From positions 257,211 to 321,210 of the forward strand of contig NZ_CP042913.1 of the NCBI RefSeq assembly GCF_008065115.1: a stretch of DNA of 64,000 nucleotides, given 5' to 3'. The notes under the pieces were generated by a model that ran no database searches, was not told the origin of the DNA, and saw nothing but the letters and a program-made list of their open reading frames with translations. Below are positions 1 to 64,000 of this stretch, in pieces. The DNA is from Bythopirellula goksoeyrii (lineage in GTDB: Bacteria > Planctomycetota > Planctomycetia > Pirellulales > Lacipirellulaceae). A program made the translations under genes and the position numbers. Numbering within the stretch: the first letter of the stretch is position 1; every line of letters starts with the position of its first letter.

Positions 1-919
1 GATATCTCGCGCCGTTCGGTCGTCGCAGTATCAATCATCAGATGTTTCTACCAAGCTGCTAGATTTCAATTGTCTTTATTGTGTCTCTCACTGGAGAATC
101 ACTAAAACGTTCTCAGACTCAATGAATTTTGAATGAACCTCCCGTGGTCTTTCGAGTACCAACCAGTGAGTTCGATTTGCTGCCATGCGATAAGATCTAA
201 ATCCATAGGATGATCTCGACATACAGCCGGTCTCTGGTTTTAAATTCACATAAGACGGAGAAGAGTCAGATTCTTAGTGGAGTTTGAATGAACCGCAGGA
301 CAACGCATCACATCAGGGTTGTCGGTAATTAGTGGGCATATGGGTTATATGTGACATTAAGCTAGCTTAAGTGCTTTGCGAGTTTTGTCAATATTGGGCT
401 ATATAAGAAGAAAGGGAAGGCATCAGCTATGATCCAATTCCAACTTTATGAAGGTTGGGATTGTCCCAAGAAATGAACTACATAAAGTCTTTTAGGGAAA
501 TGAGTTAGGGCTCTGCACTCAGATTCGACAAGCGTCCTTGAAGAAACCAATAGCCTATCCAAACACCTAGCAAAAGTTACTTCCAACGCTCCCATTCCAG
601 CGCCATCACAGTAGGTAAAGGGATAGGATCTAGGCTCCCTTCAGCTCAGATTGCTCGGAATGGATAGGAGAGAATGGTTTCTCTTGGTGCCACTAGAATT
701 AACTGACCTAACCCCTAGGGCTAAATGACATGCACTGCCGGTATTGACCACAAAAAGCGCCCAGCCTTTCTCGCACTGCATAAAGAATGCACTTAGAATA
801 ACTAGCGATTCTTGGCTCTCAATAGCAAATCTCGGTTATAGCCACAGGAGTTGCAGGGGCTCCCGACTGCTAGCTCACCTTCACCCTAGATAAAAGGTGT
901 GTGAACTTGACGGCGTACG
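1..919. other. gene-free stretch
   Basis: No reading frame of useful length with coding character is present on either strand, and no tRNA or rRNA was recognised. The base composition is more AT-rich than the genes to the right. The only clear structure is the hairpin at 435-463. It could be a decayed gene remnant or a long intergenic region whose flanking gene lies left of the window. Confidence 0.6.
435..463. repeat. 13-bp hairpin in gene-free stretch
   Basis: CAATTCCAACTTT (435-447) pairs with the bases at 451-463 around the loop ATG, allowing two G-T pairs. There is no T-run on either side, so it is not a standard intrinsic terminator. Its role is unknown. Confidence 0.4.
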
Positions 920-3100
920 ATGGTCCCCCTAGTCTTCGCCCCGGTTTCTAGGCCCGTGCGCGCCTCTGCGCACAGGCTTCGCCAGCCTTTTCCGGGGACA
1001 ATTCCTTTGCAGGAAAAACCAGCCATCCAACCCGCAACGATACGGCAGCCGCCCGGGCAGTGTCGCTCATCGTTCGTATTGCTGTTGCTGTTTTGCCTGG
1101 TAACTGGTTGTGCTACCTCAACCAACAAATGGGTAGCTCTGCGTTCCACTCCTCGCAATCCTCTCACCGAGTCCCTTGGACTACTAACCAAACAAGGCCC
1201 CAAACCGACCGAGCGAACTCTCCAACTGCTCCGTCGCTATAACTTGCATGAAGATCTGGAAGGTGATCGCCGAGAGTTGCTCGTCAAACTAGGCGAGATT
1301 GAAAAACGGAGTCCTAATCGCGAGAACGTCTACGCCCAAGCAGAATTGGCCTACGTCGTCGGCAAACGAGCCGAAAGAGGCTCGCATTCAGAAAAAGCTT
1401 TAGAGTACTATGGTGCTGCCGTGTTGCATTCCTATAGTTATCTCTTCGACGAGAAGTATGCGACCGTATCCAACCCCTACGATCCTGAATTCCGCCGCGC
1501 ATGTGATCTCTACAATGCGGCTTTAGAAGGGACCCTCCGGATTGTCCAAGAACAAAACTCCTTGCAACCCGGCACCACGCAACATATCAAAACAGCGAAT
1601 CACGACTGCCGGCTCGAAGTGCGCCTGCAGAGTAACGATTGGCACGCCGACGACATCGATCATTTCGAGTTTGTCACTGATTACGAAGTGCATGGATTAC
1701 GTAATCACTATCACAACTTCGGCTTGGGCGTTCCACTAATCGCGGTGCGCCGCAAGCACGAGGGAGAAGATCCCCGTGAAGAATATTATCCCGAGGATCT
1801 CTCCTTTCCCGTTACTGCGTTTCTGCGTGTTAACCTGGCAGCAGCCAACGAGAGTACGGTCCAAACTGCCGTCTTGGAACTCTTTGATCCACTCAACCAA
1901 CCGATGGTCCAGGTAGCAAGTCACAATGTCCCGCTGGAGACGGATCTAAGCACTCCTCTGGCACATACGCTCAGCCAGCCTGCATTGGACGACACACGCC
2001 TCTCCACCTTGGGACTCTTGAAGCCTGAGAAAGTCAAACAGGTTCAGGGGCTGTATATGCTTGAACCTTTTCAAGAAGACAAGATCCCCGTTTTAATGGT
2101 GCACGGTCTCTGGTCGAGTCCAGTCACCTGGATGGAAATGTTTAACGACCTCCGCAGTGATCCGCAAATACGGAAGCATTACCAATTCTGGTTTTACCTG
2201 TATCCCACAGGTCAGCCATTCTGGTTCAGCGCGGCCCAGATGCGAGAAGACCTTGCTGACATGAGACAGAAAGTCGATCCCGAAGGCCGTTTTCCAGCAC
2301 TTGATCAAACGATATTGGTCGGCCATAGCATGGGTGGACTTGTTTCTAAGTTGCAGACGGTGGATAGCGGCAATGACTTCTGGTCCACACTTAGCGAACA
2401 CCCCTTTTCTGAGTTGCAGGCCGATGAAGAATTACGCGAAGGACTGGCACAAACATTCTTTTTTGACCCCAATCCCTCGATTCGCCGCGTGATTACAATC
2501 GGAACACCTCATCGGGGGAGCGAATTTGCCAATGACACAACCCGATGGCTTGGCAGAAAACTCATTCGCATTCCCACAAAGCTCATGCAAGGAAAACATC
2601 AACTCATCGCACGAAACCCAGGGTTCTTTCGCAAGGACGCTCCGCTGGATATAAATACCAGTATCGATTCGCTTGAACCCAAGTCTCCTCTGTTACCGGT
2701 GTTGTTGACTGCTCACTGCAGCTCGTGGGTTAAGTACAACAACATCATGGGTGAATTGCCCGCCGAAGGAATCGCAAGTTGGTTTTCCAGTGGCAAAGGT
2801 GACGGCGTCGTGACTCTCGAAAGTGCTCGATTAGAAAATGCCGAGTCGCAAATCGTAGTGCCGGCGGATCACTCTCTAGTACATCGACATCCACAAAGCA
2901 TACTTGAGGTCCGTCGAATTCTCTTGCAGCAGGTGGCTGAAATACGCAATTACACCTACGGTGATCAAATTAATCAAGTCTCAATTCCACAGCAATCTAT
3001 CCGGGAGGCCAGAATCCAATCAGAATTGCCATTACCGACATCAACTTCCAATATTGATTCTGAGATTGCCCAAGAAGCAACTCCTATTCTTGCTAAATAG
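920..3100 (+). CDS. alpha/beta-hydrolase lipoprotein (lipase/esterase-like)
   Basis: The 726-residue product carries the nucleophile elbow G-H-S-M-G-G at residues 468-473, with Ser470 as the expected nucleophile, preceded by an oxyanion-type stretch around 'VHGLWSSP'. A later 'GTPHRGS' stretch is typical of PGAP1/lipase-like alpha/beta hydrolases. A hydrophobic run followed by L-V-T-G-C (Cys64) is a lipobox, so the protein is probably a membrane-anchored lipoprotein facing the periplasm. The start is uncertain: ATG 920 leaves an odd 50-residue leader, and TTG 1007, preceded by GGGGA seven bases upstream, gives a more compact signal peptide. The 3' end overlaps the end of convergent csrA by 8 bases. 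The substrate is unknown. Confidence 0.8.
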   Translation: MVPLVFAPVSRPVRASAHRLRQPFPGTIPLQEKPAIQPATIRQPPGQCRSSFVLLLLFCLVTGCATSTNKWVALRSTPRNPLTESLGLLTKQGPKPTERTLQLLRRYNLHEDLEGDRRELLVKLGEIEKRSPNRENVYAQAELAYVVGKRAERGSHSEKALEYYGAAVLHSYSYLFDEKYATVSNPYDPEFRRACDLYNAALEGTLRIVQEQNSLQPGTTQHIKTANHDCRLEVRLQSNDWHADDIDHFEFVTDYEVHGLRNHYHNFGLGVPLIAVRRKHEGEDPREEYYPEDLSFPVTAFLRVNLAAANESTVQTAVLELFDPLNQPMVQVASHNVPLETDLSTPLAHTLSQPALDDTRLSTLGLLKPEKVKQVQGLYMLEPFQEDKIPVLMVHGLWSSPVTWMEMFNDLRSDPQIRKHYQFWFYLYPTGQPFWFSAAQMREDLADMRQKVDPEGRFPALDQTILVGHSMGGLVSKLQTVDSGNDFWSTLSEHPFSELQADEELREGLAQTFFFDPNPSIRRVITIGTPHRGSEFANDTTRWLGRKLIRIPTKLMQGKHQLIARNPGFFRKDAPLDINTSIDSLEPKSPLLPVLLTAHCSSWVKYNNIMGELPAEGIASWFSSGKGDGVVTLESARLENAESQIVVPADHSLVHRHPQSILEVRRILLQQVAEIRNYTYGDQINQVSIPQQSIREARIQSELPLPTSTSNIDSEIAQEATPILAK

Positions 3101-3449
3101 ACCAACTAACCTGGCAGTTTCCTGATTGCGTTTTCGACAAAGTTCTTTCTGCCGTCTGGGACGATTCACTCGACCAAGTTGACGAGGGGCAAAACCGGTT
3201 AGAAGTCATATTCCCTGATGAGCCTCCCGTTGGGACTGTCTTCGGTTCGAGAACCGAGTCATTTTGACGCACCTCCTGCTCAAGCGAGTCATCTTCGATA
3301 TCGAAAACTAATTCGCCCCGCAGTACGTTCATGTCTTCAGGGGCTTGGATTCCCAAACGTACGCCCTTGCCTTTCATTCGCAGGACAGTGATAGTGATGT
3401 CATTTCCGATCTTAATCTTTTCGTTTTGCTTCCGTGTTAAGACTAACAT
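3093..3449 (-). CDS. csrA: carbon storage regulator CsrA with C-terminal extension
   Basis: The product is 118 residues. Residues 1-60 match CsrA well: MLVLTRKQNEKI start, a G-x-D-I-T-I-T strand, then 'VRLGIQAPEDMNVLR'. CsrA is an RNA-binding homodimer that blocks or stabilises mRNAs at GGA motifs. Usual length is about 60-75 residues, so roughly 50 extra residues follow, rich in Ser, Thr and Gln and without a recognised fold. I chose ATG 3449 because it starts exactly at the family N-terminus and has GGGAG upstream; the longer reading from 3542 does not. Its last codons overlap the convergent esterase gene. Confidence 0.9.
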   Translation of the reverse strand: MLVLTRKQNEKIKIGNDITITVLRMKGKGVRLGIQAPEDMNVLRGELVFDIEDDSLEQEVRQNDSVLEPKTVPTGGSSGNMTSNRFCPSSTWSSESSQTAERTLSKTQSGNCQVSWSI

Positions 3450-3478
3450 TTTGCACTCCCGTTGCTTGTTTAGATAAG

Positions 3479-3495
3479 CTTCTGTTCCAGAGAAG
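3479..3495 (-). promoter_or_regulatory. candidate CsrA-binding hairpin in csrA leader
   Basis: On the minus strand CTTCT and AGAAG pair around the loop CTGGAAC, placing a GGA triplet in a hairpin loop about 30 bases upstream of the csrA start. A second GGA lies inside the GGGAG ribosome-binding site. Known CsrA targets show just this pairing of a looped GGA with a GGA at the Shine-Dalgarno, so autoregulation is a reasonable inference. The stem is only 5 bp. Confidence 0.35.
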
Positions 3496-3745
3496 TTGGT
3501 GTCGAAGTGACACACGAGCATACTACGCACAGGATATGCCATTTGTGCGAAACCAACCTGACATTCGCCGTATCTGGCTGTCCTATAAGGCTTTTTGCAC
3601 TGCTAGCACTTTGTGGCACATGGATTGCTGGCTCACGCATGTGCAAAGAAATTGTAAGTCTGTCAGTCAGAATGAGATTTCCGTCGTGGACGGAACAGCG
3701 CTGGCCATTGGTAGCGTTGAGATACAGGAGTTACCGACATTTCGC

Positions 3746-4486
3746 TCAGTTCTGGGGACCTTTGTCTAAACGATCTCTGAGTTTTGCGGCCAGTTCATAT
3801 TGCTCAGAGGCAATAGCCTGGGCAAGTTGTTCGGCCAGAGAAGGGCCAACATCATAGTGCTTTGCGATTGAACTCTTCATATCTCGCAGTTTATCCAGCA
3901 ACGTATCTTCATCACTCTCTTCAGCCGAGGAATGGGCATCAAACAGTTTTTGCAACGCCGACAATCCTTCGTCGATCGCTTCGACAGCGCCCCGGTGATT
4001 CGACTTTTCCAATTGAATCAAAGTCAAAGCTTGAATCTTATGAAACATGACAAAAGGACGATACTGTTCGTGCATTAGTGTCCAATGGGGGTCCGGCGAA
4101 TTGGCCGTACTGAAATCCATGAGCGCCAATGTATGGTCGGCATCACGAACGGCCTCGTCATAGCGATTCAGAGTTAGCCAGCAGACTCGCCTATGATAGA
4201 ACTGATAGAATTCGCGATCAATTTCTCGACAGCTATCATGATCTAACTGAAATGCCGGACCATCTGCAAAAGACTGAGAGAGCAGGCTGTCATAATAGGT
4301 ATCGAAACCTTCGGGCTTCTCCCCATCGGGACGTCCAGAAACCTCCAACTGAATGATCCCCATATCTACGCGCAGCTGCAAGAGCGGCCGTCCGTCGGAA
4401 CCTTTCACCTCTCTCACCATCACTTGCCCGGGAACAAATGGCCAATCAGAAAGGTACCGATCAAGATGTTGGATGCGTTTTGGCAT
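3746..4486 (-). CDS. UvrB/UvrC-motif protein of unknown function
   Basis: The 246-residue product has no signal peptide. A UVR-like motif lies at the C-terminus ('LAEQLAQAIASEQYELAAKL'), a short helical hairpin that in UvrB and UvrC mediates protein contact and is also found in unrelated proteins such as McsA and Clp partners. The middle (about residues 100-190) is helical and TPR-like, with 'YQFYHRRVCWLTLNRYDEAV'. The N-terminal 100 residues look like a beta-rich domain. It lies alone between csrA and the hemerythrin-like gene. Nothing ties it to DNA repair beyond the motif. Confidence 0.75.
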   Translation of the reverse strand: MPKRIQHLDRYLSDWPFVPGQVMVREVKGSDGRPLLQLRVDMGIIQLEVSGRPDGEKPEGFDTYYDSLLSQSFADGPAFQLDHDSCREIDREFYQFYHRRVCWLTLNRYDEAVRDADHTLALMDFSTANSPDPHWTLMHEQYRPFVMFHKIQALTLIQLEKSNHRGAVEAIDEGLSALQKLFDAHSSAEESDEDTLLDKLRDMKSSIAKHYDVGPSLAEQLAQAIASEQYELAAKLRDRLDKGPQN

Positions 4487-4661
4487 CGTTAATGGGAACT
4501 GGGGTATAATCTAGAGTGGAATACCGTATCAACTACCAGAATTATAACCCAAATGTGTCTTCGTTGAGCAACCAGTCCCGCAAAAAAATGTGGACCGATA
4601 ATTTCTCGAAAACGACTATCCCAGCGACTTGACAGCAACATTTACTAGATGGGAACTTTCG

Positions 4662-5126
4662 CTAACCTTCCCCACCTTCGTCACATAAAAGCGTTTCCTG
4701 AATTAGATCGGTTTCTTCTTTATCGTGGCGATCAATTTGGTCCAAGAGTGAGTATACGTCTTCACACAACCGATCCATCCCGCCCGGGTCAAATTCGGTA
4801 ATCTCTTCAAATCGAGGATTTAAATCGTCGAGAGCCAGTCGAAACTGATCGTGCTCTCGTTCCAATCGATCGACGCGAGATTGCATGTTGGGTTTGATCT
4901 CGCCAACCATTGCCATGTAACCATCTTGTTCTTCAAGATTCATTAATCTTTCCAAGTGCCTTTGAAACGACTTGAGGGTGAATTGGACGCTCGACAGCTT
5001 GCGAGGTATTCCTTCCGAGGGAACCTTCCAACCTAAAGTGACCCTAAGTGCTTGTTTCACGTGGTCCAATATCTGGTGCTCCATCCAAGCCGCGTTTGCC
5101 TGTGCTTTTGAATCGATCAAGTGCAT
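4662..5126 (-). CDS. hemerythrin-like domain protein
   Basis: The 154-residue all-helical protein resembles the hemerythrin/HHE cation-binding fold: 'HQILDHVKQAL' near the start, 'FQRHLERLMNLEEQDGY' in the middle, 'LEREHDQFRLAL', and 'IDRHDKEETDLIQETLL' near the end supply the His and Glu residues that would bind a di-iron centre. Proteins of this kind bind O2 or NO or act as iron-related sensors. The upstream ATG at 5141 is less likely: the GGAGG inside ATGGAGGATTCGTCAATG is spaced 8 bases from ATG 5126, which decides the start. Confidence 0.7.
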   Translation of the reverse strand: MHLIDSKAQANAAWMEHQILDHVKQALRVTLGWKVPSEGIPRKLSSVQFTLKSFQRHLERLMNLEEQDGYMAMVGEIKPNMQSRVDRLEREHDQFRLALDDLNPRFEEITEFDPGGMDRLCEDVYSLLDQIDRHDKEETDLIQETLLCDEGGEG

Positions 5127-5462
5127 TGACGAATCCTCCATTCATATCAACCCGTGAGTGTTATTCATGCCTCCTGCTCGCAGTGAGCAGCGTTTGGCCT
5201 TATAAGCGATCGGTGCAAAGTCAAATAGGCACATCCCAAGCAAAAACTTTGCCAACCAAATGAAAAGAAGAGAAGTAAAAATTGAAAATCTCGACTCGGC
5301 ACCTAGGACTTTTTGGGAATGCACCTAGTGCGAGCAGCCTAACAATTCTAACTACATTCAGACCGTCCTGACAAGTAACTGACAACTCCCGATGACACGA
5401 ATTCCACTTCGAAACAATACTTAAAACCTTAGTAGAATTGGAGTTGTGTAATTCCTGTCAAT
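5127..5462. other. intergenic region, no gene seen
   Basis: Sequence between the hemerythrin-like gene and the 3' end of arfB. It contains a 6-bp hairpin (CTGCTC with GAGCAG, about 5168-5184) and nothing else that I can support. It should hold the promoter of the hemerythrin-like gene. Confidence 0.5.
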
Positions 5463-5894
5463 CTATTCTTCGCCGGCTTTAAACTGGCGGGCCTGTTTAC
5501 GCGATGATTTTTCGCGTTTGCTCCTCAAGCGTCTCTCGACGGATGCTTTTGTTGGCCGTGTGTTTTTTCTTTTTCGGGGAGAAACTAGGGCAATTTGAAG
5601 AAGCTGGCGAAGCTTTTCGCAGCAATCCGACAGGTTGCGGGCCTGGTTTCGATATTTGTCACTGGAAATCAGGATGTCGCCTGACTGGCTAATTCGAGAA
5701 CTGAACTGCTGAAGGAATCGAGACTTGACCTCAGGAGGGAGGGCGGTTGAATCTGATATATTCCATCGCAATACTACTTTGCTATTAACTTTATTTACAT
5801 TCTGCCCCCCCGGACCAGAGCTTCTAACAAAAGTTGCAGCTAATTCTGTTGCAGGAATTGTGATTCGCGAGTTGACAATTAGTGACCGAGCCAT
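5463..5894 (-). CDS. arfB: alternative ribosome-rescue factor ArfB (peptidyl-tRNA hydrolase)
   Basis: The 143-residue protein has the release-factor catalytic motif in 'SSGPGGQNVNKVNSKVVLRW' (GGQ near residues 29-31), placed close to the N-terminus as in ArfB/YaeJ rather than in the middle as in RF1/RF2. The C-terminal tail is strongly basic ('RKRKNTRPTKASVERRLRSK'), which in ArfB inserts into the empty mRNA channel of a stalled ribosome. No codon-recognition domains are present, and the length matches the family (about 140). It hydrolyses peptidyl-tRNA on ribosomes stuck at mRNA ends. Confidence 0.9.
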   Translation of the reverse strand: MARSLIVNSRITIPATELAATFVRSSGPGGQNVNKVNSKVVLRWNISDSTALPPEVKSRFLQQFSSRISQSGDILISSDKYRNQARNLSDCCEKLRQLLQIALVSPRKRKNTRPTKASVERRLRSKREKSSRKQARQFKAGEE

Positions 5895-6049
5895 GGCACT
5901 GCACTCTAACAGCTGGCGAACTCTTCGAGAACCTAGAAAGTGACATGCTCAGAAGTAGTTCAGAATCGCCGATCGGACGGTTTAGAAATAGTGAAACATT
6001 TCCGATGTCCCAACTTCCAATTTGGAACCCCTAGCTCAACGATGATATA

Positions 6050-6898
6050 TCATGATCCTGCATTGCTCAAAGAGGGCACAAGCCGTTCAAATCGCAATCG
6101 ACTATCTTCTATTAAATGTTGGTAGTTGGCGGGTCCAAATCCTTGTCCAGCAAGCTCAATATCATAGTCGCCCGTGTATCCGGCGTTGAGCAATTCAGAC
6201 AGAAGGGTACGTAGTGGAACTAGACCGGTTCCCAGTGGACAACGTTGACGATCTGGACAGTGAGGTTCCCTTCTATCTCCTAGCTGCACAAGAGCGATGT
6301 GAGGCACAACTTCTCGCAAATTGGAGATCAATGCCAAGTCGTGGCCAAAATGGTACGTATCAAAAACAAGTTTCAGATTGGGAGAACCAATGCTCTCGAT
6401 AAACGCAATCGTAGATTCAATATCTGTTAGAAATGTCCACTCCCGCGCACAAGCAGGATGCATCGGTTCGATTGCAAGCGTCACGTCGGCTGCTTCAGCA
6501 AGTGAGAGCATACTATCGAGCGCCAATCGAAACAGTCTTTCTGCATGACGAAAAGTATGGTGGTTCCGACCTCCAGGATAGACAATCAAACAGCCAGCGT
6601 TTGCGGCCCCGGCTAAGCGAATAGCATGGCAACCATCCTCGACTGCTTCGCAAAAACTTCGACCATCACTGCCGGTGAACCCCCCAGCCCAAAGAAGATT
6701 AGATACCGCCAAGCCACTAGCCGCTAATAGATCTATCCCTTCTTCTTCTCCATAATCACTTAGCTTTTGCCTCCAAACTCCAATCGATTCAAATCCTGCT
6801 GCTAGATACCGTCGGATGTCTTCTTCAAAAGTCCAACGATAGGTGGTTACCTCACTCATCGATAATCGGGAAACCTTTTGAGCACTACTGAGATTCAT
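6050..6898 (-). CDS. sugar phosphate isomerase/epimerase-like TIM-barrel protein
   Basis: The 282-residue product fits the xylose-isomerase-like TIM-barrel family. Expected metal ligands are visible in 'LAIEPMHP' (Glu), 'LVFDTYHFGHD' (Asp, His) and 'YDIELAGQGF' (Glu). Such enzymes bind one divalent metal and isomerise or epimerise sugars or inositol derivatives; the substrate cannot be told from sequence. No signal peptide, so cytoplasmic. ATG 6859 (MSEVTTYRW) is a plausible later start, since the preceding 13 residues look unlike the family. Confidence 0.8.
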   Translation of the reverse strand: MNLSSAQKVSRLSMSEVTTYRWTFEEDIRRYLAAGFESIGVWRQKLSDYGEEEGIDLLAASGLAVSNLLWAGGFTGSDGRSFCEAVEDGCHAIRLAGAANAGCLIVYPGGRNHHTFRHAERLFRLALDSMLSLAEAADVTLAIEPMHPACAREWTFLTDIESTIAFIESIGSPNLKLVFDTYHFGHDLALISNLREVVPHIALVQLGDRREPHCPDRQRCPLGTGLVPLRTLLSELLNAGYTGDYDIELAGQGFGPANYQHLIEDSRLRFERLVPSLSNAGS

Positions 6899-7627
6899 GT
6901 TGAATTCGACTCCTAGGTTTCGCTATCTCGGTCAAAAAACCGAAGACCAAATGTGCCTGTTTATCAATTCTGTTCTACTTTGGTTTTTCAAAGTGCCGTT
7001 GTCAGGCTGGCTGAGTATGCTAAATCGACTGATTGGTGTAAAGCTTGAACTGAGCATAAAAAAACCTGGCCATCAGGGGTGTCGCAATTTCGAAGAACCT
7101 CAACTCTCTGGCCGATTCCAGGCTCTTAGTGTGACAGGTTCCCAGTGGCATGGAGCTAATCCTAAAATCCTGAAACTACTTTCCTAATCTTATCCATGGC
7201 CCCTAAAGAGATTGTAGGCGGCAGGCTATTGCCTCTCCTCAATTCGTGCTAAACTGTTAGCTAGAATACATCGCGTTTACTTCGATTTAGTTAGCACGCT
7301 TTGCTAGCAGAAAGACTCCTACTCGCTCATAACTAATTGGGAAAAACACCAGATTGGTATGGACCTATTTGGCAAATTAGTTTTGTGGGCAGATGGTTTT
7401 GATAGATGAAACTGAGCCAACGCTCAAATTAACTCCGGCAATTGGAATTAGGGATCTTGTTTCGATACGGTTTTCTAGATATTCGTTTTCACAAGCAGAC
7501 GTAGCGACCGAAGCGGAATTGGCCGCATTTCTGACATGGAGGTTCATCGGTAAGGTTAGCCCTTGTTGACAAGACGTGGCTTTTCAAGTCGTTTCTGACT
7601 ACTGCCCGGTTTGCCGGAGTGAATGAA
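6899..7627. other. intergenic region, no gene seen
   Basis: About 730 bases between two divergent genes. A frame from 6897 to 7187 on the plus strand has poor coding character. The region must carry promoters for the isomerase-like gene and the response regulator; no convincing -35/-10 pair was found. Confidence 0.5.
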
Positions 7628-8260
7628 ATGTCGATCCGCCTTCTGATAGCCGACGATCATGCGGTGGTAAGGGCGGGTATCACGGCAATGCTGAGTACAA
7701 CCGATATCGCTGTTGTTGCTGAGGCATGCGATGGCACCGAGGCATTACAGTTAGCCCGAAAGCATCGCCCCGATGTCGCTCTCTTGGACGTACGCATGCC
7801 TGAACTCGATGGCATGGCCTGTCTTTCTAAACTAGGAGTCGAATTCCCCGACACTCCCGTCATTATGTTTAGTGCTTATAGGAACCCGACTTACATCGCG
7901 AGGGCAGTCGCTCTCGGTGCGATAGGATATCTCACGAAGACCTCGTCGCGAGAAGAACTTATCGAAGCCATCAGGCTTGGAGCTTCTGGTGAGTCGTTGT
8001 GGAGTCGAGATGATTTGCGTGCAGTATCCGGATCGCTGTCTAGTGCGCGCTTAGAAAACGCACTAGATGTTCCGCTCACAAAACGGGAGAATGAAGTCCT
8101 CAAGCAATTAGCCTTAGGACTCAGCAACAAGGAAATCGCGCAAGCCTTGTCAATTAGCTATGAAACAGTCAAGGAACACGTCCAACACGTTCTAAGAAAA
8201 CTCGGCGTCTCTGATCGTACCCAGGCCGCAGTATGGGCGGTGCGAAATGGCTTAGTCTGA
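7628..8260 (+). CDS. NarL/FixJ-family response regulator
   Basis: The 210-residue protein has a receiver domain (about 1-120) with the acidic pair Asp9-Asp10, phospho-acceptor Asp54 in 'LLDVRMPELDG', and Lys104 in 'GYLTKTS'. A LuxR-type helix-turn-helix follows (about 146-208) with 'LTKRENEVLKQLALGLSNKE' and 'SYETVKEHVQHVLRKLGVSD'. It is a DNA-binding output regulator of a two-component system. No histidine kinase is next to it. GGAG at 7616-7619 is spaced 8 bases from ATG 7628, which is preferred over GTG 7619. The AAA+ ATPase gene follows after 84 bases in the same direction, so they may be co-transcribed. Confidence 0.93.
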   Translation: MSIRLLIADDHAVVRAGITAMLSTTDIAVVAEACDGTEALQLARKHRPDVALLDVRMPELDGMACLSKLGVEFPDTPVIMFSAYRNPTYIARAVALGAIGYLTKTSSREELIEAIRLGASGESLWSRDDLRAVSGSLSSARLENALDVPLTKRENEVLKQLALGLSNKEIAQALSISYETVKEHVQHVLRKLGVSDRTQAAVWAVRNGLV

Positions 8261-8344
8261 ACGCATTTTGCTCCTATCCGAATCAATACCATTGATTTCT
8301 ATCTGGCACCTTGTCTGACGAACCAAGAGCCGGATAATACCGGG

Positions 8345-10102
8345 ATGCCAAACTTCGAATTTCCCGACCTTCCCTCCCAGTTTCGCCAGCTGCTCGGCCA
8401 ATGCCGAGATCTCTACGTCTCAAGTGGAGAACTCTGCGTCCGGGAGTTTCCAAACTTGGTGCCCAAGACCGAGACGGGATTCGTGCAATTGATGGACGAC
8501 CTCCATCGCGCTTTGGTGGTGAAAGTTTTTGTCACAATCTGTGAAGCGGATAGGCGGTGGAGTACGAACGAAAAATTCCTGGGTGAGGTCCTGCTTTTTC
8601 ACTTGTGGAGCGAGTGGCTGAAGGAAGACCAGCTCAAGGCAGCCCTCCAGGAGATGTCTGAGAAAGCGACTTCACTCAAATGGTATGCACTCGTGAGGCC
8701 GTTTGATCAGATTGTTCCGCTGCGTGAAAGGGTGGGTGAACTAGAAACCATCGTCACGCGATTAGCCAATATCGTCGCCAGGGCAGATGGTCCTTTGAAG
8801 CCAAAAGAAGCAATGCGATTGAAAATGATACAGGACGAGCTTCAACGACATCTGCGCCAAATTCCGATCGATGAACCTACCCAACATCAAGAAGAGCGCG
8901 AGGCTCGCATCGAGGCGGTTGAGAAAATTCTGCGAGACGCCAAGAACATACCTGATACGACCCACAGTAGTTCGACAGCGCAATCAACTCAGCAAGAAGC
9001 GTTTCCCGGTGAGAAAAGCAAGATAAGAATCTCAGAAGAAGTTGCCGGGCCAACGGAGACGCAGACGTCACCGGAAGAGCAACTGCAGGACGCACTAGCA
9101 GAGCTAGACCGGCTTATCGGCCTGGAGAATATCAAAGAGGAAGTGCGTACCTTAACGAATTTCCTGAAGATTCAAAACCAACGAGAGCAGGCGGGACTTC
9201 CGGCTACCAACTTAAGTCTTCACATGGTTTTCGGCGGCAATCCTGGCACAGGAAAGACTACAGTGGCCCGTATTGTCGGCAAGATTTTTGGCGCGATGGG
9301 AATCCTCAAGAAAGGTCATCTTGTCGAAACCGATCGCTCTGGCCTTGTGGCAGAATATGCCGGCCAAACGGGCCCCAAAACGAATCAACGAATTGACGAA
9401 GCACTCGACGGTGTCCTGTTTGTCGACGAGGCATATACGTTGATCGCTAGTTCCGGTGAAGATCCTTTTGGTCACGAAGCCGTACAAACGCTGTTAAAAC
9501 GAATGGAGGATGACCGCGAGCGACTAGTAGTTATCCTAGCAGGGTATCCGGTTGAAATGGCGATCCTATTGCACTCGAATCCAGGTTTGTCGTCGCGTTT
9601 TAGCAGAAACCTGGAATTCGTTGATTACACTGCATTGGAACTTGCCCAGATTTTTGGTCTCATGTGTGACAAGAACCGCTATGCGCTTCAACCACTAACA
9701 CGAGCAAAGGTGATTGTTGGTTTTGACTACCTCTATGCTCGTCGGACTCGTTTCTTCGGTAACGGGCGGACAGCTCGGAACCTCTTCGAACAAGCTATCC
9801 GCTTGATGGCCAATCGAATTGTCGGTATTGTCGAACTGACTGTTGAACAACTTTCGACGCTTGAACCAGAGGATATTGAGTTCGATGGAGTACCGATCGA
9901 GATCTTTTCGAAACTAAAGGAAGACGGCACACTACGTTTCCACATCGTCTGTCCAAATTGTTCTCACGGCAAAGACGTATCGACCAAGTTTCTCGGTCAA
10001 GGCGTTCGTTGTCCTAAGTGTGAGCATAACTTTTCGGCTGACTGGGGTAGTCTCGTTCCCGTCGCCGAGAACGATCCAGAGGCGAAATCAGTCGAAGAGT
10101 AG
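8345..10102 (+). CDS. CbxX/CfxQ-type AAA+ ATPase with TerB-like N-terminus and zinc ribbon
   Basis: The 585-residue protein has three parts. Residues 1-190 are helical; 'VFVTICEADRRWSTNEKFLG' and 'ANIVARADGPLKPKEAMRLK' look like two TerB-type helical units. Residues 245-510 are an AAA+ module of the CbxX/CfxQ (SpoVK, EccA) kind: 'LDRLIGLENIKEEV', Walker A GGNPGTGKTT (297-306), Walker B FVDEAY (Asp361, Glu362), and arginine residues in 'GLSSRFSRNLEF'. Residues 530-565 form a zinc ribbon with C536-x2-C539 and C556-x2-C559. It is cytoplasmic and probably a remodelling ATPase; the partner is unknown. The start ATG lacks a strong ribosome-binding site. Confidence 0.85.
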   Translation: MPNFEFPDLPSQFRQLLGQCRDLYVSSGELCVREFPNLVPKTETGFVQLMDDLHRALVVKVFVTICEADRRWSTNEKFLGEVLLFHLWSEWLKEDQLKAALQEMSEKATSLKWYALVRPFDQIVPLRERVGELETIVTRLANIVARADGPLKPKEAMRLKMIQDELQRHLRQIPIDEPTQHQEEREARIEAVEKILRDAKNIPDTTHSSSTAQSTQQEAFPGEKSKIRISEEVAGPTETQTSPEEQLQDALAELDRLIGLENIKEEVRTLTNFLKIQNQREQAGLPATNLSLHMVFGGNPGTGKTTVARIVGKIFGAMGILKKGHLVETDRSGLVAEYAGQTGPKTNQRIDEALDGVLFVDEAYTLIASSGEDPFGHEAVQTLLKRMEDDRERLVVILAGYPVEMAILLHSNPGLSSRFSRNLEFVDYTALELAQIFGLMCDKNRYALQPLTRAKVIVGFDYLYARRTRFFGNGRTARNLFEQAIRLMANRIVGIVELTVEQLSTLEPEDIEFDGVPIEIFSKLKEDGTLRFHIVCPNCSHGKDVSTKFLGQGVRCPKCEHNFSADWGSLVPVAENDPEAKSVEE

Positions 10103-10111
10103 GACTCTGTA

Positions 10112-11146
10112 CTAGCGACGCATTGCATCACGACTGAGTGCTTCGTAAATGCTTGGCTGGGAACTTGGTGCCTGCGAGACAGAAGCAACTTCGTTGTCTT
10201 GCACAGGCCAATCCTTCGGGCCGGAAGAGGATATTGGCGTTGGAGTGACTGGTGTGTCTTGTGCTAGTGACGCCCAAGGATTTGACTTGGACCCGTTTGA
10301 TCTCCTTGGAGTCTGCTGCGGAGCCGAAGCTGGATCTTGCCCGCGCACGACAGCATTTGCTGAAGGACTTACATTGCTTGCCAGTTCAAGTGCAGGTCGG
10401 CCTTGCCTCACCCAATCGAGCCAAGAACTTTGCAGCACGACTAGATTGCGATACTCATACCTCTGGTGAAGCGCCCGGGGCCAGTTGCCATCTCGAAGTC
10501 CGTCTTCGAGAAAAGCGAGGAACTCCCGCTTGCCTCTCTGGTAAATCAAGAACTGTGCAAGCGAATGTCCCTGAGCGTATAAAGGAAGTACGTCCTGAGG
10601 GTACTCCGTCATAGCGAACATCCGGTCGAAGGGGATGCCTCGATTGTGCTGTAAGAAATCGATCAACATTCGTTCCTGCTTTTCGATTTCGCTGCGATGC
10701 TCTACCGTAGTACATGCCCCCTCGTCGGCCCAGCGCGGCAAGGGTTGACGGAAATGGCTAGCAAAGATCGTGTGTGTGATTTCGTGAGGCAACACGGAAT
10801 CGAGTACGCGTTCTCTGGAGCCTTGGATATTCATCCTCCAGCCAAAAACTCTACCTCCTTCGAAAACGAAGCTCGTGGCACCGCCCGCTCCCATTCCGGT
10901 GGCGACTTGAGCCTTGATCGGACAGGGCTGCGGCCAATTTGGCAATTCACGCCCCAGCCATTCAAGGGAAAGTTGCTTGCGCCACAGTTCAGCCGTGTCG
11001 CCAATCTCACGGGCCAACTGCGGTGTAGGGGCGTCGACTGTGAAATTGGCTGTGCGATACCCAGCGGCACCGAATAGTGTTGATTGAGCGAAGCCGAGTA
11101 AAACAATGGCTGCGGACCAAGCGGCCCCATGGGAACGAGCGTCCAT
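10112..11146 (-). CDS. secreted MA-clan zinc metallopeptidase-like protein
   Basis: The 344-residue product begins with a signal peptide ('WSAAIVLLGFAQSTLFGAAG') and carries H-E-I-T-H at residues 121-125 with a downstream Glu142 in 'RWADEGAC', the arrangement of a gluzincin active site. Residues 260-330 are a Ser/Pro/Gln-rich tail with no predicted fold. The protein is likely exported and acts on proteins or peptidoglycan-linked peptides outside the cytoplasm. ATG 11146 with AAGGTG seven bases upstream is preferred to GTG 11152. It is convergent with the AAA+ gene, with a 9-base gap. Confidence 0.8.
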   Translation of the reverse strand: MDARSHGAAWSAAIVLLGFAQSTLFGAAGYRTANFTVDAPTPQLAREIGDTAELWRKQLSLEWLGRELPNWPQPCPIKAQVATGMGAGGATSFVFEGGRVFGWRMNIQGSRERVLDSVLPHEITHTIFASHFRQPLPRWADEGACTTVEHRSEIEKQERMLIDFLQHNRGIPFDRMFAMTEYPQDVLPLYAQGHSLAQFLIYQRGKREFLAFLEDGLRDGNWPRALHQRYEYRNLVVLQSSWLDWVRQGRPALELASNVSPSANAVVRGQDPASAPQQTPRRSNGSKSNPWASLAQDTPVTPTPISSSGPKDWPVQDNEVASVSQAPSSQPSIYEALSRDAMRR

Positions 11147-11438
11147 GCTCACACCTTGGGTTAGGAGGACTTCTCTGAGTCCAATGGGGAATCAAAGTTC
11201 AATAGCATATGATAAGGCGCTACAACTGCATCATACTTGACGCGCGTTGTCAGAACCAAACTAGTTGGCGCTATTAGAAACTTGGATCGATCGGACTTGT
11301 AAGGGTTACGGGGATGCCATCGATGTACTGTCCTTCGTCGACGGCGGGCAAACTTTACAAGCTGCCGACTGATTCATCTAGAGCGAATCGAAGAAGAACG
11401 CAAAATGCAGCTAGCAATAGGTGCTTCACAGTGAGCAA

Positions 11439-12263
11439 TTACTGCTTTGCACGGAATTTATCGATGAGACGTCCAGGGGATCCCATAGAGTTGTAGCCGC
11501 CATCGAGATGAAGTATCTCGCCTGTAATCCCCGAGGACATTTCTGAGAGCAGGAAGCAGCCGCTGTTGCCAGCTTCTTCATGGGTAATATTGCGTCCCAA
11601 AGGAGCCATGGCTTCGTAAAGCCCCAGCATCTCGTCGACTCCCGCCCCCCGGCCAGAAATGGTTTGTAGAGGGCCGGCACTCAAAGCGTTGACGCGAATT
11701 CCTCGAGGGCCCAAATCATAGGCCAGATATTTGACTATCGAATCGAGGGCTGCCTTGCATACTCCCATCACATTGTAACCGGGGACCGTTTTCTCACCGC
11801 CGAAGTAAGTCAGGGTGAGAATGCTAGCTCCATCATTGAGCACTGGCTGAGCAGCATTAGCCAAGGCAATCAAACTGTAGGCACTGATGTCCATCGCCAA
11901 CTTGAACCCCGCGCGACTGGTGGCAATTGTGTCTCCCTTGAGATCATCCGGGAGGGCAAAAGCAATCGCGTGAAGGAGAAAGTCGATCTTCCCAAGCTCG
12001 CTCCCACAACGATCCATCACAGCCTGGATATGTTCATCGTTTGTCACATCCACTGGCTGAAGAAACCTCACTTGGGGATTCCCATCCGTGAGCTTCTGGA
12101 CGCGATTGAGATTCTTCTGACGAGTGTCGTCGGGCTTGTCGGGCATGTAGGAGAAACCGCACTCGGCTCCTTCGCCCATGATGCGGTCAGCTATCGCCCA
12201 AGCAATCGATTGCTTGTTGAATACTCCCGTAATCAGTCCTTTTTTTCCCGCAAATACGCCCAT
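11439..12263 (-). CDS. fabI: enoyl-[acyl-carrier-protein] reductase (NADH), FabI
   Basis: The 274-residue short-chain dehydrogenase-type protein matches FabI: nucleotide-binding start 'GKKGLITGVFNKQSIAWAIA', then Tyr153, Tyr163 and Lys170 in 'LTYFGGEKTVPGYNVMGVCK', with the 10- and 7-residue spacing of E. coli FabI. 'DLGPRGIRVNALSAGPLQT' and 'GITGEILHLDGGYN' are also family signatures. It carries out the last reduction of each cycle of type II fatty-acid synthesis in the cytoplasm. GAGGAG lies six bases upstream of ATG 12263. Length is normal. Confidence 0.96.
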   Translation of the reverse strand: MGVFAGKKGLITGVFNKQSIAWAIADRIMGEGAECGFSYMPDKPDDTRQKNLNRVQKLTDGNPQVRFLQPVDVTNDEHIQAVMDRCGSELGKIDFLLHAIAFALPDDLKGDTIATSRAGFKLAMDISAYSLIALANAAQPVLNDGASILTLTYFGGEKTVPGYNVMGVCKAALDSIVKYLAYDLGPRGIRVNALSAGPLQTISGRGAGVDEMLGLYEAMAPLGRNITHEEAGNSGCFLLSEMSSGITGEILHLDGGYNSMGSPGRLIDKFRAKQ

Positions 12264-12595
12264 TACGAACTCCTCGACTCAATATCAATCTGCTTGTGAG
12301 TTAAAAATTGGCTACTGCATGCCTTACGCGACAGTTGTCGGAAGCAGAATAACACCCCAGTACCCTTTGCCAATAGGGGCCGAATTGACCTGAACCGTAG
12401 GATTTCCTGCAGGATTTTGGACATTACATAGGACTGTATCTATTTGTTGTCAGTGGGCCTACATAGCAGATCGATTTGACTAATAAAAATGATATCTATA
12501 AGATAACTCATTGGCAGACAACAATGATGTCGTATTGACTACTCTTGATCAAACAAGTCGCTTTCGATTCCAACTCTATTACTACTGTACTAATC
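12264..12595. other. divergent intergenic region fabI / sigma54 activator
   Basis: About 330 AT-rich bases between divergent genes. Promoters for both should be here, but I found no convincing -24/-12 or -35/-10 pair, and no terminator. Confidence 0.45.
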
Positions 12596-14500
12596 ATGAC
12601 AACACCTTTCTCCCAAAACTACGAACTCTCCCTCCTCTTGCTGGAGCAGGTCGAAAACTCCTCTTCTTCGGGGGAGTTCTGGGAAAAGGCACTGCCAGTC
12701 GTGCGGCAGATTCTCAAAGTTGAGAGCCTAGTTGTACTGCAATCGGTTCCCCCAGAGTGGAGACGGAAGGGCCAGGCCGGCGAGGTTCCTAAGGAGATAC
12801 CAGCAGAACTCGCTGCAGAGGCTCTCGACAGGCTTGCTCCCGCTCGATCAGGAAGTTGGATTGCTTTGCCGCTCGATCAGAAGAAAGTGCTGCTGTTGAA
12901 TGGGTCCATTGACGACGACAAGTGTAAGGGACTGCAGGGAACTTTGACTTTGATTCATCAACTCGTCGAGCAGCGTCAGCAACGAACACGACGAATCCTT
13001 CGCCTGGAAAAACTACTGGAAATAACGCACGCCTGGGGGCAATCCGAGTGCATGCAGTCGCTGCTCGAAGCGATGGCCAACGCGGCAACCGAATTGTTGG
13101 ATGCCGATAGAGCCAGCATTTTTCTGTGGGACAAAGCGAACAAGATGCTAGTAGGACGACCTGCCCTGGGAATTAAGGCAGATGGCGAACTGCGAATTCC
13201 TGACGATCGGGGAATCGTCGGCCATGTGGTTCAAACTCGCGAACCTCGTCGAGTAGGTGGTGGGATGGATGACAGCCAGATTGACCGTAAGATCGATCAG
13301 GAGACTGGCTACACCACGCGTACTCTTATTTGTGTGCCACTCATTGGCCCTCAAGGACAGTGTATGGGTGCGTTTGAAGTCCTCAATAAGAATGAAGGGC
13401 TTTTCACCGACGAAGATGAACAAGGTCTGATCGAGTTGGCAGCCCATGCCGCCGTCACCCTGGAGAACACACAACAGTGGGAAGAACTTCTTTCCAAACA
13501 TCAACTGCTGGTAGAAGAAGCAGCCGAGGGGTTGCAGCTGATCGGCGAAAGTGCCGCCATTGGGGCTGTCCGCTCGACTATTCGGCGTATTGCTGATACG
13601 GACCTCGCTATCCTAGTATTAGGAGAAAATGGCACGGGCAAGGAAATTGTTGCTCGTTCGATCCACTACCTCAGCCGGCGCCGTGACCAACCCTTTATTG
13701 CCGTCAATTGCGCGGCACTCACTGAGTCCTTGCTCGAAAGCGAATTGTTCGGCCATGAAAAAGGTGCCTTTACCGATGCCCATGAGACCCGCGCTGGCAA
13801 GTTTGAACTCGCCACAGGAGGAACCCTGTTTCTCGACGAGATAGGAGACATGAGTCTCAGCGGACAGGCCAAGCTGCTGCGGGTTCTGGAAGACAAGACC
13901 ATTGTGCGGGTTGGAGGCTCGCAAACGATCCATACCGAAGTACGAATTCTCGCCGCCACGAATCAGAATCTGGCGAAAATGGTGCGTGAAAAGCGTTTTC
14001 GCGAGGACCTGTTCTTTCGGCTTAATGTGGTGAGCCTTGAATTGCCCCCTTTGCGGGAACGGGGCGACGACGTGTTGCTGCTCTCCGATCACTTCCTGGA
14101 AACCTTCTGTCGCAATATGGGGCGAAGCAAACCACAGTTCTCTCCATCGGCAAAGAACAAACTACTCGAACATCCGTGGCCCGGCAACATTCGTGAACTT
14201 CGCAATCTCATGGAACGGTTGGCATACCTTACTACGGGGGACCGCATCGAAGCCGACGACCTGGCGTTTATCAACGCCGGGGCAGGGGGGGACGCGCTGC
14301 ATTTTGATTTCAACGCCTCCCTGGCCGACGCGACGCGTGATTTTCAACAGAAATACATTAAGCAGACAATTGATAACGCCGGAGGCAACATGAGCAAGGC
14401 TGCCAAACGTCTGAATCTCCATCGCTCGAATTTGTATCGCAAGTTGAAGCAACTTGAGATGGGGATCGGCGAGGAAGACGATGAGGGTGAAGGTTCATAG
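12596..14500 (+). CDS. sigma54-dependent transcriptional activator with GAF domain
   Basis: The 634-residue protein has an N-terminal 140-residue region without clear family, a GAF sensor domain (about 150-295, 'LLDADRASIFLWD'), a sigma54-interacting AAA+ domain (about 315-545) and a Fis-type helix-turn-helix (about 595-628, 'GGNMSKAAKRLNLHRSNLYR'). In the AAA+ domain I see Walker A GENGTGKE, the sigma54-contact loop G-A-F-T-D-A, Walker B 'LFLDEIGD', and 'HPWPGNIRELRNL'. It should activate sigma54 promoters in response to a small ligand or partner bound by GAF. ATG 12596 is taken; a TTG at 12545 opens the same frame. The target genes are not obvious nearby. Confidence 0.93.
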   Translation: MTTPFSQNYELSLLLLEQVENSSSSGEFWEKALPVVRQILKVESLVVLQSVPPEWRRKGQAGEVPKEIPAELAAEALDRLAPARSGSWIALPLDQKKVLLLNGSIDDDKCKGLQGTLTLIHQLVEQRQQRTRRILRLEKLLEITHAWGQSECMQSLLEAMANAATELLDADRASIFLWDKANKMLVGRPALGIKADGELRIPDDRGIVGHVVQTREPRRVGGGMDDSQIDRKIDQETGYTTRTLICVPLIGPQGQCMGAFEVLNKNEGLFTDEDEQGLIELAAHAAVTLENTQQWEELLSKHQLLVEEAAEGLQLIGESAAIGAVRSTIRRIADTDLAILVLGENGTGKEIVARSIHYLSRRRDQPFIAVNCAALTESLLESELFGHEKGAFTDAHETRAGKFELATGGTLFLDEIGDMSLSGQAKLLRVLEDKTIVRVGGSQTIHTEVRILAATNQNLAKMVREKRFREDLFFRLNVVSLELPPLRERGDDVLLLSDHFLETFCRNMGRSKPQFSPSAKNKLLEHPWPGNIRELRNLMERLAYLTTGDRIEADDLAFINAGAGGDALHFDFNASLADATRDFQQKYIKQTIDNAGGNMSKAAKRLNLHRSNLYRKLKQLEMGIGEEDDEGEGS

Positions 14501-14801
14501 CTTTGTTGCTTCAGGCGGAGAGATTTAACCAAAGATCGACACGGATGAAATTCAGATAAGATAACACTCTATATCACATCCGTGTTTCATCCGTGACTGT
14601 CCGTGGCCAAACACTCATTATTGGTTGCAACCAGGGCGATTCCGTGGGGAAGACACCCTGCCTGACAGTTTTTGGAATCACATGCTGGAAGCCCGCGCCA
14701 CGAAGAACCCTCTTGATGCAACATGCGTCATTATTGAGGCTAACGAAACGTCACGGATGACCTTCTTGTTAATATTGGCTTCTTTGCTCGGTTAGGCGTT
14801 T
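14501..14801. other. intergenic region with CACGGATGAAA inverted repeat
   Basis: CACGGATGAAA (about 14538) recurs inverted as TTTCATCCGTG (about 14588), with a further partial copy just after ('CATCCGTGACTGTCCGTGG'). Short ATCCGTG repeats of this kind are common in planctomycete and other large genomes. No gene is seen. Confidence 0.45.
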
Positions 14802-15509
14802 ATGACTAAAACACCCTTTCTGACAACACGGTGGTCTTACTTGGCGATGTTGAATTATGAGATCGATCCCCAAGTATTGAGATCCTTCGTGCCACCTCAC
14901 ACGGAACTTGATTCGTTCAACCATCGGCATTATGTGAGCATGGTCGGGTTTCTCTACGACGATACTCGGATCAAGGGACTGGCCATCCCGGGTCACCGGC
15001 AGTTTGCGGAAGTGAATCTGCGTTTTTACGTGCGATATCAAGCTGCGGAGGGATGGCGGCGCGGTGTGGTGTTTATTAGAGAAGTGGTTCCCCGGCGTGC
15101 AGTCGCCTGGATCGCTCGTAAACTTTATGAGGAGAAGTTTGTGTGCCTGCCGATGCGGCATGTTATCAAACCCAGTAAAGTAGAATACTCCTGGTGGTAC
15201 GACGGAGCCTGGCAGCGATTGGCGATTGATGTGACCGGGGATGCCGAGCTACCCGCAGAGGGGAGCGAGGAGGAATTTATTACCGAGCATTACTGGGGTT
15301 ATACGGCGCGTCGTGATGGATCGACAAGCGAGTACCGGGTTGCGCACCCGCGATGGAGAGTCAGGCAAACTGGATCAGCGGTATTGGACTGCAAGGTGAA
15401 TGAGTTCTATGGGGCCGAGTTTGCTGAAGCACTATCAGGGACGCCAACTTCGGCGTTTTTGGCTGAGGGGTCGGCGGTGGAAATTTATGCGGGGTGCAAG
15501 GTGTTATAG
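14802..15509 (+). CDS. DUF2071 (YqjF-like) family protein
   Basis: The 235-residue protein matches the DUF2071/YqjF family, which folds like acetoacetate decarboxylase: 'LTTRWSYLAMLNYEIDPQVL' at the start, 'VSMVGFLYDDTRIKG', 'FAEVNLRFYVRY' and 'GVVFIREVVPRRAVAWIAR' in the middle, and the acidic 'EEEFITEHYWGYT'. No signal peptide. The enzymatic role of this family is not established. It is followed by a DUF6790 membrane protein in the same direction after a REP-like hairpin. Confidence 0.85.
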   Translation: MTKTPFLTTRWSYLAMLNYEIDPQVLRSFVPPHTELDSFNHRHYVSMVGFLYDDTRIKGLAIPGHRQFAEVNLRFYVRYQAAEGWRRGVVFIREVVPRRAVAWIARKLYEEKFVCLPMRHVIKPSKVEYSWWYDGAWQRLAIDVTGDAELPAEGSEEEFITEHYWGYTARRDGSTSEYRVAHPRWRVRQTGSAVLDCKVNEFYGAEFAEALSGTPTSAFLAEGSAVEIYAGCKVL

Positions 15510-15522
15510 GGCTGTTGAAACC

Positions 15523-15568
15523 ACTGGTCGCTCGTATTTGACTGGCCCAGAACATGAAAGCAACCAGT
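15523..15568. repeat. REP-like hairpin, copy A
   Basis: ACTGGTCGCT at 15523-15532 faces AGCAACCAGT at 15559-15568, one mismatch in ten, with a 26-base spacer. Read on the minus strand, the flank 'TTTCGGACTGGT' resembles the copies around the RAYT gene at 47,778. It lies between two plus-strand genes. Confidence 0.6.
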
Positions 15569-15608
15569 CCGAAAGTTGGGTGGTAGAACGTTACCGTTTG
15601 GAGACAAC

Positions 15609-16118
15609 ATGACTGCACTCATCACATTCGTACTGAGCAATTTCACGCTCACGTTTTTGGTGATCGGGCTTATCGTGTCGGGATCGTCCTTGCTTGTAAG
15701 TCGCCCCAAGTCGTCCTATGAGGTCGTGGACCGGTTTCTGGCAGGATACCTATTCTTTGCGATCGGACTTTGTTTTCTCTATAACTTTGTCATGCACGTT
15801 TTCTTTGCTGAGAGGGCGGCGGCATTTATCGGGTGGGATAATAGTCCCTTTCAGTATGAAGTGGGCTATGCCAGTTTAGGATTTGCTGCAGTTGCTCTAC
15901 TGGCCCATCGCAGCACTTATCATTTTCGGCTGGCGGCCATTCTCGGGCCGGCGCTATTCATGTGGGGTGCTGCCATTGGGCACATTTATCAAATCGTAAC
16001 CAAACACAACTACGCGCCTGGAAACGCGGGCATCATGTTGTGGTCAGATATTTTTTTGCCCGTGATTGGATTTGCGCTTTTGTATTTTGATTATCCGCAT
16101 TCGAAAGTACAGGAATAG
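15609..16118 (+). CDS. DUF6790-like integral membrane protein
   Basis: The 169-residue product has four to five hydrophobic segments: 'ITFVLSNFTLTFLVIGLIVS', 'FLAGYLFFAIGLCFLYNFVM', a short one around 'VGYASLGFAAVALLA', 'LAAILGPALFMWGAAIGHIY' and 'MLWSDIFLPVIGFALLYF'. The pattern, with 'GWDNSPFQYEVGYA' after the second segment, resembles the DUF6790 family. Its function is not known. The start at ATG 15609 is chosen because the longer frame from 15576 adds a charged stretch overlapping the REP-like element. Confidence 0.75.
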   Translation: MTALITFVLSNFTLTFLVIGLIVSGSSLLVSRPKSSYEVVDRFLAGYLFFAIGLCFLYNFVMHVFFAERAAAFIGWDNSPFQYEVGYASLGFAAVALLAHRSTYHFRLAAILGPALFMWGAAIGHIYQIVTKHNYAPGNAGIMLWSDIFLPVIGFALLYFDYPHSKVQE

Positions 16119-16142
16119 GACGCGCTCTCCTGTGGGATCCGG

Positions 16143-16424
16143 CTAGGCCGACCGCTCGGAATGTCCCAAGTTCTTATCTGGGGCGATGCTGTCGCGTACC
16201 ATCTGTTTAAGTTCTTTGATGTCGGGGAAGCGGCCCTGCTGGGTGCGCGACCAGATGAGTTTGCTATCAACGTGGACTTCGAAGATGCCGCCGGCCCCTG
16301 GCTTGAGGGTGAGAGTGGTGATTTCTTGTTCGAAGGTGGTCAGCAGTTCCTGTGCCATCCAGGCGGCGCGAAGTAGCCAGCGGCATTGAGTACAGTAGTG
16401 GATTTCGATATGGTGGGAGGCCAT
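16143..16424 (-). CDS. SelW/SelT/SelH-type (Rdx) thioredoxin-fold protein, Cys form
   Basis: The 93-residue protein starts 'SHHIEIHYCTQCRWLLRAAW', with C11-x2-C14 at the position where selenoprotein W has CxxU. The 'TLKPGAGGIFEVHVD' and 'GRFPDIKELKQMVRD' segments match the Rdx family. These small proteins have a thioredoxin-like fold and are thought to act in redox reactions. The start at ATG 16424 fits the family length of about 90; the frame open from 16568 is not used. It shares the minus strand with ppnP directly upstream (42-base gap). Confidence 0.85.
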   Translation of the reverse strand: MASHHIEIHYCTQCRWLLRAAWMAQELLTTFEQEITTLTLKPGAGGIFEVHVDSKLIWSRTQQGRFPDIKELKQMVRDSIAPDKNLGHSERSA

Positions 16425-16465
16425 GATTTGCTGGTCGTTAAAGTGTCCCGTCCGAAATGGGGAGC

Positions 16466-16747
16466 CTACTCGTAGGTGCAGAGATAGGCGGTTTCTTCGG
16501 CAACTTTGAGGTGGAACTTCTCGTTGGCGGCGACGATAAACGACTCGTAGGCGGAGAAATCTATCCACTTCGTTTCGCCGGGGAGCCTTACGGTCAAAGT
16601 ACCACTTACGACCGTGACGGTTTCTTTCTTCGAGGTGTTAAACTCGTACTCGCCAATGGCCATAACTCCAACGGTGGCGGGGAGGGTCTTGGTTTGGAAT
16701 GCGATTGATTTCACATTGCCGTCAAAGTATTCATTCACTTGTAGCAT
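16466..16747 (-). CDS. ppnP: pyrimidine/purine nucleoside phosphorylase PpnP
   Basis: The 93-residue cupin matches PpnP (formerly YaiE, DUF1255): '[17 protein letters not shown]', '[19 protein letters not shown]', '[16 protein letters not shown]' and '[16 protein letters not shown]' align from end to end with the E. coli protein of 94 residues. It phosphorolyses a wide range of nucleosides to free base and ribose-1-phosphate. ATG 16747 gives exactly the family start; the frame open from 16768 adds seven residues. Confidence 0.93.
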
Positions 16748-16843
16748 GTGCGCAAGCTCTCTAAGCAAGAATAACTGTTGAATCTCGTGCGAGTTGAGAT
16801 TGTACCTATTCGGGGGAGTCCGTCCAGGATGGGGTGGGGGGGA

Positions 16844-16899
16844 ACTGGTCGCTGTCCTTCGACGGATTCGAACGAGTTCAGGACAGGGAAGCGACCAGT
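16844..16899. repeat. REP-like hairpin, copy B
   Basis: Perfect 10-base arms ACTGGTCGCT (16844-16853) and AGCGACCAGT (16890-16899), with an inner pair CTGTCCT / AGGACAG extending the stem around a 21-base loop. The flank GACCAGTCCGTAG, read on the minus strand, gives the CGGACTGGTCGCT seen at the RAYT copies. It lies between ppnP and the fetB-like gene. Confidence 0.65.
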
Positions 16900-16962
16900 C
16901 CGTAGGGGATTGATCTGGTATATTGGGGCCTGTTTCCGATCATTTATCTTTGGACGCTTGCT

Positions 16963-17670
16963 ATGCAAACCATCACCTATGGCCGTTTGGCACTCTCGTT
17001 TCTTCCAGTCCTAGTCGTATTTGCCGTTATGGCACGCTGGTCGATACCTACGGGCAGAACCGTGACCGCTGTTATGCGGATGTTGGTTCAATTGCTCGCG
17101 GTGGGATATGTGCTTACATTTATCTTTGAGACTGACCACGCGGCGATTGTGATGGCTACATTGGCATTGATGATCACCGCGGCGAGTTGGATCTCACTGG
17201 GACCAGTGCAAGAAGTCCGGGGACGATTGTTTCTCAAGGCCTTCGTTGCGATCTGCTTGGGGAGTGTAGCAACATTGGCGTTAATTACCCAGGGAGTGCT
17301 GGATAGCGATCCTTGGTTTGAGCCACGGCAACTGATTCCCCTGGGAGGGATGATTTTTGCCAATTCGATGAACACGGTTAGCATTGCTGCCGAGCGATTT
17401 CTGTCTGAGTGTGCATTGGAGATCGACTACGAGCAGGCCCGCCACCGAGCCATGAGGGCAGCGCTGATTCCCCTGACGAATTCACTGCTCGCGGTCGGGA
17501 TTGTCTCATTTCCTGGGATGATGACGGGACAGATTCTTGCCGGGGAATCACCGGTCATTGCTGCTCGCTATCAGATCATGGTGATGTGTATGGTATTTGG
17601 GGCAGGGGGTATTTCCGCAGCAAGTTTTCTAGCGATGCTACGTGGAAAAGCGGAAATCAATCATAAATGA
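16963..17670 (+). CDS. FetB/UPF0014-family ABC transporter permease
   Basis: The 235-residue protein has about seven hydrophobic segments and UPF0014 signatures: 'RMLVQLLAVGYVLTFIF', 'PLGGMIFANSMNTVSIAAER', 'ALIPLTNSLLAVGIVSFPGM' with 'MTGQILAGESPVIAARYQI'. In E. coli FetB pairs with the ATPase FetA to move iron out of the cytoplasm. No fetA-like ATPase gene is next to it here, so the pump's energy subunit must be elsewhere. The family is usually about 250-260 residues, so this one is slightly short. Transported ion inferred only from the family. Confidence 0.82.
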   Translation: MQTITYGRLALSFLPVLVVFAVMARWSIPTGRTVTAVMRMLVQLLAVGYVLTFIFETDHAAIVMATLALMITAASWISLGPVQEVRGRLFLKAFVAICLGSVATLALITQGVLDSDPWFEPRQLIPLGGMIFANSMNTVSIAAERFLSECALEIDYEQARHRAMRAALIPLTNSLLAVGIVSFPGMMTGQILAGESPVIAARYQIMVMCMVFGAGGISAASFLAMLRGKAEINHK

Positions 17671-17690
17671 CGAATCGAAGTAGTTTGTAT

Positions 17691-17757
17691 CGATCGGGTG
17701 GAATGTCGCTAGTCATCGGTAAATGATCGATACGCGCGGCTAGCGCCATTCCGATCG
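17691..17757. terminator. imperfect stem-loop between convergent genes
   Basis: CGATCGG...GGAATG.CGCTAG (17691-17711) pairs with CTAGCGCCATTCCGATCG (17740-17757) with small bulges. It sits exactly between the 3' ends of the fetB-like gene and the cyclopropane synthase gene, so a bidirectional terminator is plausible. There is no T-run. Confidence 0.4.
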
Positions 17758-17760
17758 CCA

Positions 17761-18786
17761 TCACCCCGGCTTGTGCATCACCCAGCGGACGAGCATGCCG
17801 TTGCCGTCGTCGAAATAGCGATAAGACGAGGGGAAAAAAGTCACGTAGCGATTGTAGGTTTGCACGTCGACCAACTGGAGGGCCCGCTCGCGGTTTGCGA
17901 CCAGATTATCAAACCAGGCACGCAGGGTAGGGCGGTAGTCATGGATCGAGCGATGGGAAATACGGAAGCCGGCGCCCTCGAAGGCATGAAGCCATTCGTT
18001 GTAGGTGCTTCCGATCGAGCCGGGGAAATAGATTTGCGAACAGATTGCCGTTGCGAAGAGCTTAGGGGGGACGCGACAGAAAAAGTGGTGAACTGCTCGA
18101 CCACCGGGTTTCAAGGCATCGAATAATTTCTTACTCAAAGATTCGATCTCATTGGGTCTTACGTGTTCAAATGAACCGATGGAATAGATCACATCGTATT
18201 CATTGGGCTGGTAGTCGCGGGTGATGAAATTGTCGAATGAGACGTTGAATCCGTTGTGCTGCTCGTTGTAGGTGACCTGTTCTTGGGAGAGAGTGATGCC
18301 ATGCAGATTCTCTTTTTCCCCGGTATGCTCGTAGAGTCGCTTGAGCATGGCGCCCCAACCGCAACCGAGTTCAAGGATTTTCTCACCGGGTTGCGGGTCG
18401 ATCAGTTTCAGAATGAAATCAGCCTTATTTTGCTGGGCTTCTTCAATGGTCTCATCTGGCCGATGAAAATCGGCGCACGTGTAGAACATGTACTTTTTGT
18501 CGAGGAACAATTCATAGAATTCGTTCGATACGTCGTAATGTTCAGCAATTCCCAAGAGATGGTCTTGCTTCATTTTGGCCGAGAGCAGCGCCCATCGGAG
18601 TGGCCGCAGGGGCCAATGATCGCGTACAAACTGCACTGCTGCGGGGAGCGGCCCTGTAATTTCCTGCCAAATTGCTTCCTCATTGAGTGGCTCAGGGGAC
18701 CGAATCTTGTCGTTCAGCCAGGCATAGGAGACGCCATAGGGGACTGCTTCGCAGACATTCAGAACTTTGCGTGCCAAAAAATTCAC
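17761..18786 (-). CDS. cyclopropane-fatty-acyl-phospholipid synthase-family methyltransferase
   Basis: The 341-residue protein shows 'GIAEHYDVSNEFYELFLD' and 'YTCADFHRPDETIEEAQQNK', both typical of CFA/mycolic-acid methyltransferases, then the SAM-binding motif 'ILELGCGWGAMLKRL', 'GITLSQEQVTYNEQ' and 'VIYSIGSFEHVRP'. These enzymes methylate double bonds of membrane lipid acyl chains using S-adenosylmethionine at the membrane surface. It begins with GTG 18786 after CAGGGG. Compared with E. coli Cfa (382) it lacks part of the N-terminal domain, so another methylation product of the same family is possible. Confidence 0.85.
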   Translation of the reverse strand: MNFLARKVLNVCEAVPYGVSYAWLNDKIRSPEPLNEEAIWQEITGPLPAAVQFVRDHWPLRPLRWALLSAKMKQDHLLGIAEHYDVSNEFYELFLDKKYMFYTCADFHRPDETIEEAQQNKADFILKLIDPQPGEKILELGCGWGAMLKRLYEHTGEKENLHGITLSQEQVTYNEQHNGFNVSFDNFITRDYQPNEYDVIYSIGSFEHVRPNEIESLSKKLFDALKPGGRAVHHFFCRVPPKLFATAICSQIYFPGSIGSTYNEWLHAFEGAGFRISHRSIHDYRPTLRAWFDNLVANRERALQLVDVQTYNRYVTFFPSSYRYFDDGNGMLVRWVMHKPG

Positions 18787-18960
18787 AATTTGAACCCCTG
18801 TTGAGACCTATTCGACGACATGTAGGCACTCATCATAGTCAGAATGTCGCGAATTGAAATCGTCTTCCAAAGAAACACTGGCTTTGTCTGCTCGGGGTGA
18901 GTAAATTAGCAGAATCGCCAACACTGTCAAATTCTCCCCCGACTTCCAAGGTATTTAGCC

Positions 18961-19344
18961 ATGTCCCAGCCCAAGAATGTCCTAGGAACCGAATTACAGC
19001 CTTGCTCGCTCGATCCGCTCACCGGTTTTTATCGGGATGGCTGTTGCCGCACTGGTCGCGACGACATGGGGCTCCACACGGTTTGCGTGCAAGTTACGGA
19101 AGAATTCCTGGAATTCTCAAAAGCCGTGGGCAACGACCTCAGCACGCCCAATCCGTTTTATGATTTTGCTGGCCTATCGCCCGGAGATCGCTGGTGCCTC
19201 TGTGCGCCACGTTGGAAAGAAGCCCTGGAAGCTGGAATGGCTCCACAGGTGGTGCTGGAATCGACGCATATCTCGACTCTTGAGTTTGCCGACCTAGAAG
19301 ACTTGCAGGATCATGCGGTTCAGGAACCGGCACAGGGTGAATAG
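18961..19344 (+). CDS. DUF2237 family protein
   Basis: The 127-residue protein matches DUF2237: 'NVLGTELQPCSLDPLTGFYR', 'GLHTVCVQVTEEFLEFSK', 'GNDLSTPNPFYDFAGLSPGD' and 'RWCLCAPRWKEALEAGMAP'. Conserved Cys residues are kept. The family is common in bacteria and has no assigned function. The usual length is about 120. It is a single gene upstream of the 19,392 operon, with 47 bases between. Confidence 0.88.
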   Translation: MSQPKNVLGTELQPCSLDPLTGFYRDGCCRTGRDDMGLHTVCVQVTEEFLEFSKAVGNDLSTPNPFYDFAGLSPGDRWCLCAPRWKEALEAGMAPQVVLESTHISTLEFADLEDLQDHAVQEPAQGE

Positions 19345-19391
19345 GTGTCGAATTAAACCAGACGAAAAGGCTGGGTGAATATCTTGACGTT

Positions 19392-20141
19392 ATGAATTCT
19401 TCTACAATTGTGTCACTCCTGTTTACAGTCGCGTGCCTTGCGATTCCTCAAGCTTTGTCTCAAGAACTTGAGCAGGCAGCGGTCCAGCGATCCACTATCG
19501 GGCACTCTTTTCTCGGCAAGCCAATTCAGTGCGAAGTCTACGGAGACGGTCCCGATGTGTTGCTCGTACTGGCAACGATCCATGGCAATGAGGCTGCCGG
19601 GACGCCGCTCTTGACAGCATTTGCTGACTGGCTGATGAATCATCCAGTCGAGTTGACAGGTCACAAGGTAGTATTGATCCCAGTGGCGAATCCAGATGGC
19701 ATGACGGCAAACGCGCGTTTCAATTCACGAGGAGTCGATCTCAATCGCAATTTCCCCGCGGGCAATTGGGACAAAGGTGAAATTTCGCTACATGGGCAGT
19801 CTCCTCTATCCGAACCTGAATCTCGTGCGTTGTTACAGGCGATTGCCCATCATTTCCCTGACCGTATCATAAGCATTCACCAGCCACTGGAATGTATTGA
19901 TTACGATGGTCCAGCGCTTGAATTGGCTACGTCCATGGCGGGCGAGTGTCCACTTCAAGTAAAGAAGTTGGGGGGACTTCCGGGTTCGCTGGGCTCTTTT
20001 GTCGGCGAATCGATGAGAAAGCCCATCATCACCTTGGAACTACCCAAAGAAGCAGGCAAAGATCCACAAGTCCTCTGGGATCTCTATGGAAAATCGCTCA
20101 TTGCCGCAATGCAATTCCGTGAGTCCGAGAAATCCGAATGA
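19392..20141 (+). CDS. secreted M14-family zinc carboxypeptidase (MpaA-like)
   Basis: The 249-residue product starts with a signal peptide ('STIVSLLFTVACLAIPQALS'). It has the M14 zinc ligands: His64 and Glu67 in 'ATIHGNEAAG' and a His in 'IISIHQPLE'; the catalytic Glu is in 'IITLELPKEA'. 'NPDGMTANARFNSRGVDLNR' is also typical. It resembles MpaA, which cleaves gamma-D-Glu-diaminopimelate bonds in murein peptides, though this copy is exported. Its stop overlaps the start of the next gene (ATGA), which fixes it as the first gene of a three-gene operon. Confidence 0.88.
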   Translation: MNSSTIVSLLFTVACLAIPQALSQELEQAAVQRSTIGHSFLGKPIQCEVYGDGPDVLLVLATIHGNEAAGTPLLTAFADWLMNHPVELTGHKVVLIPVANPDGMTANARFNSRGVDLNRNFPAGNWDKGEISLHGQSPLSEPESRALLQAIAHHFPDRIISIHQPLECIDYDGPALELATSMAGECPLQVKKLGGLPGSLGSFVGESMRKPIITLELPKEAGKDPQVLWDLYGKSLIAAMQFRESEKSE

Positions 20142-21025
20142 GATTCTTGTGGACACTAGTTGCACTAGCACTAGCCTCGCTACACAGTGGTCTCTGCTGC
20201 CTAATTATTCTTCCTATTGCTACAGCACAGGAACTACCAGTGCAATCGTCCACGGAACAACGACTGGTTGAACTTGCGCAAAGCGTCCCAGGTACAATTG
20301 GCTATCACGTCGCTCTGGTAAACGGAGAGGTGCTTTATTCTCACTTGGGGGATGAAGCGTTTCCGCAAGCTAGTGCGATCAAAATTCCACTTCTGATGGA
20401 AGTTCTAGCTCAGCGAGAAGAGCGGCAACTCGATTGGAATGCACTGCATCCAATTCTTGCTAAGCATCAGGTAGGTGGGAGTGGCATTCTTTCCGAATTC
20501 ACGGATGGTGGTTCTCAACTTAATACGGCAGACCTCTGCACATTGATGATCGTCTTGAGCGACAATACGGCAACAAATATGTTGATCGACTTGGTGGGAA
20601 TGGAAAGCGTGAACCGACGTATGGATTCTCTAGGATTGCGTAAAACTCGCCTGAATCGGCTCATGATGGATACGGCTGCCAGCGCGCGGGGGGAGGAAAA
20701 TGTTGCGACTCCTCAAGAGGCATGTCGGGTTATGCGTCTACTGGCACAAGGAAAGTTTATTGATCCAGAAATCAGCAATGAACTGTTGGCGATGTTACGC
20801 AAGCCAAAATCAACGGCGATCCGCAAAGCCATCGCTGCCGAGATACCAGTAGCCTCCAAACCGGGTGCGATTCCTGGAGTAGCCACTGAATGGGCAGTTG
20901 TCGAACTACCCGGGCAACCGTATGTGATGATTTTTATGGGTAAGGAAGGCTCGGAGAATGAATTCAACCAAGTATTCACCGAGATGGCCAAGTGCATCCA
21001 CAATAGACTGATCGAGAAAGAATGA
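20138..21025 (+). CDS. secreted class-A beta-lactamase-like serine hydrolase
   Basis: The 295-residue product has a signal peptide and the three penicillin-recognising motifs: S79-x-x-K82 (SAIK), S-D-N at 141-143, and K-P-G in 'ASKPGAIPG' in place of KTG. The omega-loop Glu (E166 of class A enzymes) with its ExxLN context is not visible; the segment reads 'LMMDTAASARGEENVATPQE'. So it may be a peptidase or esterase of the same fold rather than an antibiotic-degrading enzyme. ATG overlaps the stop of the preceding M14 peptidase gene, and its own stop overlaps the next start, both as ATGA. Confidence 0.85.
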   Translation: MRFLWTLVALALASLHSGLCCLIILPIATAQELPVQSSTEQRLVELAQSVPGTIGYHVALVNGEVLYSHLGDEAFPQASAIKIPLLMEVLAQREERQLDWNALHPILAKHQVGGSGILSEFTDGGSQLNTADLCTLMIVLSDNTATNMLIDLVGMESVNRRMDSLGLRKTRLNRLMMDTAASARGEENVATPQEACRVMRLLAQGKFIDPEISNELLAMLRKPKSTAIRKAIAAEIPVASKPGAIPGVATEWAVVELPGQPYVMIFMGKEGSENEFNQVFTEMAKCIHNRLIEKE

Positions 21026-23352
21026 TTCTCCTTCGAAACGAATTCAATGGATGCCTAGCTTGGGTCCTGTTGTTTGGTTTGTTTCAACCGAACTCAGGTG
21101 GTGGTGAGCCACGCTGTCTCGTCGACGGTTGCAAGTTGGAGCTTGTCGCTGAAGAACCTGCGATCGTTACTCCGATTGGGGTAACATTTGACAACCAGGG
21201 CCGGTTGCTCGTCGTCGAATCGCACACCCATCAACGCGGCGACAATTACGAGGGACCTGAAGGCGATCGGCTGCGGAGACTGAGTGATACCGACGGCGAT
21301 GGCCGTTTCGACCATTGGCAAACTTTCGCTGAAGGGTTTCGCCATGCAATGAACGTGGCCGTGCGAGATGACGATGCAGTCTATCTAGTCACCCGAAATG
21401 ATGTGCTTCTTCTACGTGACACCGATGGCGACGGCAAATCCGACAAGAATGAACGCGTCGCCAAGATCGAAACAGATATTGATTATCCGCACAATGGACT
21501 CAGCGGGATTTTCATTCACGGAGACATTCTCTATCTGGGGGTCGGTGAAAACTTTGGTGGCGACTATGAGATCGTCGGAAGTGATGGTCGGCGGATCAAG
21601 AATTCGGGAGGAGTGGGTACAATCTACCGATGCAAATTAGATGGATCGGAGCTCACTCGTTGGGCCGATGGGTTTTGGAATCCCTTTTCGCTGTGCATGG
21701 CCGCAGGGGAGCTTTTTTGCGTTGACAACGATCCCGATGCCAGCCCCCCTTGCCGGCTGATCAACGTATTGCCATCGGGTGATTATGGCCACCGCTTCGA
21801 ATACGGCAGGGCGGGTGTACATCCCCTGCAAGCCTGGAATGGAGAACTCCCGGGAACGCTACCGATGGTTTGTGGCACGGGGGAAGCACCTACGGCAATT
21901 CTCTATCATCGCGGCTATCTCTGGGTAACCAGTTGGGGTGACCACCGAATTGAGCGATATCAACTCACACCGCAGAAAGATGGCACCTACGCTGCTCAGC
22001 TGACTGTCGTGGTACAGGGGGATGCCGATTTTCGACCGACGGGAATGGCAGTTGCTCCGGATGGTTCGATTTACTTTGCTGATTGGGTGGACCGCAGTTA
22101 TCCCGTGCATGGTAAAGGGCGACTTTGGCGATTGGAACTCCCACCAGAGATGCAGACAACGCTTGCGCCGCTCAATGAACGGCCTGAGCCGGTGCCGCCG
22201 AAGCTGGTAAGCCTGCACTCTAAGCGATGGAACGGTTCTATACTTAAGGATGAACTACCCGGGATTCTTCGCGACGCCCTGGTAAGTAGCGATCCCGAAA
22301 TTCGGCTGTTTGCCGTGCGGTGGATTGCCGAAGAACGCCTTACGGAGTTGCTGCCTGATCTAGAACGCCTGTTGGACGAGCCGCCTCCCAGTGAGCGTTA
22401 CTATTTGGCGATACTGGGAGCCATTGATTGGCTTAGTCGAGAGCCAAAGCAACGGCAACAAGGTATCGCCGATGAATTGCTGGTCCAAGAACTCGAGAAT
22501 CCGAAGAGGAGTGCAGAAACTCGCGCATTGGCCTTGAGCCTCAGTTCCCCCGACTACCAGCATCTCACGCCATCCAAGCTCCGTGAATTCCTGAATTCGG
22601 ATTCCAACGAATTGCGGCTAGCAGCGGTTCGATCGCTCGCTGATCGATCGACTCCTGATAGATTACCCGTGTTGGAGGAAATCGTTAATGATCCGGAACA
22701 GACCCTGGATATTCGTATCGAGGCTTTGAATGGACTGGCGGCAGAATTTGATGAGCATCGAAACCTGTTTGAGGCTCTTTCGACGAGTAAGAATACTACT
22801 CTACGAAAGGAAGCCGAGAGAATCTTGCGGCTTCGCGGTCTCGGTAGCGTCTTCCCAGAGGAACAGCCCTCGGCCGGTGATTTGCAGGCTTGGTTTGATC
22901 TGCTGGCCGAGCCTGGAGACGCTGACTCGGGACGACGGCTGTTCTTTAGCCCGGTCGGCCCTCAGTGCAGCGTTTGCCATCGCTTTGAAGGACGTGGTGG
23001 AAACATTGGCCCCGATCTCTCCCAGGTTGGCAAGCAGATGTCTCGCGAGCGAGTGATCACTTCGATTCTCGATCCGAGCCGAGAAATTGCCCCGCAATAC
23101 CAGCCTTGGATTCTAGTCACAGATGAAGGGCAAACCTTTGTCGGCTTACGGCTCCCAAAGGCGGGCGACGATGGGTTGGAACCCTATTCTGACACCGGCG
23201 GCAAGACATTTGTACTTCCCAGCGAATTGATCGCCCATCGGGAGCCTGCGAGTACTTCGATCATGCCAGACGGACTAACAGAGAATTTGTCTATCCAAGA
23301 TCTACGTGATCTGGTTACGTTTTTGGTCTCGGAAGCTGAGGCTGGTAAATAA
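21022..23352 (+). CDS. PVC-type haem-binding protein: beta-propeller plus HEAT-like repeats plus cytochrome c domain
   Basis: The 776-residue exported protein begins with a signal peptide, followed by a beta-propeller like soluble sugar dehydrogenases (about 40-390, 'IGVTFDNQGRLLVVESHTHQ', calcium-like 'DTDGDGRFDHW' and 'DTDGDGKSDKNE', 'PTGMAVAPDGSIYFADWVDR'), HEAT-like repeats (about 400-620), and a C-terminal cytochrome c domain with C-S-V-C-H. This architecture is characteristic of Planctomycetes and Verrucomicrobia. It probably oxidises a sugar or other substrate in the periplasm and passes electrons to haem. Last gene of the operon; ATG overlaps the preceding stop. Confidence 0.9.
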   Translation: MILLRNEFNGCLAWVLLFGLFQPNSGGGEPRCLVDGCKLELVAEEPAIVTPIGVTFDNQGRLLVVESHTHQRGDNYEGPEGDRLRRLSDTDGDGRFDHWQTFAEGFRHAMNVAVRDDDAVYLVTRNDVLLLRDTDGDGKSDKNERVAKIETDIDYPHNGLSGIFIHGDILYLGVGENFGGDYEIVGSDGRRIKNSGGVGTIYRCKLDGSELTRWADGFWNPFSLCMAAGELFCVDNDPDASPPCRLINVLPSGDYGHRFEYGRAGVHPLQAWNGELPGTLPMVCGTGEAPTAILYHRGYLWVTSWGDHRIERYQLTPQKDGTYAAQLTVVVQGDADFRPTGMAVAPDGSIYFADWVDRSYPVHGKGRLWRLELPPEMQTTLAPLNERPEPVPPKLVSLHSKRWNGSILKDELPGILRDALVSSDPEIRLFAVRWIAEERLTELLPDLERLLDEPPPSERYYLAILGAIDWLSREPKQRQQGIADELLVQELENPKRSAETRALALSLSSPDYQHLTPSKLREFLNSDSNELRLAAVRSLADRSTPDRLPVLEEIVNDPEQTLDIRIEALNGLAAEFDEHRNLFEALSTSKNTTLRKEAERILRLRGLGSVFPEEQPSAGDLQAWFDLLAEPGDADSGRRLFFSPVGPQCSVCHRFEGRGGNIGPDLSQVGKQMSRERVITSILDPSREIAPQYQPWILVTDEGQTFVGLRLPKAGDDGLEPYSDTGGKTFVLPSELIAHREPASTSIMPDGLTENLSIQDLRDLVTFLVSEAEAGK

Positions 23353-23363
23353 TCCCAGTTTGC

Positions 23364-23951
23364 TTACTCAAAGAGCTGTCGCACGGTGAGCGAGAAATCA
23401 GGGGCCGCAAGAGGCGAGAGGATGTCGTCGTTGCTGCGTGATTCGATAGCATGGTAGATTATCCCTTTGGGCTCCCGATGGACAATCACCGCTTGCTGGT
23501 CTAGATCGGCGATCCAGTACTCCTCAATGCCTGCTGCGGCGTAAACAGGGAGCTTTACCTCTCGGTCCCTTTTCAAGGAAGAACCGGAAGCCTCTATCAA
23601 TAATTGGACATCCTCGGGCTGGGGATATTGCTGCTTGTAGCCCTCGGCTTTGCGACGGAGTAGCATGAAATCAGGATCGAATACATTTCCGTCATCGAGA
23701 GGAAGTGTTGCTTGAATGGCTACTTGAAAATCCGTTAAGAGAGGCGCAAACAGATCAACTATATAAATCAGAAACTGATTGTGAGGTATTCCAGCAGGTG
23801 ACATATCAACAACGACTCCTCCGATAAGTTCTACCTTATCGCTTGGACCTAAGACTCCTGCGTCGACCATGTGCAGGTACTTCTCAGTCGTGAAGCGACT
23901 CACCGGAAGAAACGGGGGAATGTCAGCGATGGATAGAGGCATGGTGGACAT
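23364..23951 (-). CDS. Uma2-family (DUF820) putative restriction-endonuclease-fold protein
   Basis: The 195-residue protein matches the Uma2/DUF820 family of PD-(D/E)xK-fold proteins: '[20 protein letters not shown]', '[12 protein letters not shown]', '[20 protein letters not shown]', '[19 protein letters not shown]'. The acidic D, E and K of the fold are kept. These occur in many copies in cyanobacteria and planctomycetes, with no proven role. A TATAAT box at 23958-23963 lies only 6 bases upstream of ATG 23951, so the mRNA would be leaderless, or translation starts at ATG 23942. The frame open to 24032 is not used. Confidence 0.85.
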
Positions 23952-24124
23952 GGCTGAATTATAACACGCCAGGGGTTGAGGGCATAATACTGAATCAACA
24001 ACGGAGAGAAGCATTTTCTGATTCGGTCCCAATCCGGCGGTTGAGGCTTAGCCTCTCAAAGCATAGAATTCACTTGTGCCAACGGAATTGCCCCACTCAC
24101 CCCATTCTCTCTGCCCCTTCAACT

Positions 24125-25705
24125 ATGAGCGAACTCTTTCACGAGTGTGGCGTTGCGGCGATTTACCATCTGCCGGGCCAGCCGGCGAGCCCTCTCTGCA
24201 CCCCCCAGGGACCCGAGGAAGTTTCACGGCTCATGCCGCGAATGCTGCTCGATCTTCAGAATCGCGGGCAACTCTCCGCGGGATTCACGACTTACAATCC
24301 CCACCGTAACCAGCTCATTGACACCTACCGAAAGTTGGGGCCTGTCACGCAGGTGTTTCGGCTAAATCATCGCGGCAAGGCAGAGAACTTAATGCGAGAA
24401 TACGCTGGCAGGGCAGCGATTGGCCATGTCAGATATGCCACCTGCGGGGGCGAGGATTGCAGTTTCGCACAACCATTCGAAAGACACCATCTTCAGAAAC
24501 TTAAATGGTTTAGCTTCGCTTTCAATGGGCAACTTGCTAACTACGCTCAGTTGCGCGACAAATTACTTGCCGAGGACGACCACCATCTCGCTCGTGCAAC
24601 CGATACTGAGATTCTCATGCATGAAATCAGCCGTGAGCTTTCCGGAGATCGGCGAATACCGTTGATCGACATGATGCGGAATTTGGCTACACGGCTCGAC
24701 GGTGCCTATACCTTAGCCCTCCTCAACGCCCAGGGCGAGATGCTCGTGGCACGCGATCCCTTGGGCAACAAGCCCATGTGCTACGCCATCGAGGGACCGC
24801 TCTTTGCCGCAGCCAGTGAAAGTGTCGCACTCGTAAATCTGGGTTTCAAGTCCGATTCCATCAAACCGCTCGAAGCGGGACATGCAATCACCATTACTGA
24901 TGAGGGCATCAAGATTGAGCAATACTGCGAGAGTTCCGAGAGGGCTCATTGTTTCTTTGAGTGGATTTACTTCTCGAACGTCGCCAGTACGCTCGATGAT
25001 CGCAGTGTCTACCTTGCCCGCAAAGCCCTCGGCGAAGAGCTTGCCCGGCTAGAAGATTTGCCGATGGATGACGACACGATTGTTGTACCAGTTCCTGATA
25101 CCAGCAAGGCGGCAGCCGACTCAATGGCCTATCAACTGGGGATTCCAAGCATCGAAGGGCTGATACGTAATCGTTATTCGGGCCGCACTTTCATCGAAGG
25201 AGGGCGAGATCGTGTTGCCAAGGCAGCTATCAAGTACACACCACTCCCTGAAGTGCTGGCTGGCAAACGAGTTATTCTGGTCGAGGATTCCATTGTGCGA
25301 TCGACCACCATGCGAGTGCTCCTCTCGAAAATCCGGGATGTGGGCCAGGCGCGAGAAATCCACGTCCGGGTGGCCTGCCCGCCGATTATTGCCCCCTGTT
25401 TTTACGGCATCGACATGTCGACGATCAGCGAACTGTTTGCCCCCTCATTCCGCAAACCAAATCAAAGCTCGGACGAGATGTTTGCGGCAATGGCTGCCGA
25501 AATCGGTGCGGACTCGGTCCGCTACTTGCCTGTAGAATCGATTGCCAGGGCAGTCGCTAAACCGGCAGATCACCTCTGCCGGGCATGCATCACGGGTGAA
25601 TATCCGACCCCCTGTGGCCAGCAACTCTACGAAATCGCATTGGAGAACATAGAAAATCACGGTGACGACTCCGTCCGGACGTATGAAGTGGCCAAGAGCC
25701 ACTAG
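24125..25705 (+). CDS. purF: amidophosphoribosyltransferase PurF
   Basis: The 526-residue enzyme makes 5-phosphoribosylamine from PRPP and glutamine, the first step of purine synthesis. The N-terminal glutaminase domain has catalytic Cys8 in '[11 protein letters not shown]', so the first seven residues must be removed for activity. Further on are '[20 protein letters not shown]', and the phosphoribosyltransferase loop '[18 protein letters not shown]'. Cysteines in the C-terminal half ('[14 protein letters not shown]') suggest the iron-sulfur cluster of the Bacillus-type enzyme. ATG 24125 gives the family start; the frame open from 24041 adds 28 residues and would bury the N-terminal Cys. Confidence 0.95.
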
Positions 25706-25718
25706 TCGAGTCTCTGTT

Positions 25719-26360
25719 CTATTCTTTGATAAACTCGGCACGATACACGGGATCTTCATTCAGACGTGTACGTCGTTCGAAATGAGTACGAAAATCCAGG
25801 TCATGCTCGGGCGGCTTCTCCGGCACTGCAAGAGGACCTTCAAAATCAGTGTGTGCGGCGATTAACTCCAATGTAGCGTCGAAATACGCCTTCACATCTG
25901 TCCAAAAATGAAGCTTTCCTTGTGGGCCAAGAGTTCGGTAAACATCAGCGAGAAACGGTTCCGACAGCACCCGCCGCTTATGATGTCGCTTCTTCCACCA
26001 GGGGTCGGGGAAATAGACATGCACTGCGGAGAGGGCGTTGTCGGGGACTATCTCACGCAATAACCGCAAACCGTCACCATGAACGGCCAGTGCATTGCGA
26101 AGGTCTCGCTTGGCCAACCGTGCGGCTGTGAAGCGTGCATACTTCTGTGCCACCTCGATGCCAAGAAAATTGTGCTCCGGACAGGTGAGGGCGGCATTCT
26201 GCAGAAATAGGCCCTTGCCGCTCCCCACTTCAATCTCCAGGGGGGCATCCATTGCGAATAATTCGGAAGGATTCCAAGGCTGCGGCAATTCTTCCAGCGT
26301 TCGAAAGTTCGCTGACAGATTGAGCTGCGGATCGAGTTTGGGAAGCGCTCTACGGCCCAT
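25719..26360 (-). CDS. trmB: tRNA (guanine-N7-)-methyltransferase TrmB
   Basis: The 213-residue protein has the SAM-binding motif 'LEIEVGSGKGLFLQNAA', 'FLGIEVAQKYARFTAARLAK', the signature 'VHVYFPDPWWKKRHHKRRVL' and the C-terminal 'TRLNEDPVYRAEFIK' (T-x-Y/E region) of TrmB. It methylates G46 in the variable loop of tRNA. Convergent with purF with a 13-base gap. Confidence 0.95.
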   Translation of the reverse strand: MGRRALPKLDPQLNLSANFRTLEELPQPWNPSELFAMDAPLEIEVGSGKGLFLQNAALTCPEHNFLGIEVAQKYARFTAARLAKRDLRNALAVHGDGLRLLREIVPDNALSAVHVYFPDPWWKKRHHKRRVLSEPFLADVYRTLGPQGKLHFWTDVKAYFDATLELIAAHTDFEGPLAVPEKPPEHDLDFRTHFERRTRLNEDPVYRAEFIKE

Positions 26361-26377
26361 GAATCAAACTGGCCTGC

Positions 26378-26899
26378 CTAGTTACCGCGTGTTGCCAGCT
26401 TGCGAAGTTCATCGGTCGGCAGGGGAATGCCGCTGATCTCCCCATCACAGACAAGGTTCGAGCCGACGATCGCCTGAAACTGGCTAACCACGATCCGATT
26501 ACGGCGCATTTTTGTGAGCTTACAAACAACCGTAAGTCGGTCTCCCGGTATCACGGCACCTCGAAATCTGACATTGTTAAGTGCCCCAAATCCCATCACT
26601 TCACAACCCAAGAGATTGTGCTTGAGTGCATGATACGAGCACATTTGCGCGGCTGCCTCGCAGATAATAACTCCTGGCATCAATGGCATACCAGGCATGT
26701 GACCCGCGACCCAGAACTCCTGATCGGTCACGTCTAGGAAACCAGCACAGATATTGATTTCGGCATCATCAAAGATAATTGCGGTGAGATGTTCCATCTC
26801 ACCACGCTGTGAATTCACTTGGCGAATCGCTTCGAGATCCGCCACGATATTGGAGTAATCGAGCGTTTCGGGATCGAGTATCCAATCTTTGCCTGCCAC
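26378..26899 (-). CDS. fabZ: FabZ-like 3-hydroxyacyl-ACP dehydratase
   Basis: The 173-residue hot-dog-fold protein has the FabZ active-site helix region 'FWVAGHMPGMPLMPGVIICE' (catalytic His, then Glu) and 'GALNNVRFRGAVIPGDRLTV'. It dehydrates 3-hydroxyacyl-ACP in fatty-acid synthesis. It is about 30 residues longer than E. coli FabZ at the N-terminus. Translation starts at GTG 26899, with AAGGAA eight bases upstream. Another dehydratase in the same family (for example in a lipid side path) cannot be excluded. Confidence 0.88.
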   Translation of the reverse strand: MAGKDWILDPETLDYSNIVADLEAIRQVNSQRGEMEHLTAIIFDDAEINICAGFLDVTDQEFWVAGHMPGMPLMPGVIICEAAAQMCSYHALKHNLLGCEVMGFGALNNVRFRGAVIPGDRLTVVCKLTKMRRNRIVVSQFQAIVGSNLVCDGEISGIPLPTDELRKLATRGN

Positions 26900-26989
26900 A
26901 ACGTAAATTCCTTAGCCGAATTACTCCCAGTCGACGCCAATTCGTCGCCCCCTAAAAACGCCCGAAAGAGAATGCAGATATCGGATCGA

Positions 26990-27088
26990 TTAGGTACGGA
27001 CCTTCTGGCGTCGGCTCTTACGGGGGCGGCTACACGCGGGGCGCTTGCCGTGATTAGCTTTCTTAACTTTGCGACCTGGCTTGGCCAT
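26990..27088 (-). CDS. 32-residue highly basic protein
   Basis: Short minus-strand gene reading MAKPGRKVKKANHGKR at the start and ending S-R-R-Q-K-V-R-T, then TAA. Nearly half of its residues are Lys, Arg or His. AAAGGGA sits five bases upstream of the ATG. The composition resembles small ribosomal or rRNA-binding proteins; I do not recognise the family with certainty. It lies upstream of fabZ on the same strand, 90 bases before the fabZ start. Too short for usual gene finders. Confidence 0.75.
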   Translation of the reverse strand: MAKPGRKVKKANHGKRPACSRPRKSRRQKVRT

Positions 27089-27193
27089 GGGAGATCCCTT
27101 TCTATACTGGCGAAAAAATTGCTACAGACCCAGTATTCTACCAGTAATTAGGCCTGACGGGAAGTGCTTCGGTCCCTCCGTTCTAAGGTGTGA

Positions 27194-28165
27194 CTACTGC
27201 TTCTCCCGCAAATTCCAGGCTTCTACCCAGACGATTCCAACTGGCTGATAGCCGAAGTCCTTGACCAGCCGCTCAGACATGTCGGTTAGGTGGCCTGCCC
27301 CGTAAAAAATGCCGATTTTTCGCTTGCCTGCACGTAATTGTTTCCGCAGCACCTCGAGCGCCCGCTTGTTGCGCTCAGTGATGAGCGTAGATCCTTCGGG
27401 GCCTGACATGCCAGAGAGAACCGACTCCATGGACTGAAATTGCTTAGCAATGGCCGTTTTGAGCATGCGAGGTCGGTCTTCAGAAAACATAGCTGTAAAC
27501 AGCTCAAAATCAGTCGACTCGCCTTGAGCTGCTTGTTCGCTCTGCAGTGCGATGGCCTGCCCCATCATGCGGGTATACATCTTCATAAAACTCTCGTCTC
27601 GATTTTCCATCGACGAGGCGAATTCTTCAGGAGACATGTCTGCATGAACAAAATTGGGCCGGGTGTAGTCGATCTGCTCCAACTGGTGCTCGACTTCCAA
27701 GATCGACTTCATACTGTTCTGCATAGCACCAACCGGATGCAGATTTGAAGTCCCTCGACCTCGCTCGACCCGGGTTCCTGGAGGTGCTACCAACTCGTAG
27801 AGCAAGGCCTGATAGTTGCGAAAACTGCGATTGAGGAAGGCATAGTATTGAGGATCCCCGATATGCACCGCGCCGATTAGATCGACATATTCGCGGGCCT
27901 GCGGCAGGCCCGACTTCGACTGGCGAATCTGCTTGACTTGCTTAGCTGGCACATAACGAACAATTGCCACTTCTAAAGCCTGGGGTTTACCATTCTCGTC
28001 CTTGGCGACACGCACCCACTCTTCACCCAATGTTTGCTGATCTTCAGCGACAGCGGGTTTGGCATGGACGAGGCCAGCGTCAATTGGCCATGGTCCAAGT
28101 CCAACGATGCAAAGCAATAAGGGGCCGACGATCCGGCGGAGGGGCAAAAGGTACAGATAGCTCAA
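27194..28165 (-). CDS. TraB/TIKI-like protein, exported
   Basis: The product of about 323 residues has an N-terminal signal segment ('IVGPLLLCIVGLGPWPID'). It resembles the TraB/GumN (TIKI) family: 'VDLIGAVHIGDPQYYAFLN', 'YQALLYELV', and 'IGIFYGAGHLTDMSERLVKD' with the paired GxxH motifs. TIKI proteins are metal-dependent proteases in animals; bacterial members are unassigned. The start is TTG 28165, because AAGGAG is spaced 7 bases before it, whereas ATG 28189 has no ribosome-binding site; the ATG is the alternative. Confidence 0.75.
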   Translation of the reverse strand: MSYLYLLPLRRIVGPLLLCIVGLGPWPIDAGLVHAKPAVAEDQQTLGEEWVRVAKDENGKPQALEVAIVRYVPAKQVKQIRQSKSGLPQAREYVDLIGAVHIGDPQYYAFLNRSFRNYQALLYELVAPPGTRVERGRGTSNLHPVGAMQNSMKSILEVEHQLEQIDYTRPNFVHADMSPEEFASSMENRDESFMKMYTRMMGQAIALQSEQAAQGESTDFELFTAMFSEDRPRMLKTAIAKQFQSMESVLSGMSGPEGSTLITERNKRALEVLRKQLRAGKRKIGIFYGAGHLTDMSERLVKDFGYQPVGIVWVEAWNLREKQ

Positions 28166-28189
28166 TGGATTTCTCCTTGTGGATGCCAT

Positions 28190-28506
28190 GGACTCAGATT
28201 CGAGCCCTCAGGGACTTTTTCCTGCTAGCGGGTTCAAGAGAAGTATATCCCCGCCAAGCCCAGCAAACAAACCTCGCAAAAACAGGAATTCCAGGCTTTT
28301 GGGGCAGGTGGAAGCAAGAAAGACGCTAGCAATGCTTGACCGGAGAATCGTTATTTTCGTCAGAGTTTACCGAACTTACTCAACCATTGCGACCGGCCAT
28401 TCCGATACTACCAGCACAGATCGTCCGTTTTGTATGCCCTGATGGGGCCTGGACCAACGAAACTGCATCTCTTTGGGGATGCCTGCGACAGGGATAGTGG
28501 GAAGCT
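28190..28506. other. divergent intergenic region
   Basis: About 320 bases between the TraB-like gene and the BBP7 gene. No gene and no clear promoter motif; GGGAAGCT before ATG 28507 is a weak ribosome-binding site for the BBP7 gene. Confidence 0.45.
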
Positions 28507-30114
28507 ATGACCGCTCCAAAAATTTTCAATTGGGTTGCCACCAGTCTACTCATTACGATGAGTTCCGTCGTGAGTCAGGCACAGCCACTTCACCACGAGT
28601 TAGTGCTTGAGGGTCCCAACCCGACGCCACTCTTGATGGACAATCCCAATCACGACTTACAGTTTTTTGCACCGGTCGATTTCGATTTTGAGTGTCGGCC
28701 GATCCGCCAGCAATGTGGTTATTTCTTCAGCTTTGAAAAGTCATTTTGGGCAGCAACAGGTGAGCGAGTCACTGTCGGCGATCCTAACGAAGTCGTATTC
28801 TCCGAGCTGATCTTTGGTGGCAACCTTTCTCCCTTTTCGATCGGCACCCCTCCTCCTCAATACATTATCAACAATAGCATCCAAGACGCTCCTCCTAATG
28901 GCCGCGACTTTGGTCACGGAGATCGCTATGAATTCGGCTATACCCAAGGAGGCAATGGCTGGATGATTGGTGTGATGGACGGTCCGGAAATCGCTGGCCG
29001 ACAGATCTTCGGCTTCAACAGCCTTACTATTCCCAACCAATTGCCGCTCATAGAGAATTTGCACGACCCCAATTTTGATTTCCCAAACTTTGTCTTTGGT
29101 TCTAATATCTTTGGGGAACCCGGATCGGGAAGCTTCGACATAGCCACCTCCCGGAACGGATTCGGCAGCGTCCATGTGAACTTCCGAACTCCGGATGGAT
29201 TTCTCACTGGTTTTGTAGACTACGCGATTAATGGACCGAACAACGAACTAGGTCCGACAGTGGCTGGACCGGGGCGCGCAGTTCAAGCAGTGGTTGTTGG
29301 AACAGGCATTGACGGCAATCCAGAAGTATTACTCGTCGACCTTACAAGTGGTGCCGATGGACTTCCAGACAATCTAAACGGCAACATTGTTGGCGGTTTC
29401 TTCTTTGTTGTGAACGCCGACGATGAAGTGATTGGCACCGGTGTGGACTACGAAGACTTGCACACTTTTAACGTTGCCTTCGAGAGGTTTGAAGTTCGCA
29501 ACCTTACCGAGACCGATGGTATTGAACTAATGAAAACTGTTACGCTCGATAATCGCCACTTGCCAGTCAAACGTCAGGGAGAGTTTGTCGAGTTGGGTGT
29601 GGGAGTTCGCTACCTGAGACTCAACGACGTATTCTACTTCAATGGTAGTGGAGGAATCTTGGGCCGCACTTATGCAACCACTGGCGCAGAGAACCAGATT
29701 GTCGGACCACAGGTTCGTGGAAGATGGTCGAAGCAAAGGGGACGTTGGAACTTCGGACTCGATGGTAGATTTATGTTCGGCTACAACGTCCAGGACCAAA
29801 CTCAGATAGGTGCCATTGGCGAAGACCTTTCTCCGGGTGCAGTCAACTCACCGATCTATGCCCAACCGCATGCGGTTTCCTATGCTCGGCAGCAACAGAA
29901 CTTCTCTCCGGTGGCAGAAATCCGAGCAGACTGCAGCTATCAGATTACCAGCTCGATCGCGGCCAAGCTTGGATACACTGGAATCTTTGTGGAAAACATC
30001 ACGCGTGCTTCACAGACGGTCGACTGGTATATCCCAGACCTTGGTATTCTGAAAGGTGGCAACAATGAAATCTATGTCAATGGCGTGGACTTCGGGTTCG
30101 AAGCCGTCTACTAG
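28507..30114 (+). CDS. BBP7-family outer membrane beta-barrel protein
   Basis: The 535-residue product has a signal peptide ('ATSLLITMSSVVSQAQ'), then the family hallmark 'YFFSFEKSFWAATGERVTVG'. Most of the chain alternates short hydrophobic and polar strands with Gly and aromatic residues, as in outer-membrane barrels; the end 'NGVDFGFEAVY' has the terminal aromatic residue typical of barrel strands. BBP7 proteins are largely restricted to planctomycetes and unassigned in function. A strong intrinsic terminator follows 30 bases after the stop. Confidence 0.85.
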   Translation: MTAPKIFNWVATSLLITMSSVVSQAQPLHHELVLEGPNPTPLLMDNPNHDLQFFAPVDFDFECRPIRQQCGYFFSFEKSFWAATGERVTVGDPNEVVFSELIFGGNLSPFSIGTPPPQYIINNSIQDAPPNGRDFGHGDRYEFGYTQGGNGWMIGVMDGPEIAGRQIFGFNSLTIPNQLPLIENLHDPNFDFPNFVFGSNIFGEPGSGSFDIATSRNGFGSVHVNFRTPDGFLTGFVDYAINGPNNELGPTVAGPGRAVQAVVVGTGIDGNPEVLLVDLTSGADGLPDNLNGNIVGGFFFVVNADDEVIGTGVDYEDLHTFNVAFERFEVRNLTETDGIELMKTVTLDNRHLPVKRQGEFVELGVGVRYLRLNDVFYFNGSGGILGRTYATTGAENQIVGPQVRGRWSKQRGRWNFGLDGRFMFGYNVQDQTQIGAIGEDLSPGAVNSPIYAQPHAVSYARQQQNFSPVAEIRADCSYQITSSIAAKLGYTGIFVENITRASQTVDWYIPDLGILKGGNNEIYVNGVDFGFEAVY

Positions 30115-30144
30115 ACTTGGATGCAGTTAGCTTAATGAAACTTC

Positions 30145-30199
30145 AACGCCCAGGGGTTGCCTCTCTTCAAAAGAAGCAGTCTGGGCGTTCTGTTTTTTT
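30145..30199 (+). terminator. intrinsic terminator after BBP7 gene
   Basis: AACGCCCAG (30145-30153) pairs with CTGGGCGTT (30181-30189), with an inner CTTC/GAAG pair, followed by CTG and seven T's (30193-30199). This is the clearest terminator in the window. The T-run overlaps the stop codon of the opposing small gene. Confidence 0.85.
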
Positions 30200-30383
30200 A
30201 GGCCTTCGCTTGACTCAAATGCATCTTCCGCAACTCGCCAAGTTCCAGCTCTAGGCGATGGCGAAGGGGGCTTTCTGGACGCAGTTCTGACAACAGATTG
30301 TCGGCATTGTCGAACGCATCTTCAGTTAGTCCATCTTTGAATAAACGACTCCAGGTTCGGGAAACTTCATTCTCGGTAAGCAA
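30198..30383 (-). CDS. small hypothetical protein (about 61 residues)
   Basis: A short frame with protein-like sequence ('LTENEVSRTWSRLFKDGLTE', 'AFDNADNLLSELRPESPLRH', then a Lys/His-containing tail), acidic and helical. I place the start at TTG 30383 because AAGGAA lies seven bases upstream; TTG 30410 is an alternative. It ends within the T-run of the opposing terminator. No family recognised. It could be a chance frame. Confidence 0.5.
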   Translation of the reverse strand: MLTENEVSRTWSRLFKDGLTEDAFDNADNLLSELRPESPLRHRLELELGELRKMHLSQAKA

Positions 30384-30410
30384 CTTGATGTTCCTTATGC
30401 AGGCTAACAA

Positions 30411-31126
30411 TTTGGCAATTAGACCTTTCTCTATCTGTGATTATTATCTCTCCAATCGAAATAATGAGCAAGTGGATCGGATGATTTTGCAGCTTTTCAG
30501 CTAAGTGCCATAGATGGTGAACCCATATGCTAGGAGGAATAACCTCACCGACGGCAGAAGATAGGGACTATGTCGGTCAACGAAGAGTCGAAAACTTTGT
30601 CGTCTCTTCTTGAGAATCGCAATATGCGTATACTAGGAGACTGACTTATTTTAAGCCCAAATCCTCTCCAAGGATCGAGTTGCTGGCAATTTGCACTCTG
30701 GTTCGGAGAGCCGCAATGTCGATTAATAAGAGGTTCCCGTAGCTTATTGCGGTTAATATCAGCTGAAAGTTTGCGGAGTTTCAAATTACTTCCTAGAGGG
30801 GGTGCATCCAGCATGATTGGCATTTACAATGGTATTCGAATAATCGCTGGTTTTCGCCGCCTCATGCAGCCGAGGATGCCTCGCATTGTAGGGTCGACAA
30901 GAGTGTTGTGGCGACCACAGCATTGCTTGCATTGGTGTGGATGTCCGCAAGATCCTCTAGTGGCATGTCTGCCGTCCATTAGCAAGCCGAGAGATGGCCG
31001 CTATTAGTATGGGGCCGTTGAAGTGGGTCCCTCCTAGCATGCGACGCTGCCGGTAAACCTGTAACAACGGACTCGATTGTTCGCATAGATGGATATGTGA
31101 CATTCGATAGTCCCGTTTGAGAATTG
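30411..31126. other. intergenic region, no supported gene
   Basis: About 700 bases. An AGGAGG sequence near 30532 has no start codon at a useful distance. Open frames here have poor coding character. The promoter of the large lipid-type synthase should be in the right part. Confidence 0.45.
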
Positions 31127-34100
31127 GTGTTAGTCGTGCATTTGGATCACTTGCCTGGTTCGTTTTTTGGCCCTTCCAACCTAGTTGAGTTGTTGCAGCA
31201 TCGTGCCCTGCATCAAGGGGATGATGTTGGCTTTCGGTTTATTGTCGATGGCGAGCATGAGACTATCGAGTGGACCTATGCCGACCTCGATCGCAAAGCC
31301 CGCTCCATTGCCGTCTCGCTCCAATCCCTTGATCTCGAAGGCGAACGAGCGCTGCTTCTTTATCCTTCGGGGCTGGATTTCGTAGCGGCCTTTTTCGGTT
31401 GTCTCTATGCCGGCGTGACCGCCGTGCCTGCATATCCGCCGCGACGCAATCGCAACATGGCCCGCATCGACTCGATTGCCAATGATGCCGAAGCCAAAAT
31501 TGCACTGACAACCGTCGATGTGTTGGAACGTGTACAAACGATGATCGGTGATACGCCATCGTTGCAGCGAATTCGGTGGCGTGCTACTGATCAACTAGAC
31601 GACGAGTGGGCCAATAGTTGGCAGCGACCTGATGTGCACGGTGATACGCTTGCGTTCTTGCAGTACACATCGGGATCAACGGGCTCTCCCAAAGGAGTGA
31701 TGCTCTCACACGCCAATCTCATGCACAACTCGGCGATGATCGCCTACGCATTTGAGCATACCCGTTCGGGTAGCGGAGTCTTCTGGCTCCCCCTCTATCA
31801 CGACATGGGTCTCATCGGCGGGATTCTGCAACCGCTGCATATGGGCAGATCCAATACTTTGCTTTCGCCAACGCACTTCTTGCAAAAGCCGGTGCGCTGG
31901 CTGAAAGTCGTTTCACAAACTCGAGCCACTATCTCGGGTGGGCCTAATTTCGCCTATGACCTCTGTACGCAAAAGGTAACGGCTGAGCAAAAAGCGACAC
32001 TCGATCTGAGCCAGTGGACACTGGCTTTCAATGGCGCGGAACCGGTTCGGGCAGAAACTATCGAGCGTTTTACCGAGGCCTTCGCGGAATGCGGTTTTAG
32101 GCGAGAAGCGTTCTATCCTTGTTATGGACTGGCTGAGGCAACTTTGATCGTAACCGGAGGGTTCAAGCAGTCTCTCCCAGATGTCCGGGCATTCGATATT
32201 TCTGGTCTCGAGCAGAATGATGTCGTCGAAACCACCCCAGGTGCCGAGGGTTCTCGACTCCTTGTAGGCAGTGGCGGCAATCTACTTGACCAGCAGATCG
32301 TCATCACCGACCCGGAAACATTCGCCAATTTGGGTGACGGGAAGGTGGGCGAGATTTGGGTGTCGGGGCCTAGCGTGGCTGGAGGCTATTGGAAACGAGA
32401 CGACCTTTCCCGCGAGATCTTCCAGGCACGCCTGCAAGATGGGCGTGGTCCATTCCTGCGGACCGGAGACCTTGGATTCCTCCTCGAAGGTGAACTCTTC
32501 GTCACGGGGCGACTTAAAGACCTGATCATTATTCGGGGAGTCAATCATTATCCTCAGGACATCGAGCAAACAGTACAGTCCGCACACTCCGACGTGGTAC
32601 CAGGCGCTGGTGCGGCTGTCGTCACCGGCGAAGATGGTTCCGAACAACTCGTCATTGTTCAAGAAGTCGTCCGCCGTCGCGATCTCCCCTTCTCTGAGAT
32701 AACTGAAGCGATTCGCAAACGGGTCGCCCTAGTACATGAGTTAAATGTTTCTGCTGTTGTTCTGATCAAAGCGAGCAGTATCCCCAAGACCTCTAGCGGC
32801 AAGATACAGCGTCATGCCTGTCGCGATGGATTCCTGGCAGGCACTTTGGCTGCCGTTGCCAAGTGGTCGAGTGAAGAAGGTGATGAAGTCGTCGCTCCTT
32901 CACTCAGGCGCAAGGAGAGAATGACTGAGGCCACCTGGGTCGAAGAAGGTGATACCACCGACACCGTTGAAGATACAACCTCGACAACAACAAGCTCAGT
33001 TGATGCCAACGGCGTTGCCTTGCCGGAAGATGTACCTTCTTCCATGCGCCCTCCAACGAAGGTCCCGGTCGGTCAAACGGCCGAAATCGCAGATGTGGTG
33101 TATGCGAAGGTCCGCGCAATCGGTCGCGAACGAGTAGGAGAACTCAATTGGGATACGAACATCTTGGAATTGGGGCTCGATTCTCTCGAGCGAATGGAGA
33201 TCGTGGCCTCGCTGGAAGAGGCCTTTGGCGGCCGATTCCCTGAGCAAATCCTTCCCTCGATGGAAACGTGTGGAGAGGTTGTCGAGGCCATCCAGCGGTA
33301 TATGGGAGGTACTGCCAAGCGACGCAGTGTACGACCAGACCACTACGAGGTTCACCCCGAGGACTATGACTTTGCTGAGAGTGCCGACTATCTCCGCCTG
33401 CAACAAAATCTTCGTATTGCGCAACGTTCGGGGCTGCCTATCCCGTTCTTTAATGTTCATGAGGGAATCACGAACGATCGAGCAGTGATCGGTGGCAAAG
33501 AATACATTAATTTCTGCAGTTACAATTACTTGGGCATGTCGGGAGATCCCACGGTGACCCAAGCCGTGCAAGAAGCTGTCGCCAAGTTTGGCACCAGTGT
33601 CTCTGCCAGCCGAGTGGTATCAGGACAGAAAACGATTCACGTTCAACTCGAACGGGCAATTGCCGACTTTATCGGCACGGAAGATTCAATTGTTTTCGTG
33701 GGCGGGCACTCTACCAACGAGACGACCATCGGACATCTGTTCGGCGCCGGGGACATGGTTCTTCACGATTCTCTGTCGCACAACAGCATCTTGCAGGGAG
33801 CGATGCTTTCGGGGGCTCGACGACGACCCTTCCCCCACAACGACTGGAAAGCATGCGATGAGATCCTCACGGAACTCCGACATGAGTACCACAAGGTATT
33901 GATCGTTGTAGAAGGGGTCTACAGTATGGATGGGGACTATCCTGATGTACCGAAGTTTGTGGAAGTCAAGCAGCGTCACAAGGCGTACTTGATGGTCGAT
34001 GAGGCCCACTCGATGGGCACCATGGGTCCGCACGGTCGGGGCATGTCGGAGCATTTCGAGGTTGACCCTAGGGATGTCGATATCTGGATGGGGACACTTA

Positions 34101-34624
34101 GTAAATCTTTTGGCAGTTGCGGCGGGTACATCGCTGGTAGTAAAGAAATCGTCGAGTACCTCAAATACACTGCCCCCGGGTTTGTGTATAGCGTTGGCTT
34201 GAGCCCCCCCAATGCTGCAGCGGCATTGGCTTCGCTCCAGCTACTGCAAGAGGAACCCGAGCGTGTCGCTCAACTTGGCAAGAACTCTCGTCTCTTCTTG
34301 CAACTGGCAAAGGAAGCCAAACTTGATACCGGACTAAGCAACAACACCCCGGTCGTGCCCGTCATCACAGGGAATTCCGAAAATGCGCTGCGGCTATCGC
34401 ATGGCTTGTTTGAGCGAGGAATTAACGTGCAGCCAATTCTTTATCCCGCAGTAGAAGAGAGTGCCGCGCGATTGCGGTTTTTCATCACCAGCACTCACAC
34501 TGAAGAACAGATCAGGCAGACCGTAGCAGCCGTCTCCGAGGAGCTTGCCAAATTTGATCCAGTTTACGAACGCTTGCTTCGAGCTACTGCCTCTCCGACT
34601 GGTGAATCTGCTTTGTTTCGATAG
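31127..34624 (+). CDS. fatty-acyl-AMP ligase - acyl carrier - alpha-oxoamine synthase fusion
   Basis: One chain of about 1165 residues holds a whole biosynthetic unit. Residues 10-580: acyl-AMP ligase ('YTSGSTGSPKGVMLSHANLM' near 180, 'YGLAEATLIVTGG', 'RTGDLGFLLEGELFVTGRLK'). Residues about 650-725: acyl carrier domain with phosphopantetheine Ser686 in 'LGLDSLERME'. Residues 770-1150: PLP enzyme of the alpha-oxoamine synthase family (serine palmitoyltransferase, AONS, KBL), with 'LMVDEAHSMGTMGPHGRGMS' and PLP Lys993 in 'GTLSKSFGSCGG'. The expected reaction is activation of a fatty acid, loading on the carrier and decarboxylating condensation with an amino acid, giving a sphingoid-base-like 3-keto amine. 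The start is non-ATG: GTG 31127 is chosen, TTG 31124 and GTG 31136 are alternatives. Confidence 0.88.
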   Translation: MLVVHLDHLPGSFFGPSNLVELLQHRALHQGDDVGFRFIVDGEHETIEWTYADLDRKARSIAVSLQSLDLEGERALLLYPSGLDFVAAFFGCLYAGVTAVPAYPPRRNRNMARIDSIANDAEAKIALTTVDVLERVQTMIGDTPSLQRIRWRATDQLDDEWANSWQRPDVHGDTLAFLQYTSGSTGSPKGVMLSHANLMHNSAMIAYAFEHTRSGSGVFWLPLYHDMGLIGGILQPLHMGRSNTLLSPTHFLQKPVRWLKVVSQTRATISGGPNFAYDLCTQKVTAEQKATLDLSQWTLAFNGAEPVRAETIERFTEAFAECGFRREAFYPCYGLAEATLIVTGGFKQSLPDVRAFDISGLEQNDVVETTPGAEGSRLLVGSGGNLLDQQIVITDPETFANLGDGKVGEIWVSGPSVAGGYWKRDDLSREIFQARLQDGRGPFLRTGDLGFLLEGELFVTGRLKDLIIIRGVNHYPQDIEQTVQSAHSDVVPGAGAAVVTGEDGSEQLVIVQEVVRRRDLPFSEITEAIRKRVALVHELNVSAVVLIKASSIPKTSSGKIQRHACRDGFLAGTLAAVAKWSSEEGDEVVAPSLRRKERMTEATWVEEGDTTDTVEDTTSTTTSSVDANGVALPEDVPSSMRPPTKVPVGQTAEIADVVYAKVRAIGRERVGELNWDTNILELGLDSLERMEIVASLEEAFGGRFPEQILPSMETCGEVVEAIQRYMGGTAKRRSVRPDHYEVHPEDYDFAESADYLRLQQNLRIAQRSGLPIPFFNVHEGITNDRAVIGGKEYINFCSYNYLGMSGDPTVTQAVQEAVAKFGTSVSASRVVSGQKTIHVQLERAIADFIGTEDSIVFVGGHSTNETTIGHLFGAGDMVLHDSLSHNSILQGAMLSGARRRPFPHNDWKACDEILTELRHEYHKVLIVVEGVYSMDGDYPDVPKFVEVKQRHKAYLMVDEAHSMGTMGPHGRGMSEHFEVDPRDVDIWMGTLSKSFGSCGGYIAGSKEIVEYLKYTAPGFVYSVGLSPPNAAAALASLQLLQEEPERVAQLGKNSRLFLQLAKEAKLDTGLSNNTPVVPVITGNSENALRLSHGLFERGINVQPILYPAVEESAARLRFFITSTHTEEQIRQTVAAVSEELAKFDPVYERLLRATASPTGESALFR

Positions 34625-34962
34625 TGCTTTGTCTAGCTTGTCGATCAGGTTGTTAAGTCCTAGCCGATCTTACATGCCGTAGAGATCCCGGACCGCGTGG
34701 CGGTCCGGCTTAGTTCAGTTGCTTCCTTTGTGACGATTATTCTGAGTATTCTACTCGCCGAGACGGCACACTCAGATACTTCCTTTACGGTTTATGGGTG
34801 CCTGACTAAACTAAAGGTGGGGAGATTACTTGTTTTCGCACCCTACAGGCCAGCAATGCCATAGGTTTCCATGGCGTTCGATTAGGGAACAAATCGGACT
34901 CTTTTTCGTTTAGTAGTGAATTCTGCTGCGCACCCATTCCTCCAGCTCACGAGGCTCCCTTC
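34625..34962. other. intergenic region with CCGGACC hairpin
   Basis: No gene seen. It holds the hairpin at 34688-34708 and should hold the promoter of the small helical protein / FtsK-like gene run. Confidence 0.45.
34688..34708. repeat. CCGGACC repeat hairpin, copy 1
   Basis: CCGGACCGC (34688-34696), loop GTG, GCGGTCCGG (34700-34708): a perfect 9-bp stem. The flanks and stem base match a second copy at 41337-41358. It could act as terminator of the lipid-type synthase gene, about 65 bases downstream of its stop, though no T-run follows. Confidence 0.6.
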
Positions 34963-35235
34963 ATGTCCCAAGCAATCGTTGATCCCGCGGAGTTACGCAG
35001 GTTCGCCCATCAACTCAACCAATTCAACGTTGAACTAGAAGATCGCCTCAACACACTTGCCAGTCAGTTGCACACGTTGAACAGCAGTTGGCGAGACCAG
35101 GAACATCGCAAATTTGCTGAAGAGTTTGAGCATCATCTCAAGCTGATCGCGCGCTCAATTGAAGCATCTCGTGAGTACGCACCATTTCTGATGCGCAAGG
35201 CCGAACGGATTGAAGAGTATCTACAGCAGAAGTAG
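34963..35235 (+). CDS. WXG100-like small helical protein
   Basis: The 90-residue all-helical protein has two predicted helices with a turn at S42-W43-R44-D45, the position where WXG100 (ESAT-6-like) proteins have W-x-G. Length, central Trp and helical character fit the superfamily; the Gly of W-x-G is replaced by Asp. The segment S-W-R-D-x4-K-F-x-E is shared with the 74-residue protein at 35885. WXG100 proteins are secreted substrates or chaperone-like partners of type VII secretion ATPases. First gene of a four-gene run that ends with an FtsK/SpoIIIE ATPase. GAGG lies nine bases upstream of the ATG. Confidence 0.75.
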   Translation: MSQAIVDPAELRRFAHQLNQFNVELEDRLNTLASQLHTLNSSWRDQEHRKFAEEFEHHLKLIARSIEASREYAPFLMRKAERIEEYLQQK

Positions 35236-35312
35236 AAAGGAAATGACCAATCGAATGAATCGGAGTATGCCCTTCTCACTACTGACCATTGACAATTGGA
35301 CATTGAATTGCC

Positions 35313-35882
35313 ATGTCTGAATCAGCGAACATTACTTCAGTAGAGGCAATCGAAAGGTTTCGGGCAGCGCTGGCGAAATTCGAAAAGCGAACGCAAGGAG
35401 CACTTGACAATCTGTCGTCGGAGCTCCAACGCGCAACAACTTGGCTGGAACATGATTGCCCCCACTATTGGAAGGTACAAGAAAACAACGCTGCCGATGC
35501 AGTTCATCAAGCCAAGCTCGACGTCGAGCGGTGTCTAATCTTCGCAGTTACTGACGAACGACCTGCCTGCCGCGAAGAACGCGCTGCCCTTCAGGTTGCC
35601 AAGAATCGACTCACCTACTGTCATGACAAAAAGGGGCTCGTCAAACACTGGCAAAGCGTAATGCATCACGAAATGTTTGAGTACAGCGGACGCATCGGAC
35701 ATTTACGCAGAATCCTGGAAACAGAACTTCCAGCGGCACGCGCCAAATTGCAACTCATAATGCGGCGTATCGAAGGATACCAGATCGAACGTCCCCCCGA
35801 TTATCAAGAACCTCTACAAAGCGACGGGAAATCCAATGGGGAAAACCTGCCCGCTAATAAGTCACCTGCGCCGGAAAGTTAA
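35313..35882 (+). CDS. helical protein of unknown function in FtsK/WXG100-like run
   Basis: The 189-residue protein is almost entirely helical and has no signal peptide or membrane segment. The first 130 residues are coiled-coil-like with many charged residues ('FRAALAKFEKRTQGALDNLS', 'HQAKLDVERC'), and it ends with a disordered tail rich in Pro, Ser and Asn. I do not recognise a family. The next gene begins two bases after its stop, so the two are surely co-translated. By position it may be a substrate, adaptor or structural part of the same system. Confidence 0.75.
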   Translation: MSESANITSVEAIERFRAALAKFEKRTQGALDNLSSELQRATTWLEHDCPHYWKVQENNAADAVHQAKLDVERCLIFAVTDERPACREERAALQVAKNRLTYCHDKKGLVKHWQSVMHHEMFEYSGRIGHLRRILETELPAARAKLQLIMRRIEGYQIERPPDYQEPLQSDGKSNGENLPANKSPAPES

Positions 35883-35884
35883 CT

Positions 35885-36109
35885 ATGCGACCGTGGGATC
35901 TCGATACTAGTTCGGCGCAGATTCGTCGCGCGATGGAGGATCTCCAACGTGCCTGGCAAGAAGTCAGCGAATCGTGGAACGACGGCGTGAGTCAAAAGTT
36001 CTGTGAGCAACACTTGGAACCTCTGATTCCAGTAGTAAAACAAACATTGGATTCCATTTCGCGAATGCAGCAGCTGACAAGCAAAATGCAACGCGAATGC
36101 GAAAGTTAA
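35885..36109 (+). CDS. second WXG100-like small helical protein
   Basis: The 74-residue protein has S30-W31-N32-D33-G34 between two helices, and K-F-x-E eight residues on, matching the 90-residue neighbour ('SWNDGVSQKFCEQ' against 'SWRDQEHRKFAEE'). It is shorter than the usual 95-100 residues of WXG100 proteins. Its start follows the preceding stop by two bases and its end overlaps the FtsK-like gene by 13 bases, so expression of the run is tightly linked. Confidence 0.7.
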   Translation: MRPWDLDTSSAQIRRAMEDLQRAWQEVSESWNDGVSQKFCEQHLEPLIPVVKQTLDSISRMQQLTSKMQRECES

Positions 36110-39100
36110 CGGGGCGCCTAAGCGTCGCACATGTGACCAAACAACGTCTTTCAACTCGACGCCAATTGGAACTGATGCAACAACTGCAACAGTTGGCGAA
36201 TACGCGCGCTGCGGAAGAAGCTCGCTTGGCTGCATCTCTTTCAGAAATCCTTGCTGCAGCCGAAAAAGACCACACTCTCAATGCTAATCGGTTGACCAAG
36301 ACTTTTACAGAGCGTCGCCGGGATCTTGAAAACGAGTTTTCTAATGCGAAACTCGCAGTTGGACAGCAGTATCGCGAAACGAAAGCAGAACTTACTAGCA
36401 AGTCTGAATCAGAGATCAATCGAATCGAAGTCGACTACAAACAGCTACTGCTTGGGATTGAAAGAACCCACAAGGAAAAACAATGGGAAGCCATGGCTGT
36501 GTTCGACGCCTCCAAGGACAAGCCTCAACAGTTGCTTGATCAGGCAGGCAAACGCATCCAGTCACGTAAGTCTCAAGTTGATTCTCTCTTAAGAGATGCT
36601 GATACCCTGCTCACTATGCGGAGACTCGACAAACATATCCGCGAGGTGGAAGAGAATACACTAGACTCTTCAGTTGAAACGGTGCCGGTTGGCGGAGGGG
36701 AAGATCGGCAGCAGGCAACTCTCGCTGAACTGCATCGTGCAGTACTCGCCCTACAAGCTCAGAAGTTACCCTCTCTACTTTTTGAAGAGAACCGATTTAT
36801 TATTTGGGGCTTGCTGGCTACCCTTATACTATTTGTTCCTGCATTGATAGTTTCGAGTTCGCTGTTGATTAGTGCCCTTGTGGCTCCTGTCTTGGGAGCC
36901 CTTGCCACTGGGGTTCTCTATCTCATCTTGGGGCCACGGGCAAAGCGTGCCACACTTGATGAATACGATCGTATCCATTCTTTGGTTACGGACTCACGCC
37001 GACATGAAATCCAGGCACGCCAAGAAGCTCAATTACTCAGTCGTCAAGAAGCCGATGCGATTACAACTCGGAAACAAGAAGGATTAGACGCTGCCCAGGT
37101 GGCTCGTCAGCAGGCAGTTGCAGAAGGTGAGGCCAGAAAACAAAAGTTACTCGTAGAGTCACAAAGCCGTTTCAAGGGAAAGCTGGCTGAACTGGAGGCG
37201 CAATTCCAGTCTACACAGGCTGCGGCAATGGAAAAGTATCCGCCACTTCTGGACCAATTGGCGGAGGAGCGACAGATCGCCTGGCAAGAGAACGAAGCGT
37301 CGTTTGAAAAGCGCACTTCAGATGCCCAAAGTGAACATGATTCCTCCTGGCAAGCAATGGCCGATCAGTGGTTCACTGGTTTCCAGCAAATCGCCGACGA
37401 GCTTGATCAGATGCAGGCGAGTTGCGACCAGTTCTTTCCTAATTGGTCAACTATCGATTGGGAGGATTGGCAACGCCCCGACCGCTTGCCACCCGTTATT
37501 TCGTTCGGCAAGTGCCTGCTCCCATTGCAAGCAGTCAAGAATGGCTTATCGGAAGATGCCCGGCTGGTTCCTGAACGAACTGAGCTCAACCTCCCCGCCT
37601 GGATGTCGTTTGCGGAAAGCCCTCGACTGATGATCACTGCCGATGGGGCAGGGCGGCGAGTCGCGGTCGAAGCATTGCAGTTATTGATGCTTCGCTTTCT
37701 CACGGCAGCACCTGCAGGCAAACTACGGTTTACGATTTGCGATCCGGCCGGGCTGGGAGAAAACTTTGCAACCTTTATGCATTTGGCTGACTATGACGAG
37801 CAACTCGTCGGCAAGCGCATCTTAACTGATTCTCGCCAGATCGATGAGCGACTCTCCCTGTTGTCAGATCACATGGAAAAGGTGTTCCAGAAATACTTGC
37901 GGAACGAGTTCGAATCGATCCACGAATACAACGCTCATGCAGGGGAGGTCGCTGAACCGTTTCATGTGATCGTCGTGGCCAATTTTCCGGCAGGGTTGAG
38001 CGATGCTTCGATCCGCAAACTGAAAACGATAGCCGCCACGGGGCCTCGCTGCGGCGTCTACACAATTCTGAGTGCCGATTCGTCACTTAAGCTCCCGGCG
38101 GACATTTCCATGGAGGAAATGCTCGCTGACGCGGTTCACCTTGATTGGGTGGATGACCGCCTGCGATGGCGGTATCCTTTGTTTGAGAAACTCACTCTTG
38201 AGTTGGACAAGCTTCCGCCGAAAGAGAAACTCAACGAGATTCTTCGGCACGCCGGTGAAGAGTCCCATACCGCCAGTCGAGTCGAAGTTCCTTTCGAGGT
38301 AGTCGCTCCCAGCCCTGAGCAAGTCTGGGTGGGCAACGCTGCCCAAGAACTGGTGGTTCCCATCGGCCGAGCAGGCGCCAACGAGCTGCAATCATTGCGG
38401 CTTGGAAAAGGGACGGCTCAACATGCCCTGATTTCTGGCAAGACAGGTTCTGGCAAAAGTACTTTGTTGCATGCCCTGGTGACCAATTTGGCGCTGCATT
38501 ACAGTCCACGGGAAGTAGAGTTCTACTTGGTCGACTTTAAGAAGGGCGTCGAGTTCAAGACGTACGCAACACACGAATTACCTCATGCCAGGGTAATCGC
38601 GATCGAAAGTGAGCGGGAATTTGGGGTCAGCGTTCTCGAACGACTTGACGACGAATTGCGAAGTCGAGGAGAACGCTTTCGCGAACTCGGCGTGCAAGAC
38701 CTAGCAGGTTTCCGCCGTGAGTCGGGGGAAGACCTCTCGCGGCTCTTATTGGTGATTGACGAGTTTCAGGAGTTGTTTGTTTCCGATGACAAGCTTGCAC
38801 AGGATGCCGCTTTGCTGCTGGACCGTCTCGTACGGCAGGGGCGAGCCTTTGGAATCCATGTTCTGCTCGGCTCACAAACCTTGGCGGGGGCATACTCCCT
38901 GGCGCGTAGCACGATCGGCCAGATGGCGGTCCGCATCGCCCTGGAGTGCAGCGAAGCCGATGCACACTTGATACTCAGCGACGACAACTCTGCGGCTCGA
39001 CTCTTGAGCCGTCCAGGTGAGGCGATCTACAACGACCAAAACGGCATGGTCGAAGGAAACCATTTGTTCCAGGTGGTGTGGCTGGCAGACAGCCAACGTC

Positions 39101-40047
39101 AACAGTACCTGGCCGATATACGTCAACGACAACTCGACGCAGGAATCGCAACCGTACCGGCAATCGTATTTGAAGGAAATGTCCCAGCCAATCCGCTGTC
39201 GAACGAGCAATTGGTCGACTTGATAACCTCCGATTCCGATGGGCCCGTTGTGGAGCCTAAGATTTGGCTGGGATCCGCTGTGAGAATTGAACCCCCCACT
39301 CAGTTGACATTCCGTCGGCAAGGTGGCAATCACCTCTTGATCGTCGGGCAAGATGAACCGTTGGCACTCGGTATTCTTTCCACGGCTGTAGCGACATTGG
39401 CGTCCCAACAACAGGGAGATGAATCAAAGATCACCATTTTAGATGGCATGCGGAGCGAATCTCTTGATCGGGGCGCTTGGCAAAAAGTAATTGACGCGAT
39501 GCCCGATCGAGTTCGTATTTGTCCCGTCCGCGAGACGTCTCATGTGATTTCGCAATTAGCCGATGAAGTATCTCGGCGGAACTCAGACCCCGTTCAGGAA
39601 TACGAGCCTCAGTTTTTAGTGATCTACGACCTGGCCCAATTCCGAGACCTGCGCGTGACCGAAGAAGAGTTCACCTTTGCGGTCAGCTCGTCGAACAACG
39701 GCAAACCGCCGGCAACGGATAAACAATTTCGTGAAATCTTGCGAGAAGGGCCTGCCGTTGGAATCCACCTCTTGATTTGGTGCGATTCGCACAACAGCCT
39801 TGCTCGGATTCTCGACCGGATTGCCTTACGGGAAGTGGACTATCGAGTCGCTCTACAGATGAGTCCTGTCGATTCAACGAGCCTAATCGATTCGCCAGCC
39901 GCAGGACGCTTGGGCGAACATCGTGCCATATTCTATCGCGACGACTTAGGCACGAGTGTCAAATTCCGGCCCTATGGCAGACCTAGCGACGAGTGGCTCG
40001 CTTGGCTTGCCGAGCAATCTGCGGTACGCAGAGTAGGGCGACCCTAA
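36097..40047 (+). CDS. membrane-anchored FtsK/SpoIIIE-type ATPase (EccC-like, divergent)
   Basis: The 1316-residue protein starts with about 220 residues of coiled coil, two transmembrane segments (about 233-279, 'LLATLILFVPALIVSSSLLI' then 'VAPVLGALATGVLYLILG'), more coiled coil to about 430, then three ATPase-like regions. The first (about 500-690) lacks a Walker motif. The second has Walker A GKTGSGKST (781-789) and Walker B LLLVIDEF (Asp888, Glu889). The third (about 1070-1310) has 'LLIVGQDEPLALG' without GK[S/T]. One competent ATPase of three, the membrane anchor and the WXG100-like neighbours recall EccC/EssC of type VII secretion; the long coiled coils are unlike them. A role in protein export or in a related DNA-moving task is inference. 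Confidence 0.85.
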   Translation: MRKLTGRLSVAHVTKQRLSTRRQLELMQQLQQLANTRAAEEARLAASLSEILAAAEKDHTLNANRLTKTFTERRRDLENEFSNAKLAVGQQYRETKAELTSKSESEINRIEVDYKQLLLGIERTHKEKQWEAMAVFDASKDKPQQLLDQAGKRIQSRKSQVDSLLRDADTLLTMRRLDKHIREVEENTLDSSVETVPVGGGEDRQQATLAELHRAVLALQAQKLPSLLFEENRFIIWGLLATLILFVPALIVSSSLLISALVAPVLGALATGVLYLILGPRAKRATLDEYDRIHSLVTDSRRHEIQARQEAQLLSRQEADAITTRKQEGLDAAQVARQQAVAEGEARKQKLLVESQSRFKGKLAELEAQFQSTQAAAMEKYPPLLDQLAEERQIAWQENEASFEKRTSDAQSEHDSSWQAMADQWFTGFQQIADELDQMQASCDQFFPNWSTIDWEDWQRPDRLPPVISFGKCLLPLQAVKNGLSEDARLVPERTELNLPAWMSFAESPRLMITADGAGRRVAVEALQLLMLRFLTAAPAGKLRFTICDPAGLGENFATFMHLADYDEQLVGKRILTDSRQIDERLSLLSDHMEKVFQKYLRNEFESIHEYNAHAGEVAEPFHVIVVANFPAGLSDASIRKLKTIAATGPRCGVYTILSADSSLKLPADISMEEMLADAVHLDWVDDRLRWRYPLFEKLTLELDKLPPKEKLNEILRHAGEESHTASRVEVPFEVVAPSPEQVWVGNAAQELVVPIGRAGANELQSLRLGKGTAQHALISGKTGSGKSTLLHALVTNLALHYSPREVEFYLVDFKKGVEFKTYATHELPHARVIAIESEREFGVSVLERLDDELRSRGERFRELGVQDLAGFRRESGEDLSRLLLVIDEFQELFVSDDKLAQDAALLLDRLVRQGRAFGIHVLLGSQTLAGAYSLARSTIGQMAVRIALECSEADAHLILSDDNSAARLLSRPGEAIYNDQNGMVEGNHLFQVVWLADSQRQQYLADIRQRQLDAGIATVPAIVFEGNVPANPLSNEQLVDLITSDSDGPVVEPKIWLGSAVRIEPPTQLTFRRQGGNHLLIVGQDEPLALGILSTAVATLASQQQGDESKITILDGMRSESLDRGAWQKVIDAMPDRVRICPVRETSHVISQLADEVSRRNSDPVQEYEPQFLVIYDLAQFRDLRVTEEEFTFAVSSSNNGKPPATDKQFREILREGPAVGIHLLIWCDSHNSLARILDRIALREVDYRVALQMSPVDSTSLIDSPAAGRLGEHRAIFYRDDLGTSVKFRPYGRPSDEWLAWLAEQSAVRRVGRP

Positions 40048-40154
40048 GACAATTCTTTCCGATAGATATCGACCCTTGGAATCGGCCTCCTATAATGTTC
40101 TGTTAAAGGTGCGATTGAATCGCAAGACTTAGACCTATTCCAAGGAATCTCTTC

Positions 40155-41285
40155 ATGAATCTTTCCGACCAACCGGACCACACGCGTCGCCGTTTCATGC
40201 AAACGACTCTCGCTGGTGCTGCCACAACATTGGCTTTGCCAACAATCGTCACCGCTCGCAAGACCAACTCCAACGCGATCGTCGGCAGCGGTGAATATCA
40301 ATATGAAGTGCAGCACCAGTTCCCGCAGCTTCCAGAGAAGTATCATTGGCAAACAACACACAACGTCGCCTTTGATAGCGATGGTAACTTGTACGTGATT
40401 CATGAGGGGAAATTGAATATCCCTGACCATCCCACGATATTTGTCTTTGATCAAACGGGGAAATTTATTCGTGCATTTGGTGAAGAATTCGTCGGCGGGG
40501 GACATGGATTGGAAATTCGCAATGAGGATGGCGAAGATTTTCTGTATGTCTGTGCATACCAACAGCAAAGGTCCATTGCCAAGCTTAATACCAAAGGAGA
40601 GCAAGTGTGGCGCAAAGGGGCACCCATGGAGAGTGGCGTCTATGTGGAAGGGGAGGACAAGTTCCCTCGCGCAAATGACGACAATCCCTGGGGTCGCGAT
40701 CGCTTCATACCTACCAACATCGCCTTTCTCCCTGATCGAGGTTTCTTGCTGAGCGATGGCTACGGCGCCTACCGAGTTCATCTCTACGACAGTGAAGCTA
40801 ATTGGGTAAGTACTTTTGGTGAGCCAGGAAAATCTGAATCAAAAAAAGATGGCACGTTCAAATTGCCACACGGCATCTGGATCGATAATCGTGGTGACGA
40901 ACCATTGGTTGTGGTAGCTGACCGCGAGTTTGATCGCCTGCAGTGGTTTACTCTCGACGGTGAACATCGACAGACACTCGACGGTTTCTTGTGGCCGGCG
41001 AATGTCGATACCTATGGAGACGTCATGCTAGTTCCCGAATTGGTAGCACGCGTGACGCTTCTGGATAAAGACAACAGGGTAATCGCGCATCTAGGAACTG
41101 ATACCGAGCGAATTCAGCAAAACAACCGCGAGACAGGCGGATTCAACATTCGCGCCGATGAATCGCAGTGGCTTCCGGGCAAGTTTGTTCACCCTCACGA
41201 CGCCTGTTTCGACAGCGAGGGGAATATTTTCGTCGCCGAATGGGTTGCCACAGGTCGAGTGAGCAAATTGCGACGATTAGGTTAG
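40155..41285 (+). CDS. Tat-exported NHL/six-bladed beta-propeller protein
   Basis: The 376-residue product has a twin-arginine signal ('TRRRFMQTTLAGAATTLALP'), so it is exported folded, usually because it carries a cofactor or has a complex fold. The rest is a beta-propeller with NHL-type blades ('NVAFDSDGNLYVIHEGKLNI', 'FDQTGKFIRAFGEEFVGGGH', 'LPHGIWIDNRG', 'VHPHDACFDSEGNIFVAEWV'). NHL-type proteins of planctomycetes bind sugars, peptides or serve as lyases; the function here is unknown. It is followed by two hairpins and eno. Confidence 0.82.
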   Translation: MNLSDQPDHTRRRFMQTTLAGAATTLALPTIVTARKTNSNAIVGSGEYQYEVQHQFPQLPEKYHWQTTHNVAFDSDGNLYVIHEGKLNIPDHPTIFVFDQTGKFIRAFGEEFVGGGHGLEIRNEDGEDFLYVCAYQQQRSIAKLNTKGEQVWRKGAPMESGVYVEGEDKFPRANDDNPWGRDRFIPTNIAFLPDRGFLLSDGYGAYRVHLYDSEANWVSTFGEPGKSESKKDGTFKLPHGIWIDNRGDEPLVVVADREFDRLQWFTLDGEHRQTLDGFLWPANVDTYGDVMLVPELVARVTLLDKDNRVIAHLGTDTERIQQNNRETGGFNIRADESQWLPGKFVHPHDACFDSEGNIFVAEWVATGRVSKLRRLG

Positions 41286-41307
41286 GCATTCCGATGTGCA
41301 TCTCAAC

Positions 41308-41330
41308 GCCGGGGATTGCAATCCCCCGGC
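41308..41330. repeat. palindromic hairpin GGGGATTGCAATCCCC
   Basis: GGGGATTGCAATCCCC is a perfect 16-base palindrome inside a longer stem closed by GCC/GGC. It lies just after the beta-propeller gene and before a second hairpin; either could terminate transcription. No T-run. Confidence 0.5.
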
Positions 41331-41336
41331 TTAATC

Positions 41337-41358
41337 CCGGACCAAAGTGTTGGTCCGG
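41337..41358. repeat. CCGGACC repeat hairpin, copy 2
   Basis: CCGGACCAA (41337-41345), loop AGTG, TTGGTCCGG (41350-41358): a perfect 9-bp stem. TCCCGGACC and GGTCCGGCT are identical to copy 1 at 34688-34708; the top of the stem differs by compensating changes, which points to a conserved structure rather than mere sequence repetition. Confidence 0.6.
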
Positions 41359-41471
41359 CTGGGAGGGAGTTTTCCGCACCGCCTCGACAGCCAGCGCTCG
41401 TGCTATAAAATGGGCCATTCCCAAAGACTACGACCCAACAGTAACAACTCAAATACCCATATCAGGAGTAA

Positions 41472-42755
<1,284 letters not shown>

Positions 42756-42776
42756 TGAGGCACAAGAATAAGATCA

Positions 42777-42794
42777 GTCCCACTGAAGTGGGAC
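42777..42794 (+). terminator. hairpin after eno
   Basis: GTCCCACT and AGTGGGAC pair around a GA turn just 21 bases after the eno stop. The stem is perfect but the loop is tiny and there is no T-run, so termination is only a guess. Confidence 0.35.
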
Positions 42795-42801
42795 CACCGT
42801 C

Positions 42802-43149
42802 ATGACATCCCCCCCACCCATCACTGACTCGCCCTGGCTCTGGTTTGCCATATTCCCAGCGGTGGGACTGGTGGCGATCTTGGCTACCGGCGGGAAATTC
42901 GGCGATCGTCAAGCGAACATTGAGCGTCAGGGGCAGGCCCGGACGGCGGTGGCAGAGGGGTCGCTTGAGATCGACGAGGATGCTGGCGGTCAGAAAATTG
43001 TTAAGCGAGTACCGCATTACTCCCAACCGGGTGATACACAGGTCAAACTCTGGCCTCTCGCTGTTACGCTGGCGGTAATCACCTTGGGTTCGCTGGGGAT
43101 GCTGGTGCGAGAACGGTGGAGGATGCACTCCCCTGAGGGTCGCGGCTAG
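42802..43149 (+). CDS. small membrane protein, unknown
   Basis: The 115-residue protein has two transmembrane segments ('WLWFAIFPAVGLVAILA' and 'WPLAVTLAVITLGSLGMLV') with a polar middle of about 50 residues that would be on one side of the membrane. No family recognised. The next gene, encoding another membrane-anchored protein, starts 13 bases later and probably shares its transcript. Confidence 0.7.
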   Translation: MTSPPPITDSPWLWFAIFPAVGLVAILATGGKFGDRQANIERQGQARTAVAEGSLEIDEDAGGQKIVKRVPHYSQPGDTQVKLWPLAVTLAVITLGSLGMLVRERWRMHSPEGRG

Positions 43150-43162
43150 ACGATAGCAAGAC

Positions 43163-43732
43163 ATGAATCTACTGCTTGAGAATCCGCTGCCGATTTGGGC
43201 TGCTGGGGTTGTACTCACCACTTTGTGCTTGGTGTTGGTGCTTGCACGGCGGTCTCTTGCATCAATTCTTGTGTTGGGGGCCGTGATTGCTCTTACGTTA
43301 GTTTTGGTACTTGCCGAGAGAATGGTCGTCACTGATCGTGAGCAAGTCGAAGCGACCCTGTCGCAATTGACCGACGCGATTGAGGCCAACGATCTCACCG
43401 CCGTACTTGCACTCATGGATCCCACCGCAACCAACGTTCGAACTGATGCCGAAAAACTGATGCCTCAAGTGAAAGTGAGGGACGCCGGAGCAACCACAGT
43501 TCGGGTCGAACTCGACGAAACTTCCGTACCACTACGAGCAACCTCATTTTTCCGAGGGCGGGTCGACGGCGTTCACTCTCGCTCGGGTGCCCGACTTTTT
43601 TTCTTCGATCAAGTGGAAATTGACTGGCAGAAAACCGGTGACCGCTGGTTGATCGTCAACTATCGAGTTTATCAGCGAGGTCAACCGATTGATGCGGTGA
43701 AAAGCGTGCGAGGGAACCGGCCCGTCCGGTAA
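43163..43732 (+). CDS. membrane-anchored protein with NTF2-like domain
   Basis: The 189-residue protein has two N-terminal transmembrane segments ('LPIWAAGVVLTTLCLVLVLA' and 'ASILVLGAVIALTLVLVLAE') and then about 115 residues with an NTF2-like pattern: 'VEATLSQLTDAIEANDLTAV', 'LFFFDQVEIDWQKTGDRWLI'. Such domains often bind small molecules or act as assembly modules. Convergent with the Gly-rich gene, which ends one base away. Function unknown. Confidence 0.7.
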   Translation: MNLLLENPLPIWAAGVVLTTLCLVLVLARRSLASILVLGAVIALTLVLVLAERMVVTDREQVEATLSQLTDAIEANDLTAVLALMDPTATNVRTDAEKLMPQVKVRDAGATTVRVELDETSVPLRATSFFRGRVDGVHSRSGARLFFFDQVEIDWQKTGDRWLIVNYRVYQRGQPIDAVKSVRGNRPVR

Positions 43733-43733
43733 C

Positions 43734-44495
43734 CTATGACTTGGGGCCATAGGGCGGACGGGGCCTGTGATGCTCTTTCTGAAATCCTGCCTTAGGGATC
43801 GGACGGAAAAATTCCTGGTTCGGCTCGCGACGCCAGGCGCCATCGTGATATCCATCAGCGGCATCGGGATCAAGCCGGCGTGGGTCGGGGCCTGCAGAAC
43901 CGTAGCCGTAGCTGGGTGACGTGAATCCGGGACCAGGGATACCACCTGGATAGCCACCGCCATAACCCGGATAGCCACCACCTCCGTAGCCGGGGCCGTA
44001 GCCACCATAGTCAGGTCCATAGCCCCCGCCACCATAGGGACCGAAGCCTGGAAATCCGCCTATAGCACCGAAAAAGTTGCCACCTCCGACGGTCGCTCCG
44101 CGCCAGGCATCGTGTACACGTTCCCATTCCGCATCAATTCCACCACGGCCATTGCCGTAGTTGGTCACGACGAAGTTGGCACTCGATGATCCATCGGCCC
44201 CACGCAATACGGTCCGCGTACGGCTGTACCCGCTGGTCACGTTCCGTTGGTCTGGCAAAGGCTCTACGGGAGAAATCTGGTCATACTGTGCCACGCGAGC
44301 ACCGGTGGCCGGATCATGTGTGTAGCGACTAGGAGCGAAAACCCAACTATCGGCCTGGGGCACATATGGTGTTGCCGTGGCTAATGTGTAGCAGCTTGGG
44401 CACTCAGCACCGCGCGAGCGTGACGAGAGAAATACTGCTAAAAGAGCAAAGGCGAAAAGGAGTCGCCATACGAATGGAGGAATGCGATTGGTCAT
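43734..44495 (-). CDS. secreted Gly/Tyr/Pro-rich protein
   Basis: The 253-residue product has a signal peptide ('LLFAFALLAVFLSSRSRGAE') then 'CPSCYTLATATPYV'. Residues about 150-210 are built of repeats such as G-G-Y-G-P-x-Y-G-G-Y and G-Y-P-G-G, a low-complexity, flexible and probably self-associating region. The rest is unlike known domains. Proteins of this kind occur in planctomycete envelopes. Function not known. Confidence 0.7.
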   Translation of the reverse strand: MTNRIPPFVWRLLFAFALLAVFLSSRSRGAECPSCYTLATATPYVPQADSWVFAPSRYTHDPATGARVAQYDQISPVEPLPDQRNVTSGYSRTRTVLRGADGSSSANFVVTNYGNGRGGIDAEWERVHDAWRGATVGGGNFFGAIGGFPGFGPYGGGGYGPDYGGYGPGYGGGGYPGYGGGYPGGIPGPGFTSPSYGYGSAGPDPRRLDPDAADGYHDGAWRREPNQEFFRPIPKAGFQKEHHRPRPPYGPKS

Positions 44496-44620
44496 GATGT
44501 AGATCTTTGAGGAGGGAGGGAATCAGGGAGGAGTGAGGAATGTTATGGTTCTCAGAAGCGTGTCGCTTTGCGACACACGGAAACCAAATGCAACTTCTAT
44601 TCCGTTGACTTATGTTGAGA

Positions 44621-45106
44621 TTATGCACCATCAGGTCGGTAAATCTTGAGCGTATGATCTGCAGGATCGTAAATGTACTCAACGCCCGGATCGAGTTCCG
44701 GAAGTGTCAGGTTATTGAACTCAACAATCTTCTTCATAAATTCATCATGCGACTTGGGATACTCGCCATGTTCCCCCCAATAGAGATCCAATGCGTGAAC
44801 AATATTTAGGCGCAGATTCTCATATTCGACGTAGAATCGAGTGCCTCCAATGGCGGAGGCAACCTGACCTGCAGCACGAGACTTCTTGCCTTTGACAGGA
44901 TCTTTGGCAGTAAACGGACGAGGCGTCGAAGTAACTGGTGGCGGCTCATCGGGGCCGGTCGGCTGGACAACTTCTTCACTAGGTGCTTCGGCCACGGTAG
45001 CGGGTTGGGCTGCTGGTGTACTTGTTTGATGGGTTTCGATTTCGGGGACTTCGCAACCAGTGAAAAAAATGAGCAGTGCGAAGAGAGATAGGTGCTTTGA
45101 TTCCAT
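44621..45106 (-). CDS. lipoprotein, unknown
   Basis: The 161-residue product has a signal peptide ending in a lipobox, 'LFALLIFFTGC', so it should be lipid-anchored. A Pro/Thr-rich linker follows (about residues 25-75), then an 85-residue folded part ('FYVEYENLRLNIVHALDLYW', 'YPKSHDEFMKKIVEFNNLTL', 'EYIYDPADHTLKIYRP') that resembles the C-terminal part of type II secretion-like pseudopilin proteins only loosely. ATG 45106 is chosen because it begins the signal peptide. Confidence 0.75.
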   Translation of the reverse strand: MESKHLSLFALLIFFTGCEVPEIETHQTSTPAAQPATVAEAPSEEVVQPTGPDEPPPVTSTPRPFTAKDPVKGKKSRAAGQVASAIGGTRFYVEYENLRLNIVHALDLYWGEHGEYPKSHDEFMKKIVEFNNLTLPELDPGVEYIYDPADHTLKIYRPDGA

Positions 45107-45135
45107 GGTCGGAGTCCATCCAGCATTTAGGTGTG

Positions 45136-45909
45136 TTATGTATTTCCACAGTTCCCCAATTTCCATTCTCGCATTTCTGCGATCTTCGATCTCAGGGTCA
45201 TGTCAAAATTCAAGGGGGTGAGGGTAATATTTCCTGCTCGCAGGGCTGACAGGTCGGTTTCTTCGTGACTCGGGGGATCAGGCTGTAGGCCGTTGGCCCA
45301 ATAGTAGGGGCGGCCACGAGGGTCGATCTTTTTGCGAAAATCTTCACCCCAGGGGGCCGTTGCCATCGGCACGACTTTCACCTCTGCAGGATTATTGAGT
45401 GCCGCCATGGGGATGTTCAGGTTATACAAATGGTGTGTTGCATTTTCTTTCGTGAGCATTTGTTCAATTACACCCACGGCCAGTTCCGCGGCGACGTCGT
45501 AGCGGGCTGCCTCGTGAAACTCGAGTGACACCGCTACGCTGGTCATTCCAAAAAATGCGCCTTCGATGGCTGCTGCCACCGTACCGGAATACAGCACATT
45601 GATGCCGGCATTCATGCCGCTGTTGATGCCACTCACCACCAAATCAGGTTTCTCAGGCAGCAGGGCACAAATAGCTAGTTTTACGCAGTCTGCAGGGCTA
45701 CCTTCCACCGCCCAGCCACGGCGACGACGATTGTCGTCGAACGCCTCCCGGGCCATCAGGGGCTTCAGGTAGGTGATCGAGTGGCCTACGCCACTTTGCT
45801 CGGTGAGCGGTGCGGCGACGGTTACATCCCCTAACTGCTGCAACTGGCGTTCCAGGGCAGCCAGACCGGGGGCGTAAATGCCGTCGTCGTTCGTAAGAAG
45901 TATTTTCAT
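45136..45909 (-). CDS. surE: 5'-nucleotidase SurE
   Basis: The 257-residue enzyme begins 'MKILLTNDDGIYAPGLAALE', with the metal-binding Asp8-Asp9, and has 'SGVGHSITYLKPL', 'GSPADCVKLAI', 'DLVVSGINSGMNAGINVLYS' with the ligand Asn. It hydrolyses nucleoside monophosphates, using a divalent metal. ATG 45909 is the family start. A TTGAAT-18-TATGAT promoter lies upstream. Divergent from guaA. Confidence 0.94.
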   Translation of the reverse strand: MKILLTNDDGIYAPGLAALERQLQQLGDVTVAAPLTEQSGVGHSITYLKPLMAREAFDDNRRRRGWAVEGSPADCVKLAICALLPEKPDLVVSGINSGMNAGINVLYSGTVAAAIEGAFFGMTSVAVSLEFHEAARYDVAAELAVGVIEQMLTKENATHHLYNLNIPMAALNNPAEVKVVPMATAPWGEDFRKKIDPRGRPYYWANGLQPDPPSHEETDLSALRAGNITLTPLNFDMTLRSKIAEMREWKLGNCGNT

Positions 45910-45960
45910 GCCGTAACTGTCCGTCTGGCAGGGATTTGCGTCGTTTGCTCTCTTTTCTCT

Positions 45961-45990
45961 ATCATAACGCTTTGGGGTGCGAAAATTCAA
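45961..45990 (-). promoter_or_regulatory. candidate sigma70 promoter for surE
   Basis: On the minus strand TTGAAT (45990-45985), 18 bases, TATGAT (45966-45961). The start point would lie about 45 bases before ATG 45909. Confidence 0.5.
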
Positions 45991-46046
45991 CTTCGTGAGG
46001 CGAAAAGGCAACAAAGAATGCGTTAATCTGGGTACCGTCCGATGCG

Positions 46047-46074
46047 TTGCGTCACGGCTGACGGCCCTTATAAT
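46047..46074 (+). promoter_or_regulatory. candidate sigma70 promoter for guaA
   Basis: TTGCGT (46047-46052), 16 bases, TATAAT (46069-46074), 53 bases before ATG 46128. A perfect -10 box. The -35 part lies inside a sequence related to the palindrome at 51608-51624. Confidence 0.55.
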
Positions 46075-46127
46075 GGCGAGTTTCACTTCAGTTGAAGGAC
46101 GTGGTCGGGGACGACCCGACTCGCAAG

Positions 46128-47699
46128 ATGGACCAAGACGCAAGGATTCAGAGCAGTACTACCGCAGAGCGGGTGTTGGTGCTGGACTTCGGTTCGCAGT
46201 TTGCCCAGTTGATTGCCCGGCGGGTCCGTGAACAGCATGTGTACTGCGAGATCGTGCGACACAGTATTACCGCGGAAAGGGTCCGTGAACTTGCACCACT
46301 AGGGTTGATTTTTTCTGGCGGCCCCGCAAGCGTTTATGCTGAGGGTGCCCCGCAGTGTGATCCCGAGCTGTTCGAGCTGGGAATTCCCATCTTAGGTATC
46401 TGCTACGGGATGCAACTTGCCTGCCATGTGCTAGGAGGCAAAGTCGAGAGTTTTCCTTCCCGAGAATACGGCCGGGCAGAATGGCACATCGACAAGGCCG
46501 ACCCGCTGTTTGAAGATGTGGCCCCGGTGAGCCAAGCGTGGATGAGCCACGGAGACCAAGTAGCTAACATAGCCGATGATTTTGAGCAGCTCGCAAGCAC
46601 GTCTGATTGCAAGTTCGCAGCCGTGAAACACCGCACGCGGCCTCTCTACGGACTGCAATTTCACCCTGAGGTGACGCACACCATCGAGGGAAGCAAACTG
46701 CTGGGGAATTTCCTGCGGAACATTTGCGGCACCACTGGCACTTGGCAATTGGGGGATTTTGCAACGGAAACAATTGCTCAGATACGACAGTCGGTAGGCA
46801 GCGATCGTGTAATCTGCGGTCTCTCCGGCGGTGTCGATTCTTCCGTGGTTGCTGCTTTGTTGGCTGAGGCGATTGGTCCGCAGTTGTCGTGCATATTGGT
46901 GGACAACGGCCTGTTGCGACTCGACGAAGAAAAGGCTGTCATTGAGGAATTCTCTAAGCACTTTCAAACCGATCTCCATGTAGTGAAGGCCGAGGAGCAA
47001 TTCCTAGCGGCTCTAGCCGGTGTGACAGACCCCCAGGAAAAGCGTCGTCGCATCGGGCATACGTTCATCGATTGCTTTGCCGGCGAAGCGAAACGAATTT
47101 CAGGAGCGAAGTATCTCGCCCAAGGGACCCTCTATCCTGATGTGATCGAGAGTGGGGCATCCCGCGACGGCCCTGCTGATACGATCAAGTTGCACCACAA
47201 CGTCGGCGGATTGCCTGAAGAACTGGGGTTCGAGTTGGTCGAACCCCTCAGGGATTTGTTCAAGGACGAGGTCCGGCGACTTGGCCTGCAATTGGGGTTA
47301 CCAGAGGAAATCGTCTGGCGGCACCCGTTCCCGGGGCCAGGGCTCGCCGTAAGATGCTTGGGAGAAGTGACTCAGGAGCGACTCAATACATTGCGCGCCG
47401 CCGACGCGATTGTGGTCGGAGAAATCAAGGCCGCCGGTTTATATCGAGCAACTTCGCAGGCATTTGCCGTTCTCTTGCCTGTGCAAAGCGTCGGCGTGAT
47501 GGGGGATAGCCGGACTTACGATGATGCCTTGGCGGTGCGCTGCGTTAACACCGACGATTTCATGACCGCTGACTGGAGCCACCTTCCTTATGACCTACTC
47601 TCGCGGATTTCCACGCGGGTAATTAATGAGGTGAAGGGGGTCAATCGAGTGGTATATGATATAAGCTCCAAGCCCCCCGCAACGATTGAGTGGGAGTGA
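46128..47699 (+). CDS. guaA: GMP synthase (glutamine-hydrolysing)
   Basis: The 523-residue enzyme turns XMP into GMP. The class-I glutaminase domain has '[20 protein letters not shown]', the nucleophile Cys in '[18 protein letters not shown]' and '[14 protein letters not shown]'; the ATP-pyrophosphatase domain has the P-loop '[19 protein letters not shown]'; and the dimerisation domain ends '[14 protein letters not shown]' as in the family. ATG 46128 is taken; TTG 46092 opens the same frame. Normal length. Confidence 0.97.
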
Positions 47700-47716
47700 A
47701 AGAACTTCTGACTAAA

Positions 47717-47760
47717 GTGACCAGTCCAACCCCGACGGACTGGTCGCTTCAGCGACCAGT
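47717..47760. repeat. REP element, copy C (5' of RAYT)
   Basis: ACTGGTCGCT (47739-47748) and AGCGACCAGT (47751-47760) form a perfect stem around TC. In front of it GACCAGTCC (47719-47727) can pair with GGACTGGTC (47737-47745), so the element can take alternative folds. It ends 17 bases before the RAYT start codon and after guaA's stop. Confidence 0.75.
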
Positions 47761-47777
47761 GGAAAGGACCAGAAGCC

Positions 47778-48371
47778 ATGAGCGACTACCGTAAGTTTCG
47801 CAAAAACTACGCAACAAAGACGGAGGTGTACCAGGGGCACCATCGCTACGAACATTGGTACCTCGACAACCAAGTCTACTTCATCACCGCCCGCTGCCGT
47901 GAACGCTACCCAGCGTTCGCTACTGAAAAAGCGAAGGATATTTTTCGGGACCGTTTCAGCCACGATACCACCAAGTATGAATTCTTTCCTTGGGTCACGT
48001 CGCTGTTGGACAATCACTACCATACTCTGGGGTACTTACGAACCGGTGAAAATCTAGGCCCTTTGATGCAGCGACTGCACGGCTCAGTGGCGAAACTGGT
48101 GAACGACCTGCTTCCAGAGCGCCGCGTGCCGTTCTGGCGCTCCGAGGGGAATCGGGACTACTTCGACGGCTGTCTGCGAGATGAGCGGCAGTGTCGACGG
48201 GCTTTTCGTTATACACTTACCCAGGGTGAGCGGCACGGAACAGTCAAAGACCATCGCGACTATCCTCATACGCACGTCCAGATAGAATTGGAACGCGGGC
48301 TTAAGCGTGCGCTGGAGCTTAAGGCGTTTCTCGATGGTGTACCGTATAAGCGTTATCAAACTGGTCGCTAA
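47778..48371 (+). CDS. REP-associated tyrosine transposase (RAYT)
   Basis: The 197-residue protein belongs to the Y1/HUH (IS200-like) superfamily: start with 'HRYEHWYLDNQVYFITARCR', the two metal-binding histidines His80 and His82 in 'LLDNHYHTLGYL', then 'LVNDLLPERRVPFW' and 'GNRDYFDGCLRDERQCRRAF', where the catalytic Tyr128 would lie. HUH transposases nick and join single-stranded DNA at hairpins; RAYTs act on REP sequences and are usually single-copy domesticated genes. Here it sits between two REP copies in the same orientation, and the last codons T-G-R-stop are part of the downstream REP. Confidence 0.85.
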   Translation: MSDYRKFRKNYATKTEVYQGHHRYEHWYLDNQVYFITARCRERYPAFATEKAKDIFRDRFSHDTTKYEFFPWVTSLLDNHYHTLGYLRTGENLGPLMQRLHGSVAKLVNDLLPERRVPFWRSEGNRDYFDGCLRDERQCRRAFRYTLTQGERHGTVKDHRDYPHTHVQIELERGLKRALELKAFLDGVPYKRYQTGR

Positions 48372-48418
48372 AGCGATCCAGTCCAAACTTCGACGGACTG
48401 GTCGCTTTAGCGACCAGT
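48360..48418. repeat. REP element, copy D (3' of RAYT), double hairpin
   Basis: First hairpin CTGGTCGCT (48361-48369) with AGCGATCCAG (one unpaired base); second ACTGGTCGCT (48397-48406) with AGCGACCAGT (48409-48418) around TT, perfect. The RAYT stop codon TAA lies in the first loop. The CGACGGACTGGTCGCT flank is identical to copy C. Confidence 0.8.
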
Positions 48419-48444
48419 TCTTCCCAACCTAAAACACGGAATCT

Positions 48445-50124
48445 ATGTCACAAAAATACATCTATCAGATCAGCAATCTCACCAAAAAAATTGGCCCACG
48501 CGAGGTCCTCAAGGACATTTGGCTCGCATTCTACCCAGGTGCGAAGATTGGCGTCCTAGGACGAAACGGCTCCGGCAAAAGCACCTTGCTGCGAATTATG
48601 GCCGGCAAGGACAAGGATTTTGACGGAGAAGCTCGTCTTGCCGAGGGATTTACCGTTGGTCTACTGGAGCAAGAACCACACCTCAATCCTGACAAGGACG
48701 TTCAAGGCAACGTCGAGGAGGCCGTCGCCGCAACCCGTGCGTTGCTGGAAGAGTTCGAGGCCATCGGGGAAAAATATGCCGAGGTCGCCGACGATCCCGA
48801 CGCGATGGAAAAGCTCATGAATCGGCAGTCGGCTTTGCAAGACATCATCGACGCAGCCAATGCTTGGGAAATCGATCGCCAGATCGAGATCGCCATGGAC
48901 GCCATGAATCTGCCACCCGGTGATGCTGATGTGTCGAAGCTCTCGGGCGGAGAAAAACGCCGAGTTGCCCTCTGCAAAATTCTGCTTGAACGACCTGACC
49001 TGTTGTTACTTGACGAACCTACGAACCATCTCGACGCTGAAAGCGTCGCTTGGTTAGAGCGCCATTTGGCCGAATACTCCGGCACGATTGTCGCAGTGAC
49101 GCATGATCGCTACTTTCTTGATAACGTCGCAGGCTGGATCCTGGAGCTTGATCGAGGGCAGGGGTATCCCTTCGAAGGAAATTACACTTCCTGGTTAGAG
49201 CAAAAACACACTCGGCTCAAAACTGAAGAGAAAAAGGCGAGCGCTCGTCAACGCGCTTTGGCGAAAGAACTAGAATGGGTCAAGATGGCACCCAAGGCAC
49301 GGCAAGCCAAGAACAAGGCCCGCGTAAAGGCCTACGAGCAGATGGTCGCCGAGGAATACAACGACAAGCCAGATGAATTGGAGATTCAAATCCCTCCCGG
49401 TCAACGCTTGGGAGACATGGTGGTCGAGGCAGTTGATCTGGGCAAGTCTTACGGAGACCGCGTGATCTTCGAAAATGTCAACTTCCGCCTCCCCCCTGGT
49501 GGCATCGTGGGGATTATCGGCCCCAATGGCTCCGGTAAGACCACGCTGTTAAAAATGCTCATGGGACTGGAGACGCCCGACGAGGGGGAACTGAAGATCG
49601 GTCCCACGGTCGAACTGGGATACGTCGATCAATCTCGCGACGATCTGGTGGCGGACAATACCGTCTACCAGGAAATCTCAGGCGGACTCGACAACTTGGA
49701 AATGGGGGGCCGACGGTTAAATAGCCGGTCGTATGTTTCGCGTTTTAATTTCACCGGTACCGACCAACAAAAGAAGGTCGGCGTGCTTTCTGGTGGAGAG
49801 CGAAACCGCGTGCATCTGGCTAAGCTTCTCCGACGAGGGTCGAATGTTCTGCTATTGGATGAACCAACCAACGACATCGACGTGGATACCCTGCGAGCTC
49901 TAGAGGAGGCCGTTGCCAACTTCGCGGGCTGTGCGGTCGTGGTTAGTCATGATCGTTGGTTCCTAGACCGGCTGGCAACGCATATCTTAGCCTTTGAAGG
50001 AGAAGGATACGTGCACTGGTGCGACGGCAATTTTGAGACCTACGAACGCGAACGCCGTGAGCGGCTAGGTGAGGAGGCTGACGCCCCGCATCGTTTTCGG
50101 TATAAGAGACTCCAGCAGAGCTAG
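48445..50124 (+). CDS. ettA: energy-dependent translational throttle protein EttA (ABC-F)
   Basis: The 559-residue soluble protein has two ABC ATPase domains without membrane segments: Walker A '[14 protein letters not shown]' and '[14 protein letters not shown]', signature '[16 protein letters not shown]' and '[15 protein letters not shown]', Walker B '[12 protein letters not shown]' and '[12 protein letters not shown]'. The arm with '[19 protein letters not shown]' between them is EttA-like. EttA binds the ribosomal E site and links first peptide-bond formation to the ATP/ADP ratio. Length matches (about 555). Confidence 0.95.
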
Positions 50125-50165
50125 TTTTTTTTCACCACGTTTTGATTAAAGGGCACTGAAGTAAA

Positions 50166-50468
50166 ATGAGTGTACTTCGTTTAGGATCCAATCAGAAGTT
50201 TGCCGACAACTGGGACGCTGCTTTTGGCGGCGGGAAGAAGAAATCGACGTCGAAAAAGACTGTTGAGAAGAAGTCACCCAAGAAAAGTACCAAGAAAAAG
50301 GCTACCACGAAGAAAACCGCTAAGAAGAAGTCTACCACTAAGAAGTCATCTTCCAAAAAATCGCCCAAGCGAAAATCTCCTAAGGCAAAAAAGAGTGCCA
50401 AGAAAAAGACTTCAAGCCGTGGAAAGGGAAAATCTAAAGCAGGGCTCAAGCAGAAAGAGTTGTTCTAG
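50166..50468 (+). CDS. Lys-rich histone H1-like C-terminal-tail protein
   Basis: The 100-residue product has a short ordinary start ('RLGSNQKFADNWDAAFGGG') and then about 75 residues of Lys/Ser/Thr/Pro repeats (K-K-S-x-x-K, S-P-K-K), resembling the tail of histone H1 and of some bacterial DNA-compaction proteins. It likely binds nucleic acid without fixed structure. It lies 41 bases after ettA in the same direction. The amino-acid bias makes frame noise on the other strand, which is ignored. Confidence 0.75.
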   Translation: MSVLRLGSNQKFADNWDAAFGGGKKKSTSKKTVEKKSPKKSTKKKATTKKTAKKKSTTKKSSSKKSPKRKSPKAKKSAKKKTSSRGKGKSKAGLKQKELF

Positions 50469-50516
50469 GCTTCAGAGAGTCGTGGGCCGCGTTGCGACTT
50501 GGCTGGGAAGTTATCG

Positions 50517-51005
50517 CTAGGGCTTCCATTTGTCTATGAAGGCGAGCAGCTTGTCTTCGCTGTAGTTATTGCCTTTTTGGATTTTCGAAGTGTCCTGAGA
50601 GTGAAGCAATGTGCCATCGCTCTCCAGGACATACCAATGGGGATAGCCCGCCACATCAGGGTATTGGCCTAAGAACTCTTCGTTTTCATTTTCACCCTGG
50701 GTGAAGCTGACTTTCATGACGAGGAATCCATCGTGCAGTCCCGCAGCTACGCTGGGGGTCTCGCGGATGAAGGCGTCAAGCCGATGGCAGAATTGGCACC
50801 ATTCTCCTCCTACCTGCAAGATGATGCGTTTATGATCGGCCTGTGCCTGTTTGACGGTGGCAGCGAGATCAACTGTCGGTTCGGCTTCGGGATTGTAACT
50901 GCCGACAGTGTAGACGGCTTGCTTAGTCTGTGATTGACAACCGGCGATGGCAACCAAGAGAAACAGCCGGAGCATGTCTCGGTGGAATTTGTGGAAAAAA
51001 TGCAT
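50517..51005 (-). CDS. thioredoxin-fold lipoprotein
   Basis: The 162-residue product has a signal peptide with lipobox 'LLVAIAGC', then a thioredoxin-like domain with W-C-Q-F-C-H at the redox site and 'YPDVAGYPHWYVLESDGTLL' holding the cis-Pro region. It probably acts in disulfide reduction or exchange on the outside of the inner membrane. GAGGAA, eight bases upstream, supports ATG 51005. It starts 12 bases after the efpL-like gene on the same strand and ends the operon. Confidence 0.85.
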   Translation of the reverse strand: MHFFHKFHRDMLRLFLLVAIAGCQSQTKQAVYTVGSYNPEAEPTVDLAATVKQAQADHKRIILQVGGEWCQFCHRLDAFIRETPSVAAGLHDGFLVMKVSFTQGENENEEFLGQYPDVAGYPHWYVLESDGTLLHSQDTSKIQKGNNYSEDKLLAFIDKWKP

Positions 51006-51017
51006 GAGACGAATTCC

Positions 51018-51581
51018 TCACGCCCTTCCCAGAAAATCACCTGTGCGGGTATCCACTTTGATGACTTCGCCTTCTTTCAAGTATTCAGGCACCTGAACGA
51101 TGGCCCCCGTTTCCAATGTGGCAGGCTTGGTTCGCGAAGTGGCCGAGTTGCCTTTCACGCCAGGATCACACTGGATGATTTTCAGTTCCACAGACGCTGG
51201 CAACTGTAGTCCCACGCACTCGTCGTTGTAAATCTGTGCCAGTAACCCACTGAGATTTTCGGTAATGTATTGCATCTGCTCGGCAATGTCGGTGGCCGGA
51301 AGCTGGTACTGGTTGTAATCCTGCGAATCCAGAAAATGCACATTGTCGCCATCGGAGTACATCAGCGTCACCTCGCGACGTTGGAAGTCCGCTTCGGCAA
51401 GCATGTCAGTCCCTTTGCAGGCAAAGTCCGCTTTTTGCTGAGTGACCAGGTTGCGAGCACGGAACTTGTACAGCGTGTTTCCACCGCGGGCCGACGGGGA
51501 TTGGACATGCACGGTTTCAATGATATGTGGGGCTTCGAGATGAAGCAGGATCGCGCCAGGTTTGGCATCTTTGGCAAGCAT
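51018..51581 (-). CDS. efpL: EfpL (YeiP)-like elongation factor P paralogue
   Basis: The 187-residue protein is of the EF-P/eIF5A family: a KOW-like domain, then two OB folds. It resembles YeiP/EfpL of E. coli more than EF-P: 'VHVQSPSARGGNTLYKFRAR' puts an Arg (R32) where EF-P has the modified Lys, and the end 'GVKGNSATSRTKPATLETGA', 'VQVPEYLKEGEVIKVDTRTG' is shared. EF-P-type proteins rescue ribosomes stalled at proline runs. ATG 51581 fits the family; the frame open from TTG 51635 overlaps the palindrome at 51608-51624. It is fourth in a minus-strand run starting with proC. Confidence 0.85.
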   Translation of the reverse strand: MLAKDAKPGAILLHLEAPHIIETVHVQSPSARGGNTLYKFRARNLVTQQKADFACKGTDMLAEADFQRREVTLMYSDGDNVHFLDSQDYNQYQLPATDIAEQMQYITENLSGLLAQIYNDECVGLQLPASVELKIIQCDPGVKGNSATSRTKPATLETGAIVQVPEYLKEGEVIKVDTRTGDFLGRA

Positions 51582-51607
51582 GTTGGCTTTCGAAGTGAGT
51601 TTTAACC

Positions 51608-51624
51608 GCGATGCGACGCATCGC
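51608..51624. repeat. palindrome GCGATGCGACGCATCGC
   Basis: Eight-base arms around one base, between the 170-residue unknown gene and the efpL-like start. A related sequence (17 of 21 bases) lies in the guaA promoter at about 46037-46057. Could be a repeat or a binding site. Confidence 0.45.
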
Positions 51625-51631
51625 ACGGAAT

Positions 51632-52144
51632 TCAAGCCAGGATTTCACCAGACGCGGGGTCAAACGTCAAGCCACCAGTCAAACCGGCCAGGGTCTCCAC
51701 CACTGTCAAGAGACACGTGGGGTCCAGCATGTCGTAGTCGTCCTCCGGATCGGCAAACTCATCTGGAAATGTGGCGTTGTTTGCAGAGCCATTGCTAGCT
51801 GTCATTCTTTCAAAATGAGCAACATCGATTCGAGCGTCGGCGATGATGAGTTCCTGCAATTGAGCTGGGGCGAGGTCTTCGCGCAGTTCCTTCGCCCATG
51901 CTAGATTTTGCTCGATAATGGCGTCCCCCACCTCGTAACTTATTTCCACTGCGGCGTGGTCCTCGGGAGATTCAACTAGCAACGACTCAAGTAACCCCTC
52001 AGGATCTGAGGCCGGATTTTCGATCTGGAATCGGCAGTTAGCATTGACCAATGCAGCGGATACCTGCTTGAGCGTAGGTCGCCGCTTATGTGGAAACAGA
52101 ATGAAATAGGTTTCCCGCCAGTAGAGTTCGTCGTTTGCTGCCAT
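51632..52144 (-). CDS. conserved-looking hypothetical protein (170 residues)
   Basis: Acidic cytoplasmic protein, no signal or membrane segment. The N-terminal half has a mixed alpha/beta pattern ('DELYWRETYFILFPHKRRPT', 'NCRFQIENPASDPEGLLESL', 'AAVEISYEVGDAIIEQ'); the rest is helical and ends 'LAGLTGGLTFDPASGEILA'. I do not recognise a family. It follows an 81-residue unknown and proC on the same strand and precedes the efpL-like gene. GGAGGGAG upstream, at a loose distance of 11, supports ATG 52144. Confidence 0.7.
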   Translation of the reverse strand: MAANDELYWRETYFILFPHKRRPTLKQVSAALVNANCRFQIENPASDPEGLLESLLVESPEDHAAVEISYEVGDAIIEQNLAWAKELREDLAPAQLQELIIADARIDVAHFERMTASNGSANNATFPDEFADPEDDYDMLDPTCLLTVVETLAGLTGGLTFDPASGEILA

Positions 52145-52188
52145 ATTCTAATACTCTCCCTCCGCCAAACCGGGACCCGGCATCGCTC

Positions 52189-52434
52189 CTACCAGAGATT
52201 CTCGCCAGATTCCTCATCAGGTGGCCCCAGGCCGCCTTGCCATGTTTCGAGGCGATTGTTCAATTCATCACGTTCTGTCAAATTGGCCCAAACCGATTCT
52301 CCTTGCTCAAGGCGAACCTCATAGTATCCCTCCCGGGTACAGTCTTCCTCGCCGCAAAAATGCGGCGTTGCTGCGACCCACATCACCCGGTAAAGGGGTA
52401 CAAATCTGTCATCAACACGAATCAAGATCGACAC
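52189..52434 (-). CDS. small hypothetical protein (81 residues)
   Basis: It begins at GTG 52434, four bases after the proC stop, with GGGGA eight bases upstream inside the end of proC. The sequence is protein-like ('LYRVMWVAATPHFCGEEDCT', 'GYYEVRLEQGESVWANLTER', 'ELNNRLETW'), with two Cys three residues from acidic residues. No family recognised. Tight coupling to proC argues that it is a real gene. Confidence 0.7.
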   Translation of the reverse strand: MSILIRVDDRFVPLYRVMWVAATPHFCGEEDCTREGYYEVRLEQGESVWANLTERDELNNRLETWQGGLGPPDEESGENLW

Positions 52435-52438
52435 AATG

Positions 52439-53323
52439 TTATCCCCGTCCCAATTCTTGAGATCTCCTGGTCGCTACCACCACCGCCTCGCAGAATGCCT
52501 CGGCACCTCGGAGCTTCGCCAATGCGTCGAGTCCTGCAACCGTCGTCCCTCCCGGGCTGGTGACCTGCTCTCGCAACTCGATCGGCGAACGGCCCGTGGC
52601 AAGGACCATCTGAGCGGCACCGCGAGCCGTTTGAGCCGCCAACTTCAGTGCCAATTCGGCAGGGAGCCCCATTTGTGCTCCACCCTTAGCCATAGATTCT
52701 ATCACCTGATAGATGAAAGCAGGACCCGATCCTGAGAGGCCCGTCACGGCGTCAAGCTGCTCCTCAGTAACCTCATAGGCATGGCCCACACTCTCCAAGA
52801 CCCGTCGCACGTCCTCTGCGTCTTCGTCGGTAGCTTCCTTGGCGCGGCTAAAACAGGAAACCCCTTCGCCTACCAAGCAGGGGGTATTGGGCATCACACG
52901 AATGATTCTCGCCTTCGCTGGCAATGCCTCGGTGATCGTCGAGAGTGTTACACCAGCGGCAATGGACACCACCAATTGATGCTCAGCAATCTGGCTACCG
53001 AGATTCTCCAACACGCTTGACATAACTTGCGGCTTGATGGCCAGCACGATGATGTCGGCTCGCGATAGAATTGGTTCACTTGTGTCGAATACCTCGACCC
53101 CGGCCACCTGCTCAGCAAACGCTTGACGGGCTTCAAGAGACGGGTCCGACGCCAACACCTGCTCAGCACTCACTAACCCGCTCTCAACACATCCCCGAGC
53201 GAGCGCAGTAGCCATACGACCGGCACCAACGAAACCAACCGATTTGGTGAATTCGGACAAAGCTTGTATCCCGTTATTGGCCTTATTGCTGGCATTGGTA
53301 GTAGTACTGAAATCAATCAGCAT
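52439..53323 (-). CDS. proC: pyrroline-5-carboxylate reductase
   Basis: The 294-residue enzyme makes L-proline from pyrroline-5-carboxylate with NAD(P)H. Rossmann start 'VGFVGAGRMATALARGCVES', 'IVLAIKPQVMSSVLENL', 'IIRVMPNTPCLVGEGVSCFS', 'AVTGLSGSGPAFIYQVIESM' and 'REQVTSPGGTTVAGLDAL' are the family signatures. It has about 25 extra residues before the Rossmann motif. It is first in a minus-strand run that ends with an EF-P-type factor for proline-rich proteins, a functional link that may be a coincidence. Confidence 0.95.
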   Translation of the reverse strand: MLIDFSTTTNASNKANNGIQALSEFTKSVGFVGAGRMATALARGCVESGLVSAEQVLASDPSLEARQAFAEQVAGVEVFDTSEPILSRADIIVLAIKPQVMSSVLENLGSQIAEHQLVVSIAAGVTLSTITEALPAKARIIRVMPNTPCLVGEGVSCFSRAKEATDEDAEDVRRVLESVGHAYEVTEEQLDAVTGLSGSGPAFIYQVIESMAKGGAQMGLPAELALKLAAQTARGAAQMVLATGRSPIELREQVTSPGGTTVAGLDALAKLRGAEAFCEAVVVATRRSQELGRG

Positions 53324-53930
53324 CCTACGGAATCATATAGGTGCCGACAATCGTGCAAATGCTCAATTCACCGGGGATTTGCAGATTTCTTACAAAGAAT
53401 GCCGTTGACGGGCCGAGGCCATTTTCCTACTCTCGCAAGGCCTCAATTCGTAAATTACGGACGAATTAGAAAGGGCGCTTGGGCGAACTCGGTCGGGTAA
53501 TGCTGCGTAATTACCCGTAGTGATATCAAGCCTAAGTTAGCTCTGGTCCTCACAATCAGTCTTTACTTCGCAGTAATGATGGCACTTGAGGTAGTTATGA
53601 TGCCGATTTGCCACAGTCACGTCGAGTTCCGTATCGGTCGGAGAGACTAAAACTGGCATACTTGTTACAAGAGTCGTTAGCTGAGTTATTGGCCCTACGG
53701 AGAAATTATCAACGAATGCTAGCACCCAGGACGATGAACCTATTGCACTCGCAGATGCGCCAGCACGGTCAATCTACTCCCCAACGACCAGGGATGCGGC
53801 GTATAAGACTGAACTTAGTGTCACGTTTCAATTTGGCTTATCCGTTCTCAGGCGTTACTATAGCAAACTAGTTGGACAAGCGTGTCGCTCACCCGCGTAG
53901 CACACGTGTTGAAATCCACCGGAGAAAAAC
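53324..53930. other. intergenic region with a hairpin
   Basis: CGGGTAAT (53494-53501) pairs with ATTACCCG (53510-53517) around an 8-base loop. A plus-strand frame from 53608 to 53871 shows no convincing start signal or family. Promoters of proC and flgM should lie here. Confidence 0.45.
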
Positions 53931-54209
53931 ATGCAAATTCAAGGCTCATCTCACGCTCATGGTCCTCACACCCTCAAAGGCCCCTACTCAAATCAGCTAG
54001 GCGGTTCCCGGCCTATATCACGAGCTAATTCCACTGGCGATCAATTCGAGATTTCTGCCGCTGCTGAAGCGGCTGCCCAAGCAGTCGAAAGTGGTGATCT
54101 TCGTGCCGACCTAGTGAGTCGCGTCCGCAATGAAATTGCCGCAGGGACATACGATACTCCAGGCAAATTTGAGGCGGCCATGGAGCGACTTCTGGACGAT
54201 GTCGTCTGA
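53931..54209 (+). CDS. flgM: FlgM-like anti-sigma-28 factor
   Basis: The 92-residue protein has a disordered, Ser/Gly/His-rich first half and a helical second half 'DLRADLVSRVRNEIAAGTYD' followed by 'PGKFEAAMERLLDDV', the pattern of FlgM, which binds sigma-28 (FliA) and holds back late flagellar genes until the hook is complete. GGAG stands eight bases before the ATG. It is a single gene here; no flagellar genes are adjacent. FlgM sequences vary, so this is a good but not certain call. Confidence 0.78.
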   Translation: MQIQGSSHAHGPHTLKGPYSNQLGGSRPISRANSTGDQFEISAAAEAAAQAVESGDLRADLVSRVRNEIAAGTYDTPGKFEAAMERLLDDVV

Positions 54210-54412
54210 TCAGGTCGGCCCGCAGGGGCCTCTTGAGACTCGGCAGCTTTCGGTGTAGAATCAATAGCCGTTCAGCCAAGTGCGTTTTCACCACGTTTCT
54301 TGGCGATTAAATGCGATATCTCATTTGCCATCATGTCTCAATAGAGACTATTTTGGCTTTTATTGAGACTCGCCCTATTGATTCTGAACTCGGCAGAAAG
54401 GTCAGGCTCGTC

Positions 54413-54916
54413 ATGTCCAGTGGGTATTCACTCGGCACAGTCGAAGTATCCAGTTCTCCCCAAGAACGGTTTGCCGATTTTCTACAGAGCAAAGGAAAGC
54501 GGATCACACAGCAGCGGCGAATCCTCATTGACTTCGTCTTTAAGCGGCACGACCATTTTGACGCTGAGGAATTGATCCTCAATTTGGCCCAAGTCCCTGA
54601 GGGCCGCAAAGTGAGCCGACCCACGGTTTACCGTACGCTCAACGAGCTTGTCGACTCGGGACTTTTGCGGCGGATGAATCTCCGTGGCCGAGCCATCTAC
54701 GAGCACGACTATGGCTATCCCCAACACGACCACTTGCACTGCACGATGTGCGACAAGCTGATCGAGTTTCAGAGCAAAGAACTTTCGGACCTGCGCCGGG
54801 CAGTAGCTGCGGAATACGACTTTCGCGACTCGGGACACCGACTCATCATCTCAGGTGTCTGCTCTGATTGTAGTGCGACCCGCCATCGGCGTCATACGCC
54901 GCTTGATCTCGTGTAG
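54413..54916 (+). CDS. Fur-family transcriptional regulator
   Basis: The 167-residue protein has a winged-helix domain ('FADFLQSKGKRITQQRRILI', 'VSRPTVYRTLNELVDSGLLR') and a metal-binding dimerisation domain ('HDHLHCTMCDKLIEFQSKEL', 'GHRLIISGVCSDC') with two C-x2-C pairs for structural zinc and the His-rich regulatory site. Ferric uptake, zinc or peroxide sensing cannot be told apart by eye. ATG 54413 is preferred; the frame opens at 54311 with unlike residues. Confidence 0.9.
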   Translation: MSSGYSLGTVEVSSSPQERFADFLQSKGKRITQQRRILIDFVFKRHDHFDAEELILNLAQVPEGRKVSRPTVYRTLNELVDSGLLRRMNLRGRAIYEHDYGYPQHDHLHCTMCDKLIEFQSKELSDLRRAVAAEYDFRDSGHRLIISGVCSDCSATRHRRHTPLDLV

Positions 54917-54947
54917 GCTTGAATGACGAAGCAGCCTGGCCAAATTC

Positions 54948-56372
54948 TCACACCCGTAATTCTTCTGTAGACGCCTCTTGCGGGTAGCGTGTGCGGATCG
55001 GTTCGACGACCTCGCTAAGGAATTCGTCGACCTGCTCGGCGCTCCGGCCTGTTAGGCCGGAAGGGTCGATAGCTGAACCAATATCGGCACCGGCAAACGC
55101 AGGATCGCTCTGAAGCCGAGCGACAAGGTCATTGGGGCGGGCGTGCTCTTTCACCTCAGTTGCAGCGGCTTGGCTGTGTTGTCGAATTCTCTCGTGTAAA
55201 TCCTGTCGGTCTCCTCCCGCAGCCACCGCAGCCATGAGGATGTTCTCGGTCGCCATGAAAGGGAGTTCTTCGCGGAGATTGCGGGCGATCACCTTAGGAT
55301 ACACCACCAAGCCACTGGCGACGTTCTGGTAGAGGATAAGCACTGCGTCAATTGCCAAAAAGGCCTGGGGGATTACCAGGCGGCGATTGGCACTGTCGTC
55401 CAGAGTACGTTCCATCCATTGCGTGGCGTGGGTTGCTGAGGTACTCGACTGCAAACTCATCGCAAATCGCGCCAGCCCGCAGATCCGTTCGCTTCGCATG
55501 GGATTGCGCTTGTAAGCCATCGCCGAGGAGCCGATCTGGCTTTTCTCAAATGGTTCTTCAAGTTCTTTGCGATGGGCTAGGATCCGTAGATCGGTGGCTG
55601 CCTTATGGGCCGAGGCCCCGATGCCGGCCAGAGAATCGACAATCTGGGCATCGACCTTACGCGGATAGGTCTGGCCAGTGACTGCGTAGGTCGCCGAGAA
55701 GCCCATCTTTTGCGCTACTAGCTGCTCCAATTGTCGAACCTTTTGATGGTCACCATCAAAGAGTTGCAAGAAACTGGCTTGGGTACCGGTGGTCCCTTTG
55801 GTGCTGCGAGCACAGAGGGCATCCAGCCGATGCTCTATTTCCTCCAAATCCAGAGCTAGGTCGTACGCCCACAAACAAGCACGACGGCCAACCGTGGTGG
55901 GCTGTGCGGGCTGCAAGTGGGTGAAACCTAATGTCGGCAGATCGCGGTATTCCAAAGCGAATTTTCCCAGTGCGTCGATCACGGCTGCCAATCTCTTTGC
56001 AACCAATTCCAGTGCCTCGCGGAAGATCATCAAGTCGGCATTGTCGGTAACAAAGCAACTGGTGGCACCCAAGTGGATGATGGGCCGTGCTGCCGGGCAG
56101 TGGTCGCCGTAGGCGTGGACATGAGCCATCACATCGTGGCGAAGCTGCCGCTCGTAGTTGGCAGCGGCAGCGAAGTCAATATTATCCACCTGGGAGCGCA
56201 ACTCTTCTATTTGGGTAGCCGTGACGGGAAGCCCCATCTCGGCCTCCGCTTCGGCCAGCGCGACCCAAAGGCGCCGCCAAGTGCTGTGCTTGTGTTGCGC
56301 ACCAAAAAGCCGGCTCATTGCCGTCGATGCGTAACGGGTGATCAGCGGGTTTTCGTAGGTTTCGTTGCTCAT
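54948..56372 (-). CDS. purB: adenylosuccinate lyase
   Basis: The 474-residue enzyme cleaves SAICAR and adenylosuccinate, releasing fumarate, in purine synthesis. '[20 protein letters not shown]', '[20 protein letters not shown]', '[20 protein letters not shown]', '[17 protein letters not shown]' and the flexible signature '[20 protein letters not shown]' are all present. ATG 56372 is the family start; the frame open from 56405 is not used. Normal length. Confidence 0.96.
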
Positions 56373-56461
56373 GACCGTGATTGTAGCGGAGGGAGTGCTT
56401 GTCACAAAGCAGTCTCAACCTTAACAGTCGTGGGCGGAAGCCCATGGCTGTTAGGGATTTC

Positions 56462-57859
56462 TCACATGTTCGTCAGGTCGTCGTCGCCAGCGTTCCCCAG
56501 CAGAGCATCCAAGGCGCTAGAAACTGCGATATTGTGGCTCGCCGGCGCCCCTTTAGGCAGATACACCCTGCAAACCAACTGGCTCATCGGCAGGTGCTTG
56601 TATAACTCATCGTCAGTGAGTGGACGGATTTGCTTGGTTGCGGAGCGGAAGAGAAAATTCTGACCCGCGGCGGCCGTCTTGGGGTCGGGGCGGTCGATGT
56701 AGTTCGGGAGATCAATTTTCATCGGAATGTCGCGGAGTTCAGTCGGCAAAACTTCGCGGATCGCCTGCTCGGCCAAGGCCTCTCGGCCTTTGCGAAAGAG
56801 ATCGGTCGAGGTCGGGTCAAGTCGCGTACGTTCGTCCGCCAACTCCCAGTCGACTTGTCGTCTCAAGAGTTGTTCCCACCGCTCCCCTTGGGCTCGCTGG
56901 ATGGGATCGTCGCTCTGCGGCCAACGAGCCACGTCCACCAACAATGACCATTCTGTGAATCGTTGGTATTCGTCGAGATGCTCGAGGGGGTTGCCGGGGA
57001 ACAAGTATTGTTTACCGGCGAGAAAGAGGTCTTCCAAGGTTTTGTCGATGGCTCGTACCGTGCGGTGGAAATACATGGAGCGAAACAGTTCGCTCCGAGC
57101 TTGGCGGAACCGCACCAACGCGTTCATGCCGCGGGAGTGAATCGTGAGTCCTTGTTCGCTGAAAAACGTGTAGCGAATGAGCCGCTCTAAATCGAAAGAA
57201 CGGGTGCTATAGCCTGACATGTAGGCATCGCGGAGCACAAAGTCCATGTTGTCCACGGTATAGAGTCCGCAGAAAAGACTGCGCAACATGACCAGCCAAC
57301 GAGGTTTGTCGGTCGTGTCGTTCTCTACGGGGCGAGTAATCAACCAAGCAATCTGGTCAGGATCGATCTGCTCTCCCTTTTCCAGGCGACTATTGGGGCA
57401 GGTGCGAATAGCTGCAAGCACTGACCCTAGTTCATGACGGATGATGTGCGCACCAAGCTTCTCGTGCGTAAGCTTATAGTCCGATAGGAAATGGGCATCG
57501 AAAAAATGGCCGAATGGTCCGTGGCCTACGTCGTGCAATAGCGCACTCAGTCGACACAAACATTCCACGTAGCCAAGGCTGGGCGCCTCCGGGCAAACTT
57601 GCTTGAGGCTTTCATAGAGTGCCTCGACCATCCGGCTGGCCATGTGCATCGCCCCCACAACATGCTGGAAGCGAGTATGCTCGGCCGACGGATAGACCCA
57701 CCAAGCGGTCTGTAGTTGGTGGATTTGCCGCAGGCGTTGCAGCCAAGGATGATCGAGAATGGTGCGTTCGGAGGTTTCCCCTTCGTCGACGATCGAGACA
57801 AAGGGGATGTATCCGTGGATAGGGTCGTGAAGCAGGCTTTCGCGGGCAAGGTCAGGCAT
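56462..57859 (-). CDS. HD-domain phosphohydrolase (dNTPase/SAMHD1-like)
   Basis: The 465-residue protein has the HD fold of dGTPase/SAMHD1-type enzymes: 'DPIHGYIPF', His in 'AEHTRFQHVVGAMHMASRMV', His-Asp in 'SALLHDVGHGPFGHFFDAHF', and the later Asp in 'LFCGLYTVDNMDFVLRDAYM'. It may hydrolyse dNTPs, though unproven for this subgroup. ATG 57859 fits the family start; the frame opens to 57988. It is divergent from the antiporter gene. Confidence 0.86.
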   Translation of the reverse strand: MPDLARESLLHDPIHGYIPFVSIVDEGETSERTILDHPWLQRLRQIHQLQTAWWVYPSAEHTRFQHVVGAMHMASRMVEALYESLKQVCPEAPSLGYVECLCRLSALLHDVGHGPFGHFFDAHFLSDYKLTHEKLGAHIIRHELGSVLAAIRTCPNSRLEKGEQIDPDQIAWLITRPVENDTTDKPRWLVMLRSLFCGLYTVDNMDFVLRDAYMSGYSTRSFDLERLIRYTFFSEQGLTIHSRGMNALVRFRQARSELFRSMYFHRTVRAIDKTLEDLFLAGKQYLFPGNPLEHLDEYQRFTEWSLLVDVARWPQSDDPIQRAQGERWEQLLRRQVDWELADERTRLDPTSTDLFRKGREALAEQAIREVLPTELRDIPMKIDLPNYIDRPDPKTAAAGQNFLFRSATKQIRPLTDDELYKHLPMSQLVCRVYLPKGAPASHNIAVSSALDALLGNAGDDDLTNM

Positions 57860-58125
57860 GCGAGGTATTGTTGCGGGACAAGCCGGGTGGGGCAATGGGT
57901 CACGAGATACGTGAAAATGACCTACCAGGATCCATTCATCATCTCTCCAAACCTCATTACCCCCAAATCCCTTCTTTTTCACCATCACGCGACAGAATTC
58001 CCGAAGCTATAATTCGGAGTTACCCGAAAAAACCATGCGAAACCGACGAGGGCAATCTTGACCTCGATTGTGCGACTTGGCAAAACCAGTGGCTTAGCAA
58101 ATCCTTGAACCAGAACTTAGAGACG

Positions 58126-59442
58126 ATGAGTCTAACCACCGCCGAGACATTTCATATACTAGTCGCCTTGGCATTGCTTCTAATCTTTGCACATGGATTC
58201 GGCTTTTTCTTTGCGTACTTTCGACAGCCGCGAGTTGTCGGCGAGATCTTTGGCGGACTCCTGCTAGGCCCAACCTTCTTAGGCCATTTTTTTCCTGAAA
58301 TCCAGCAGATGGCCTTTCCAAGTACCGACCAGGTTACCTACCCCGTACTTGGAGCGATTTATCAGCTTGGCTTGTTGTTGCTGATGTTCTGTTCGGGAAT
58401 CGAGGTCCGCTCAAAATTCGAACCGGGAGAGCGCCGCACTGCATTGGCGATTACTGCAACGGGGACACTTCTTCCATTTGGGCTCGGCCTATTGTTTCTG
58501 AAACTCTACGGTTGGACTGACTGGGAAATGCTGGATATGCATCGCTTCTATGGAGAGGCGGAAAATGACACGGCGTTTCTCCTGGTGTTTGCTATCGCTG
58601 TTGCCGTGACGAGCATTCCGGTGATATCCCGAATCATGTTCGATCTGAAGATTCTCGAAACCTCGTTCGCGAGAATCGTGCTTGGTGCGGCAGTGATCGA
58701 AGACATTCTGCTCTACGTTGTCCTAGCGATTGCCATCGGAATGGTCGGGCAACAAGAAGGAGATGTTAGCGGACTGCTAGGCTTACTTCAAATCGCCCCT
58801 GATTCTGGCTATGCAAAGCTATATCACGTGTTGGTGCCCTTAGCGTTCATAGCTTTCTCGTTGTTGTTCGGCCCTCGGTTGTATCAGTTTCTTTCGAGAT
58901 TCCGCTACAATCTGCTGATGAAGAGCAGTCCCGTCGCATTTCTGCTGGTGTTTATGCTCATCATGACGGGCCTTTGTATCTTGCTGGGTATTACGCCGAT
59001 TTTCGGAGCCTTTGTCGCCGGTATGGTCGTCGGTGCAAATGACGACTCTCGCATTGGTCCTTCCCCTGATACAATCAAGAATTTCTCTTTTGCTTTTTTC
59101 GTGCCCGTCTATTTTGCTATCGTCGGATTGAAGCTTGATCTGGTTCATGCCTTTGAACCGGTGTTTTTCTTGATCTTCCTCGTCTTTGCTTGCGGGGCGA
59201 AGTCGCTGAGCGTATATGCTGGGGCACGCGGGGCAGGTGAAACCAAACAAGGAGCGTGGAACCTAGCCGTCGCTATGAATGCTCGGGGAGGTCCTGGAAT
59301 CGTGCTTGCATCTGTGGCCTACGATGCGGCAATTGTCGGGGAAAGCTTCTACGTGATCCTCGTGATGCTCGCGATCGTTACCTCGCTTATGGCCGGATCA
59401 TGGCTGGGCAAGGAAGTTCGCTCGGGCGAACCATTGCGGTAA
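58126..59442 (+). CDS. CPA2-family cation:proton antiporter
   Basis: The 438-residue protein has about 11-13 transmembrane segments. Family motifs include 'FRQPRVVGEIFGGLLLGPTF', 'LGLLLLMFCSGIEVR', 'ENDTAFLLVFAIAVAVTSIP' and 'MNARGGPGIVLASVAYDAAI'. It exchanges a monovalent cation for protons across the inner membrane. No TrkA-N/RCK regulatory domain follows the transmembrane part, as in short Na+/H+ antiporters. ATG 58126 is the natural start; the frame open from 57868 adds a non-homologous 86 residues. Confidence 0.9.
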   Translation: MSLTTAETFHILVALALLLIFAHGFGFFFAYFRQPRVVGEIFGGLLLGPTFLGHFFPEIQQMAFPSTDQVTYPVLGAIYQLGLLLLMFCSGIEVRSKFEPGERRTALAITATGTLLPFGLGLLFLKLYGWTDWEMLDMHRFYGEAENDTAFLLVFAIAVAVTSIPVISRIMFDLKILETSFARIVLGAAVIEDILLYVVLAIAIGMVGQQEGDVSGLLGLLQIAPDSGYAKLYHVLVPLAFIAFSLLFGPRLYQFLSRFRYNLLMKSSPVAFLLVFMLIMTGLCILLGITPIFGAFVAGMVVGANDDSRIGPSPDTIKNFSFAFFVPVYFAIVGLKLDLVHAFEPVFFLIFLVFACGAKSLSVYAGARGAGETKQGAWNLAVAMNARGGPGIVLASVAYDAAIVGESFYVILVMLAIVTSLMAGSWLGKEVRSGEPLR

Positions 59443-59461
59443 CCTTGTAAGTCCCCAAAAC

Positions 59462-59692
59462 TCATTCTTCTCGGGTGAGTTCCAAGGACTGCATTGCCAA
59501 CACAACCACTGCTGCAACCAGACAAACGAGCCAAATAACACGAGCCCCAGTGCTGATGTGGCCCAACACTTTCGCTGTCACATCGTCACCCATCGCGGCG
59601 AACAATCCGGCTACCCACCCCAGTACTGCCAAGAGTATCGGTAGCCCCAGAACGAGTACCAGGAGTGTTTTCAGGGAGTTGCGTAGGTTCAT
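59462..59692 (-). CDS. small membrane protein, unknown
   Basis: The 76-residue protein has two transmembrane segments ('LLVLVLGLPILLAVLGWVAG' and 'ARVIWLVCLVAAVVVLAM') with a short loop. It resembles small predicted membrane proteins without assigned function. It is convergent with the antiporter gene, 19 bases away. Confidence 0.6.
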   Translation of the reverse strand: MNLRNSLKTLLVLVLGLPILLAVLGWVAGLFAAMGDDVTAKVLGHISTGARVIWLVCLVAAVVVLAMQSLELTREE

Positions 59693-59923
59693 CGTATCGC
59701 TCTAGTGATTCGGCCAAGGTGTCGCAAGCTGCTCAATCGTTACAGTTTGTCTAGGGTTTGCATTTTCTTGTCTGACCCTGCGACCTGTCAATGCAGGGAA
59801 AGAGCGGAAAATCTCGTCTCTGGGGTAACTTTCACAACCGACGACCGAAATTGACGGATTACTATCGCGGGCCAAAATGAATTGTAGAAGTTAATCGTGG
59901 GGTAGCCGGCCTGGCTGCATTTT

Positions 59924-59942
59924 TGCAGGCTGGAAGCCTGCA
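59924..59942. repeat. TGCAGGCT hairpin
   Basis: TGCAGGCT (59924-59931), loop GGA, AGCCTGCA (59935-59942): a perfect 8-bp stem directly upstream of the 59969 gene, preceded by TTTT. Such TGCAGGCTGGAAGCCTGCA elements recur in planctomycete genomes; that it is a repeat here is inference. Confidence 0.45.
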
Positions 59943-59968
59943 CCGCGGAATTAGAACCGAGCACTGTC

Positions 59969-62371
59969 ATGTCACTAAATCATCGACGCGAGATTCGTAG
60001 TACTACCTTCCTTGTACTATGCTGCGCTGCCGCTTTGGTTGTCTTTGATATTTCGTCGGTCAGTGCCCAAAAGATCCAGATGAAAGATGGCCGGATATTT
60101 CAAGGTCGGGTGCTTCCTGTGACTGGTGTCTCGGATCCCCCGCTGGCAGACGCAGGTCCAGATGAGGAAGCCGTCTCAACGCCAATTCTACTGATCGACG
60201 ACGAACTCCGCCGCGTCTATGTTCCCAAGTCCCAGGTTGCTTCGATCTTGGATCAAGCGGCTGAGAATCTAATTAAGGTTCCCATCTGGCAGAAAGTGGC
60301 CAAGACGGGGAGCACGCTGGGGAGTGTAGGGCCCAGTCTCGGAGTCACTCCCTTTGATGAGTACGGCCGCCGCATCTATGAAATGCAGACCCGCGATGGT
60401 CCACTCTCGATCGTGCAAGGCATCTCTGAGCTCACACCTCGCTACGCCAAAGTCGAAGGGCTGTTAGGCCCCCAGCGATCCATCGTGTGGGACATGCGGC
60501 TGGCGACCAGTTCCATTCCTCGTGAAACCATTGCCGCGATATTGGATAAGGCCGTTTCGCATGAAGATCCCAACGATTGGCTGCAAGTTGTTCGGTTCTA
60601 CTTGCAAGCCGAGCGTTATCGTGAGGCCTTGGCAGAACTTGAATCGATCATCGCTGCTTTTCCGGAAAAAGAGGATCTGCAATCGGAAGTGCAACAGCTT
60701 CGCAAAATCGGTTCCCGGCGTATCCTGCGGGAGATCCATCTCCGACGTGCTGCGGGGCAACATGAACTCGTGGGAAGGCTGCTGGCCAATTTCCCCACCG
60801 AAGACGTAGCTGGCGAAACGCTGCAGCAGGTACGTGAAGCATCCACGGAATATGAAAGCGACAAGGCTCGAATCGCCACGATATCTCAACATCTGCGCGA
60901 GCTTGTTGCCGAACTGCCCAACAGTGAGACTCGAGCCCTCGTGAAACCTGTGATCAACGAAATCCTCGACAAGATCAATATGAACAATGTTGAGAAACTC
61001 GATCCATTCCTGAAGCTGGCCGACGATGCAACTTTGACATCGGAAAACAAACTCGCCCTGGCCATATCCGGGTGGATGATGGGGCCCAAGGATGCCATCG
61101 AGAAGCTCACTGTGGCAACGAATATGGTCACGGTCCGGGGAGTGGCAAGTAGCTATCTTGTGGAGCCCCTTGCTCACAAACGCACGGCATTGATCGATTC
61201 GATTCGCACTCTCGAAGGAGTGACTGTGGCTCGCGTAGCGAGCGTGCTTGCACAACTTGCTCCTCCGCTAGCGATCCCCAAGGAGGCAATCCTAGGCTAT
61301 GGCTCATACGAGCTGACTGCGCCAGGACAAAGCGAGAACGGGGACTTTCGCTATCTAGTCCAAGTTCCCCCGGAATATGATCCTTCGCGGCGATATCCGA
61401 CATTGATCGTACTCAATGGTGCATTCAACTCGCCTCTCCAGGAACTAGAATTCTGGACCGGCACACCCCCGCTGGATGAGCAAAATCAGCCCACGGGCCC
61501 CCGTTCTGGGCAGGCGATGCGCCACGGCTATATCACCATCTCCATCGAATGGCTGAAGCCTCAACAGTACGTGTACGAATACTCGCTCCGCGAGCATGAA
61601 GCGATCCTGACGGTTCTCCGTGATGCATGCCGACAACTTAGCATCGATACCGACCGTGTGTTTCTTACGGGTCATGGGATTGGCGGAGACGCTGCCTGGG
61701 ATATGGCGTTGGCCCATCCTGACCTATGGGCTGGAGCGGTTCCTTTTGTCGCACAGTTTAGTAGGGTCGAGAAATACGTCCCACATTATTGGGAAAATGC
61801 TCAGTATGTGCCCCTCTATTTTGTCGCAGGTGAACTCGATGGCTCCACGATGTCAGACAACGCCCAAAACTATGACCTGTATCTTGGAAATAATCCGGGG
61901 AAACCAGTATTTGATACCACGGTAGTCGAATTTCACGGCAGAGGATACGAGCCATTTCATGATGAGATTCTCGAAATCTTTGATTGGATGAGTCGGAAGC
62001 AACGAAACTGGCCCCCACAGGAATTCGAGTGCAATACGATGCGGGAATGGGACAACTTTTTCTGGTGGATAGAAGGCCGTGGCTTTCCCAGTAGCGTCAC
62101 ACCTGGCAATTGGCCTGCTCGCAATGCTCGACCGACACTTGTCGAAGGGCGCATTCGCAATGGCAACCGTCTATCCGCACGTACGGCATGCGCCGAGACT
62201 ACCATCTGGCTTCGCCCCGACATCGTCGATTTTGACAAGCCAATCCGCGTAGAGCTCAACGGCAATCGCGTGAAGGGGGACGATCAGCCAAGCCTAGAAG
62301 TGTTACTCGAAGATGCTCGCACTCGCGCCGACCGCCAGCGTCCTTTCTGGGCAAAGTTGCAAGCCCCATGA
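59969..62371 (+). CDS. exported alpha/beta-hydrolase-like protein, nucleophile Ser replaced by Gly
   Basis: The 800-residue product begins with a signal peptide ('LVLCCAAALVVFDISSVSAQ'), then a beta-rich part and a helical, TPR-like part (about 190-420, 'VVRFYLQAERYREALAELES'), and a C-terminal esterase-type domain (about 455-690, 'FRYLVQVPPEYDPSRRYPTL', 'DTDRVFLTGHGIGGDAAWDM'). The nucleophile elbow reads G-H-G-I-G-G with Gly570 where the Ser belongs, so it may be catalytically dead or use another residue. The 110 residues at the end have no clear family. The start ATG lacks a strong ribosome-binding site. Confidence 0.8.
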   Translation: MSLNHRREIRSTTFLVLCCAAALVVFDISSVSAQKIQMKDGRIFQGRVLPVTGVSDPPLADAGPDEEAVSTPILLIDDELRRVYVPKSQVASILDQAAENLIKVPIWQKVAKTGSTLGSVGPSLGVTPFDEYGRRIYEMQTRDGPLSIVQGISELTPRYAKVEGLLGPQRSIVWDMRLATSSIPRETIAAILDKAVSHEDPNDWLQVVRFYLQAERYREALAELESIIAAFPEKEDLQSEVQQLRKIGSRRILREIHLRRAAGQHELVGRLLANFPTEDVAGETLQQVREASTEYESDKARIATISQHLRELVAELPNSETRALVKPVINEILDKINMNNVEKLDPFLKLADDATLTSENKLALAISGWMMGPKDAIEKLTVATNMVTVRGVASSYLVEPLAHKRTALIDSIRTLEGVTVARVASVLAQLAPPLAIPKEAILGYGSYELTAPGQSENGDFRYLVQVPPEYDPSRRYPTLIVLNGAFNSPLQELEFWTGTPPLDEQNQPTGPRSGQAMRHGYITISIEWLKPQQYVYEYSLREHEAILTVLRDACRQLSIDTDRVFLTGHGIGGDAAWDMALAHPDLWAGAVPFVAQFSRVEKYVPHYWENAQYVPLYFVAGELDGSTMSDNAQNYDLYLGNNPGKPVFDTTVVEFHGRGYEPFHDEILEIFDWMSRKQRNWPPQEFECNTMREWDNFFWWIEGRGFPSSVTPGNWPARNARPTLVEGRIRNGNRLSARTACAETTIWLRPDIVDFDKPIRVELNGNRVKGDDQPSLEVLLEDARTRADRQRPFWAKLQAP

Positions 62372-62376
62372 TGAGC

Positions 62377-62525
62377 TACTCGTTCCCAGGCTCCTGCCTG
62401 GGAACGCACTGCCTGCGAGGCTCTGCCTCCTACTGGCTTTCTTCACGAGTTGAGTGAAGGGACTACGCAAAGACAGGCAGAGCCTGGAATGCATTGCGTT
62501 ACTAGGCAGAGCCTAGTAACGAGTA
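62377..62525. mobile_element. MITE-like 149-bp imperfect palindrome
   Basis: Ends TACTCGTT (62377-62384) and AACGAGTA (62518-62525) are inverted; the interior 'AACGCACTGCC...GAGGCTCTGCC' reappears inverted as GGCAGAGCCTGGAATGCATT. It contains two perfect 11-bp hairpins, 62381-62406 (CGTTCCCAGGC, loop TCCT) and 62497-62521 (CGTTACTAGGC, loop AGA). It fills the gap between convergent genes. No coding capacity. Confidence 0.6.
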
Positions 62526-64000
62526 TTACCGCACTGAGCTAGCGTCACTTGAGAGTTGTGATCCCGATGCTCTGGCTTGTGGGGCAACCTTGGTCAACGT
62601 GGCACCTACTACAAACCAACCATCTTCGTCCGTGCGCACCAGGGTCCCTGCTGGGCCAAAGTAGCGGCGTACCATGTCGAATTCTGGTAGTTGATGGCCG
62701 TCAATTTTTTGCTCCCGCAGAATTCCTTCATCTTCGACTTCCTCGGGGGTCAGTAGGCGGTTCAAGAGCCTACCAAACAAAGTCTCAGCCTCCGGCATTT
62801 TCCCCTGTCGCAGTAATTCGTAGGTTGGTCGGTAGGCTTCGTCTGTGCGGACGAAAAATTTGGCCGAAACGGGGCCAGGCAGGAGTTGAGTCATCACGCT
62901 CTCCACCTCACGGAAATCGCCAGCACCACTCAGATCCATCGCTTCTTCTTTCTGAGAAAGGACCTTTCGCAAGAAATCCGCGTGAGATGCTATGAACATA
63001 TGCCCATCGGTCACACATACTGCCGAGGAGGTGAGCGCCGCTGCTCCAAAAGCATCGTCTTGGACCGCCCCTTCTGTAGGCTCTAGTAAATCAAGGTCAT
63101 TTAGGTCGAGGTCCATCCCTGAAAGATCGGCTTCCGCTTCTTGAATTTCCCAAATCGTCTTGCCCTCAAAATTCGTACTCGTGGCGTTGGGATCACTCTT
63201 CATGAACTTTTCGACCGTTTTTGCAATCGCCTTCTCATTTGCCAACTCAACTACAATCATGAATCGCTCACATTGTGGAGTGATTGGCAATTCATAATCC
63301 GTAACCAGCACAATTCGGTCGCCGAGATGAGCGACAAAGTCTTTTTGAACATCCACTTGTGGACCATAAGGGTCCCGCTCTAGTCCTTCTAACACTCCGG
63401 CAAAGGCTTCTTCATAACCAGCGATTGCATCGAACAGTGTGCCAAAGAATTGGAAAGCGTTATCCAAATCCATGCTAAAGGTGCGATAACTGGCTAGTTT
63501 GCGAGGAAGCCAATCGTGAGTCTCCAGTGAGTCTTGATTGGGAAACTTCATCATCCGCATAGCCAACTTATATTTATCAGGCTCTCCAGGTATTGCCGGG
63601 GCGTAAACTGCTGTGCGATGTAAGAGTTCAAATGAACTCCCCACCGACAGATTAACGAAACCACCCAAGGATTGCACGGCGTCGAATCCCTGCTCTTGCA
63701 ATATCTTGACGTAATCTTTGCCAGCTTGCTTTGAATCGGCAGACTCCAAAGAACGAATAGCGCGGGAATAGCCAAAGGGGTCGGCAAACCACTGTACGTC
63801 GGGCACTAGGTCACTAGCCTCTTTCTCGCATCGTTCGAGTGTCTGTTGATATGCCACAACTTCTGAGAGACCAGCCGATTCGTCTTTGAAACGGGCGAGC
63901 ATTGCGTTGGCTTCGCTGGCACTATCAGTTGCACAAAAAATGTCTTCCTGGACGAAGTAAACCGTTTGTCGGGCGATATCGTTCTCATTCTGGGGAGGAA
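62526..64000 (-). CDS. large hypothetical protein, 5' end beyond the window
   Basis: The frame is open from the right edge of the window (translating to residues such as 'DIARQTVYFVQEDIFCATD' before the first in-window Met at 63902), so only the C-terminal part, about 490 residues, is seen. It contains 'EDPYGPQV'-like and 'IVLVTDYELPITPQCERFMI' stretches and an acidic middle ('LDLNDLDLLEPTEGAV'), without transmembrane segments. I do not recognise the family; it resembles exported planctomycete DUF3352-like proteins only loosely. It is convergent with the 59969 gene, from which the palindromic element separates it. Confidence 0.7.
   Translation of the reverse strand, partial: PPQNENDIARQTVYFVQEDIFCATDSASEANAMLARFKDESAGLSEVVAYQQTLERCEKEASDLVPDVQWFADPFGYSRAIRSLESADSKQAGKDYVKILQEQGFDAVQSLGGFVNLSVGSSFELLHRTAVYAPAIPGEPDKYKLAMRMMKFPNQDSLETHDWLPRKLASYRTFSMDLDNAFQFFGTLFDAIAGYEEAFAGVLEGLERDPYGPQVDVQKDFVAHLGDRIVLVTDYELPITPQCERFMIVVELANEKAIAKTVEKFMKSDPNATSTNFEGKTIWEIQEAEADLSGMDLDLNDLDLLEPTEGAVQDDAFGAAALTSSAVCVTDGHMFIASHADFLRKVLSQKEEAMDLSGAGDFREVESVMTQLLPGPVSAKFFVRTDEAYRPTYELLRQGKMPEAETLFGRLLNRLLTPEEVEDEGILREQKIDGHQLPEFDMVRRYFGPAGTLVRTDEDGWFVVGATLTKVAPQARASGSQLSSDASSVR

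What the first reader, a model, noticed from the sequence alone, without database searches (positions are those of the whole stretch)
34963..40047. Minimal type VII-like cassette: three small helical proteins and a divergent FtsK/SpoIIIE ATPase
Four co-oriented genes with short gaps and overlaps (2 bases, then a 13-base overlap) encode two WXG100-like proteins, a 189-residue helical protein and a 1316-residue ATPase with two membrane segments, long coiled coils and one intact Walker A/B site of three ATPase-like regions. EccC/EssC and ESAT-6-like proteins are known for type VII secretion, but no EccB, EccD, EccE, EsaA, EssA or mycosin gene is beside it. It could be a stand-alone export or envelope system, so far undescribed for this lineage.
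Basis: partly seen in the sequence, partly recalled or inferred. Interest (0 to 1): 0.75.

Follow-up and report, generated by a model that had tools for sequence, protein, structure and literature searches.

The report
Conserved four-gene, single-ATPase export-like system
This is a compact set of four genes, resembling a stripped-down bacterial protein-export machine, that planctomycete bacteria keep or lose as a set even when the four genes are scattered around the chromosome, which points to a working but uncharacterised cell-envelope device.

Summary
Observation confirmed: four co-directional genes, A (90 aa), B (189), C (74), D (1316). New here is the opposite of mobile. In a sample of 392 planctomycete genomes, 57 match all four genes, 329 none, 6 a part (five of these at most 86% complete). 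In several genomes the genes lie hundreds of kb apart yet are kept; in G163 all four are unlinked. A is identical to a relative's although 82% of synonymous sites differ. Some relatives in other phyla carry toxin-like cargo; none is recognised here. Best reading: a vertically inherited, toxin-less T7SS-like system at the cell envelope. Export is inferred, not shown.

The parts
34963..35235 (+). gene A: 90-aa WXG100 protein, turn motif WRD
   Evidence: Pfam WXG100 E 6.8e-8; closest solved structure HP0062 of Helicobacter pylori, E 2.3e-6; 24 invariant columns in 23 sequences
35089..35097 (+). W-R-D turn motif of A (residues 43-45)
   Evidence: W43, R44, D45 invariant in 23 of 23 aligned sequences
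35313..35882 (+). gene B: 189-aa protein predicted as one long helical hairpin with a variable tail
   Evidence: AlphaFold2 model, helices 8-76 and 87-159, mean pLDDT 88.6; no Pfam family
35541..35570 (+). loop between the two helices of B (residues 77-86)
   Evidence: model; P84 and C86 within it nearly invariant in 23 sequences
35885..36109 (+). gene C: 74-aa small protein with W-x-D motif
   Evidence: W31 and D33 invariant in 21 of 21; profile match to A at that motif, weak
35975..35983 (+). W-N-D motif of C (residues 31-33)
   Evidence: alignment A4
36097..40047 (+). gene D: 1316-aa EccC/EssC-like ATPase; start uncertain (GTG at 36133 possible)
   Evidence: FtsK_SpoIIIE E 8.8e-31; EssC and EccCa models E about 3e-32, far below their curated cut-offs; EccC in PDB E 9.9e-37
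36790..36936 (+). hydrophobic stretch of D (residues 232-280), probably two membrane segments
   Evidence: hydropathy; 53 of 68 long relatives show two separate stretches by the same crude rule, 13 one, 1 none, 1 three or more
37459..38301 (+). first, degenerate ATPase-like domain of D (about residues 455-735)
   Evidence: secondary structure of the model and its alignment with EccC from the first ATPase on (4nh0); no Walker A
38437..38460 (+). Walker A of the middle domain, GKTGSGKS (residues 781-788)
   Evidence: seven of the eight residues invariant and K782 nearly so in 48 aligned sequences
38746..38763 (+). Walker B of the middle domain, LLVIDE (residues 884-889)
   Evidence: D888 and E889 (434 and 435 of the fragment) invariant in 48 sequences
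39214..40014 (+). third, degenerate ATPase-like domain of D (about residues 1040-1306)
   Evidence: model; aligned with EccC/EssC ATPases 2 and 3 together with the middle domain

Best explanation
A, B, C and D form one functional unit, a type VII-secretion-like system of the cell envelope that has become a stable part of planctomycete chromosomes and has lost (or never had) toxin cargo. D sits in the inner membrane by its hydrophobic stretch and works as an EccC/EssC-like motor with one active domain in the middle. A, C and the long hairpin of B pair through their helices, much as two small helical partners pair with an LXG domain or as PE pairs with PPE, and this complex is recognised by D and moved across, or assembled at, the inner membrane. 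The variable tail of B, or the Imm33-like domain that some B proteins carry, would be the part that differs between users. Shown here: protein kinship, domain build, gene order, co-retention without linkage, purifying selection. Inferred: complex formation, membrane transport, its direction and its substrate.
For: Co-occurrence in one 392-genome sample: D 62, A 60, B 59, C 61; all four 57, none 329, partial 6. Unlinked retention: in one-contig G163, D 234308, A 710884, C 1936053, B 2663562; G082, G209, G363 and G412 are also dispersed on one contig. Gene order A-B-C-D on one strand in 35 of 37 loci. T7SS kinship of D and A. Relatives on plasmids of other phyla: A-like proteins E 4.5e-24 to 3.1e-7 in four of five; the Helicobacter D-like protein aligns over 751 columns, E 2e-42; Helicobacter order A-like, WHH nuclease, SUKH immunity, 77 aa, D-like. 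B against the Rhodococcus 314-aa neighbour of a D relative: E 2.7e-6, next after 65 B proteins (E 2.6e-21 or better) and well ahead of the best unrelated background protein (E 0.053) among 1214. B is a confident hairpin. Two small partners of an LXG domain in T7SSb: PMC9600955 (passages).
Against: No secretion, localisation or expression data exist in what I read. For D's middle domain FtsK DNA motors score slightly above EssC/EccC (Z 30.9 against 29.2 and 28.6). The hairpin of B matches generic coiled coils only. B against the candidate cargo of Deinococcus, Caballeronia, R. pseudokoreensis and Helicobacter is not significant (E 0.038, 1.8, 170, not listed), and C against the 76-77-aa proteins of Caballeronia and Helicobacter is not significant. 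None of the five plasmid relatives of D has a strong membrane stretch (best windows 1.39-1.71 against 2.68 in D), though in two plasmids a neighbouring small protein has one. In G432 (98% complete) A was not found in two searches.
Confidence: 0.6

Rival explanations
1. It is still an antagonism system: B is the delivered effector with a toxin activity not yet recognised, or toxins with the same targeting domain lie elsewhere.
For: Relatives in other phyla carry toxin-like cargo in the cluster (WHH nuclease plus SUKH immunity; a 349-aa protein with a W-N-D helical start and an HELGH motif on contig MT836827.1). Five of five long B proteins that I gave to Pfam end in an Imm33-like domain, a family named after toxin immunity; at least one more long one (L108) was not tested.
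Against: Most B proteins that I saw are the hairpin plus a low-complexity tail (by eye); one significant B match in the genome; apart from two upstream genes of another kind no neighbour is widely shared in the clustering (neighbours were not annotated one by one); the strong conservation of A and the all-or-none inheritance do not look like an arms race.
Confidence: 0.15
2. D is a DNA translocase or another cytoplasmic FtsK/HerA-type motor (segregation, division, envelope-bound DNA handling), with A-C as accessory coiled coils.
For: The middle domain matches FtsK motors with the highest Z (30.9); planctomycetes divide unusually (abstract starts seen in the listing); the plasmid relatives of D lack a strong membrane stretch.
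Against: By sequence EccC is far ahead of FtsK (E 9.9e-37 against 2.3e-9); three fused domains with only one P-loop and no gamma domain; a separate FtsK_SpoIIIE protein with a far stronger match is in the genome; WXG100 partner.
Confidence: 0.15
3. It is a mobile T7SS-like island, as the 2012 footnote proposes.
For: PMC3482391 footnote 6; relatives do lie on plasmids.
Against: Genes at unlinked sites in several genomes yet kept together; one match per gene in nearly all carriers; two upstream genes conserved within the family (AMP-ligase fusion in 17 and a BBP7-type gene in 13 of 23 loci); no relative confirmed in viral contigs.
Confidence: 0.07

Closest known systems
'Mobile versions of T7SS' with solo WXG and a three-domain YueA-like ATPase (PMC3482391, Table 1 footnote 6)
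   [quoted passage not shown] solo WXG protein; planctomycetes named among the carriers.
   Different: Here chromosomal, co-inherited even when unlinked; two further fixed partners (B and C) not mentioned in the passages I saw; no toxin recognised.
T7SSa/T7SSb and the T7SSc-j variants (ESX, Ess/Yuk; PMC11217815, abstract and passages)
   Same: EccC/EssC-type ATPase plus WXG100 protein; small helical partners of a longer helical domain.
   Different: No YukD or YukC family found in the genome; active site in the middle domain; phylum outside Actinomycetota and Bacillota; no FHA domain found by Pfam.
HP0062 cluster of Helicobacter pylori (PMC3397514, passages)
   Same: A matches HP0062 (E 2.3e-6), which has a WRD turn and clusters with an FtsK/SpoIIIE protein.
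   Different: Different phylum; the H. pylori cluster itself was not examined here; a plasmid relative in another Helicobacter carries a nuclease cargo.
LXG toxin - Lap1 - Lap2 complexes (PMC9600955, passages)
   Same: One helical domain of similar size (180-200 aa) with two small helical partners.
   Different: B has no LXG match in Pfam and no toxin domain; here the ATPase is in the same gene cluster.

Membership tests
Type VII secretion system (T7SSa/b) | EccC/EssC-type membrane ATPase of several FtsK-like domains | tested here: met
   scores are far below the equivalog cut-offs
Type VII secretion system (T7SSa/b) | WXG100 protein encoded with it | tested here: met
   A, Pfam WXG100 over the cut-off
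Type VII secretion system (T7SSa/b) | ubiquitin-like EsaB/YukD and EssB/YukC (T7SSb) | tested here: not met
   no match in G000 (96% complete); the same searches ring in Bacillus subtilis
Type VII secretion system (T7SSa/b) | EccB (T7SSa) | tested here: inconclusive
   no match in G000, but none of the 14 control genomes rang either
Type VII secretion system (T7SSa/b) | EccD, EccE, EsaA, EssA, mycosin anywhere in the genome | not tested
   only YukD, YukC and EccB were searched for
Type VII secretion system (T7SSa/b) | secretion of the WXG100 protein that depends on the ATPase | not testable with these tools
   needs an experiment
Three-domain 'mobile T7SS' of PMC3482391 | three FtsK/HerA domains, only the middle one active | tested here: met
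   one Walker A, in the middle domain; 67 of 68 long relatives also have exactly one by pattern; three domains read from the model and its alignment to EccC
Three-domain 'mobile T7SS' of PMC3482391 | solo WXG protein | tested here: met
   A has no fused domain; one WXG100 match in the genome
Three-domain 'mobile T7SS' of PMC3482391 | mobile | tested here: not met
   unlinked genes co-retained; a gene tree was not made
LXG toxin with Lap1 and Lap2 | LXG domain followed by a toxin domain | tested here: not met
   no Pfam family in B
LXG toxin with Lap1 and Lap2 | helical domain that pairs with two small helical partners | tested here: inconclusive
   B is a hairpin by model and two small genes lie beside it; pairing not tested
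FtsK/SpoIIIE DNA translocase | C-terminal gamma DNA-reading domain | tested here: not met
   Pfam scan of D shows none

The most novel reading that the evidence does not exclude
Planctomycetes run a domesticated type VII-like machine of only four parts, with one working ATPase site, that serves the diderm cell envelope rather than warfare: its former effector slot (B) now holds a bare targeting hairpin, and the four genes are kept or lost together across the phylum even after scattering over the chromosome.
Probability: 0.45. Interest if true: 0.75.

Novelty: new variant of a known kind. Interest (0 to 1): 0.56.

Why it matters
T7SS is regarded as a Gram-positive and mycobacterial machine; a 2013 review that I saw in passages says it is not found in typical diderm-LPS bacteria (PMC3796261). 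A four-part, chromosomally fixed relative in another phylum would be a minimal system in which to ask what the ATPase and a WXG100 protein can do without the usual accessory subunits, and would show how a conflict system is turned into a housekeeping one.

Tried and rejected
Conserved neighbours beyond A-D: two upstream genes, only in the window's own family (AMP-ligase/carrier/aminotransferase fusion in 17 of 23 loci, BBP7-type gene in 13 of 23); downstream, an enolase-like gene in 6 loci (naive gene calling; identities of the two upstream genes and of enolase from the window, or by eye). Neighbours of the scattered genes looked varied, not annotated. Other B-domain proteins in the genome: none significant (second match E 0.089). 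Viral contigs: 122 pattern matches, none a relative by tblastn. Phage records: 57 match; of the 15 listed, all but MT836827.1 cover only 16-23% of D. Fold of B against PDB: 0 matches at E <= 0.001 and generic coiled coils by Z, so no family can be named; no WXG100 or LXG structure was seen in the rows shown, which excludes nothing. Profile matches A-B and A-C are suggestive only. PADLOC: for D only FtsK/HerA-type models. Paper searches: searches gave 0 papers; one search gave 3 (one seen in passages, two not opened); one search gave 1 and one search gave 2, not opened; one search held 1,520 of which 12 were listed, so it shows nothing by absence; one search listed 20 of 29 and led to the T7SS papers cited; one search gave 5 on HP0062, one seen in passages. 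A 2011 survey of WXG100 distribution (Sutcliffe) is recalled, not seen.

Rows set aside: 46 of 79 loci passed the automatic order test; 11 have D with upstream sequence but none of A, B, C in the locus; the other 22 are mostly cut by contig ends or failed ORF choice and were not resolved one by one. In one search, 4 of the 52 matching genomes have only weak matches (E 6.5e-16 or worse) and I do not count them as carriers. Alignments used a chosen part of what I had: A1 window plus 20 of 36 D, A2 window plus 22 of 36, A3 window plus 22 of 36, A4 window plus 20 of 36 (seven C ORFs with overlong starts excluded), A5 window plus 47 of 68, A6 window plus 50 of 53. The phylum searches used different limits (D 1e-30, A 1e-6, B 1e-4, C 1e-3) and scored only the best few first-look candidates per genome.
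Full report
What is there. A is a WXG100 protein by Pfam (E 6.8e-8), and its nearest solved relative is HP0062 of Helicobacter pylori (E 2.3e-6), a hairpin that dimerises, has WRD at the turn and clusters with an FtsK/SpoIIIE protein (PMC3397514, passages). C has no Pfam family over its cut-off, but W31 and D33 are invariant in 21 sequences. Profile comparison finds A and C alike only around this motif, weakly (E 3.5e-4, probability 37%). B has no family; a model made with 51 sequences is one long hairpin, helices 8-76 and 87-159, with lower confidence in the tail and the first residues. D has a 49-residue hydrophobic stretch and one Walker A/B pair. A model of residues 455-1316 made with 48 sequences (mean pLDDT 86.2) is ranked by Foldseek first with the EccC cytoplasmic part of Thermomonospora curvata (E 1.5e-33, but TM-score only 0.37 over the whole). 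The structural second look puts FtsK motors (Z 30.9 over 276 residues, one domain) a little above EssC and EccC (Z 29.2 and 28.6 over 491 and 498 residues, two domains; 28.4 over 730 residues for the three-domain EccC). By sequence EccC leads FtsK clearly.

Spread and order. In 59 genomes (the window's own and 58 relatives) 52 have a D match at 1e-10, 48 of them at 1e-41 or better. In 37 loci around D (L034-L070), 35 have A-B-C-D in this order on one strand; one is cut by a contig end inside D and still shows A-B-C (L038), and one has D alone (L050, genome G042), where A was later found on another contig. A is exactly 90 aa in 35 of 36. The 79 named loci include Pirellulales, Singulisphaera acidiphila, Gemmatales, Schlesneria and Phycisphaerales (record titles); 46 of 79 pass an automatic order test, and 11, among them the three Schlesneria loci, have D without A, B or C in the locus.

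All or none, linked or not. Profiles of D, A, B and C were each run over the same 392 genomes of the phylum: 62, 60, 59 and 61 genomes match. Combining the lists, 57 have all four, 329 none, 6 a part: G165 A and D, G275 C and D, G327 A, C and D, G352 A, B and C, G392 D only, G432 B, C and D. Five of these six are 61-86% complete; G432 is 98% complete and is a real or assembly exception. In families f15 and f21 both carriers and non-carriers occur, so the set seems to have been lost, or gained, more than once as a whole. In one-contig G163 the four genes lie at 234308 (D), 710884 (A), 1936053 (C) and 2663562 (B). In G082 and G412 A is apart, B and C are together and D is apart; in G209 and G363 A-B-C are together and D is apart. 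Genes that keep company without being neighbours are hard to explain except by joint function, and a mobile island does not explain them. Genomes of one phylum are not independent draws, so I give no p value, and I made no gene tree.

Selection. Against G004, A is 100% identical in protein with 82% of synonymous sites different; B, C and D are 78-81% identical.

Relatives elsewhere. tblastn of D against 72,556 plasmid records finds 217 with some match; of the 40 listed, four cover more than half of D. Five records, of Caballeronia, Helicobacter sp. NHP19-012, two Rhodococcus and Deinococcus, are the only ones that the Caballeronia and the Helicobacter ATPase find at 1e-20. Their A-like proteins are significant in four of five (E 4.5e-24, 1.4e-14, 2.6e-10, 3.1e-7; not in R. 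pseudokoreensis). In the Helicobacter plasmid the order is A-like, a protein with a helical start and a C-terminal WHH nuclease (PF14414, E 1.1e-11), a SUKH immunity protein (PF09346, E 1.6e-6), a 77-aa protein, then the D-like ATPase. So the place of B is taken there by cargo plus immunity; that the 77-aa protein is a C is not supported by sequence. B is similar to the 314-aa neighbour of the Rhodococcus AH-ZY2 ATPase (E 2.7e-6, against E 0.053 for the best unrelated of 1214 background proteins; profile comparison E 2e-5, probability 77%); Pfam and NCBIfam name no toxin in that protein. For the other candidate cargo proteins the similarity to B is not significant, and I do not claim it. C is similar to a 144-aa Deinococcus neighbour (E 3.2e-5). 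An unannotated contig filed as a phage (MT836827.1) has a D relative (441 bits, E 4.3e-135 in a nine-protein search) followed by a 349-aa protein with a W-N-D helical start and an HELGH motif; the motif is read by eye and Pfam names no peptidase there. [quoted passage not shown] the Helicobacter case would extend this.

Fused B proteins. I chose them because they were long; L108 (300 aa) was not tested, and another Phycisphaerales record (L137) has a short B of 184 aa.

What is known. Footnote 6 of Table 1 in PMC3482391 describes this ATPase type with solo WXG proteins in several lineages including planctomycetes and calls them mobile versions of T7SS. The kind is therefore in print in one sentence. 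My other searches did not bring up a paper on the planctomycete system, in a library that lacks most subscription journals and with several listed papers not opened. T7SSc-j are described for Gram-positive bacteria (PMC11217815, abstract and passages).

Mechanism. The best-supported picture is an inner-membrane D motor that recognises an A-B-C helical complex. The parallels are the LXG-Lap1-Lap2 complex of T7SSb (PMC9600955, passages) and EccC bound to a signal peptide (PDB title of 4n1a). Complex formation, transport and what the tail of B does are inference. No YukD or YukC protein was found in the genome; the EccB test is uninformative because no control rang, and EccD, EccE, EsaA, EssA and mycosin were not searched for. 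The alternatives, cryptic toxin delivery or DNA handling, are less likely but open.

Noticed in passing
31124-34624: Fused gene for AMP-binding ligase, phosphopantetheine carrier and class I/II aminotransferase, next to the cassette in 17 of 23 loci of the same family and in no other family examined.
   Followed up: partly
L186:9408-13810 (Helicobacter sp. NHP19-012 plasmid): WXG100-like protein, WHH nuclease cargo, SUKH immunity and an FtsK-like ATPase related to D in one cluster of a Campylobacterota plasmid.
   Followed up: partly
L191:584-9636 (MT836827.1): Unannotated contig filed as phage: ThiF protein, D-like ATPase of 1423 aa, a W-N-D helical protein with HELGH motif, and a recombinase-like gene (the last by eye).
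   Followed up: partly
L118:6530-7594, L131:6286-7356, L212:820-1950, L213:725-1798, L214:620-1759: B proteins with a C-terminal Imm33-like domain.
   Followed up: partly
L183:8555-18538 (Caballeronia plasmid): The D relative lies among two VWA proteins, a CARF protein, a PP2C phosphatase and a Ser/Thr kinase (as annotated); the Rhodococcus AH-ZY2 relative (L184) lies near TerD genes.
   Followed up: no
L037 and L038 (genome G013): Two cassettes in one genome, their D proteins 61% and 48% identical to the window's; 4% contamination is given for this genome, so the second may be foreign.
   Followed up: no
28507-30114: BBP7-type putative outer-membrane barrel gene two genes upstream of the cassette, conserved there in 13 of 23 loci of the family.
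   Followed up: no
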